The notes under the pieces: model-generated | Seen by the model: the letters and a program-made list of their open reading frames with translations, nothing else | Told to the model about the DNA's origin: nothing | Database searches by the model: none | DNA from: an uncultured cyanobacterium | GTDB lineage: Bacteria > Cyanobacteriota > Cyanobacteriia > CACIAM-69d | Length of the DNA stretch: 40,384 nt | Reading direction: 5' to 3' | NCBI GenBank assembly: GCA_937883785.1 | Contig: CALGDE010000152.1 | Location: 1 to 40,384, forward strand | Made by a program: the position numbers and the translations under genes | Shown: piece by piece, positions 1 to 40,384 of the stretch | How positions within the stretch are numbered: the stretch's first letter is position 1 | Layout: every line of letters starts with the position of its first letter

Positions 1-2746
1 TACCGTCGGGGCTGAAATTCGCGCTCCAAACCCCGTTGGAATGACCCTTCAGGGTATTGCGGGTGCAAATCTGGCGCAAAATTTCGTTAGTGGCATAAAT
101 CGGCTCAGTGGTGGGATAGTCCCCCAAAGGCGCACCCCTCACCACAGATTTCAGTTGACTGGTTGCATGGGTCACCCCCAGCAGTGCCTCTAGCTCCTCA
201 TGGATAGCAAACTGTCGCAAACTAAAACGACAGTCTTTTTCTAAACGGGTAATATCTTTCGCCAGCTTCAGCTCATGGTCTGCCCGCTGCAATTCACCCT
301 TAGCAACAGCAATCCTCGACTCCAACTGCGCCAAACTTGCCTGAGCCAACTGACGAGCTTCCCGCTCCCTTGCCAACTCGCCCTGTAATGTTGTCCCCTG
401 GGTTTTTCGCACAAACTCAGCAACGTAATCGTGCACCAGTCGAAAATGGTCCTCTAACTGCGGGTCAGTCACCACCAAATCCGACGCCACCAAAATCTCC
501 AGCACCAACCCAAGCTGCTCCGTCTCCCTCCCCAACTGCGCCAGCTCTGCCGCCAACTCCTGCCGCGACTTCACCGGCCGCCCCTGCCCCTCATCGGTCA
601 ATAAAAACAACACCACCTGCGCCAGCTCCCGCCCCGGACCGCAAGCCTCCACAATCTCATCCACATACCCCTGCACCAACACATCCTTCGACGCCCCCTC
701 AAGCTGCTCATACCCCGCCAAATCCCGAATCCCCAGCGTCTCCAGCCGCGCCCCCACAATCTGTAGCTCAATGGGACGCACCACCCCCAACTCCGCCGCC
801 AAATCATCCACCACCCGCCGCCGCAACCCCTCCTCCATCTGGGGAGCCAACCGCTGCCACATCCGCTCTGCCCGCTCCGGCGACAAATTCCCCAACTCAT
901 AGAGCACCCGCCGCCCCAAAATATCCCCCCCGATCGCCCCCATCGACGGCATCTGATTACAGGGCAACAGCAAATGCAAATAATCGGAGCGTAACGACAA
1001 AACCACCGTCAACGCCCCCAAATCCGGGTCCCCAAACACCCCACCCAACACCTCAAAAAACTGGCGTTGTTTCACCGGGTCTGGGTTAGCAAAGAAAAAC
1101 TCCTCAAACTGGTCCAACACCACCACAATTTCCCGATGCTTCCCAGCCAATGCCCGCAAATCCGCCCCAATCGCCTCCGCATCATCCACCTCCTCCCCAC
1201 AAGGCTCCACCCCCAACTTCTTCAGCGACTTACCAATTTCCCGCCGTAAATCCCGCGCCCAATGGTCATACTGACGCAAATCAATAGCAACCCCAACCCG
1301 CCCCTCCTCAAACGCCACCCGAGGAATCCGAGGCAACAACCCCGCATTCACCAACGAACTTTTTCCCACCCCCGACGCCCCACACAGCACCACCAGCTTC
1401 GTATCATTGCCGCGAATTTTATTAATAATCGCCTCTAAATCCTCAGCCCGCCCCGAAAACTCAATCTCCGGCGGCACCACCTCCGAACCCCCATCCACCC
1501 GCAACGGCACCAACCGCGCCACCCCAATAAATGATCGCAGCCCATACTCCCGCTCCACCCGCTGCCGCCGCCGCCCAACCTCAAACGCCTTCAGATAATT
1601 CTGTTTATCTTCTCGAAAGATCGTTTCCAAGCGTTCCATCCTGTTCAACGCCAACTGCGGAAAACAAAGTGGATCGATCGACGCATTGAACGCTAAAGAT
1701 GCAATCTCTCGATCTAAATCTTCTTTTACCTGTTTTTCCAAAGTTATTAAGCCGGTATACATCAAGGTGTAGGTTTTCCAGCGTCCGCCAGAAGTTGGAA
1801 TCGGCGAGGGTCCATCACATAGCTTCCATAGATTTGCTGCAGCCGAAAAACAGTCTCTAACCTCAGTCAAAGTGCCCCTCAAATCTGAGACTTTTGACTT
1901 TTTAAAGAGCTCTTCCAGTTGCAAAAGCTTGGCAATTCCCCGATGCCAATCAACCCATCCCAACCAATTTTCAAACCCCGCAATCCCCCGCAACCCATCC
2001 CGTGCTTGATCCAACGTTTCCAACACCCCACCCGGTCCATCAACATGTAACCCCAACCGTCCCCGCCCAAACACAACCCCCGCTTCCAACTCCGGCTCAA
2101 CCTCAACCCCCGCCTCAATCAACCGGTCATAAGCCCCCATCAACTCCTGCCATTCCCCATCAGAAACAGCAGATTCCAACCGAAGAATAACCGCCTCATC
2201 GGCAGTGTTACTTAAACACTCAAACACCCGCTCCAAACCCAACCTTAAATCAGCCTTATAATCCTGCAACTCCGTTTGAAAACGCTTCGACGTTGCCCAA
2301 CTATGTAAATCATTGGCAACCGTCACCATCCGCCCTAAAGAATCTTGATTAAGCCATAGGATGACAGGCAAGTTAAAAATATCGGGGAGGCGATCGCGAG
2401 ATTGATTGAGGGGCACCCAAAACTCATCAATATCCTCCAGTTGGCTAATCCCCACCACCTGCAACGCATCTAATTCCTGAGCGTTATTCTCCCAAAACCC
2501 AATAAAATCATTAGCCGCAAAATCCACCGTTCTCAGGTCAATCGTGCCCACATTTAAGGATTTCTCAGCGCGGCATAAATCGATTAGTTTTTCACTCCAG
2601 CGATCGCACCCGTTAGAGCTTTCGGTGATCGCCAAAGTCAATTTAAATCTGCCTTGAAAAATACCAATTGAGTTTACTAATTGTCCCAAGACTTTATTGT
2701 TTCTAGCGACAAAATCCTCATAATTTATTGGGGCACTAGTAATCAC
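1..2746 (-). CDS. STAND-family NTPase with C-terminal WD40 repeats (partial, runs off left edge)
   Basis: Reading the minus strand from GTG at 2746 gives an uninterrupted frame of at least 915 codons that leaves the window at base 1. A GGAGG motif lies 10 nt before the GTG, and the GTG overlaps the TGA of the upstream ATPase gene by 4 nt (GTGA), so the start is well supported and translation is probably coupled. Residues about 1-440 form an alpha/beta region with LNQSRDRLP, a VILWLN strand and DLHSWA, which resembles a degenerate STAND module. Residues 456-463 are a Walker A (GASGVGKS). A Walker B with LDQFEEFFF sits near 540-550, typical of nSTAND1 proteins. A heptad-like charged stretch follows, and from about residue 890 a WD40 blade begins (LKGHSNGVWSANFSPDG). 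STAND proteins act as ligand-triggered oligomeric switches in signalling or immunity. The ligand and effector are not visible here. The fold call is firm and the biological role is inferred. Confidence 0.85.
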   Translation of the reverse strand, partial: MITSAPINYEDFVARNNKVLGQLVNSIGIFQGRFKLTLAITESSNGCDRWSEKLIDLCRAEKSLNVGTIDLRTVDFAANDFIGFWENNAQELDALQVVGISQLEDIDEFWVPLNQSRDRLPDIFNLPVILWLNQDSLGRMVTVANDLHSWATSKRFQTELQDYKADLRLGLERVFECLSNTADEAVILRLESAVSDGEWQELMGAYDRLIEAGVEVEPELEAGVVFGRGRLGLHVDGPGGVLETLDQARDGLRGIAGFENWLGWVDWHRGIAKLLQLEELFKKSKVSDLRGTLTEVRDCFSAAANLWKLCDGPSPIPTSGGRWKTYTLMYTGLITLEKQVKEDLDREIASLAFNASIDPLCFPQLALNRMERLETIFREDKQNYLKAFEVGRRRQRVEREYGLRSFIGVARLVPLRVDGGSEVVPPEIEFSGRAEDLEAIINKIRGNDTKLVVLCGASGVGKSSLVNAGLLPRIPRVAFEEGRVGVAIDLRQYDHWARDLRREIGKSLKKLGVEPCGEEVDDAEAIGADLRALAGKHREIVVVLDQFEEFFFANPDPVKQRQFFEVLGGVFGDPDLGALTVVLSLRSDYLHLLLPCNQMPSMGAIGGDILGRRVLYELGNLSPERAERMWQRLAPQMEEGLRRRVVDDLAAELGVVRPIELQIVGARLETLGIRDLAGYEQLEGASKDVLVQGYVDEIVEACGPGRELAQVVLFLLTDEGQGRPVKSRQELAAELAQLGRETEQLGLVLEILVASDLVVTDPQLEDHFRLVHDYVAEFVRKTQGTTLQGELAREREARQLAQASLAQLESRIAVAKGELQRADHELKLAKDITRLEKDCRFSLRQFAIHEELEALLGVTHATSQLKSVVRGAPLGDYPTTEPIYATNEILRQICTRNTLKGHSNGVWSANFSPDG

Positions 2747-4101
2747 AGTTTGTCCCCCTCCAAAAGAATTGGATTGACATCGAACCAAGTCCTTTTACTG
2801 TAGCTATATTCAAATACCTTTTGGGTGCGAATTAGCTTTTGGTACTGCAACTCTTCACTCACTTCCTTCGATCTATGCACTCGCCTTAGTAATGCCCATT
2901 CCTCCTCTGAAATCCTGAACTGCATCTCCCGTGCTTCTTCACCAATTACTTCTTCTAAAGACTCCTTCGTCAAGGGCAGCAGCATCTCCTCTTCTGCCCA
3001 CTGTAGTAACAGTCTAAATAACCCTCGAATATGCCCGCCACTTACGCGACAAACTCGTTCAAGCAATTCTTCGCTCTCAAAAATGTTCAAAGCCTGGTCC
3101 ACTCGTTCTTCCTCAGACAAACCTGGTAGTACCCGAGCGAAAACCATTTGCTTTAACTTTTCAATGCCTTCCGTAAGAACATCCCCGTCTGGGGTCATTG
3201 TCGGCACCATTGGCAAACACTCTGGCTTGAAAGAAAATCGATTCTTTAATCCGCCAAAATCGCCAGAAAACCGTAACCTCAGGGGCATCGTATACACCGT
3301 GTGGCAATCTAATGAAGCGAGGTCTTCTGCCTTGTCGATAAATAATAGTTCTTGACTTGACCTCCCAGAAGCTAATGATCGATTATCAATCCGATCTAAA
3401 TTGTCAATTATTATTGTTAATCCTCGATAGCCCATCACCTTTAATTGTTCAATTCCAGGGCGAATTAAGTCCTTGTTTATACCTTCAATTAGCGGAGTCA
3501 ACTGCGGTGTCACATAATCGTTGAGCCGTGTTCTCCATTTAGGATCATTCTTTGCCCTCATCGTTAGATCCCCAAATATCGTTGATAGCTTTAACTCTTT
3601 CTTTGCTGAGTCTATCGCTACTTTTTGTCCCACTATTTCGGCTTGGGCCTCAACTGTAAACTCTGTAAATAAAGTATCTCGAAAATCTAAAACGAGCTGC
3701 TGTAACTTGCCTGACACTGGAGAGATTTCTTTCTCTAATGATCGCGCAACTTGCCCCGCAATAACAAACAGAACACCGGCGATGGAAATATCTGACTTAT
3801 CTAGGTAATCGTCTCCCTTGAAGTAGATAACAAAGAATTTATCGTTCTCCAGCTCCTTTTTTAAGCGCAAAAGTTCTGTCGATTTCCCGCAGCCAACATG
3901 TCCCATGAACAATGAGCAAGTACGCTTATCGCCATAGGTGATAATCCGATTTTTAAGCTTTCGGATCATTTTGTCGCCACGGATCGGAGTGAAATCGACG
4001 TAGCATAGACGATCATTTTTATCTCCATAGTTCAGCGTCCTTTGGGGATCAATCGCTATGCAAAAATCAGCGTAATTAACAGTTGGGCGATCGCCTGCCA
4101 T
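2743..4101 (-). CDS. P-loop ATPase, STAND-operon partner
   Basis: A 452-residue protein with a Walker A at 67-74 (GHVGCGKS) and a Walker B at about 229-238 (TIIIDNLDRI). The D-N-L-D-R arrangement resembles KAP/STAND/Orc1-like P-loop ATPases. The C-terminal third is helical and charged (around 330-452) and may be a lid plus winged-helix region. No membrane segment is seen. ATG at 4101 is the only start in this frame near AGGAG, although the spacing of about 16 nt is long. The stop overlaps the start of the large WD40 STAND gene by 4 nt, so the two products are probably made together and act together. It is divergent from the cyclase pair. The ATPase call is firm. A role in sensing or defence is inferred from the partner only. 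Confidence 0.8.
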   Translation of the reverse strand: MAGDRPTVNYADFCIAIDPQRTLNYGDKNDRLCYVDFTPIRGDKMIRKLKNRIITYGDKRTCSLFMGHVGCGKSTELLRLKKELENDKFFVIYFKGDDYLDKSDISIAGVLFVIAGQVARSLEKEISPVSGKLQQLVLDFRDTLFTEFTVEAQAEIVGQKVAIDSAKKELKLSTIFGDLTMRAKNDPKWRTRLNDYVTPQLTPLIEGINKDLIRPGIEQLKVMGYRGLTIIIDNLDRIDNRSLASGRSSQELLFIDKAEDLASLDCHTVYTMPLRLRFSGDFGGLKNRFSFKPECLPMVPTMTPDGDVLTEGIEKLKQMVFARVLPGLSEEERVDQALNIFESEELLERVCRVSGGHIRGLFRLLLQWAEEEMLLPLTKESLEEVIGEEAREMQFRISEEEWALLRRVHRSKEVSEELQYQKLIRTQKVFEYSYSKRTWFDVNPILLEGDKL

Positions 4102-4248
4102 ATGCGCACCAAAATTTCTCCTATCTTAGCCAGCCCTATTTGCTACGCCAGCCAATTATTAAGCCCCTGAACTGCTCAGGTTATGACTGTGGTGGGTTTG
4201 GGCGATCGCCAATCAACTGATCGCCAATCAGCAATCAAAGTGGTGACC
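4102..4248. promoter_or_regulatory. Divergent intergenic region between STAND operon and cyclase pair
   Basis: This 147-bp stretch must carry promoters for both the leftward ATPase/STAND operon and the rightward cyclase pair. It contains one HIP1-like site and two nearby TCGCCAATCA copies (about 4204-4230). An upstream ATG at 4183 would add 22 residues to the first cyclase. The paralogous downstream cyclase has no counterpart to those residues, so this stretch is read here as leader. No clear -10/-35 pair was identified. Confidence 0.35.
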
Positions 4249-6015
4249 ATGGAGCAAAAGCCGCAGCAACAGATTTCTATTGGCGTCAAAATTTTCGGCA
4301 TTGCGGTCAGTATGCTCGGGCTGTTGCTGGTGGTGGTGTATGTGTCCTCCAATCGGCTGCGGCGGGTCAGCGAAGAAATTGGCGATATGGCGGACTACAT
4401 TATTCCCCTGACCAATCGGGTGGCGGCGGTGGATATCCATGCCCTGGAGCAGGAGGTGCTGTTTGAGCGGATGCTAAAGCATTACGAAATTGAGCCCGTT
4501 GACGAGAAGCTAATTGCCGAGGAGTTGGCGGAATTTGGCGATCGCAGCGAGGAAGTGGAGCGGGAATTTAAGGAAATTGATGAGCTGGCGCAGAAGGCGT
4601 TGAATCATATTTCAGATGGGGAAACGCGGGAGGGGCTAGCGGAATTGCTGAAGCAGTTAAAGGCGGTAGAGGAAGAGCATGGGCGGTTCCAGGGTCAGGC
4701 AAATGAAATTATCGACCTGCTAGAAGGTGGAGAGGATGTTGATAAGGCGGAGCTAACGCGGCGGGAAAAAGAGCTGGCGATCGAAGAGGCGAAATTTAAT
4801 GAAGGTATTGAACGAATTCTGCTGGATTTTGAGGAATTCACAGTGGCGGCGGCTCAGCGAGGACAGTCCCACCAAGCAACGGTGCAGCAGCTCAGTGTTT
4901 CTATCTCGGTGCTGGCAACGGTAATTGGTGCGGTGTTTGCCTGGTTTGTAACTTTGGGGCTGGTACGTCCGGTACGGCAGTTAACTAACAAAATGGGGGA
5001 GCTTCAGGAAGGAGATTTTACGGTGCAGGCACAAACGTCGAGCCGAGATGAGCTGGCAACGTTGGCGGCATCCTTTAACCATATGGTGGGCGAACTAAAG
5101 CTAAAGGCGGCGCTGGAAGAAACCTTTGGCAAATACGTGGATCGTCGGGTGGTGGAGCGATTATTGACCGATGCTACGGAGGCGACAACGGAGGGCGATC
5201 GCCAGGTGATGACGGTGGGGTTTGCCGATGTGGTGGGCTTGGGAAAGGTGCTGGAAAATTTGCCGCCTCAGCAGCGCGTGGAGCTAGCCAATAAATATTT
5301 CACCCTGCTGGCAGCTCCCGTTACCGAACAGTTGGGTACCTTGGATAAATTTATTGGCACAACGGTGATGGCGTTTTGGGGACCGCCCTTTTCCGGGGAA
5401 GATGACCACGGAGAGCTGGCCTGTGCGGCGGCGTTGGCGCAGCGATCGCGGCTAGACACCATTACGGAATGGGCGCGATCGTACTCGTCCCAATCGGGCG
5501 ATCAAACCTTGGCGGTAAAACTGCCCAAGCTGCAACTGTGCATCGGTTTATCCACTGGTTCTCTTGTGGTGGGAAATATCGGCTCAGAAACCGCAAAGTC
5601 CTACACGGTGATGGGAGACACGGTAAACACGGCGTCGCGACTGAAGGGAGTCAGCAAGCAGTACGGCGTTGAAATTGTGCTGGTGGATGCCACCGTGGCG
5701 ATGTTGAGCGATCGCTTTATTACCCGTGAACTGGATTTACTCCAGGTGGTGGGCAAGGATGAGCCGGTGCGGGTTTATGAGCTGGTGGGAGAAGCGGGGG
5801 CGGTGGAGCGATCGCATCTGGAACGCTGCGAAACCTTTGCTACTGGTCTAGCCGCCTACCGCAAACAAGATTGGACCCAAGCGCAGGCTGCCTTTGAAAA
5901 GTGCCAGGAAGAAGGCGATCCACCGGCTCAGCTTTATTTGGACCGAATCGCTACCCTCAAACAAAATCCGCCGCCAGAGGATTGGGATGGAGTTTGGCGT
6001 TTAACCCGTAAGTAA
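4249..6015 (+). CDS. Membrane class III adenylyl cyclase paralogue, C2-like (second metal Asp missing)
   Basis: With ATG 4249 the protein has 588 residues: a transmembrane helix near 12-32, a helical extracytoplasmic sensor of about 180 residues, a second membrane helix near 215-237, a HAMP domain, a class III cyclase domain (about 315-500), and a C-terminal TPR-like tail ending in PPPEDWDGVW. The start at 4249 is chosen because its N-terminus aligns with the next gene; ATG 4183 is the alternative. In the catalytic domain the first metal Asp is present (FAD, D327), but the second is replaced by Thr (KFIGT, T371). Adenine-contact Lys367 and Thr453 and the transition-state Asn460 and Arg464 (TVNTASR) are retained. 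In the family, both Asps on one subunit bind the two metals while Asn/Arg come from the other subunit. As a homodimer this protein should be poorly active. It lies 55 bp upstream of a paralogue with the opposite losses. Confidence 0.9.
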   Translation: MEQKPQQQISIGVKIFGIAVSMLGLLLVVVYVSSNRLRRVSEEIGDMADYIIPLTNRVAAVDIHALEQEVLFERMLKHYEIEPVDEKLIAEELAEFGDRSEEVEREFKEIDELAQKALNHISDGETREGLAELLKQLKAVEEEHGRFQGQANEIIDLLEGGEDVDKAELTRREKELAIEEAKFNEGIERILLDFEEFTVAAAQRGQSHQATVQQLSVSISVLATVIGAVFAWFVTLGLVRPVRQLTNKMGELQEGDFTVQAQTSSRDELATLAASFNHMVGELKLKAALEETFGKYVDRRVVERLLTDATEATTEGDRQVMTVGFADVVGLGKVLENLPPQQRVELANKYFTLLAAPVTEQLGTLDKFIGTTVMAFWGPPFSGEDDHGELACAAALAQRSRLDTITEWARSYSSQSGDQTLAVKLPKLQLCIGLSTGSLVVGNIGSETAKSYTVMGDTVNTASRLKGVSKQYGVEIVLVDATVAMLSDRFITRELDLLQVVGKDEPVRVYELVGEAGAVERSHLERCETFATGLAAYRKQDWTQAQAAFEKCQEEGDPPAQLYLDRIATLKQNPPPEDWDGVWRLTRK

Positions 6016-6070
6016 CGCGATCAGTTTCATTCAATATCTCCTCAGTAATTTCATTGGTGGTCGGTGAGTT

Positions 6071-7798
6071 ATGAAATCATTTTCCATTCCCATTAGTGTC
6101 AAAATCTTCAGTATTTCTGGCAGTATGCTGGCAATTTTACTGACCGTTGCCTACGTTAACCACCGCAATATTTCACGGGTCAACCAGGAACTTTCTGATC
6201 TGGCAAATTATCTAACCAAGCTGACAGAAAATGTGGCAATTATGAATGTCCATTCTCTAGAGCAGGAAATTCATTATGAGCGAGCTGTTCGTATTTTGGA
6301 GACAGAACCGGTGGATGAAAGCGCCTTAGCAAAAGAGCTGGAAGAGTTTGAAGAGCGCGGGGAGCTAGTGGATAAGGAATTAAAAATCGCTGTTAATTTA
6401 GCCCACGGGGCTATTAAAGATGCCCAGGAAGTTAAGGATCAAATTGAGTTTGCTCGCATTGAACCGCTGTTAAAAATTTTGGAGCAGGATCATCAAGAGT
6501 TTCATGATCGCGGCATCGAAGTGATTAATTTACTGAAGGCGGGCGATCGCGATGCAGCTCGCTTACTAGATAAACAGCTAGAACACTTCGAAGACACTTT
6601 TGAATCACGAATTCGCGGCATTTTGTTTGAGCTGGGTGAGTTTACCGCAGTGGCAGCCCGTTCCGCCCAGGAGCATGAAAATGAGGCGCTGGCATTTAGC
6701 TGGATTTTGGCAGCGATCGCCACGGGAGTCGGGCTAACCTTTGCATCGGTGGTGACCCTGGGGCTGGTGCGTCCCATTAAGCGGCTGGTGGAGGGCACCC
6801 AAAAAATTGAAGACGGTGAGCTCGGGATTGCGGTGCCCATCACTACGCGGGATGAGGTGGGGCAGCTTTCCACGGCGTTTAATCAGCTCGCGACGGATAT
6901 TCAAGAAAAGGAGCATATCAAAAGCACCTTTGGGCAGTACGTGGACCCGCGCATCGTGGAAACGCTGATTCAAAATCCTGGGGATGAGGCGATCGCCCGT
7001 CAGGAAGAAATGACCGTGTTTTTCTCCGATATGGCAGGGTTTAGCACTATCAGCGAAATGCTGACCCCCGCCGGTTTGGTGTCCCTAATTGACCGTTATT
7101 TAACCTTTGCATCGGAACCCATTAATGCCAATCGCGGCGTAATCGATAAATTTATTGGCGACGCGGTAACCGCTTTTTGGGGACCGCCGTTCGTAGGAGA
7201 AACAGAACACGCCAAGCTCGCCTGCTACGCCGCCCTGGAACAGCTCAGTCAGTTAACCAAGTTGCGTCGATTGCTGCCGGAAATTATGGGCATTCGTAAA
7301 GGATTGCCGGATATTCGCATTCGCGTTGGCTTAGCCACGGGCGACCTGGTGGCGGGCAATATCGGCTCAGAAACCCTAAAGTCCTACACCGTAATGGGAC
7401 CTGCCGTTCAAATTGCCGAATATTTGGAAGGTGCAAGCAAAAGCTACGGCACCACCATTTTGATGACCGACACCACCAAACAGGCTGCCGGGGACGGCAT
7501 CGCCACCCGCGAAATTGATCGCATCATTCTACCGGGGCAAACTCAGCCAACTCCAATCCACGAGCTGTTGGATATCGTCGGCAACCTTAGTGTGCAGCAG
7601 GAGTCACTGCGTCGCCACTTCACCGACGGCCTTAGCGCCTACTACGATCGCCATTGGGATAGCGCTGAGAAAAGTTTTAATGATGGAGCGGCGATCGCCC
7701 CCGACGACCAACCCACCCAGCTTTATCTCCAGCGCATTGCCCACTATCGCCAACATCCCCCCGCCGCTGATTGGGATGGGGTTTGGAGTGGCAGTTAG
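6071..7798 (+). CDS. Membrane class III adenylyl cyclase paralogue, C1-like (transition-state Asn/Arg missing)
   Basis: A 575-residue paralogue of the preceding gene with the same order: membrane helix near 8-28, helical extracytoplasmic domain, membrane helix near 205-230, HAMP, cyclase domain (about 308-490) and a tail ending PPAADWDGVW. Both metal-binding Asps are present (FSD, D320; KFIGD, D364), and so are the adenine-contact positions Lys360 and Thr440. The motif that normally reads GDTVNxASR is instead GPAVQIAEY, so the catalytic Asn is Gln447 and the transition-state Arg is Tyr451. That should abolish a homodimeric site but would allow a hybrid site with the upstream protein. The 55-bp gap and GGTGAG just before the ATG suggest co-transcription. 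Its TAG overlaps the end of the converging recF gene by 3 bases. Confidence 0.9.
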   Translation: MKSFSIPISVKIFSISGSMLAILLTVAYVNHRNISRVNQELSDLANYLTKLTENVAIMNVHSLEQEIHYERAVRILETEPVDESALAKELEEFEERGELVDKELKIAVNLAHGAIKDAQEVKDQIEFARIEPLLKILEQDHQEFHDRGIEVINLLKAGDRDAARLLDKQLEHFEDTFESRIRGILFELGEFTAVAARSAQEHENEALAFSWILAAIATGVGLTFASVVTLGLVRPIKRLVEGTQKIEDGELGIAVPITTRDEVGQLSTAFNQLATDIQEKEHIKSTFGQYVDPRIVETLIQNPGDEAIARQEEMTVFFSDMAGFSTISEMLTPAGLVSLIDRYLTFASEPINANRGVIDKFIGDAVTAFWGPPFVGETEHAKLACYAALEQLSQLTKLRRLLPEIMGIRKGLPDIRIRVGLATGDLVAGNIGSETLKSYTVMGPAVQIAEYLEGASKSYGTTILMTDTTKQAAGDGIATREIDRIILPGQTQPTPIHELLDIVGNLSVQQESLRRHFTDGLSAYYDRHWDSAEKSFNDGAAIAPDDQPTQLYLQRIAHYRQHPPAADWDGVWSGS

Positions 7799-8991
7799 GA
7801 GAGGCTGGGAGATCGCAACGCCCCTTCCTTAACCTCCAAAACCTGCGAACCAGACCGCCAACCCGCATCAAATGCACCGAGATGGGTGGTGGTAATGACC
7901 GTTTGAAAGCGATCTTGAATGGTGCTGAGCAGTCGATCTTGGCGCGTCAAATCCAGCTCTGCCAACACATCGTCAAGCAGCAATAACGGCGGCTCACCAA
8001 TCACCGACTCCACCGTCATTAGTTCAGCCAGCTTGAGAGACAGGACCACCGTGCGCTGTTGACCTTGGGAGCCAAATTGTCGTGCGGGCTGTCCATTAAT
8101 TTCCAGACTAATGTCGTCGCGATGGGGACCCACCAGCGACATGCCCTGATGATATTCGGCGGTGGCTTTGGCGCGGATGGCGGCGAGGAATGCCTGTTGA
8201 ACAATTTCTTGGCTGGGAATTTTGGTCTCGGCATCCTCGGCGGGCAGGGGTACGTTGGGGCAATAGGTGAGTTGCAGCATTTCCTGGGCGTTGCTCATTT
8301 GCTGCTGCCAGGTTTGGGCGTGGGGGGCAATTAATGTCAACGCTCGCGATCGCCGCCGAATCACCCGAGCCCCCGCCACCGCCAACTGAGCATCCCACAG
8401 CGCCTGGTTATCCGTATTGGCGTCAGTTTCTGGAAGCAAAGGAGTGCTGCGATCGCCAGTCACCGCTTCCCCGCGCAACCGTTTTGCCTGGGCTCTCAGC
8501 AGAGCATTCCGCTGTCGCAGCACCCGATTGTATTGCTGCAACACATGGGCATAAACCGGCTCTAGCTGCACCAATAGCCCATCTAACCAAGCCCGCCGCC
8601 GTTCAGGACCACCACGCACCAAATCCAAATCCAAGCTGGAAAACTGCACCGCATTTAAAATCCCTAGCCCATCCAACTGCCGCCGCAGCGATTGACCATT
8701 CACCGCCACGGTGCGCCGCGCCTTTTGCCGAAAGGTCATCCCCAACTCCGCCGGACCCGCATCACGAGTCACGGTGCCTTGGATATGGGCGATCGCCTGC
8801 CCCCACTGCACCAGCTCGCGATCGCGGTGGGTGCGATGGGAATTCAACGTTGCCAACAGCTCGATCGCCTCCAGCACATTGGATTTTCCCTGGGCATTGT
8901 CCCCCACCAAAATCGTCTTAGGGGCGCAAAAATCGACCGTCTGTTCGGCGTAATTCCGAAACTGTTTTAGCTGAAGCTGCTGTAGATACAT
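7795..8991 (-). CDS. recF: DNA replication and repair protein RecF
   Basis: An SMC-like ATPase of 398 residues that loads RecA at single-strand gaps with RecO and RecR. Visible motifs are the N-terminal strand MYLQQLQLKQFRNY, a Walker A at 30-37 (GDNAQGKS), the signature SQGQQRT, and the Walker B LLLLDDVLAELD near the C-terminus. The length is usual for the family. ATG 8991 is chosen because RecF proteins begin with this strand. The frame stays open to 9069, but those extra 26 codons read through a repeat element and have no RecF similarity. The gene starts only about 5 bp from that element, so its native upstream region may have been displaced, and no Shine-Dalgarno sequence is seen. It converges on the second cyclase gene. 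Confidence 0.95.
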   Translation of the reverse strand: MYLQQLQLKQFRNYAEQTVDFCAPKTILVGDNAQGKSNVLEAIELLATLNSHRTHRDRELVQWGQAIAHIQGTVTRDAGPAELGMTFRQKARRTVAVNGQSLRRQLDGLGILNAVQFSSLDLDLVRGGPERRRAWLDGLLVQLEPVYAHVLQQYNRVLRQRNALLRAQAKRLRGEAVTGDRSTPLLPETDANTDNQALWDAQLAVAGARVIRRRSRALTLIAPHAQTWQQQMSNAQEMLQLTYCPNVPLPAEDAETKIPSQEIVQQAFLAAIRAKATAEYHQGMSLVGPHRDDISLEINGQPARQFGSQGQQRTVVLSLKLAELMTVESVIGEPPLLLLDDVLAELDLTRQDRLLSTIQDRFQTVITTTHLGAFDAGWRSGSQVLEVKEGALRSPSLS

Positions 8992-8995
8992 TCGG

Positions 8996-9142
8996 GACTT
9001 ACGCAGAATGGGTACGCCCTCATCCCCCAGCCCCTTCTCCCTAAGGAGAAGGGGAGCAAGAGTCAGCAAAGACTCGAGTCTGAAGTCCCTCTCCCCGGGG
9101 AGAGGGATTTAGGGTGAGGGCTTCAGAGGTTTTGCGTGAGTC
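8996..9142. mobile_element. MITE-like inverted-repeat element upstream of recF
   Basis: The ends are imperfect inverted repeats: GACTTACGCA at 8996-9005 and TGCGTGAGTC at 9133-9142 (9 of 10 match). Inside is a long palindromic core from CCCTCATCCC (9017) to GGGTGAGGG (9120), with nested hairpins CTTCTCC/GGAGAAG and CTCTCCCCGGGGAGAG. There is no coding capacity. Short non-autonomous elements with GACTTACGCA-type ends are widespread in cyanobacteria, by general recollection. It sits between the Ca2+-ATPase stop and the recF start. A truncated relative of its inner core (CCTCACCCTAAAT, TTCTCCCTAGGGAG) appears near 33045-33080. Confidence 0.65.
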
Positions 9143-9163
9143 TTGATACTTAAAACTCACGCC

Positions 9164-12100
9164 CTAAGACTTACGCCGCCAAAACCAGCGGAAAAATAAT
9201 TTCTCGCCTTCAATCCACAGCAGCACCAACGCGCTAACGCCCAAACACACCAGCAGTTCCAGCCCGTCCAGGGGCACCGTGCCAAAGAAGGCGCTAATGG
9301 GGGGCACATACACCAAAATAAATTGCAGCACGATGGTCACCAACACCGACCAAAGGATGTAGGGATTGGAAAATAAATCCATTTCGATAATCAACTTGCG
9401 GTCCGAACGAACGGCGATCGCATGCCCCATTTGCGACACACACAAAGTGGTAAACACCATCGTTTTCCAACTGTCCTTCTGCAAATGCTCGGCGGCATTG
9501 GCGTGGTCGTAGGCCCACAACATGAGCAACACCGTGGTGATGGCAAACACGATACCGATGCGCACCATATAAAATCCCAGCCCCCGCGCAAAAATGCTTT
9601 CCTCCGGCGGGTGCGGCGGACGCTCCATCATATCCGGCGTGGACGGCTCCACCGCCAACGCCAGCGCGGGCAACCCATCCGTCACCAAATTCATCCATAA
9701 AATTTGCAGCGGACTTAGGGGCACCAAATCGGCATTGCCCGACAGCATCGCCGCCGGTAGCACCATGGGAGCCGCTGCGATCGTCAACACCTCGCCAATA
9801 TTCGATCCCAAAATGTATTTCACAAACCGGCGGATATTGTCGTACACCACCCGCCCCTCTTCCGTCGCCGCCACAATGGACGTGAAATTATCGTCCAGCA
9901 ACACCATATCGCTCGCTTCCTTACTCACGTCGGTGCCGGTAATGCCCATGGCGATACCAATATTTGCCTGTTTCAACGCCGGAGCATCATTCACCCCATC
10001 GCCAGTCATCGCCACAATCCGCCCCTGCCGTTGGAGAGCTTTAACGATCCGCAGCTTATGCTCTGGCGACACCCGTGCATACACCGATGCCGCAGCCGCT
10101 TCCGTTTCCAACTCCGCATCGGTCATCGGTTCCAGTTCCTTGCCGGTGAGCACCCGATCGCCCGCATCACAAATCCCCAACTGCTGAGCGATCGCCCGCG
10201 CCGTAAGCCGGTGGTCGCCCGTAATCATCACCGGTCGAATGCCTGCCCGACGACACCGCTTCACCGCCTCCGCCGCCTCCGGTCGCGCCGCATCGATCAT
10301 TCCCACCAGCCCCAGCCAAATCAGCTCGCTTTCGGGATTATCATTGCCCGTTTCATGGGGAAGCCGATCCCAACAGCGATAGGCAAAACCCAGCACCCGC
10401 AGCCCTTCCCCCGCCAAGCGATCGTTGTTGTCCATAATTCGCGATCGCAACCCCTCAGACAACGGCACTACCCGACTGCCCTGCTGGACAAAATCACAGC
10501 CCTGCAACACCAGCTCCGGCGATCCCTTGGTCCACATTAAAAAGCCGGGCACCGTTTTCGCCGTTTGCAGGGGTAATAGGGGAAATAGGCGATCGTCAGG
10601 AGCGGTGCCGCCGGTTTTGACAAATACGCTCATACGCTTGCGGTCCGACGAAAACGGAATTTCCGCCACCCGAGGAAACTGACGACTCCACACTTCCTGC
10701 ACAATATTGGCCTTGCCCGCCAGGGCCAACAGCCCTCCTTCCGTGGGATCCCCCAAAATCCCCCACACCAAATCTCCTTTGCCCTGGGCGCTTTTCTTCC
10801 GTTTATTCTGCTTCCCCTGGGCACCCCCGCTTTTCTGCCCGTTATCCGCAGGCATTTGCCGCAGCACCGCATCGTTACACAACACCGCCGCCACTAACAG
10901 CAGCTGCAAATCGGGATGTTGCTGGGCCAACGTTGCCGGAGCTAGAGCCGCTTCTGGATTGGGGGGGAGCGATCGCCCCTGGGCTGCTAAATCCTGATCC
11001 GTCACCCGATAAAACAACCCAAAGGGATCGTAACCTTCGCCGGTAATTTGCCAGGAGCGCCCCGCCAGCTCCAACGTTTGCACCACCATTTTGTTTTGGG
11101 TCAAGGTGCCGGTTTTGTCGGAACAAATCGTCGTAACCGATCCCAAGGTCTCCACCGCTGGCAGCTTACGAATCAACGCCTGTCGCCGCACCATCCGCTG
11201 GGTGCCCAACGCCAGGGTCACCGTAATCACTGCTGGGAGCCCCTCCGGCACCACCGCCACCGCCATACTCAGGGACACCTCCAAAAGCTGGCGAAATGCC
11301 CCAAAGCCCAACCCAATGGTGCCCACTACCATCACCAGCGCCACCAAGGTCATCGATCCTAGCACCAGCACATTGCCCAACTGGTTCATGCGCTGCTGAA
11401 GCGGGGTTTCCTCCGACTCCACCCCCTGGATCATGGCTGCAATTTTCCCCAGCTCCGTGGTCATGCCGGTGTTAGTGACCAAAATCTTAGCGCGACCGTA
11501 GGTGGCTTCCGTGCCTTGGAACACCAGGTTAATGCGATCGCCTAGCGCCGCATCGTCCTCCAAAATTTCCGTGGCGCTCTTATCCACTCCCTGGGCTTCA
11601 CCGGTGAGGGCCGCCTCCTGCACCTGAAAACTAACCGCCTCCAAAATGCGCCCATCCGCCGCCACCTGGGAGCCCGCCTCCACCACCATCACGTCCCCCG
11701 GCACCAACTCCCGAGCGTCCACCTCCCCAAATTCCCCATCCCGCAGCACCCGCACCCGCGGTGACGACAATTGCTTCAACGCCGCCAGTGCCTTCTCCGC
11801 CCGGCTTTCTTGCACATACCCCAACACCGCATTTAAAAACACGATGGTAAAAATGGCGATCGCATCTTTCGGAAACGGAAAACTCCCCGCCGCCATGCCC
11901 TCATAAATATCCAGCCCCGCCGACACAAACGCCACCCCAATCAGCAGCAGCAGCATAATGTCCTGAAACTGCTCAATTAAAATCTGCCAGCCGCTACGTC
12001 CCCCCTGATCCTGAATTTCGTTAGGACCAAACTGCTTCGTCCGCGATCGCGCCTCCACCAAGGTGAGTCCCACTTCCGAATCGGACTCCAACCGCGCCAG

Positions 12101-12178
12101 GACCGCCTCCCCAGAAAGGGTGTGCCACCGGGTCGAGCCCTTTGCAACGGTTACAGAGGAAGCGGTGTCAGCAGCCAT
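9164..12178 (-). CDS. pacL: Calcium-transporting P-type ATPase (SERCA/PacL type)
   Basis: A P2A-type ATPase of 1004 residues that would export Ca2+ from the cytoplasm using ATP. Domains in order: cation-ATPase N-terminal domain, membrane helices M1-M2, actuator domain with LTGEA, M3-M4 with VPEGLPA, the phosphorylation site DKTGTLT (Asp354), the nucleotide domain, the hinge with TGDGVNDAP, then M5-M10. Ca2+-site residues of the SERCA type are visible in M4 (PEGLPA), M5 (NIGEV) and M6 (NLVTDGLPA), which separates it from H+, Na+/K+ and heavy-metal pumps. M8 lacks the SERCA Glu (here CVSQMGH), as in other bacterial pumps. The nucleotide domain carries a Lys/Gln/Gly-rich insert near residues 450-475 (GKQNKRKK region). 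The symbol is by similarity to cyanobacterial PacL. Confidence 0.9.
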   Translation of the reverse strand: MAADTASSVTVAKGSTRWHTLSGEAVLARLESDSEVGLTLVEARSRTKQFGPNEIQDQGGRSGWQILIEQFQDIMLLLLIGVAFVSAGLDIYEGMAAGSFPFPKDAIAIFTIVFLNAVLGYVQESRAEKALAALKQLSSPRVRVLRDGEFGEVDARELVPGDVMVVEAGSQVAADGRILEAVSFQVQEAALTGEAQGVDKSATEILEDDAALGDRINLVFQGTEATYGRAKILVTNTGMTTELGKIAAMIQGVESEETPLQQRMNQLGNVLVLGSMTLVALVMVVGTIGLGFGAFRQLLEVSLSMAVAVVPEGLPAVITVTLALGTQRMVRRQALIRKLPAVETLGSVTTICSDKTGTLTQNKMVVQTLELAGRSWQITGEGYDPFGLFYRVTDQDLAAQGRSLPPNPEAALAPATLAQQHPDLQLLLVAAVLCNDAVLRQMPADNGQKSGGAQGKQNKRKKSAQGKGDLVWGILGDPTEGGLLALAGKANIVQEVWSRQFPRVAEIPFSSDRKRMSVFVKTGGTAPDDRLFPLLPLQTAKTVPGFLMWTKGSPELVLQGCDFVQQGSRVVPLSEGLRSRIMDNNDRLAGEGLRVLGFAYRCWDRLPHETGNDNPESELIWLGLVGMIDAARPEAAEAVKRCRRAGIRPVMITGDHRLTARAIAQQLGICDAGDRVLTGKELEPMTDAELETEAAAASVYARVSPEHKLRIVKALQRQGRIVAMTGDGVNDAPALKQANIGIAMGITGTDVSKEASDMVLLDDNFTSIVAATEEGRVVYDNIRRFVKYILGSNIGEVLTIAAAPMVLPAAMLSGNADLVPLSPLQILWMNLVTDGLPALALAVEPSTPDMMERPPHPPEESIFARGLGFYMVRIGIVFAITTVLLMLWAYDHANAAEHLQKDSWKTMVFTTLCVSQMGHAIAVRSDRKLIIEMDLFSNPYILWSVLVTIVLQFILVYVPPISAFFGTVPLDGLELLVCLGVSALVLLWIEGEKLFFRWFWRRKS

Positions 12179-12614
12179 AGCGTTATTGCTTGTAAAGTCA
12201 GTGAACGGATTCAGTAAAAACGGTAAAAAACAGTAAAAACCGTCAGGAAGCTATCGATGGCTAACGAGCTGGAATAGAACGAGCCAGAACAAAAGGAACA
12301 CCAGATTTTCCCTAAATCTCAACTATTAAAGGGGAACTCCAATGACGGTGCACCTTACGCCAGGTTCACCTTACGCCAGGGTAGATGGGGCCCCATAAAA
12401 ACCAGCCACCGCCGAAAAACTGGGCATATAAAAATTGGGTATATAAAAATTAGGCACACAGTAAACCCCCCAACAAACCTGCTAGGGGGTTGACCCAAAG
12501 GCTATTACCCAAGGGTACTCAAGGAAATAATCCAGCGCCCACTACCGTTAAGAGTTACATCTAAAGAAATAGATAGGGGTGGTACGGAAAATGGGCAATC
12601 TTCACGGGCGCTCC
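12179..12614. other. 436-bp intergenic region with short direct repeats
   Basis: This lies between the GNAT gene and the P-type ATPase, both leftward. It contains two adjacent copies of a CACCTTACGCCAGG-type repeat (about 12350-12380), two copies of ATATAAAAATT (about 12425-12452), and a terminator-like hairpin at 12463-12491. The stretch 12179-12310 probably holds the ATPase promoter. No gene is seen. Confidence 0.4.
12463..12491 (-). terminator. Terminator-like hairpin after the GNAT gene
   Basis: On the minus strand AACCCCC, a loop of about 13 nt, then GGGGGGTTT. It lies about 125 bp downstream of the double-GNAT stop and is followed by only a short T run, so it is a plausible rather than strong terminator. 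Confidence 0.5.
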
Positions 12615-13856
12615 CTAGGTGGCGTCGGGGGATTGGGGACCGGAGCTGTCGTAATTTTGAGGCTGTTCGTCCTGGGCACCAAACAGGGTATCTAGCTGGT
12701 CCCAGTCCCAGCGATCGCCCCAGTCGCTCCAGGGAGACGAAAGCCCTGCCGGACCACCCCAAAACATGCGTCCCCCACCTGCCAACGGCTTAGCTGGTTT
12801 CAGCCCCTGCAACACTTCCTGTCGCCAGCTCTCCAAAGGACGCATCCGAGACTCGCGCAACTTGTGCCACACGGATCGGGCTAGGAGCAACGTATGCTGA
12901 CCTCGCTGGGCCCCAATAGACTCGAAATAAGCCTCCCGCTCCGGCTGGTAGTCCGCCGAAGTGAGTATCAACGACTGTTCCGGGAGCGATCGCGCCATGT
13001 GGGCCATTTGCCGCAGCAGTTCCGGATAGAGCCAAGTGTAAGCAGGATGCACTGTCAAATCTGCCTGGTGGGGCACCTCACCATCGCGGCTAGACGTTAG
13101 CCCGCAATAGCCGATCGCCGCCTTCCGCTGAGGCTCAAACACATAGCCCCGATTACTTTGTAAACCGCGAACGCTGCGCTTTCCGCCCTGCACCGCCGCA
13201 TCCAACACCGACGTACGAAAATCATCCACGTGGCGATCAAACACCTGGCGCACATGGGGAGGCATTGCCGCCGTATCTAACTGGTAAAGCAGCGGCGCGT
13301 CAGCGTTGGTCACCGGCATAAAGTTGGGCAACCCCATGGGCTGTTCCGTCAGCTCCTGCAGTTGCTCCGCCGACAAGGTCCAATAGGTGTGCTGGGCCAA
13401 CGGCTGAAATCCATTTTGCCGATACGTGGCTAGGGCGTTTTTGCAATTAACGTCCACCTCCAACATCCACGTGCGTGCTTCCCAAATGGTCTCAAAGCAG
13501 TGGCGTAACAGCTCTGATCCAATGCCCTGATTGCGGGACGCCGCCGGGATATGAGCCTGTTTCACCCGCCAAGTGCTGCGGGTACAGTTGGCGGGCTCCA
13601 CCCATACCGCCCCCAATGGCTGGCGATCGCGCACCGCCACGTAAATATCAAGGGCGTGCTGCAACGGGTTGGGAAACCACCGCAACATTCGCAAGCTGCC
13701 GTACCACTGTTGCGCCTGGCTCCAGTCAGACTTTTGCGCTCCCACCAAACCCATATCGCTGGGGTCTGCCATTGCCTGCTCCACAATGCTGTCCAGGTCT
13801 CGATGGTGGGCCAGGCGAAGGGTTACGTCGGCGTTTTGGGGAAGGAAAGGGGTCAT
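12615..13856 (-). CDS. GNAT-family N-acetyltransferase, probable tandem-GNAT protein
   Basis: A 413-residue protein. The N-terminal half (about 10-165) is a GNAT domain: strand LGAVWVEP, the acetyl-CoA pyrophosphate loop RNQGIGSELL near 130, and the C-terminal strand ALATYRQNGFQPLAQ typical of the fold. Residues about 180-345 look like a second, diverged GNAT copy (KAAIGYCGL strand, LTVHPAY, then a helix with LPEQSLILTSADYQ and a final YFESIGAQR) without a clear acetyl-CoA loop. The C-terminal 60 residues are Gly/Pro/Ser-rich and probably disordered. Neighbours do not reveal the substrate. The first-domain call is firm and the second is inferred from the strand pattern. Confidence 0.75.
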   Translation of the reverse strand: MTPFLPQNADVTLRLAHHRDLDSIVEQAMADPSDMGLVGAQKSDWSQAQQWYGSLRMLRWFPNPLQHALDIYVAVRDRQPLGAVWVEPANCTRSTWRVKQAHIPAASRNQGIGSELLRHCFETIWEARTWMLEVDVNCKNALATYRQNGFQPLAQHTYWTLSAEQLQELTEQPMGLPNFMPVTNADAPLLYQLDTAAMPPHVRQVFDRHVDDFRTSVLDAAVQGGKRSVRGLQSNRGYVFEPQRKAAIGYCGLTSSRDGEVPHQADLTVHPAYTWLYPELLRQMAHMARSLPEQSLILTSADYQPEREAYFESIGAQRGQHTLLLARSVWHKLRESRMRPLESWRQEVLQGLKPAKPLAGGGRMFWGGPAGLSSPWSDWGDRWDWDQLDTLFGAQDEQPQNYDSSGPQSPDAT

Positions 13857-14481
13857 GGTTCGGGAAAGAGACGGACAACAGAAGTTGCAGCAAGTAAGGG
13901 GTTATTTCAAATAGCTGCCGTGATGGAAAAGGGAAAAATTAGATCGTTTGGCTACGGAAACAGCCGTCAGCACCAATGCCAAGCATTGGGAAAAACCTTT
14001 GTGATTAGTCGTTCTAGTGCTGGGAATATCGCTAGGCATTGCTTACATGGCTTCCTTAACTTTAACGTGTTCTTCTTTATTTGCTTTCCATGGGGACCGC
14101 TGGCTTCGGTTTTCTGCGCCTATTTTGGGTGACTTCCCGCCAGATATCCTGCCGCTGCCCCCACAAAACCCCGCAAAAATCATCTCCCTTGGACGTGCCA
14201 AACGGTCAAAGGATTCCACCTAATTTATTTGATATTTATCTGATCAAAGCTTTACCTTGCCGCTCATTTAACGACGGGGCTAGAGGTGAAAGGCGATCCC
14301 CGCTGTGGGGATCACGTGCCCCAGGGATCATCGCCAGAAACGGCGAATAAGTGGGGCATAAGTTCAGTTTGGTATTGCAAAGCCCCGAGAAACTCCCTAC
14401 ACTTTGCAAATTGTTACCCCTTAGTTTTCCCGTCTTCAATCAATCTTAATTGAGTTATTGCGCGTGTCTTTGAAAACTCCC
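13857..14481. other. Gene-free region with structured leader upstream of cruF
   Basis: About 620 bp between the divergent GNAT and cruF genes. The first 380 bp show no convincing codon pattern. Bases 14290-14410 are rich in inverted repeats. GATCCCC/GGGGATC is a perfect hairpin (14295-14313). GGCGATCCC (14292-14300) can alternatively pair with GGGATCATCGCC (14324-14335). TTGCAAAG (14375-14382) pairs with CTTTGCAA (14402-14409). This may be a 5' leader or a small RNA. It does not match a riboswitch class I recognise. Confidence 0.4.
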
Positions 14482-15411
14482 ATGAAGCAACTGGTTATTG
14501 CTGAAAACGCCTCCTTGGGCGGTCACGTGGTGGCTATGACCTTTGGTCTGTGTGGTTTGTTGCTGGTGTTGCCGAACCCAGACTTTATCGCCAGCCTGCC
14601 GCCTTTTGGTTTGAAAGCTTTTGAACTCAGCATGGGACAGGGGGGCGTAGGCTATATCGTTCTAGGGGCGATCGCCGTGGCGTTGTTCCTATATCGCACC
14701 TTAGGATTGCGCAGTTGTTTAACCTTTATGGTGCCGTCCATTGCCCTATCCCTGTCCAGCGAACTACTGGGCACTAGCACGGGCTTTCCCTTTGGGTCAT
14801 ATCACTACTTAACGGGGCTGGGCTACAAGGTGGCGGGACTGGTGCCGTTTACGATTCCCCTGTCTTGGTTCTATATGGGGGCAGTGTGCTACGTGTTGGC
14901 GCGCAATGGACTGGAGCGGCTGGGGCTGCGGGGATGGCTACGAGGGATGGCGGCGATCGCACTGGGAGCAGTGTTTTTAACCAGCTGGGATTTGGTGCTA
15001 GACCCGGCCATGAGCCAAACCTCTTTCCCCTTCTGGCAGTTTGAGGAGCTGGGGGAATTTTTTGGAATGCCCTACCGCAACCTAAGCGGCTGGTGGGGAA
15101 CGGGGGTTGTGTTTATGACCGTGGCGGCGTTGTTTTGGCCCTCGGAGCCGTTGAACCTTAAGCGATCGCAGCTAACCCTGCCAATGTTGACCTATATCGT
15201 TAATTTTGCCTTTGGTGCAGTGATTACGGTGACTTCGTTGGATCCTGGCTTCTGGGTGCCCACGGCCTTAAGTGTATTGACCGGGGTGGTGCCGGTAATT
15301 GCTTGCTGGTGGATTGCGGGCGATCGCGCTGAAGCAGACGCGGTGGGCAAGGCTTCCACCTCTGGATCGTCTTCGGCGGCGCCTTCCCTGAAACCAGTAA
15401 CCACAAAATGA
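14482..15411 (+). CDS. cruF: CruF-type carotenoid 1',2'-hydratase
   Basis: An integral membrane protein of 309 residues with about seven hydrophobic helices, matching the CruF family that hydrates the psi end of gamma-carotene-type carotenoids (1'-hydroxylation) on the route to myxol glycosides. Recognisable conserved stretches are SSELLGTSTGFPFGSYHY near 100, PLSWFYMG, and WDLVLDPAMS near 180, whose acidic residues are typical of the family. ATG 14482 is used. GTG 14464 and TTG 14458 are in frame upstream and none has a good Shine-Dalgarno sequence. The next gene on the same strand is cruG, the following enzyme in the pathway, which strongly supports the call. A structured region precedes it and hairpins follow it. 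Confidence 0.88.
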   Translation: MKQLVIAENASLGGHVVAMTFGLCGLLLVLPNPDFIASLPPFGLKAFELSMGQGGVGYIVLGAIAVALFLYRTLGLRSCLTFMVPSIALSLSSELLGTSTGFPFGSYHYLTGLGYKVAGLVPFTIPLSWFYMGAVCYVLARNGLERLGLRGWLRGMAAIALGAVFLTSWDLVLDPAMSQTSFPFWQFEELGEFFGMPYRNLSGWWGTGVVFMTVAALFWPSEPLNLKRSQLTLPMLTYIVNFAFGAVITVTSLDPGFWVPTALSVLTGVVPVIACWWIAGDRAEADAVGKASTSGSSSAAPSLKPVTTK

Positions 15412-15426
15412 ATTAGTGATTCACTT

Positions 15427-15542
15427 CCCCCTTTTCGAGGGGGCTCAAGGGGGGCTCCCACTGCGCAGAGCTTTTTGAGATCTAGGGCTAGGGCTGACAT
15501 TATTGAGGATCCCCCTGCCTCCCTTACTGAGGGGGGCTTTTT
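15427..15542 (+). terminator. Two hairpins between cruF and cruG
   Basis: The first is CCCCC-TTTTCGA-GGGGG at 15427-15443. The second is CCCCCTGCCTC paired with GAGGGGGG around a CCTTACT loop, followed by CTTTTT (about 15511-15542), which looks like a rho-independent terminator. If active, cruG would depend on read-through or on its own promoter within 15543-15593. Confidence 0.5.
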
Positions 15543-15593
15543 CGAGGAAAATTTTTTACAGACATTAGGCAACGATAGGCAGCGAAGGGTGAT

Positions 15594-16814
15594 ATGTCAG
15601 ACGGTGAATTGACGGTGTGGTGCGCGATCGCCCTAGTGTTCGTTCTGTTTCAAGGCTCAGCCACCATTGTTCTCCTCAGTCGCCTGGTGAAAGGACCCAC
15701 CCGCCGTCGCCCTGTGACCCCGAAAAAAGCCACCGGCGATCAACTGGGTAAAGTATCCGTTATTATTCCTACCCTTAATGAAGCGGACCGTATTGCCCCC
15801 TGTCTGGAAGGGATCACCAAGCAAGGCTATGAACTGCGGGAGGCGATCGTGGTGGACAGCCGCTCCACCGACAACACCCAAGGGCTGGTCAAAACCCAAG
15901 CGGCAACGGATCCGCGCTTTCGCTTAATGGAAGATGCCCCCCTGCCGGAAAACTGGGTGGGACGTCCCTGGGCACTACACTCTGGCTATTTAGCCAGCTC
16001 AGAAAATAGTCAGTGGGTTTTAGGTATTGATGCGGACACCCAACCCCAGCCAGGGATGATTTCGGCGATTTTGGCGGCGGCAGAGGCAGAAGATTATGAT
16101 CTGGTGTCCTTTGCGCCCCAGTTTATTTTGAAAGATCCCGGCGAGCTAATTCTCCAGCCGGCATTGTTAATGACCTTGGTGTATCGCTACGGTCCCTCTG
16201 GTGCCAATCCAGATGGTCCTGATCGCGTTATGGCTAATGGGCAATGTTTTCTAGTCAAACGCTCTTGCCTCGATGCCGTTGAAGGCTACACCTGCGCCAG
16301 TGACTCGTTTTGCGACGACGTAACCTTGGCGCGAAAAATTGCTAGCCAGGGCTACAAAGTGGGCTTTCTCGATGGCGCCAAGGTGATCAAAGTACGCATG
16401 TACGAAGGGGCTAAGGAAACCTGGACCGAATGGGGGCGATCGCTCGATTTAAAAGACGCTGCCACCCCCGCCCAAGTGTGGAGTGACGTCGCCTTCCTCT
16501 CCGCTGTGCAGGGATTGCCGCTGCCTATGGCGATCGCCTTAGAAATTGCTCGCCTACAATCGGACCTCCCCCTCTGGGATACCCTTCCCCTGCAAATTCT
16601 CTTTTGGCTCAACGTCAGCCTGGTGGCTATTCGCTTCGCCCTAAATGCCGCCATCCTGGGTTCTTACGATCTACAGGGAGGGCTCTGGTCTTGGTTATTT
16701 TTCCTATCTCCCCTCGCCGATCCCCTCGCCGCCCTCCGCATTGCCCTTTCTTCAAGCCGGGTTCCCACCCAATGGCGAGGACGGCAATATTCAACGACTA
16801 ATCCAACAACCTAA
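15594..16814 (+). CDS. cruG: CruG-type carotenoid 2'-O-glycosyltransferase (GT2 family)
   Basis: A 406-residue membrane-anchored family 2 glycosyltransferase. There is an N-terminal membrane helix (about 5-28), then a GT-A domain starting VSVIIPTLNEADRI near 53. It contains VVDSRSTDNTQ and GIDADTQPQP (a DxD-type metal/nucleotide-sugar motif), and ends with two to three hydrophobic helices (about 320-395). CruG adds a sugar to the 2' hydroxyl during myxoxanthophyll synthesis. The position directly after cruF is the known cyanobacterial arrangement. The start ATG has GAAGGGTG just upstream. Without the neighbour it could only be called a GT2 enzyme. Confidence 0.85.
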   Translation: MSDGELTVWCAIALVFVLFQGSATIVLLSRLVKGPTRRRPVTPKKATGDQLGKVSVIIPTLNEADRIAPCLEGITKQGYELREAIVVDSRSTDNTQGLVKTQAATDPRFRLMEDAPLPENWVGRPWALHSGYLASSENSQWVLGIDADTQPQPGMISAILAAAEAEDYDLVSFAPQFILKDPGELILQPALLMTLVYRYGPSGANPDGPDRVMANGQCFLVKRSCLDAVEGYTCASDSFCDDVTLARKIASQGYKVGFLDGAKVIKVRMYEGAKETWTEWGRSLDLKDAATPAQVWSDVAFLSAVQGLPLPMAIALEIARLQSDLPLWDTLPLQILFWLNVSLVAIRFALNAAILGSYDLQGGLWSWLFFLSPLADPLAALRIALSSSRVPTQWRGRQYSTTNPTT

Positions 16815-16905
16815 GGGCTGTCACCAATTCAATCCTTAGACCAAAAGCCGTAGAGGCTTCAGTGCCCAAGTTATTCCCTAGAGTGTGCATGCTCTCCACT
16901 GGATT
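16811..16905 (+). repeat. Dispersed inverted-repeat element, copy 1
   Basis: It begins CTAAGGGCTGTCAC and continues with AAAGCCGTAGAGGCTTCAGTGCCC and GTGCATGCTCTCCACTG, which align with the element at 23211-23331 read on the minus strand. Its left end coincides with the cruG stop codon. The right terminal repeat is not recognisable. Confidence 0.45.
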
Positions 16906-17338
16906 GATCCCTGGAGCTCGATGATACGCGCCCGCCTCCGGTTAGTCTCACTGGCATGCCTACTGCAATTTACGGGACCTCAGCAAAAACGGGTTTTGAG
17001 ACCTGACTGATAAAAGACACCACCTCGCAGATCTGGACATTCTGGAGGATTTGCGGTGAACCTGGAGCACAGTCCTTTTCTTTGGGCATACTTATTTCAA
17101 CGTTTAAATTGCCTAAAAGCCCATTAAAAATTACTGATATGACGCTAGCGGGATAAAAAGCTAGGCTATAGGCTCTACGGCGTTAAGCGCGGAGTGCGGC
17201 AGAAACCCGGCTTTCTTGCTTCACCATCCGTAAACGCACTTAAGCCCGTCGTTTGCAACTGCCTTCGGTTTGCCATCGTTACATCTTCAGGCTGTACTGC
17301 TGTTTCTTTGCCATTGAATTCTTAAGGGGATTACCGTC
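16815..17338. other. 524-bp intergenic region, left part a dispersed repeat
   Basis: It begins with a member of the window's inverted-repeat family (16811-16905) that starts on the cruG stop codon. The remainder (16906-17320) has no gene. It contains a short hairpin AGAAACCCGGCTTTCT near 17201-17216 and should hold the promoter of the HPt gene. Confidence 0.4.
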
Positions 17339-18250
17339 GTGGGTTCCGAGAACGAACAGGTCGTTAAATTCTTCATTATGGAAGCCAAGGAGCACTTGGA
17401 ATCCATGGAATCGGCGCTGGACCATCTCGATGAGGTGGTTCACGAGTATGAGGAGTGCAATACGGTTTATCGCAACGCCCACACCATCAAAGGCGGCGCG
17501 GCGATGTTGGGCTACGAAAGCATTCGCCGAGTGTCGCTGATGCTGGAAAATTGCTTTAAGCACCTGCGCGAACATCCGGCAACGATGGACGATCGCTGCC
17601 AGAAAGAATTTACGATGGGCGTCAAGCTTTTGGCCACCTTGATCGCGAAGTTGGAAGGGGGCGGCTACGACGATGAAAGCCTCGGCAAGGCGGTGGATAA
17701 AGCTGAGCCTACGTTAACGGCGCTATACGACTATGTAAAAGACGGCACCAGCTCCAGCGCGGGCAAGGTGGCACTGCCGCCGAACTTCAGCGCCCAGGTA
17801 ATGGCGGTGCTGAAGAAGATGGTGGTGATTTTCAAGCAGCCGCCGTCGCCCAAGGGACGCAAGCAATTAGATTTTCTGTGCAAAAAGCTTATTGAGCTGG
17901 GGCAGGGGAATGCTGCCTGGACCAAGTTAATTGTGACCACTCAGGGGGCGATCGCCAATCCAAAGGTATCCCCAAGCGCTATGGCTCCCCTGGTGGTGCG
18001 GGAGCTAAAACAGGGCAGCGAATTGATGGCGGTGGGTAAAGGGGATTTGCTAAGCCCCAGCGAAGCCCTAACGAAACTGGCTGTTCCCGTTACTGCCGGT
18101 TCGGCTCCCGCACCGACCGCTCCGGCAGGGGGACAGTTGACGATGCCTCGCAACACCAAGGCGGTGGCCAAAACTTTGATTGGGGCATTTTCCAAGCCCC
18201 AGCTAATGGAAATTGCTAAGTATTTAGCGATGGCTGCGAAAAAGCCATAG
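17339..18250 (+). CDS. HPt-domain phosphotransfer protein
   Basis: A 303-residue soluble protein. Residues about 1-110 form a histidine phosphotransfer four-helix bundle with the phospho-acceptor His48 in RNAHTIKGGAAMLGY, as in CheA/PilL-type HPt modules. The remaining 190 residues are helical with an Ala/Pro/Gly-rich linker (around 240-265) and a final helix (AKTLIGAFSKPQLMEIAKYL). No kinase, receiver or P5 domain is present, so it must be an intermediate for a hybrid kinase encoded elsewhere. The GTG start is supported by AAGGGGA 9 nt upstream. It converges on the ABC-2 permease gene. The partner pathway is unknown; pili or motility would be a guess. Confidence 0.82.
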   Translation: MGSENEQVVKFFIMEAKEHLESMESALDHLDEVVHEYEECNTVYRNAHTIKGGAAMLGYESIRRVSLMLENCFKHLREHPATMDDRCQKEFTMGVKLLATLIAKLEGGGYDDESLGKAVDKAEPTLTALYDYVKDGTSSSAGKVALPPNFSAQVMAVLKKMVVIFKQPPSPKGRKQLDFLCKKLIELGQGNAAWTKLIVTTQGAIANPKVSPSAMAPLVVRELKQGSELMAVGKGDLLSPSEALTKLAVPVTAGSAPAPTAPAGGQLTMPRNTKAVAKTLIGAFSKPQLMEIAKYLAMAAKKP

Positions 18251-18284
18251 GGGGCATGATTGCTGTGGTTCTGATATTGCAGCC

Positions 18285-19118
18285 TTAGTCTTGGAGGGTG
18301 GAAAATTTGTAAGCTCCTACCAGCGACAGGGCGATCGCAAACCCCATTAATACCGGAATGCTGTACCAGGGAAACTCTCCGATGGGCAGATACGCTGCTG
18401 AGCGCAGCGCCATGCTGGTGTAGGTCAGCGGCAAAATGTAGACCACTGCTTTGAGAGCGACGGGTAGCGCGGCCGGATCGAAAAAGGTGCCGCCTAAAAA
18501 CGACATGGGCACGATTAGGAAGTTATTAAACAAGCCCACCATTTCCAAAGACTGCACCGTCAACCCCACAATGACTCCTAGTCCGGCGAAAACGGCACAA
18601 TTTAGGACCAGGATAATTAGGAAAAGAGGATTGATAAAGCTGAGGATTTTGCCGGTGAATAAAATTGCCACCACCATCACCGAGCTAGCGGTCAGAACGC
18701 CGCGCACAATTCCCGCCAGCATTTTGCCCAGGTGCATCGCCAACGGGTGGATAGGCACCAGCATCATTTCCTCAAAGGTTTTGGTAAATAGCCGTTCCCC
18801 ACAAATGGAAAATGTAGTGCCGCCAAAGCTAATGGCCATCGATGACAGGGCCACCATGCCGGGCAATATAAATTCTAAGTAGCTATCACCAGCAGTAGGG
18901 GTGGCAGTCGCGTCTAAGGAACTGCCCAAGCCAAGCCCAAAGGCGACGATATAAATAAGTGGCGACACTAGCCCTGATGCCAATACCTGGGCGATGCGAA
19001 CGCGCAAGTCAAGCCAGTCTCCCCAGAAAATGGTGAGGGTGTCGGTCCACAGGGTAGACCATCGGGAGGCCGCGCCTTTGACGCGCGGACGACTACCGTA
19101 GGAAAGGGGAGCACTCAT
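18285..19118 (-). CDS. ABC-2 type transporter permease
   Basis: A membrane protein of 277 residues with about six helices and the ABC-2 fold. An N-terminal amphipathic stretch precedes VRIAQVLASGLVSPLIYIVAFGLGLG. A FTKTFEEMMLVPIHPLAMHLGKML elbow-loop and a periplasmic PMSFLGGTFFD segment follow, typical of DrrB/NodJ-like exporters. ATG 19118 is preferred. The frame stays open to a TTG at 19187, but that extension looks non-coding. There is no ATPase gene beside it. A distant paralogue lies at 20937-21830, so the two might pair as a heterodimer with a nucleotide-binding subunit encoded elsewhere. The substrate is unknown. Confidence 0.82.
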   Translation of the reverse strand: MSAPLSYGSRPRVKGAASRWSTLWTDTLTIFWGDWLDLRVRIAQVLASGLVSPLIYIVAFGLGLGSSLDATATPTAGDSYLEFILPGMVALSSMAISFGGTTFSICGERLFTKTFEEMMLVPIHPLAMHLGKMLAGIVRGVLTASSVMVVAILFTGKILSFINPLFLIILVLNCAVFAGLGVIVGLTVQSLEMVGLFNNFLIVPMSFLGGTFFDPAALPVALKAVVYILPLTYTSMALRSAAYLPIGEFPWYSIPVLMGFAIALSLVGAYKFSTLQD

Positions 19119-19280
19119 GGTTTTTGATATTTGGGCGTTAACGCTTTTGTGAAGGGGAGAATGAAAGTTTAGGGGCAAACGGAGCAAGACTGCCGAAAAA
19201 TTATGCGAAAAACTCGGAAACTGTTTTATCGCCCGCTTAATGTTTTGTAACAGGATTTGGACAGTCGATCAAAGAACTGG

Positions 19281-19400
19281 TTAGAGACTGCCGTCATTTA
19301 AATCTCAAAGCCGGTAACCACAAGGATTTCAGCCCCTAATACGCTTTGTTTGGAAAGGGCGTGGACTTCCCACCGTTTAGGGGGCTGGCACTTATGGTCA
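19281..19400 (+). repeat. Dispersed inverted-repeat element, copy 2
   Basis: It shares with copy 4 (20660-20780) the blocks TCTCAAAGCCGGTAACCA, TTTGGAAAGGGCGT and CTGGCACTTAT in the same order and spacing. The terminal GTCAT end is degraded. Confidence 0.5.
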
Positions 19401-19639
19401 GTGCGATAAAAAACAGAACAATGTGAGTCATGTAATCAAAGCTGAATGCGTACCTTGACTCCGTTTAGCGATCGCTGGCTGTTCTATTAATTTAGGAGCC
19501 TAATTCAGGAGCCTAATTCAAGAGCCGACCATAATTAATGACAGACCCTAGAGGTACTTAAGTATAGGGGTAAAATTTTTCACCATAAAAGCATAAGCAA
19601 AGGACAAAGGCGCGTCGAAAGGCCAGCGAGGTTAGCAAG

Positions 19640-19765
19640 TAAGGCACATTAAAGCCCCAGAGCTGCTATCCGTTAGATTGCTGGCTCAAAAAATGCGAGG
19701 GCTTCAATGCCTAGATCTTTGCCGTAAGAGGGCATGCATTGCTCACTGCGCCAGTCTGGTGAAAC
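19640..19765 (+). repeat. Dispersed inverted-repeat element, copy 3 (degraded)
   Basis: GAGGGCTTCAATGCCTAGATC followed by GAGGGCATGCATTGCTCACTG aligns with the central part of the element at 23211-23331 read on the minus strand (TTTTAGCCCCTAG, AAAGGGCATGCACTTTCCACTG). The ends are not clear. Confidence 0.35.
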
Positions 19766-19910
19766 TTAGCCAAGAACGCGCCTCGATGAAGTCACAGCCG
19801 GAAAACGCGGTTGATTTTTCTTGAATTTCCTTTAAAGTCCATAGTTAAGTGTGCAGCCCTACACCGTCCCTCCGATTTTCTGCTAGTTTTTTGCCTTCCT
19901 CGCTTGCGTT

Positions 19911-20654
19911 ATGCCCGTTTCCCCTTCCCAAGATCGCGATCGCCTGAGGGACTGTCGTATTTCCCCCTGGCTGGCGCAGTTTTTATACTGGTTTGCCCAG
20001 CGGATATTTTTGCCGTTGTACTTCGGCCCCATTCGCGTATCGGGGCAAGAGAATCTGCCAAAAACTGGCCCTATGATTCTTGCTCCTACCCATCGTTCTC
20101 GCTGGGATGCAATCATGGTGTGCTTTGTGGCGGGGCGCAGTATTACCGGCGATGATGTGCACTTCATGGTGTCTGCCGATGAAACTCGAGGGTTCCAGGG
20201 ATGGTTTGTGCGGCGACTTGGGGGCTTTCCGGTGGATACCCGCCGCCCTGGCATTGCCAGTTTGCGCCATGGGATTGAGCTGTTGCAGCAGGGGCGAATC
20301 TTAACCATTTTTCCTGAGGGGGATATTTTCCGTGACGGAACGCTACACCCCTTGAAGCCTGGCTTGGCAAGAATGGCTGCTTACACGCTGGAGACAGGCG
20401 CATCTGATGAGCACTCTGATGAGCACATCGATGATATTGCCGTGGTGCCCATTAGCTTTGATTACGGCGCCGGTGGCCCTCGGTTTGGCAGCACGATCAC
20501 TATCGATATTGGTCAGCCTATTTCCAGTCGCACCTGCCAAGGAGGATCCACAAAAGCCACATCGCGGAAGATTATCAGTCAGCTTTATCAAGGCTTTGAA
20601 CAGCTTGGGGTGCGATCGCCCGCCGCTAATGAAATGCCCATGTCCGTCGCCTAA
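19911..20654 (+). CDS. 1-acyl-glycerol-3-phosphate acyltransferase-like protein (PlsC family)
   Basis: A 247-residue acyltransferase. The catalytic H(X4)D motif is HRSRWD (His61, Asp66), with the second motif FPEGDIFRDG near 134-143 and the third, VVPISF, near 180. These are the blocks that bind acyl donor and glycerol phosphate in PlsC enzymes, which make phosphatidic acid at the membrane. FPEGD replaces the more usual FPEGT. A hydrophobic stretch near 20-40 could anchor it. It lies between two ABC-2 permeases and has no strong Shine-Dalgarno sequence. Whether it is the main PlsC or a specialised paralogue cannot be decided here. Confidence 0.85.
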   Translation: MPVSPSQDRDRLRDCRISPWLAQFLYWFAQRIFLPLYFGPIRVSGQENLPKTGPMILAPTHRSRWDAIMVCFVAGRSITGDDVHFMVSADETRGFQGWFVRRLGGFPVDTRRPGIASLRHGIELLQQGRILTIFPEGDIFRDGTLHPLKPGLARMAAYTLETGASDEHSDEHIDDIAVVPISFDYGAGGPRFGSTITIDIGQPISSRTCQGGSTKATSRKIISQLYQGFEQLGVRSPAANEMPMSVA

Positions 20655-20659
20655 ATCAC

Positions 20660-20780
20660 CTAGGGGCTGTCACTGCTTAACTCTCAAAGCCCGTAACCAT
20701 CCCCTATATGCATTGTTTTGAAAGGACGTAAATCCCTCACTGTGTCAAGCTTCTGGCACTTATATTGATGACATACCTTA
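20660..20780 (+). repeat. Dispersed inverted-repeat element, copy 4
   Basis: The left end is CTAGGGGCTGTCAC and the right end TTGATGACATACCTTAG. These form terminal inverted repeats (GGnnTGTCA type) about 120 bp apart, with the internal blocks shared with copy 2. It lies between the acyltransferase stop and the second ABC-2 permease. Confidence 0.55.
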
Positions 20781-20936
20781 GATACCTTGTGCCATTCCTC
20801 GGTTGTAGCTAGCTGGCCACAGGCAACAGGCAAAAAAAGCTGAAAACCGATATTACAGATCCTCCAGCTTAAAGGGGGATGTTTTACGATAAAGGGGTCA
20901 GATATCGTATCTGGTGCCACTTTCGACGACTTGCTA

Positions 20937-21830
20937 ATGACCACTTCAAAAGCTTCAACGGATTTTGTTTTAGCCCCCACTGGCGACGAATGGGATAACT
21001 GGCGCGATCGCCCAGACACCCCCATCGCCGACTTTGCCCAGGAAACCCTGGCCATGACCAAGCGCCTTTTTATTCAGCTAAAACGTCGTCCCAGCACCTT
21101 GGTAGCGGGCGTCGTTCAGCCTCTGATGTGGCTTGTTCTATTTGGGGCCCTATTTCAAAACGTTCCTAAGGATCTTTTCGGCGAAAGCACCGCCTACGGG
21201 CAATTTCTAGGGGCAGGCATTATCGTATTTACCGCCTTCGGGGGAGCCCTAAACGCTGGGTTGCCGGTGATGTTTGACCGCGAGTTTGGCTTTCTAAACC
21301 GCTTTCTGGTGGCTCCCCTTAACTCCCGTTACTCCATCGTCCTGGCTTCGGCTTTATTTATTACCACTCTCACCTTGCTACAGACGGCAGTCATCATCGG
21401 CGCTGGTTTAGCCCTTGGCAGCGGTATTCCCACGGGACTTGGGCTAGCGGTGGTGGCGGCGGTTATTGTGCTGCTGGTGTTTGGCGTTACTGCCCTGAGC
21501 TTAGGGTTGGCTTTCGCTTTACCGGGACATATTGAGCTGCTGGCGGCAATTTTTGTGGTTAATCTACCCCTGCTATTTGCCAGCACTGCCCTGGTGCCCC
21601 TGAGTTTTATGCCCCCATGGCTACAGTGGGTCGCTGCCTTAAACCCTCTGAGCTATGCCATTGAGCCTATTCGTTACCTGTACCTTCATAGCGATTGGAC
21701 TTTGGGCAGCATTGTCTTATCTGCTCCCTTTGGCGACGTTACTTTTGGTGCAGCGCTGTTGGTTTTGGTGGCAATGGACGTGACTCTGCTGATCTTTACT
21801 CAGCCCTTGCTACGCCGTCGTATGGCTTAA
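20937..21830 (+). CDS. ABC-2 type transporter permease (DrrB-like)
   Basis: A 297-residue membrane protein. It has a 40-residue soluble N-terminus, then RLFIQLKRRPSTLVAGVVQPLMWLVLFGALF, the classic ABC-2 entry helix. The FDREFGFLNRFLVAPLNSRYSI coupling segment follows, then five more helices, and MPPWLQWVAALNPLSYAIEPIRY near 225-248, a hallmark of daunorubicin-resistance-type permeases. ATG 20937 is chosen over TTG 20931. No ATPase gene is adjacent. A terminator hairpin follows at 21896. The substrate may be a lipid, polysaccharide or drug and cannot be inferred. Confidence 0.85.
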   Translation: MTTSKASTDFVLAPTGDEWDNWRDRPDTPIADFAQETLAMTKRLFIQLKRRPSTLVAGVVQPLMWLVLFGALFQNVPKDLFGESTAYGQFLGAGIIVFTAFGGALNAGLPVMFDREFGFLNRFLVAPLNSRYSIVLASALFITTLTLLQTAVIIGAGLALGSGIPTGLGLAVVAAVIVLLVFGVTALSLGLAFALPGHIELLAAIFVVNLPLLFASTALVPLSFMPPWLQWVAALNPLSYAIEPIRYLYLHSDWTLGSIVLSAPFGDVTFGAALLVLVAMDVTLLIFTQPLLRRRMA

Positions 21831-21895
21831 AGCAGATTGAGTTGAGGCAAAACATGCAGGCGGTAGTGGCACGCCGCTGCTGAGCGAATGGTGAG

Positions 21896-21943
21896 AAAAA
21901 GCCCCCTATCGCAGCTCTAAAGCGCAATAAGGGGCTTGGTTTT
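21896..21943 (+). terminator. Rho-independent terminator after the ABC-2 permease
   Basis: AAGCCCC..TAT..GC and GC..ATA..GGGGCTT form an interrupted stem about 65 bp after the permease stop, followed by TTGGTTTT. Confidence 0.7.
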
Positions 21944-22045
21944 GAATCCAGTTTTGCGGCTGATTTGGCTTCTCTTCTTTCTGAGTGCCTGTTCCCAGGG
22001 CGTGCCGTCATTAAGTGTCAGAGGCCCTAAGCAGTGGGACAAGGC

Positions 22046-22291
22046 TTAGCGATCGCCCATGTACAGTCCTGGTGAATACGCCTCAATTACCCGCGCCGTC
22101 AAAGAACAAGTGACCATTAAGTAGTCACAGGCGGGACATTGAGTGCGGACAACACGCGACTCCTGCACATGTTGACGCTCAGCATGCTTTCCGCAGTTTG
22201 GGCAATGAATGGTTTCGGTGTAAGAACCTGTGACGCGTTCCTCAAGGGGAAGTTGAGTTAAAGCAATTTTTGAAAGTTTTTTAGTAGCCAT
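22046..22291 (-). CDS. Small zinc-ribbon protein, conserved hypothetical
   Basis: An 81-residue soluble protein with two CxxC knuckles (CPNC at about 31-34 and CPAC at about 53-56) separated by a basic, Arg/His-rich strand pair, consistent with a single zinc ribbon. The N-terminus MATKKLSKIAL is basic. The C-terminus ends VIEAYSPGLYMGDR, which carries no known motif. Proteins of this size in cyanobacteria are sometimes labelled as PriA-like, but there is no helicase domain here and that name should not be used. It is transcribed alone with 1.7 kb of empty DNA upstream. Binding to a nucleic acid or protein is only an inference from the fold. Confidence 0.75.
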   Translation of the reverse strand: MATKKLSKIALTQLPLEERVTGSYTETIHCPNCGKHAERQHVQESRVVRTQCPACDYLMVTCSLTARVIEAYSPGLYMGDR

Positions 22292-23986
22292 GGGATTGGT
22301 AGGAGAAATCTTTTGTAATTAAGTAGGCGGTTGAATAGGGCAAGCGGGTCAGGCGAGTCAATTCAGTACGATAAGCGGGATAAACAAAAGAATAGTTAAG
22401 TAAAACAGTCACACAAAAAGCTTTCGAAGAAGCTTATCTTTTTGGTTTTATTAAGCTTTTCTTTCCAGGGCTACGTTGAGAAAGCGACAACGCTCAAAAA
22501 TCAAACGAGCATTCAATGTGCAACTTTTGTCCGAATTATCTATGAATCGATATCGTCAACTCTGCAATCTGAAATTATTAAAAAATAATTAAATTTCTGA
22601 TAGATGAAGTGCCTTAGAAAGCATTTCATCTTCGAGTTGACTGTATTCGGAAACTGGATTCAAACCTGTAGTGGCAATAGAAAAAGTTGAAATACCGTTG
22701 CTGGCAATACTTTATAACTTGGCTTCTAAAGGCGCTCGGGCTGAATGCTTGCTTTTGGAATAGTGACCGTGAAATTCAAAGCTAGGGAAGAAGGGATGGG
22801 AAGTTCAGGTAAAGATATGCACGAGAAGTTTCTATTGGAATTCTAAATATTTTCTTTTAGATATTATGATTTGCTTTCAGATTCTTTGCCTGTAATCGCG
22901 ACTTTTCTTCATCTTCATGCAAAAAGGAATTTGAAAACTAGTGATCCCCGTACTGTTTCTACTATTTATATAGTCGTTGTAGGTGGGTTGTTATCCAGCC
23001 CTAGATATATTTGCCTGCGGGCGCATAGGATTTCTAAAGATACTTGAGTGAAAACCCTATCTATGAGTAACTGCCTAGTGATCGCCCAAGTACCCTCTCT
23101 AAAGTCCCACGCTTAAGGGCTTCTATAAAATCTGTCAGCCTAATGTTCACGCCTTGTTAGCTACCACGCCTAATATCCAAAGAGACGCCGGCTCAAGGTG
23201 TGACGGGGGTGTGTCATCAATTCACAGCTTTACGCAGTGGAAAGTGCATGCCCTTTCAAAATAAAAAAATCTAGGGGCTAAAACCTTTGCGGCTAATAGC
23301 TTTGAAGTTTACTAATGATGACAGACCCTAGAAAACGCAGATTAAGTGGGCAGAAACCTGAATTTTTCTGAAAAACTCAAAGGGGTTATTGGGCAGGCTC
23401 CTAAGTTATGCGCCACAAAGTTTGCCGCCTCTGAATTGATTTTTGGCTTGTCGAAGTTATGGCGGAAAAAGCAATTGACGTTGGGGGCATAGAATCTGAC
23501 TTATCCGCAGTAGTGAAAAAACAAACAAATCGATGCTTTTAACCTCTCTTCGCACTGCAGTCGCGCATCCCTTTCGCCTCAGCCTTGCTAAGTAATAACG
23601 AAATTTTGTGCGCTTACTTTCTACTTAGTTGGGTCAGTTATTGGAAACGATGTGGTTTTTCCTCTGGTGGAAACTGGACTTAGGCCTGCCGTCTATCAGT
23701 GCCCCAGAAAAACAGCGCCTCAGAAAAACAGTGTTAGCGCTGAATCTCTTTCCATCGCAAGACGAAAATTTTGGCAATACGGACTTCATCGTTTAACCAA
23801 GACTTCTGGAACGCCAATCATTGGGCACTTTTCGGGAGTTATGTGGATTTTCGGTTTTCAAAAAGCCATTTTCAAAAAGCTATTTTCACTGGCCCAAGGT
23901 AAGTTCGCAGACAGGTTTAGAAACAGGTGCGGTAACCTAAAGGTTAGCAATACCCGGCGATGATGTGGCGACCTTAGGAGATGGAA
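22292..23986. other. 1.7-kb gene-free, AT-richer region
   Basis: No frame with convincing codon use or a recognisable product was found on either strand. A 103-codon frame at 23652-23963 is judged spurious. Visible structure includes a pair of AAGCTT half-palindromes with flanking A and T runs near 22418-22445 (possible terminator), a dispersed-repeat copy at 23211-23331, and a doubled CAGAAAAACAG motif near 23704-23730. HIP1 sites are sparse compared with the rest of the window. It could host small RNAs or decayed genes. Confidence 0.45.
23211..23331 (-). repeat. Dispersed inverted-repeat element, copy 5 (best-preserved ends)
   Basis: Read on the minus strand it starts CTAGGGTCTGTCATCATT and ends AATTGATGACACACC. 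The terminal inverted repeat is GGTSTGTCATCA over 121 bp. The internal AGCCCCTAG and GAAAGGGCATGCACTT blocks are shared with other copies. There is no coding capacity, so it behaves like a MITE. Confidence 0.6.
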
Positions 23987-24553
23987 ATGGGCGGAAATTT
24001 TGTGCGGCTTGGACGGCGATTTTTTGGAACATTTTCAGGGCAGTTTTTAAGTGGAATTTTGGGGCGATCGCTCTGCACCTTTCTATTCCTAACCTTGGTT
24101 TGCGTTGGATTATTAGCTAATGTTCCATCGGCAGCAGCCCAAGGTCGCAAAGTGGACTACACCAACAGCACGATGGTGGGAGCGGACCTGTCGAACCAAG
24201 ATTTGCGAGAAGCGGTGTTTGCTGTGGCTGATTTGCGCCAGGCAAATTTATCTGGAGCAGATTTAACCGCGTCGATTCTTAGCCAAACGATATTTTTAGA
24301 TGCCGATCTCCACGATGCGGACCTGACTAGCGCTTTTGCCGATGCCACCTTTTTTGACCGGGCGGATTTACGCAACGTGAATTTTACCGATGCCATGATG
24401 ACTCGCGCTCGATTTTTTGAGGCGGATATTACCGGCGCGGACTTTTCCAATGCCCTGGTGGACCGCTACCAAGTTAAGCTGCTGTGCGAACGGGCAGATG
24501 GCGTTAACCCCACCACCGGCGTTGCCACCCGCGATAGCTTGGGCTGTCGATAA
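23987..24553 (+). CDS. Exported pentapeptide-repeat protein (lumen or periplasm)
   Basis: A protein of 188 residues from ATG 23987. That start is chosen because AGGAG ends 6 nt before it; the in-frame ATG 23981 directly abuts AGGAG. A signal peptide spans about residues 1-52: an Arg-containing n-region, the hydrophobic core [14 protein letters not shown] and a likely cleavage after SAAA. About 18 pentapeptide units of the A(D/N)LxX type follow ([18 protein letters not shown], then repeats to about 150), which would fold as a right-handed quadrilateral beta helix. The C-terminus has two Cys ([12 protein letters not shown]) that could form a disulfide. Similar short proteins occur in the thylakoid lumen. 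The molecular function is unknown. Confidence 0.85.
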
Positions 24554-24581
24554 GTTTTCGTATTCAGTTTTCTGTCCAGTC

Positions 24582-25439
24582 TTAAGTCAGGCTTAGCTCG
24601 CGGGAATCAGCGGCGTCAGCTTCAGTGGACTGCTGGTCACCATAGGCACCAATTAGAAAGTCGGCGAAGGCGGTGCTTTGTCCAAAGGGCTTGGCTTGGG
24701 TGATATGTAGCTCTGGGTATTTTGCCTTTAACGGCCCCATCGCCCCATCGAGCTGTTGGGCAATGCGGTCGGTGATGCCGCCTTCGAAGAGGAAGTAAGG
24801 CAGCAAAGTGAGTTGATTCTGTCCCTGGGCGGTGATCGCTTCGATGGTTTCCGGCAATTTAGGATCAATGGACCAAAACGCCAGCCGTGCCCCCAGCGAT
24901 CGCGCTAGCCCTTCCATTTTTTGGTTGCCGCCGGTGCGTCGGGTGCCGTGGGCAACCACCACAGGCACGTGGGACGCCTGAAAATTTTCCTGCCAATAGC
25001 GTTTCATCCAGGCTGACCACGCCGGATGTTTGCCGAGGACGGGAGCGGTTTCGATGGGTAGCGGTGATGCTGGGGTGACGGCGTCGGAGATTTTCCCTAG
25101 GGTGGCTAGTTTTTCCTTGGCTTCGGCGATCGCCTCAGGAATATCTTCCATGGCATGAACCCCCGCTGACAGAAACAAGGGCACCACCACTACCCCGTCG
25201 CAGCCTGATTCCTGAGCTTCGTTATGAATAACGATTAGCTGGCTGGCTAAAGAAGTATCGCCACATTCCAGTTCGGCGCCGCGCACCATCGGACGGGCTG
25301 CCTGGGGGCGATCGCCCGGTGCCTTCTCCAATCCCTCCGCCATAGAAACCGTTAGCGCCTGCAATGCCGCGCCGGGGCGAGGATCGGGACTACCGTGGGT
25401 AACTAACACATAGGCAGGTCGAGAAAAGGAAGCAACCAT
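24582..25439 (-). CDS. Sirohydrochlorin chelatase (CbiX/SirB-like)
   Basis: A 285-residue protein of the class II chelatase family, with two related halves. The N-terminal half opens YVLVTHGSPDPRPG (metal-site His15) and has VVVVPLFLSAGVHAMEDIP near 95. The C-terminal half has VVVAHGTRRTGG near 160 and LLPYFLFEGGITDRI near 222. The FLSxGxH-type motif with a second His is the hallmark of CbiX and SirB, which insert Co2+ or Fe2+ into sirohydrochlorin for cobalamin or siroheme. Sequence alone does not tell cobalt from iron. It is downstream of gatA on the same strand, 50 bp away, with unrelated function. Confidence 0.85.
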   Translation of the reverse strand: MVASFSRPAYVLVTHGSPDPRPGAALQALTVSMAEGLEKAPGDRPQAARPMVRGAELECGDTSLASQLIVIHNEAQESGCDGVVVVPLFLSAGVHAMEDIPEAIAEAKEKLATLGKISDAVTPASPLPIETAPVLGKHPAWSAWMKRYWQENFQASHVPVVVAHGTRRTGGNQKMEGLARSLGARLAFWSIDPKLPETIEAITAQGQNQLTLLPYFLFEGGITDRIAQQLDGAMGPLKAKYPELHITQAKPFGQSTAFADFLIGAYGDQQSTEADAADSRELSLT

Positions 25440-25489
25440 GGGGGCGATTAGGGCTGATTAAGCTAAGAAATTTTAAGCAGCCTATCAAA

Positions 25490-26953
25490 TTACGCCAGAA
25501 TCTGGGGCACTCGCTTATACCATTCCGCTGCCTGTTCGTAGACGTGGGCCACCTCGAGAACTTGGTCTTCCCGCAGCACGTTGCCGATAATTTGCATCCC
25601 AATAGGCATTCCGCCTTCATCAAAACCGCAGGGAATACTTAGGGCTGGCAGTCCCGCCAGGTTCACCGGAATGGTCATTAGGTCCGATAGATACATGGCG
25701 ATGGGATCGTCTGCTTTTTCGCCCGCCCGAAATGCCGTGGTGGGAGCCGTGGGGGAAATCAGCACGTCCACCTTGGCAAAGGCAGCTTCAAAATCTTTTT
25801 TGATGAGCGTCCGCGCCTTCTGAGCTTTTAAGTAATAAGCATCGTAATAGCCTGCTGATAGGGCGTAGGTGCCCACCGCAATCCGCCGCTTTACCTCAGG
25901 ACCGAAGCCTGCCGCCCGGGTTTTGCAGTACATATCCAATAGGTTTTCGCCCTCTTCTGCCCGGAAGCCGTACTTAACGCCGTCATAGCGGGCTAAGTTC
26001 GCCGATGCCTCTGATGGGGCAATGATGTAGTAAGTGGGCAAGCCGTATTGGAAGCGGGGGCAGGAGATGACCTGAATTTCAGCGCCTAACTCTTGCAGCA
26101 ACTCGACGGCTTTTTCAACGGCTTCTTCCACCGCTTTATCGGCGCCGGTACCAAAGGTTTCTTTGATAACGCCTACTTTCAGTTTTCCTTTCGGTCGAAA
26201 ATCGGGGCGTAGGGATTTGGCGTAGCTGGGAACATCCACTTTGAGGCTGGTGGAATCTTTCGGGTCGTAACCGGCGATCGCCTCCAGCAATAGGGCCGAA
26301 TCTTCCACGCTGCGAGAAAACGGACCAATTTGATCCAAAGAAGACGCGAAGGCCACCAACCCATAGCGGGACACCAAACCGTAGGTGGGCTTCATTCCCA
26401 CCACGCCGCAGAATGACGCGGGCTGGCGAATGGATCCACCGGTGTCGGAGCCAATGGATACCACACATTCCTGAGCCGCCACCGACGCCGCTGAGCCACC
26501 AGATGAGCCGCCGGGGACGCACGCCAAATCCCAGGGGTTATTGGTGGTGTGATAGGCGGAATTTTCCGTGGAGCTGCCCATGGCAAACTCGTCCAGGTTG
26601 GTTTTGCCCACCATCACTGCCCCAGCGTCAATGAGCTTCTGGGTCACCGTGGATTCGTAGGGCGGCACAAAGTTTTCCAGCATCTTGGATGCGCAGGTGG
26701 TTTTCACACCTTTGGTGCACATGTTGTCTTTGATGCCGATGGGGATGCCAGCGAGGGGACCGATTTCTTCGCCCGCCGCAATTTTGTCGTCCACCTGCTT
26801 TGCTTGGGCGATCGCATGGTCAGCGGTCACCGCCAAAAAGCTTTTAACCGATGGCTCCGTTTTTTCAATATGGTTCAGAGCCTCTTGGGCAATTTCAACA
26901 GCGGATCGCTCTTTGGAAACCAGTTGCTGATGAAGCTCGCGAATGGATGCCAT
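25490..26953 (-). CDS. gatA: Glutamyl-tRNA(Gln) amidotransferase subunit A
   Basis: Amidase-signature protein of 487 residues, the standard GatA length. It releases ammonia from glutamine and feeds it to GatB, which converts Glu-tRNA(Gln) to Gln-tRNA(Gln) within GatCAB. The catalytic triad is visible: Lys75 in PIGIKDN, Ser150 in PGGSSGGS and the nucleophile Ser174 in [12 protein letters not shown]. GatA-specific segments such as [17 protein letters not shown] and the C-terminal [10 protein letters not shown] are intact. The ATG is in-frame with a normal N-terminus. gatB and gatC are not in the window, as is common in cyanobacteria, where the subunits are dispersed. Confidence 0.97.
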
Positions 26954-27098
26954 GGATTACTTGGGTGTAGCAGGTTGGGGTATAGCTGATTGAGGTGGAT
27001 GCAGTGGGATCTTTACGCTGGATCGCGGCTCGGCTGCGAAGGGTAAAGGCTGCAAAATCCATAGCTAATCATACCCAATGTGTGGAGTTTGGGGCGGC

Positions 27099-27752
27099 TT
27101 AGGTGGTTTTACGCTGCGATCGCAAATGATCGCGTAGGGCATTGAGGGAGTCGCTCAGTCCATAGGTGTTGAGACGGTAGCTGAGGGGATGGGCGATCGC
27201 CCGGGCAGTGCTGTAAAACAACTCTTCAATTTCAATCAGCCCGTTTTCCTTAAGCGTGCGCCCGGTGGCCACCAAATCCACGATCGCCTCAGACATGCCG
27301 GTAATGGGTCCCAGCTCCACCGAGCCGTATAGGGGAACGATATCTACCGGGAGATCGAGGTCGCGAAAATGGTCGCGGGCACATTGCACAAATTTCGACG
27401 CCACGCGGCTGTGGGCAGGCAGATCGATAGATTTTCTATAGGGACTAGATTCTTGCACCGCCACCGATAGGCGACACCCCCCAAAGCCCAGGTCCAAAAT
27501 CTGCGCCACCTGGGGCTTTTTCTCCCGCAGCACGTCATACCCCACAATGCCCACGTGAGCTTGCCCCGATTCTACATACACCGGCACATCGCCATTGCGC
27601 ACCAGCATGGCCCGAGCTTGCCCAGTGGGATCCTCAATCTGTAACTGTCGATTGCCCTTTTCAAGAAATGCGCTGAAATCAAGCCCGATCGCCGCAAAGG
27701 AGGCAATGCTGTCTTTTAGAAGAGAACCTTTGGGGATGGCAACGGTTAACAC
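27099..27752 (-). CDS. hisG: ATP phosphoribosyltransferase, short form
   Basis: A 217-residue HisG of the short type, which condenses ATP and PRPP in the first step of histidine synthesis. Visible motifs are [13 protein letters not shown] at the N-terminus, [23 protein letters not shown] in the first lobe, and the PRPP loop [18 protein letters not shown] near 165-180. The C-terminal ACT-like regulatory domain of long HisG is absent, so it should need HisZ, encoded elsewhere, for activity and histidine feedback. The start is GTG 27752, supported by GAGG 7 nt upstream. The upstream 300 bp to the next gene hold no coding sequence and must carry the promoter. Confidence 0.95.
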
Positions 27753-28050
27753 AGGTGAACCTCAGAAATGGCGACCCAATTGTATAGCGTTCCGTCTGAA
27801 GGTGCCCATGTTTCGCTGATATCGCCCAAAGCCAACAATTATGTGCCCTCAAGATGAGGATTGATTAGGATTGAGGAGCAAACAGCAATGTATTCATGGC
27901 AATCACCCCTTCCCACCCTGGCGTAAATTAATCCCTGGCTATATCTGTGATGGACCAGACTTTCACAAGCAATTCCTAGGAAGTTACAGGCACTCATACA
28001 GTACGAAATAGCAGCCGTATATTAATAATCTCTAAACACATAAAACACTA
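27753..28050. promoter_or_regulatory. Divergent intergenic region hisG / 28051 gene
   Basis: A 298-bp divergent spacer. It contains an imperfect doubled GAGGATTGATTAGGATTGAGGAG stretch near 27855-27880 (two GGATTGA units) and an AT-rich tract before 28051. No clear promoter consensus and no gene. Confidence 0.3.
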
Positions 28051-28668
28051 ATGACCATGCAGGTGAAGTTGGTTTCAGGTCAATCTGTCATTATTGTCAC
28101 TCCTAAAACGATCAGAAGCAGACCGATAGTTACTCGCAGGCAAATTGATTTGAACTTGGCACTGGCGGACAATATAAGTGTTTCGTGGTTTTTGAGCTTG
28201 ATTGGGTTGATTTTCGGGATTGGCGGATTGAATCCAGCCCAAACAGTTTATCCAACTCGTAACATAACCAGTATTGAGTATGGACGATTTAATCTGTCCT
28301 CTCTAAGTCAATTATTCTGGGGACTTTTTTTCACTGCTACTGGCGTCTCCACTTTATTTAGCCTCAGAAACTTGCCAGAGATGCGAAGTTTTGTTCCTGC
28401 AAGTTTACTATTCACTGGAATAGGACTCCTTTTGCTCATTTGGAATTGGAAAAAGTTTAGAAGATTAGGATTGCTCATAGAGCTTTCCTCTGGCTCACTC
28501 GTATTATTTCTCTGTCGAGATATCAATGGAGGAACAAAGATAATGGGAGAACTATGCGAATTTACAGAAAGTCCCACAGGCGACGAGGCTTATCGAATCG
28601 TCATCAATAACAGTCACATTCGGGGAAATGTAATTGGTGGCAATGCAAACGACGTCCGCAGCATGTAG
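28051..28668 (+). CDS. Membrane protein with C-terminal GNVIGG motif, unknown function
   Basis: A 205-residue protein not recognised as a named family. Residues about 1-45 are soluble beta strands (VKLVSGQSVIIVTPKTI). Two hydrophobic segments follow at about 47-62 and 88-105, and a third at 117-135. A basic KKFRRL stretch and a cytoplasmic strand region (LLIELSSGSLVLFLC) come next. The layout vaguely recalls DUF6232-like membrane sensors, but I would not assign it. The last 20 residues, INNSHIRGNVIGGNANDVRS, match the N-terminus of the next protein. It is the first gene of a trio ending in a nuclease, and HIP1 sites and GC are lower than in flanking genes, suggesting acquisition. Confidence 0.6.
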   Translation: MTMQVKLVSGQSVIIVTPKTIRSRPIVTRRQIDLNLALADNISVSWFLSLIGLIFGIGGLNPAQTVYPTRNITSIEYGRFNLSSLSQLFWGLFFTATGVSTLFSLRNLPEMRSFVPASLLFTGIGLLLLIWNWKKFRRLGLLIELSSGSLVLFLCRDINGGTKIMGELCEFTESPTGDEAYRIVINNSHIRGNVIGGNANDVRSM

Positions 28669-28693
28669 TCAAGTAATGATGTGAGAGGCTAAA

Positions 28694-29071
28694 GTGTCAG
28701 AAAAAATTAGTATTAACAGCTCATCAATTCAAGGCAATATCATCGGTGGAGATGCTCACAATATCAGCAGTATGGTGAATGCCAGCAGTGCAGAGAACCA
28801 CTCTCTGACAGAAATTGCGACCGAGTTAAACGAGTTGATTGAAAAGTGTATTGATGTGGAGGGACGGAAATTAACTGAAAAAGAAGAGATAGCGGTTGCA
28901 GGAAAGGTGGTAAGCCAGATTCCTGGTCGACCAAAGTTGATGGGACGTTTGAAGTGCGCCAGTCAGGAAGCTCTTGCTACAGGAATTGAGAAATCTATTG
29001 AAAAAATCCACAGCAGTATTGCCATTAGTGTCTTGATTAGCGGCGTCAAAGGGTTTATTCAAGCTGGTTAA
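28694..29071 (+). CDS. Small protein with N-terminal GNIIGG motif, unknown function
   Basis: A 125-residue soluble protein. Residues about 4-27 carry INSSSIQGNIIGGDAHNISS, which aligns residue by residue with the C-terminus of the upstream membrane protein. The rest is mostly helical (LTEIATELNELIEKCIDVEG, then KLTEKEEIAVAGKVV), ending with a hydrophobic helix SSIAISVLISGVKGFI that could insert into or lie on a membrane. GTG 28694 has AGAGG 5 nt upstream. It is 25 bp after the membrane gene and 16 bp before the nuclease gene, so all three are likely one transcript. No catalytic motif is seen. It may be an adaptor or regulator. Confidence 0.6.
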   Translation: MSEKISINSSSIQGNIIGGDAHNISSMVNASSAENHSLTEIATELNELIEKCIDVEGRKLTEKEEIAVAGKVVSQIPGRPKLMGRLKCASQEALATGIEKSIEKIHSSIAISVLISGVKGFIQAG

Positions 29072-29087
29072 AGGCTGTCTATGAGAA

Positions 29088-29717
29088 ATGATTGAAACCA
29101 CAGTTCGACAGGCTCTTAAGAGTTTGAATGATGCTTGCCAACATTTTGAGCTAGAGCAAGCTGCGGACAACTCATTTTTTGAGGAGTGGGCAGATGAATT
29201 GCCGGAGTTGAGCGATCGCGAAATTGCCAAGCTAGACCAACTGCGCGATCGCCTCGACTATCACTTGGATTCGGGCAAGGTTGATGAAGGAATCGTCAAT
29301 GTTTTAGTGGTGTCGTCATTACTAGAAATGGCAGGCTTATACGATGCTCCATTTCTAGTGCGCTCTGAGGTTCCTGTGGTGATTGAATCTCAAGTGCAGC
29401 AAGAAAATCTACGGGGACGCATTGACTTTCTAGTGATTCACAATCAATTGTGGCGAGGGATTATTGAATCGAAAGACACAACCTTTGACGTAAATATGGG
29501 CATTCCCCAGACGTTGGCTTATATGGCAGGGGTCGATAATAAATTGCCCACTTACGGCTTAGTGACCAACGGCGTTAGCTTTGTGTTTTTGAAACTGGTG
29601 CGGGGAGAAGTAAATCAATTCGATTTTTCCGATGTAATTGCCCGGCGATCACGCACCAATTCCCTTTACCAAGTGCTGCAAATTCTGAAAGCCTTAACCC
29701 TGAAAATAAAGCGCTAA
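29088..29717 (+). CDS. PD-(D/E)XK nuclease-like protein
   Basis: A 209-residue protein. The core motif of the restriction-endonuclease fold is visible: Asp113 in GRIDFLVI, then Glu127-Ser-Lys129 in GIIESKD, and Gln141 in GIPQTLAYM, matching the D...ExK...Q order of HsdR-N-type nuclease domains. Residues 1-75 are acidic and helical and not assigned. No helicase or methylase partner is nearby, so it is not a standard type I R subunit. Related single-domain proteins are common in cyanobacteria and are often labelled restriction endonuclease subunit R. ATG 29088 is used. It is last in the trio starting at 28051. Confidence 0.75.
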   Translation: MIETTVRQALKSLNDACQHFELEQAADNSFFEEWADELPELSDREIAKLDQLRDRLDYHLDSGKVDEGIVNVLVVSSLLEMAGLYDAPFLVRSEVPVVIESQVQQENLRGRIDFLVIHNQLWRGIIESKDTTFDVNMGIPQTLAYMAGVDNKLPTYGLVTNGVSFVFLKLVRGEVNQFDFSDVIARRSRTNSLYQVLQILKALTLKIKR

Positions 29718-29738
29718 ATCACGTCCGTTGAAGACAAC

Positions 29739-30074
29739 TTAGGAGCGAGGGCGAGAATTGCGCACGTAAGGCGGAGGACTGGGGAGTCGCTTTTTCGACG
29801 ACGAGCCCTGCAAAGCCACACTAATCGCCGCGCCGCCAATTAAGCCCACCGCCACGCCGCCCACCAACAGGACACCAAAGGGAATCTTGATGGATTGGAA
29901 TGTCAGAAAAGTTAGGGTGACCGGCTGCACATTTTGAATGGCAATTACCGCCGCCAGGAATAAGCCAGCGCCTAAAATTGATGCCACTATTAGCCGTGCG
30001 ATCGTGTTTGAAGCACTGGCATCGCTAAGCTCGCGGCTCAAATCGGCAATATCCGCAGATGCTTTCCCCTTCAA
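29739..30074 (-). CDS. LapA-domain membrane protein, copy 1 (altered start)
   Basis: The core is a LapA/DUF1049-type small membrane protein: helix ARLIVASILGAGLFLAAVIAI, the strand motif NVQPVTLTFLTF, then helix IPFGVLLVGGVAVGLIGGAA, and a basic Pro/Ser-rich tail ending RPRS. It is nearly identical to the gene at 31764-32033, including an 86-nt block with no mismatch (29854-29939). Homology stops at the start: where copy 2 has ATGGCGATCGCA, this copy reads AACACGATCGCA, so the original start codon is gone. The frame now begins at TTG 30074 with 23 unrelated residues. It may be a translated variant or a decaying duplicate. Confidence 0.65.
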   Translation of the reverse strand: MKGKASADIADLSRELSDASASNTIARLIVASILGAGLFLAAVIAIQNVQPVTLTFLTFQSIKIPFGVLLVGGVAVGLIGGAAISVALQGSSSKKRLPSPPPYVRNSRPRS

Positions 30075-30110
30075 TTACCGTGGCAGACTAAGATCTGTCA
30101 TCTAAGCTTG

Positions 30111-31706
30111 ATGCTTTTATCCTTTGCAAACGTGCCCATCAACACCCTCCCAGCCGACCTTTGGCTAGCGATCGCCCCCGAAACTGCCACTATCGAGGAC
30201 GGGTTAGAACGCTTTTTGCTTGTCCTGGCGGTTTCCCTCAGCGTTGCCACCCTGTCACGCACCGTTGGCATCCTACGAAATATCCCCTACACGCTGCTGC
30301 TGACCATTGTTGGAACGCTGCTCGCCTTTGAAAATGTCCGTCTCGTCGACTTATCCCCGGAATTAATTCTCGAAATTTTCTTGCCGCCCCTGTTATTTGA
30401 AGCGGGTTGGAATCTGCGTTGGAAAGATCTTAAGCGCGATTGGGTACCGGTGGTACTGTTTGCGATCGCCGGTGTGGTGGTGTCGGTGCTGGGCATTGCG
30501 ATCGTATTGCAGCACTTTGCTGGCATTCCGCTGCCGGTGTCCCTACTGATCGGCGCGAGCTTGGCAGCCACTGACCCGGTCTCCACAATCGCCCTATTCC
30601 GCGAACTCGGGGTGGAAAAACGGCTAACCACTTTGATGGAAGGGGAGAGCCTGTTTAACGACGGCGTGGCGGTGGTGGCTTTTGGGCTACTGGTGGGGAT
30701 TGCCACTGGCGTTCAAGGGTTCAATCCCCAGCAAACCCTCGCCGATTTTGCCGTATTCGTCGGCGTTGGGGTCGCCATGGGTAGCGCCGTCGGCTTCGGT
30801 ATTTCTTACCTAACCCAGCGCTTTGATTTGCCATTGGTAGAACAGTCTCTCACTCTTGTGTCCGCCTATGGCACTTACGTTGTCGCGGAAAATCTGGGCG
30901 GCTCTGGGGCGATCGCCGTGGTCACCACCGGTTTAATCCTCGGCAACTTTGGCTCGCGTATCGGTATGAATCCACGCACAAGATTGGTGGTGACGGAGTT
31001 TTGGGAATTTATCGCATTTTTCACCAATTCCATCGTATTTCTGCTGATTGGCGATAGCATACGCTTCGATTCCTTAATTGAACATCGAGGCTCCATCGGG
31101 GTGGCGATCGCCGCCGTGGTGGTGACCCGCGCGGGGGTAATTTATGGTCTCGGAACCATCAGTAACGGTATCGCCAATTCGAACATTACCGTCCCGCAAA
31201 AAACGGTGCTGTGGTGGGGAGGGCTACGCGGGTCCGTGTCCATCGCCCTAGCCCTAAGCGTGCCGGAAATTTTGCCCCAGCGCAGTGAGGCGATCGATAT
31301 TGTCTTTGGCGTGGTGCTTTTTACCCTGCTTATCCAGGGGCTCAGCATCAAAAGCCTATTGCAAAAGCTGTCCCTACTCGATGAAGGATCGCGACGGGCA
31401 GAGTATGCCGAAGCCGTTGCCCGCCGCAGCGCTTTGGGAAAGGTGGGCAAACGATTGGAAAGCCTAACCGCGCCAGAAGTGGACGAAGAATTTCTACGCT
31501 ACAAACGCGAGCAGGTGCGAGGCGAAATTGCTAGTTTGAACGAGGCGATCGCCAAAATGTGTCGGGAGGATCCCGATGTGGCAGAGTACGCCACCGAACT
31601 AGTCAGCGAAGAGCTGTGCGAGATCGAAGCGGAAACCTATGCTGAGCTAGTGCGCACTGGGCAGCTCAACCAAGACCTAGCCCCCCTGTTGCAAGGAAGC
31701 GAATAA
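30111..31706 (+). CDS. CPA1-family Na+(K+)/H+ antiporter
   Basis: A 531-residue membrane antiporter with about 12 helices (residues 30-415) and a C-terminal cytoplasmic helical tail of about 110 residues. The ion-binding ATDPVSTIALF motif (N/TD-type centre of CPA1) lies near residue 155, followed by the family motif EGESLFNDGVAVVAFGLL near 180 and WGGLRGSVSIALALSVP near 370. These identify NhaP/NHE-type exchangers used for sodium or pH homeostasis. ATG 30111 is preferred to TTG 30108. It is flanked on both sides by directly repeated LapA-domain genes transcribed the other way. Confidence 0.9.
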   Translation: MLLSFANVPINTLPADLWLAIAPETATIEDGLERFLLVLAVSLSVATLSRTVGILRNIPYTLLLTIVGTLLAFENVRLVDLSPELILEIFLPPLLFEAGWNLRWKDLKRDWVPVVLFAIAGVVVSVLGIAIVLQHFAGIPLPVSLLIGASLAATDPVSTIALFRELGVEKRLTTLMEGESLFNDGVAVVAFGLLVGIATGVQGFNPQQTLADFAVFVGVGVAMGSAVGFGISYLTQRFDLPLVEQSLTLVSAYGTYVVAENLGGSGAIAVVTTGLILGNFGSRIGMNPRTRLVVTEFWEFIAFFTNSIVFLLIGDSIRFDSLIEHRGSIGVAIAAVVVTRAGVIYGLGTISNGIANSNITVPQKTVLWWGGLRGSVSIALALSVPEILPQRSEAIDIVFGVVLFTLLIQGLSIKSLLQKLSLLDEGSRRAEYAEAVARRSALGKVGKRLESLTAPEVDEEFLRYKREQVRGEIASLNEAIAKMCREDPDVAEYATELVSEELCEIEAETYAELVRTGQLNQDLAPLLQGSE

Positions 31707-31763
31707 CAGCCAGTGACTGGGGTCTGCACATTGCCGCCGACCTCCGTCCATGCCTAAACAAAT

Positions 31764-32033
31764 TTAAGAGCGGGGGCGCGAACCACGGACATAGGGAGGG
31801 GCGGGCGATCGCTTCTTCGGTGACGTGCTTTGCAAAGCAACGCTAACCGCTGCACCACCAATTAAGCCCACCGCTACGCCGCCCACCAACAGGACACCAA
31901 AGGGAATCTTGATGGATTGGAATGTCAGAAAAGTTAGGGTGACCGGCTGCACATTTTGAATAGAAATCACCGCCGCCAGAAATAAGCCAGCGCCCAAAAT
32001 CGATGCCACTATTAGCCGTGCGATCGCCATCAA
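31764..32033 (-). CDS. LapA-domain membrane protein, copy 2
   Basis: An 89-residue protein with two membrane helices, an NVQPVTLTFLTF strand between them, and a basic Ser/Pro tail ending RGSRPRS. This matches the LapA (DUF1049) domain, proposed in E. coli to help assemble lipopolysaccharide export components. It has a normal ATG start (M-M-A-I-A-R) with AAGGGGG about 5 nt upstream and is 21 bp downstream of tatC, so it may be co-transcribed with tatC. The near-identical copy 1 lies on the other side of the antiporter. This one appears to be the intact parent. Confidence 0.8.
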   Translation of the reverse strand: MMAIARLIVASILGAGLFLAAVISIQNVQPVTLTFLTFQSIKIPFGVLLVGGVAVGLIGGAAVSVALQSTSPKKRSPAPPYVRGSRPRS

Positions 32034-32054
32034 ACCCCCTTAAAAATCACTAGC

Positions 32055-32927
32055 CTAAGCCTCAGCCGCCGCCTGCTTATTGCGAGTCACCAACGCCACC
32101 AATCCAGCGCCGCCCAAATATAGTCCCATCACCGCGCCGCCCAATAAACTTTGGGTCATAGGATCCGTGGACGGGGTTAACACTGCGCCCAACACGGCGG
32201 CTCCCAACAGCACATACCGCCAGCCCGATAGCATTTGCTTGGCGGATACCAGTCCGAATAGCCCAAGCAGTAGCTGCAAAATAGGGATTTGGAAGGCGAT
32301 CGCCGTGCTGAACATCAACAGCAGCTCAAAATCAAAATACTTTTCAATAGACCACTGTTGCGCCACCACATCCGCGCCGTAGCTAATAAAGAAATTCAAC
32401 GCCGCCGGCACCAGCGCCACATAGGAAAACACCAGCCCCAAGCCAAACAGCACCGCTGACCCCAACACAATCGGTCCCAACAGCCGCTGCTCCTTCCGCG
32501 TTAAGCCTGGCAACACAAACTGAATCACCTGGTACAGAATCCACGGAGCACTGAGCAATAAACCGCTGTAGCCCGCCACCTTGATGGACACAAAGAAAAA
32601 TTCCCCCGGTGCCAACTGCAAAAAGGTGACGTCGCCCGCCGGTTTTTCCAACAGCCGCACAATGGGTCTTACAGCAAAGAAACAGCCAATAATGCCCACC
32701 AGGGAACCAATTACCGAGTAAAAAATCCGCGTGCGCAGCTCTTCCAAATGGTCGAAGAGGGACATTTCCACTTCGTCGGGCAGCTCTTCTGATGGTGGAT
32801 TAAGGAAAGACGGCAGTATAGAATCTATCCCCTTATCCGAGTCGGTCTCAGCAACGGTGGTCGTAGCGGATGCGCTGCCATTGGACTCAGGAGGGGAACT
32901 TTCTGATTTCTCGGGGGCGTTGGTCAC
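32055..32927 (-). CDS. tatC: Sec-independent protein translocase subunit TatC
   Basis: A six-helix membrane protein of 290 residues that binds twin-arginine signal peptides with TatA/B. The hallmark N-terminal segment [15 protein letters not shown] lies near residue 55, followed by [38 protein letters not shown] and [20 protein letters not shown]-like helices. Residues 1-50 form a Ser/Glu-rich extension. The start is GTG 32927. Met54, just before the conserved core, is an alternative that would remove the extension. No Shine-Dalgarno sequence supports either. TatA is not in the window. Confidence 0.94.
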
Positions 32928-33223
32928 GGTGGTAGGGGAGAAATGGGAGTTGGGACTGATTGCTTATTTTAACCGTTGTTCGAGTTAACTAAAGGCTGTC
33001 ATTAATTAAGTCCCAGAATCAATAGATCTCTTGTACCAATCCTCGCCCTCACCCTAAATTCTTCTCCCTAGGGAGCAACGATGTCCTGAGCGGATCCGAA
33101 GGAGGTGGTGATGGATGAGAGAGCCCAGCGATATTCACGCAAGACGTCTAGTAAAGGCTTTAAAAGCGTAACGGTCTCACTCAGGATTGACATCTACACT
33201 GGTATCCATCGATGTGGAGCGAT
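32928..33223. other. Intergenic region with two repeat fragments
   Basis: The left part has CTAAAGGCTGTCATTAATTAAG (32989-33010), an end fragment of the inverted-repeat family. Bases 33043-33082 have CCTCACCCTAAATTCTTCTCCCTAGGGAG, related to the core of the element upstream of recF. The right end enters a tandem 23-bp duplication. No gene. Confidence 0.4.
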
Positions 33224-33255
33224 TTAATCGGCTGATGTGGAGCGATTTAATCGGC
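33211..33255. repeat. Tandem 23-bp duplication at the 3' end of a gene
   Basis: GATGTGGAGCGATTTAATCGGC occurs at 33211-33232 and again at 33234-33255, one base apart. The second copy encodes the C-terminal LNRSTS of the membrane protein at 33224, and the stop codon is supplied from within the first copy. Confidence 0.85.
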
Positions 33256-33973
33256 GGGCAATTTGTAAGCAAATGGCAAAGGCGGCAATAAAAAAGCCCT
33301 CTGCCAGAATTTTGAACACTTCCTCCGTTGCCTGGAGCCAGACCAAAAGGGCGTGGCGCGATTCTAAATCTGAAAAGAAAACCTTAAATGCGTCAATGTT
33401 GGATTCGGGATCGATATTCGTAAATACATCGAATACCACCATAATTGCCGTCGATATAAATGCGTAGGTTACCAATTTAAAGGCGGGACGGTAGCGTTTA
33501 AATTCTTGCCGAAACAGGTAGAGAATATAGCCCCCAGCAATGCCGTACAACAGGACAATCAGGTCGTCGATGCTGTCGGTGAGGCGATTTTCCTGGATTT
33601 GAAACAAGGAATGGAAGCCAGAGTCAACCATTTCGTGAATTTGGGCAATTTCATCGACGGCGAGGAAGAAAAAACCGATCGCCATCCACTGCCATAAAGA
33701 CTGGGGCGCTGTCCATTTGACAGGGGCACCTCGTTTTCGCACCAGAAAAATCCAGAGCGACAATGCCGCTAGCACCAGCAGTTGAAGAAAAGAAAGCCAG
33801 CTAATGATGCCTGCCTCGCCGAAATATCGCATCGGTGATTTTTCGCGCACGATCGCCCGAGCCATGGTCAAGCCGACAACTAAAAGCTCAAAGGCGATGA
33901 TAGGAAACAAAAAAGACCGATATTTCGGGGGGGACGAACCCTGAGAATCAGCGGTAGACGGGGCAGCTGGCAT
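33224..33973 (-). CDS. Six-helix membrane protein of unknown function
   Basis: A 249-residue protein with hydrophobic segments near 20-40, 54-78, 92-110, 133-155, 168-188 and 215-240. The most distinctive feature is an acidic motif at the end of helix 3, FLAVDEIAQIHEMVD, whose Asp, Glu and His could form a metal or proton site. Helix 4 begins DDLIVLLYG. The N-terminus is Ser/Pro-rich and cytoplasmic. It is not recognised as a named family. It stands alone, divergent from the DppC-type permease gene. The C-terminal six residues and stop lie in a tandem duplication, so the end may be recent. Confidence 0.75.
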   Translation of the reverse strand: MPAAPSTADSQGSSPPKYRSFLFPIIAFELLVVGLTMARAIVREKSPMRYFGEAGIISWLSFLQLLVLAALSLWIFLVRKRGAPVKWTAPQSLWQWMAIGFFFLAVDEIAQIHEMVDSGFHSLFQIQENRLTDSIDDLIVLLYGIAGGYILYLFRQEFKRYRPAFKLVTYAFISTAIMVVFDVFTNIDPESNIDAFKVFFSDLESRHALLVWLQATEEVFKILAEGFFIAAFAICLQIARRLNRSTSAD

Positions 33974-34148
33974 AATTGCAGAGGTTGGGCTGGAAATTGA
34001 GCGGCGGGAAAAAGAAAAGAATTTAACCTAGTATTTGAGGCGCACGTTTGAAACGCCTATCTTAAGGCAAGGACTCAGATCAAATATTTAGGCTCGGGCT
34101 GAGACCCGAGTTTCAAGCGAACGATATCAGGTAACGTCGGGAGTAGCG

Positions 34149-35216
34149 ATGAATTGGTGGAAACGGCTGCGGAAAAATCCTTTGGCGCAAATAGCGACGG
34201 TGATTTTGCTGCTGTTTTATGGGGTGGCGATCGCCGCAGGATTTATTGCCCCCTACGACCCCTACACGGCCCAGGACCAAGGTGCTCTGTTGCCCCCCAC
34301 GCAAATTTATTGGACCAGCGAGTCCGGCGATTGGATTGGTCCCCACGTGTATCCCACCACTTTGGGGCGCACTGATTTGGAAACGGGTGATCGCAAACTA
34401 ACGGTGGATCGCTCCCAGCCGTCGAAAATTCAGCTTTTTGCCCAGGGGGACGAGTATAAATTTTGGGGGATTATTCCCAGCGATCGCCATTTTCTCGGCA
34501 CTGACGGACCGGGGCGCTGGAATATTTTGGGCACGGACGAAAGCGGGCGAGACCAGCTTAGTCGCCTCATCCACGGCAGCCGCATTAGCCTCAGCATCGG
34601 GCTGGTGGGCATTTCCATTTCCTTTCCCCTGGGGCTAATTATTGGCGGCATTTCCGGCTACTTTGGCGGCTGGATTGACACCATCATCATGCGCATCACC
34701 GAAGTGCTTATGAGCATTCCCAGCCTGTATTTACTGGTGGCGCTAGCGTCGATTTTGCCCGCCCAGCTCACCAGCACCCAGCGCTTTGCCCTGATTGTGG
34801 CGATTATGTCCTTCAGTAGCTGGTCCGGTTTGGCGCGGGTGACGCGATCGCAGGTACTGTCCATCAAAGAGCGAGAATTTGTGCAGGCAACCCAAGCCAT
34901 GGGCGGCGGCGACTTTTACACCATCCTGCGCCATATCCTGCCCCAAACTGCGTCCTATGTGATTGTCGCCGCCACCTTGGCGATTCCTGGCTTTATCGTG
35001 GCTGAATCAGTGCTTAGCCTAATTGGTCTTGGCATTCAGCAGCCTGATCCGTCCTGGGGCAATTTGCTGTCCATCGCCACCAATGCCTCCATTCTGGTGT
35101 TGCATCCGTGGCTAATTTGGTCCCCGGCGATCGTCATTATCAGCGCCGTTTTGTCCTTCAATCTCCTTGGGGATGGGCTGCGTGACGCCCTCGACCCCCG
35201 CAGCATTGAGCGTTAA
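34149..35216 (+). CDS. ABC transporter permease, oligopeptide/nickel type (DppC-like)
   Basis: A 355-residue inner-membrane permease of the DppC/OppC family. An N-terminal OppC-N helix is followed by an unusually long periplasmic segment (about 33-135) ending FLGTDESGRDQLSRLIHGSR, the conserved entry to the permease core. Five further helices follow, with the EAA loop REFVQATQAMGGGDFYTILRHILPQ near 247-270 that docks on the ATPase. The ending GDGLRDALDPRS is typical of the family. GGGAG 6 nt upstream supports ATG 34149. The cognate DppB, ATPase and binding protein are not in the window, a common dispersed arrangement in cyanobacteria. The substrate is undetermined. Confidence 0.9.
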   Translation: MNWWKRLRKNPLAQIATVILLLFYGVAIAAGFIAPYDPYTAQDQGALLPPTQIYWTSESGDWIGPHVYPTTLGRTDLETGDRKLTVDRSQPSKIQLFAQGDEYKFWGIIPSDRHFLGTDGPGRWNILGTDESGRDQLSRLIHGSRISLSIGLVGISISFPLGLIIGGISGYFGGWIDTIIMRITEVLMSIPSLYLLVALASILPAQLTSTQRFALIVAIMSFSSWSGLARVTRSQVLSIKEREFVQATQAMGGGDFYTILRHILPQTASYVIVAATLAIPGFIVAESVLSLIGLGIQQPDPSWGNLLSIATNASILVLHPWLIWSPAIVIISAVLSFNLLGDGLRDALDPRSIER

Positions 35217-35232
35217 AGACTTAAGCAATAAC

Positions 35233-35280
35233 GTTTAGGCGCTAAGAAGTGTAGGCGTTAAAAAGTGTAGGCGTTAAAAA
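35233..35280. repeat. Three tandem 16-bp repeats
   Basis: Units are GTTTAGGCGCTAAGAA followed by two identical GTGTAGGCGTTAAAAA units, directly after the DppC-like stop codon. No gene is affected. Confidence 0.85.
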
Positions 35281-35428
35281 TACGCTGAAAATATTGGAAT
35301 AAAGATTCCGGACCGCGTCCAGATTTTTACCGAAATATGACTCTAAATTGATTTTTTTTGACGCTGTCCCCTTTGCTCTGGTCAATAGGTCAAAATTGAA
35401 ACAGAGACTATCGGTGAAGGCAAACACC

Positions 35429-36007
35429 ATGGCTGGGCGATCGCAACATTTACTCCTTATCGGCATTACTGCTATTAGCGCTGTCACCTTACTGACCCTC
35501 GCCAAAACGGCAAGGCGGGGCTCAGTTTTAACGGCGCGATCGTCTGGTCAAGATCCTGAATATCACCATCCCCAGCACAATCAACTGTGCGTAGGTAATT
35601 CCCTGGAGTCGTTGTGCTTAGAAAATGGCTGGGACTACGGCTCTGTGTCGGGCGCTTGGGATGAAGCGGAAGGGGTAATTGCCAGCTTTTCGAAGGGCGA
35701 TGTGGCTCTAGTCAACTATCTCTACCAAGAAATGTTGGGGCGAGACGCTGATCCAGAGGGGCTGGAAACCTACGTGGAAGCCCTTCAGCGGGGATGGTCC
35801 GTGGACAAAATTCGTGAGGAAATCGCCAACAGCCACGAAACTCGACAGTTGCTGCAACAGCTTTACCAAGAAATTTTTAGCCGTGACGTGGACGAAGCAG
35901 GGCTTGATACCTATCGCAATTTGCTGCAGCAAGGCTGGGGATTGCGGCGGGTACGGAAGGATTTGATTGCCAGTCCCGAGGCAAAAAATTTCCGAGGGCG
36001 TCTGTAG
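35429..36007 (+). CDS. Membrane-anchored DUF4214-domain protein
   Basis: A protein of 192 residues from ATG 35429, chosen because GAAGG lies 8 nt upstream and the start directly precedes a signal-anchor helix (HLLLIGITAISAVTLLTLA). The frame is open from 35348. Two tandem DUF4214 repeats make up the C-terminal half: VNYLYQEMLGRDADPEGLETY and QLYQEIFSRDVDEAGLDTY, each followed by a G-W helix and an S-x-E motif. DUF4214 modules occur in exported and cell-surface proteins and in some phycobilisome-linker-like contexts; their role is unclear. Residues 45-95 are a linker with one Cys pair. Likely periplasmic or lumenal. Confidence 0.78.
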   Translation: MAGRSQHLLLIGITAISAVTLLTLAKTARRGSVLTARSSGQDPEYHHPQHNQLCVGNSLESLCLENGWDYGSVSGAWDEAEGVIASFSKGDVALVNYLYQEMLGRDADPEGLETYVEALQRGWSVDKIREEIANSHETRQLLQQLYQEIFSRDVDEAGLDTYRNLLQQGWGLRRVRKDLIASPEAKNFRGRL

Positions 36008-36125
36008 CCACCTTAAATCTCGCAACACTTTTAACAGAATGCCGCTAAGCATTAGAACCGGTGTTATTATTCTGGGACCTCAAAAACTAAGCGGTTGCCT
36101 TTTAAGTCAATTAGCTTGTAATCCT

Positions 36126-36206
36126 GCGGGTGTGGCGGAATTGGTATACGCGCACGTTTGAGGGACGTGTGGCTTTGCCTTGCGAGTTCGAGTCTCGCCA
36201 TCCGCA
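36126..36206 (+). tRNA. trnL-GAG: tRNA-Leu (anticodon GAG)
   Basis: An 81-nt gene with a complete cloverleaf. The acceptor stem is GCGGGTG/CATCCGC with one G-T pair. The anticodon stem CACGT/ACGTG closes the loop TTGAGGG, with anticodon GAG at 36160-36162. A class II variable arm GGC-TTT-GCC follows, then the T-arm GCGAG-TTCGAGT-CTCGC. It reads CUC and CUU. The discriminator base is A and no CCA is encoded (TTG follows), so CCA is added post-transcriptionally. A strong terminator lies 15 bp downstream. Confidence 0.96.
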
Positions 36207-36220
36207 TTGATTGATAAAGC

Positions 36221-36259
36221 AAAAAGCCATCATCAGTTCATTACTGGTGATGGCTTTTT
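36221..36259 (+). terminator. Rho-independent terminator after tRNA-Leu
   Basis: AAAAAGCCATCATCAG pairs with CTGGTGATGGCTTTTT (one G-T pair) around a 7-nt loop, ending in TTTTT. It is nearly symmetrical, so it could also work leftward. Confidence 0.92.
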
Positions 36260-36360
36260 GACTGGGGTTTTTATGAAGCCCTTGCCTAACACTTGAGCCG
36301 ACCTCGCTCGAGCGAAAATGTTACGATCCCCTACAAAGATAAAGTTTTGCAAAGCCATCC

Positions 36361-37005
36361 ATGGGGATTTTGATTTCTAGCCCTTCTCAGCCCGTGCCGT
36401 CTTGCCCGCCCCGTTCCTGGCATATGCTTCAGCCAATTTGGCAGGGGAATCGCCACAATGTGCGGGAGGGATTGCCCCATGACTGGCTGTCACCCACCTG
36501 GCAAATATTAATCTTGGGCGATGGATCTCCCACCCGCCATTTGCAGCTACTGAGCGGGGAGCGCACGGAGGTGGATGTGATTGATATGTCGGCGATCGCC
36601 TGGGAACCGGACAACGCCCCCAGCATTATCGAGCAGGTGCCCGGTCCGCGGCTGCGACGACAGGTTTGGTTGCGCACCGCATCGGGACAGCGCCTAGCCT
36701 ATGCAACGTCCTGGTGGGAAGCGAGCCATGTGGATGAGTATTTGCAAAACCGATCGCTCCCCATTTGGGCAAGTTTGGCCCAGCTGCGGACGGAGCTTTA
36801 CCGGGATGTGCAGGGGCTGCACTATGGACACTCGCCAGAATTGGAAGAAGCCTTTGGGGAAACGGGCCCATTTTGGGGACGCCACTATCTGTTTTGGCAT
36901 CGCGGTCAGCCCCTGACGCTAATTTACGAAGTGTTTTCACCGTACTTGCGCCACTATCTCGGTCCCATCAGCTCCGTCGATCCGGGAGTGGGAGCTTCAA
37001 AGTAG
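36361..37005 (+). CDS. Chorismate lyase, cyanobacterial type
   Basis: A 214-residue soluble protein of the cyanobacterial chorismate pyruvate-lyase family, which makes 4-hydroxybenzoate for the plastoquinone head group. Family marks are WLSPTWQILILGDGSPTRHLQLL near 42-64, the basic RRQVWLRTASGQRLAYATSWW segment near 98-118 and EVFSPYL near 192. The Arg in TRHL and the final acidic residue fit the UbiC-like active site. ATG 36361 is used without a clear Shine-Dalgarno sequence. It is followed 55 bp later by a small membrane protein gene on the same strand. It is more likely this family than a true UbiC orthologue, so no symbol is given. Confidence 0.82.
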   Translation: MGILISSPSQPVPSCPPRSWHMLQPIWQGNRHNVREGLPHDWLSPTWQILILGDGSPTRHLQLLSGERTEVDVIDMSAIAWEPDNAPSIIEQVPGPRLRRQVWLRTASGQRLAYATSWWEASHVDEYLQNRSLPIWASLAQLRTELYRDVQGLHYGHSPELEEAFGETGPFWGRHYLFWHRGQPLTLIYEVFSPYLRHYLGPISSVDPGVGASK

Positions 37006-37060
37006 CTTTTATAGATTGCTGTGCCACAGTGGATTTAGACCTGTAGGGCTTGGTGGCGCT

Positions 37061-37522
37061 ATGTCGATTTATATTGAGCGAAATCGTCCTCGGCTGTCCC
37101 TGGGGATTTTGTGGCTGGCGTTTTTTTGCGTTTCTTGGGGCGTTCTTTATCGCGTTGAGACGGTGGAGCGGCTGCTGTGGGTGGCGGGGGCAGGAGTGGC
37201 GATCGCCCTAACAATTTCAATGCTATTTAGCGTGCCGTTGCGATCGCAGCAGCCGTTAACTCAGCTTCTCAAAAACGATGTGCGATCCTTCGCGACGGCG
37301 GTTTTTGGGGCGTTTGTTTTGGTGGTCTTGCTAGCGTGGCTGGATTTTACGCTGTCTGGCTTGACCTTGCTGGTGGCGTCAATGTTGGCAAAGGTGGAGC
37401 TACGCATTGTGGGGATTCGGTCCTGGCGGGCGTTTTGGCTAACGGGCGCGGCGTCCTGTGGGGCGGTGGTTTGCGCTGTGGGTGCCCGCTGGGGAGTGTT
37501 GCAAGCTTCAGCACCCTTTTAG
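37061..37522 (+). CDS. Small membrane protein, unknown function
   Basis: A protein of 153 residues from ATG 37061; the open frame begins upstream at TTG 37016, but that extension is not protein-like. It has about four hydrophobic segments: LGILWLAFFCVSWGVLY, LLWVAGAGVAIALTISMLF, ATAVFGAFVLVVLLAWL and AFWLTGAASCGAVVCAVGARW. The N-terminus MSIYIERNRPRLS is basic, suggesting a cytoplasmic end. No known motif is seen. It sits between chorismate lyase and ruvB, all on the plus strand with gaps of about 50 bp, so it may be co-transcribed with them. Not recognised. Confidence 0.65.
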   Translation: MSIYIERNRPRLSLGILWLAFFCVSWGVLYRVETVERLLWVAGAGVAIALTISMLFSVPLRSQQPLTQLLKNDVRSFATAVFGAFVLVVLLAWLDFTLSGLTLLVASMLAKVELRIVGIRSWRAFWLTGAASCGAVVCAVGARWGVLQASAPF

Positions 37523-37569
37523 CGGTTATGGTGCAGTTAGTCGCCCCCGGTAGTTTGCGGCTGTAATTT

Positions 37570-38805
37570 ATGGCTATTATCTCTTCAAAATCTGAGTCAC
37601 CGTCGCCCAAGGAACCGAAAAATAATGGCAAAGGGCGATCGCCCAGCCCATCCAAACCCAACGCTGCCGATCTAGGCTCGTCTTTGTTGGACCCCCACAA
37701 ATCGGCCGGCGATCGCGAACCTTCTCCAGAGGCTTCCAGCGCCATCAAAAAATCCGCCGATGAGCAAATTCGCCCCCAGACTTTGTCCACTTACATCGGG
37801 CAGCGGGAGTTAAAGGAGGTGCTGGCGATCGCCATTCAGGCAGCCCAGGCGCGGGAGGAATCGCTGGATCATTTGTTGCTGTACGGTCCGCCAGGACTGG
37901 GCAAAACCACCATGGCGCTAATCCTGGCGGCGGAGATGGGCACCACCTGTAAAATTACGACGGCTCCGGCGCTGGAGCGACCGCGAGATATTGCAGGATT
38001 GCTGGTGAATTTGCAGCCGGGGGATTTGCTGTTTATTGATGAAATCCATCGCCTGCCGCGGGTTACAGAAGAAATCCTATATCCAGCCATGGAAGATTTT
38101 CGGCTGGATATCACTATCGGCAAGGGGCAGGGGGCTCGCACGCGATCGCTCCCCTTGCCGCCGTTTACATTGGTGGGAGCCACTACCCGCGCTGGTGCCC
38201 TCAGTTCTCCCCTGCGCGATCGCTTTGGGCTAGTGCAGCGGCTGCGATTTTACGATATGGAAGAGCTGGCGCAAATTGTAAATCGCACCGCCGAGATTTT
38301 GGAAACGGCGGTGACCCAGGAAGGGGCGATGGAAATTGCTCGGCGATCGCGGGGCACCCCTCGAATTGCGAACCGGCTACTGCGGCGAGTGCGGGACTAT
38401 GGGGAAGTAAAAAAAATCCCCGAAATTAATGCGGAAACGGCGGCGATCGCCCTTGAATTATTCGATGTGGATCCCTGTGGGTTGGATTGGACCGACCGAC
38501 GACTGCTACAGGTGGCGATCGAGCAATTTGGCGGGGGACCGGTGGGCATTGAGGCGCTGGCGGCGGCCACCGGCGAGGACGTGCAAACCATTGAGGAAGT
38601 GTACGAGCCTTATCTAATGCAAATTGGCTACCTCCACCGCACGCCGCGAGGTCGTGTCGTCACCGCCGCCGCCTGGCATCACCTGAACTACACCCCCACC
38701 GCCAATGTCCCCGGCCTCCACGCCCCCCCAGATCAGTTGCCTAACACTCAGCTGTCTTGCCTAGAGGCAGAAGAGAAGTCAGGCGAGGACAGTTCAGAAC
38801 CATAG
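37570..38805 (+). CDS. ruvB: Holliday junction branch-migration ATPase RuvB
   Basis: AAA+ motor of 411 residues that forms hexamers and drives branch migration with RuvA. Walker A is GPPGLGKT (106-113), Walker B is LLFIDEIH (153-160), sensor 1 is GATTRAG, the Arg-finger region is SPLRDRFG, and sensor 2 is [18 protein letters not shown] winged-helix domain follows with [10 protein letters not shown] and TPRGRVVT. Relative to the usual 330-350 residues it has an extra 60-residue Ser/Pro/Lys-rich N-terminus before the [11 protein letters not shown] start of the family, and an acidic C-terminal tail of about 35 residues. ATG 37570 is kept because no good downstream start precedes the core. Confidence 0.96.
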
Positions 38806-38944
38806 TCAGACTCACAAGTAGACTTCTAGCACTGGCATGGAAGCTGGGTGAAAATCTACTCCGCGATATTTCTCAGGCGGTATCAGATAACCGAAGGCTG
38901 GAGCATCTGGTACGGTAGGCGGTGATCCTGCTGTTTTCCCGTTT

Positions 38945-39853
38945 ATGGAATTTAATCTCGGTCCTATTCGCTTTGGTATCCATCGCAATCGGCGTCCTGC
39001 TCCAGCGCCAGTTGCGATCGCCCCACCCCCGCCATCACCAGAACCAGCGCCACCAGAACCGCCACCGGCACCAGAGCCAGCCCCCCCTCCACCACCAGGA
39101 TTGCTGAACTACCAATGCAACGTGTGTGGCGCACCTTGCGAAACCCGGGTGATGTTTCTCAACCGGGAAGCGCCGTCCTGTATGCGCTGTGGCTCCAACG
39201 TGCGGATGCGATCGCTAATGCACGTGCTCTCCAGCGCCCTCTTCAACAAAAGCATTCCCCTGCCAGACTTTCCCGATCGCCCTGACCTGAGAGGCATCGG
39301 CATGAGCTGCTGGGACGGGTACGCCATCCCCCTGGCGCAAAAGCTGGGCTATCTCAATACTTACTATCACCAGGAACCCCACTTCGATATTCGCCACCCC
39401 CCCGAAGACTGGCGCGAAACCCTGGATTTCATTATTTCATCGGACGTATTTGAACATATCGAACCGCCCGTTTCCGTCACCTTCGATCACGCCTATCGCC
39501 TTTTGAAGCCTGGCGGATTGATGGTATTCACCGTGCCCTACGCGGAAGATATCAACGCTCCCACTGACGAGCATTTCCCCGAGCTACACGACTACGAAAT
39601 GCTGGAAACGGACGGGGAATTTCGTCTGAAAAATATTACAAAGGACGGGCGGGAACAGTGGTTCGATAACCTGGTATTCCACGGCGGACCGGGATTGAAC
39701 CTGGAAATGCGCATGTTTGGCGAGCGAGATTTAATTGCCGAGCTGGAGCGGGCCGGTTTTTCTGTGGAGATCTGGCGCGACCCGGTGTTCGAGTTCGGTA
39801 TTTACTGGAGCCACCGCGGTTCATTGCCCATGTTGGCGCGGCGACCGGGTTAG
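38945..39853 (+). CDS. SAM-dependent methyltransferase with zinc-ribbon and Pro-rich linker
   Basis: A 302-residue protein. Residues 1-20 are basic. Residues about 21-52 are a Pro/Ala/Glu-rich tract (repeating PPxPxP), probably a flexible spacer. Residues 56-85 hold CNVCG and CMRCG knuckles, a zinc ribbon. From about 115 to 295 there is a class I methyltransferase: motif I is reduced to IGMSCWDGYAIPLAQKLG, followed by LDFIISSDVFEHIEPP (motif II, acceptor-side) and LLKPGGLMVFTVPYAED (motif III). The layout recalls type 11 methyltransferases attached to glycan or lipid modification. No substrate is evident. It overlaps the converging small gene by 4 bp. Confidence 0.82.
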   Translation: MEFNLGPIRFGIHRNRRPAPAPVAIAPPPPSPEPAPPEPPPAPEPAPPPPPGLLNYQCNVCGAPCETRVMFLNREAPSCMRCGSNVRMRSLMHVLSSALFNKSIPLPDFPDRPDLRGIGMSCWDGYAIPLAQKLGYLNTYYHQEPHFDIRHPPEDWRETLDFIISSDVFEHIEPPVSVTFDHAYRLLKPGGLMVFTVPYAEDINAPTDEHFPELHDYEMLETDGEFRLKNITKDGREQWFDNLVFHGGPGLNLEMRMFGERDLIAELERAGFSVEIWRDPVFEFGIYWSHRGSLPMLARRPG

Positions 39854-40113
39854 CGAGGGCGAGGATCGCCACGGCGGGGAATGCGATCGTTGCTGACGAT
39901 ATTGTTGTAAGCGGTGATGATCGCCCAACCTTCGCTGGATTCAATAGAAGCCACCAAACTTTCCACTCTGTTCAAGGTCATCGCCTTCGCCGGTAACGTA
40001 CCAAGCTGCATCGCAACTCCCCCTGCCAACACGGCAAAACCTAAGCGTTTCCAAGGGCACTGCGTCCCTGAAGAAGCAGAATATTTGGGTTGAGAAGATG
40101 AAACGGGCAACAT
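39850..40113 (-). CDS. Small exported protein, unknown function
   Basis: An 87-residue protein with a signal peptide: the basic n-region CPWKR, hydrophobic GFAVLAGGVAMQLGTL and an AKA cleavage site near residue 44. The mature part is about 43 residues with TLNRVESLVASIES and an Arg/Pro-rich end (PRRGDPRPR). It is not recognised. The start region has no clear Shine-Dalgarno sequence. Its stop overlaps the end of the methyltransferase gene by 4 bp. A GTCTCC/GGAGAC hairpin lies 45-60 bp upstream in its leader. Confidence 0.6.
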   Translation of the reverse strand: MLPVSSSQPKYSASSGTQCPWKRLGFAVLAGGVAMQLGTLPAKAMTLNRVESLVASIESSEGWAIITAYNNIVSNDRIPRRGDPRPR

Positions 40114-40384
40114 AGGAAAGCCTGTAGTAACTCTGTCTAGCCTTTCGAGTCTTCTGGTCTCCCTTCCGGAGACTTAAGCGGTCCTATCCCCAACCCTGTG
40201 ACGCCTTTTGTTGTGTCATAGGGAACATTACCCTGTCTGGTCCGCTCGTCATAGAACTTATTGACCCCAAGCTCAATATTGCCAGTGTTCACAGACCATT
40301 GCAGCGATCGCTAAATCGTTTAGGGGCACTATTATACCAATTCCCTAAATTCCAGCGACATGCAGCCCCTCGCATAGCCAATCC
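40114..40384. promoter_or_regulatory. Upstream region of the small exported protein gene
   Basis: No gene is seen. A perfect hairpin GTCTCC-CTTCC-GGAGAC lies at 40157-40173, in the probable leader of the leftward gene, and one HIP1 site lies near 40303-40311. The window ends inside this region, so a gene further right may share it. Confidence 0.35.

Follow-up and report, generated by a model that had tools for sequence, protein, structure and literature searches.

Two adjacent genes on a 40,384-nucleotide stretch of DNA from an uncultured cyanobacterium (hereafter the window) encode class III cyclases whose active sites are incomplete in complementary ways, which raises the question of whether the two proteins, A and B, could form a working enzyme only together. 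The preliminary description of this DNA had proposed that A and B pair into exactly one competent site while each homodimer is crippled, and comparison with related proteins, the evidence used here, supports that proposal. The two proteins very probably function only as a mixed pair, because complementary halves of the site have been lost and about a dozen other cyanobacteria share this division. It is highly likely that A and B are the subunits of a class III adenylyl cyclase that is membrane-bound, obligately heterodimeric and equipped with a single competent site; from the sequences we infer A-B dimerisation, cAMP as the product and inactive homodimers.

Both proteins displayed a common build, with a short N-terminus, a membrane helix, a helical periplasmic sensor of about 170 residues and a second membrane helix; HAMP, a linker helix and the class III cyclase domain come next, and the C-terminus is a helical tail, which carries WDGVW in A. 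The sensor lies between the two membrane-spanning stretches, at residues ~8-37 and 212-242 of A and ~5-30 and 206-234 of B. HAMP and Guanylate_cyc exceeded the Pfam cut-offs in both proteins (PF00211 scores of 51.1 and 49.1 bits for the two proteins, against a cut-off of 21.9) and were the only families to do so, with no haem-NO/oxygen-binding domain among the matches. Only three of eight family members matched the 4HB_MCP sensor family, and weakly. AlphaFold single-chain models of the full-length proteins were of modest confidence (mean pLDDT 67 for A and 76 for B), and matched the class III domain 3r5g with a TMt of 0.80 (A) and 0.88 (B). Top structure matches of the cyclase domains were CyaB, CyaC and photoactivated cyclases.

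Co-transcription of A and B is likely, since the gap between them contained neither a promoter-like match on the + strand nor a terminator-like match. An alternative start of gene A (ATG 4183) would extend the protein to 610 aa. Many GCGATCGC octamers (HIP1), typical of cyanobacteria, were observed in window positions 4085-4220 and elsewhere, including inside the 22-codon N-terminal extension given by this alternative start. A divergent AAA-type ATPase-like gene with weak family matches (2743-4101, minus strand) adjoins the pair. In the whole window genome, 28 Guanylate_cyc matches were found in 4.84 Mb. Another of its class III cyclase genes (contig C119, 11500-17500, taken as locus L162; ORF L162:3477-5360, minus strand) is broken: an IS1-like transposase (L162:2721-3480) separates it from the remainder of its cyclase domain, which lies beyond the transposase.

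The class III site lies at the dimer interface, where one chain brings the metal Asps and the other brings the base-specifying residues and the Asn/Arg pair (PMC3591389, PMC2576301, PMC4215837). All twelve residues named in the preliminary description were present at the numbers given there when checked residue by residue (Table 1), including T440 of B. Neither A nor B alone contains the metal, base and Asn/Arg residues that a homodimeric bacterial cyclase combines in a single chain, while the two together carry complementary half-sites on two subunits, as in a heterodimer of the sGC or C1/C2 kind. R418 of B, which by alignment we take to be equivalent to Arg484 of mammalian C1, has C431 (5539-5541) as its counterpart in A. 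The role of the Arg at this position has been described (PMC2576301).

Table 1. Genes of the cyclase pair and their active-site residues in the window
Feature	Position	Strand	Basis or conservation
Gene A, Asn/Arg-side subunit	4249..6015	+	ORF, Pfam, residues, TM prediction; 588 aa from ATG 4249
A D327, first metal Asp	5227..5229	+	kept here; Gln in orthologues G161, G351
A K367, adenine-specifying Lys	5347..5349	+	kept 11/11
A T371 replacing second metal Asp	5359..5361	+	11/11 A have Thr
A T453, second base-specifying residue	5605..5607	+	kept 11/11
A N460 to R464, Asn/Arg catalytic pair	5626..5640	+	kept 11/11
Intergenic gap, A stop to B start	6016..6070	+	55 nt
Gene B, metal-side subunit	6071..7798	+	ORF, Pfam, residues, TM prediction; 575 aa
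B D320, first metal Asp	7028..7030	+	kept in 12/12 B (G641 on contig C138)
B K360	7148..7150	+	kept here; Gln or Cys in 9/12 B
B D364, second metal Asp	7160..7162	+	kept 12/12 (G641 from contig C142)
B R418, metal-side triphosphate Arg	7322..7324	+	kept in every B read
B Q447 replacing catalytic Asn	7409..7411	+	residue alignment
B Y451 replacing catalytic Arg	7421..7423	+	residue alignment

Genomes were searched for relatives using as queries full-length A, B and a sensor-region profile built from three pairs, which excludes ordinary cyclases. Partly overlapping draws of 96, 390, 391 and 386 genomes were used, roughly a thousand in all. The A-B family is rare at this scale: strong members were found in 13 cyanobacterial genomes belonging to several families (the window genome plus G015, G092, G161, G216, G329, G351, G390, G428, G429, G433, G623 and G641), several of them MAGs or fragmented assemblies. 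Ten loci (L080-L089) were left out as their match covers mainly the catalytic half, and weak sensor-profile matches in G326, G436-G440 and G013 led to no full A/B-family cyclase there. A scan of genome contigs with the single B protein returned no relatives, while an alignment query did. The plasmid search yielded no A/B pair; its full-length matches were from Rhizobium, and the two that were read are full-site, single-copy proteins.

Both subunits occurred in 12 of the 13 genomes, counting G433, where the middle of A and the start of B are missing and frame changes interrupt both genes. This locus (L127, contig C105 of G433) may reflect joint decay or poor assembly. The remaining genome, G216, carried a B-type gene alone, on a contig that stops 244 nt upstream of this gene, at the place expected for A. 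No clear case of an orthologue standing alone with the same substitutions was thus obtained. A and B were both readable at the diagnostic sites in 11 genomes, and the losses were complementary in all of these; B of G641 was readable only as two contig pieces.

The substitutions reported from the window were retained across orthologues, in which pairs of about 51-60% identity carry the same losses. All 11 A proteins displayed Thr, Lys, Thr, Asn and Arg at the positions of the second Asp, the base-specifying Lys and Thr, and the catalytic Asn and Arg, respectively. The first Asp was kept in nine and replaced by Gln (FAQ) in two (G161 and G351), so that an A homodimer there would have neither metal Asp, a state resembling that of mammalian C2. 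In B, both metal Asps were kept in 12 of 12 proteins, while the Asn was lost in every one (Gln, Arg, His or Glu instead) and the Arg in 11 (Tyr, His, Thr, Lys, Gln or Asp), G623 alone keeping it. The base Lys was also lost in nine B proteins, and a Ser-to-Glu change adjoining the lost Arg was fixed in all B proteins compared. The half-site that its partner would not need from B has thus drifted through many residues, while the half that B would have to supply has stayed fixed.

Such losses are not due to chance, since they recur in orthologous pairs and other cyclases lack them. Both Asps and the Arg were present in all of 84 other distinct cyclases compared, and the Asn in 79, the remaining five having Asp at the Asn position. 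Five cyanobacterial cyclases with Asp for the catalytic Asn (DDKTDR; L038, L040, L042, L050 and L051) represent a different variant. The metal-side triphosphate Arg followed the same split, with His or Cys at this position in 10 of the 11 A proteins and Arg (four) or Lys (one) in five canonical outgroups, but it is weaker evidence and not diagnostic alone because many other cyclases have Gly there. One similarity noted at first held in part: the two window proteins have the same tail, but among orthologues WDGxW is present in every A and lost in 10 of 12 B.

Two observations were set aside. At its end, contig C138 of G641 reads Ala at the second Asp of B, an apparent exception; contig C142 of that genome covers the stretch too and has QFIGDAV and QIAEY, so that the conflicting C138 reading is most simply explained as an assembly artefact of the contig end. 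A Lys of the beta7-beta8 loop, present as GK in all 11 A proteins and mostly absent from B, was considered as a further split residue and excluded as evidence because the Rhizobium outgroups also lack it.

The maximum-likelihood tree grouped all A proteins (support 99/97) and all B proteins (100/99) in two sister clades (97/92), relative to Leptospiraceae and Rhizobium cyclases that share their architecture, are single-copy and have full sites. One change on the tree accounted for each of the two losses, that of the second Asp in A and that of the Asn in B. A and B thus derive from one duplication of a full-site single-copy cyclase followed by opposite losses, in agreement with the origin by subfunctionalisation suggested in the preliminary description. 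Distances among A proteins mirrored those among B proteins (r = 0.978, Mantel p = 0.0001). Both genes displayed dN/dS of 0.10-0.18 between close genomes (NG86), that is, purifying selection, which indicates that neither is a pseudogene outside G433. Joint retention, mirrored trees and selection are what an obligate pair would predict; two independently decaying copies predict otherwise.

The order of the genes was A-B in eight genomes (window, G015, G092, G161, G329, G351, G428 and G641) and B-A in G623, while A and B stood apart in G390 (Symploca SIO1C2) and G429, with other genes between or beside them. Both genes were therefore retained despite being unlinked (Symploca G390) or reversed (G623). 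The genes flanking A and B differ between genomes, so linkage within a shared neighbourhood fails to explain their joint retention. Related ORFs were found beside or between A and B at L122, L125 and L126 (G390 and G429, Symploca relatives), placed as though inserts had split a tandem pair; one of them starts MESNKLASILEGLIALPQEIEWVEFKQNN, and others resemble Uma2 and DUF3800 proteins. The G623 pair (L142:3693-7183) is early-branching, with reversed order and overlapping open frames, and there A retains the triphosphate Arg and B the catalytic Arg. This pair is possibly an evolutionary intermediate.

Taken as a mechanism, an ordinary homodimeric cyclase would have been duplicated and its copies would have undergone opposite losses. 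B would give both metal-binding Asps, and A the adenine-specifying Lys and Thr (K367 and T453) and the transition-state Asn and Arg (N460 and R464), so that each A-B dimer would have a single competent ATP site. The pseudo-symmetric second site, formed by the Thr side of A and the Gln/Tyr side of B, would not catalyse, although the first Asp, retained in the majority of A proteins, makes weak residual metal binding there conceivable. An A-A dimer would have no second metal Asp, and a B-B dimer no Asn/Arg. Signals would pass from two related, non-identical periplasmic helical sensors through two HAMP domains and a coiled-coil linker to the catalytic dimer. The dead site may itself be under constraint, since Thr is fixed in all A and the Ser-to-Glu change in all B compared; speculatively, it may have a regulatory role comparable to that of the pocket in C1/C2.

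The nucleotide used is predicted from A. Its base-specifying residues, K367 and T453, stand on the subunit with Asn and Arg and were Lys and Thr in 11 of 11 proteins, as expected of adenylyl cyclases (Lys with Asp or Thr); Lys with Thr was also the commonest such pair among the other cyclases compared. Guanylyl cyclases have base-specifying residues of the Glu and Cys type, unlike those of A. This is consistent with ATP use and no proof of it. An A-B heterodimer that produces cGMP or takes another nucleotide is quite unlikely: Thr does occur at the second base position of some guanylyl as well as adenylyl cyclases (PMC4215837), but the first position is Lys in all A proteins, and few prokaryotic class III guanylyl cyclases are known (PMC1435932).

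Other readings of the pair concern whether it acts as one enzyme at all. Since each protein alone lacks essential residues, the two could be pseudo-cyclases without catalysis, retained for nucleotide binding or as scaffolds. This is highly improbable, as independent decay would not preserve one half-site per clade while the complementary half drifts, and the intact halves (Lys, Thr, Asn and Arg in 11 of 11 A, metal Asps in 12 of 12 B) as well as the low dN/dS of both genes speak against it. With 28 Guanylate_cyc matches in the window genome, and cross-dimerisation of class III cyclases possible in principle, A and B might also each modulate other, complete cyclases of the cell instead of pairing together. 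This is just as improbable in view of their co-occurrence and co-evolution and of their likeness in sensor, HAMP and linker (36-47% identity within a genome); the other same-genome cyclase matches of A start only around HAMP or the linker. Finally, A or B could be active alone via unusual residues, the heterodimer being merely facultative. Ma1120 of M. avium is active with Ala for Asn, so that loss of the Asn alone need not kill a cyclase (PMC4215837), and the early-branching B of G623 lacks Asn and Lys yet keeps Arg. However, both Asn and Arg are gone in 11 of 12 B proteins, the base Lys in nine, and the second metal Asp is found in no A, which leaves independent activity very unlikely and the obligate heterodimer of A and B as the preferred reading.

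Bacterial class III cyclases have been reviewed as homodimers in which each monomer has an equal share in two sites; the same review states that fused dimers are not known from bacteria and asks what benefit the duplicated eukaryotic form brings (PMC9552081). Homodimeric Rv1625c, CyaC and CyaB share the catalytic-domain fold and motifs with A and B but form two equal sites (PMC9552081), while in the pair the full site is split between paralogues. Cyanobacterial cyclases of the CyaC type respond to bicarbonate (PMC4284465). No earlier description of a bacterial heterodimeric class III cyclase was found in the open-access literature searched; the mixed-pair arrangement, well known in animals, thus seems new for bacteria within that literature.

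One of the closest parallels is soluble guanylyl cyclase (sGC) of animals, where metal and Arg roles are likewise divided between two genes: the metal Asps D486 and D530 come from alpha and Arg552 from beta, the site cannot be restored in either homodimer, and the heterodimer has one active and one pseudo-symmetric site (PMC3591389). In structure searches, the model of A matched chain B of human sGC entries (8hbh_B and 4ni2_B) and the model of B matched chain A (8hbf_A), chain A of 4ni2 being alpha by name. sGC is eukaryotic and cytosolic, with haem-NO domains and guanylyl specificity, whereas the A/B pair is bacterial and membrane-bound, with HAMP and Lys/Thr base residues and without a haem-NO domain. 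Mammalian membrane adenylyl cyclases divide the roles in the same way as A and B, with metals on one domain (C1) and base residues and Asn/Arg on the other (C2), and have one catalytic and one dead site as proposed for A/B; they are single chains with two six-helix cassettes, while A and B are two genes with two transmembrane stretches each. The chytrid NeoR/RGC rhodopsin cyclases are also obligate heterodimers of paralogous membrane sensor-cyclases (PMC8815786), but RGC1 and RGC2 are fungal, have rhodopsin sensors, make cGMP and keep all known catalytic residues, so the basis of heterodimerisation lies elsewhere there. Against this background, A and B likely represent a prokaryotic obligate two-gene heterodimer, arisen by duplication and complementary loss independently of sGC and C1/C2, with two diverged sensors acting on a single active site and a dead site that is conserved and possibly regulatory. 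If so, the solution of C1/C2 and sGC would have evolved convergently, and the pair would offer a small natural heterodimeric sensor-cyclase with two separately swappable inputs. A family with split roles, together with its full-site single-copy relatives and the G623 pair, makes the advantage of duplication, as asked in the review, directly testable.
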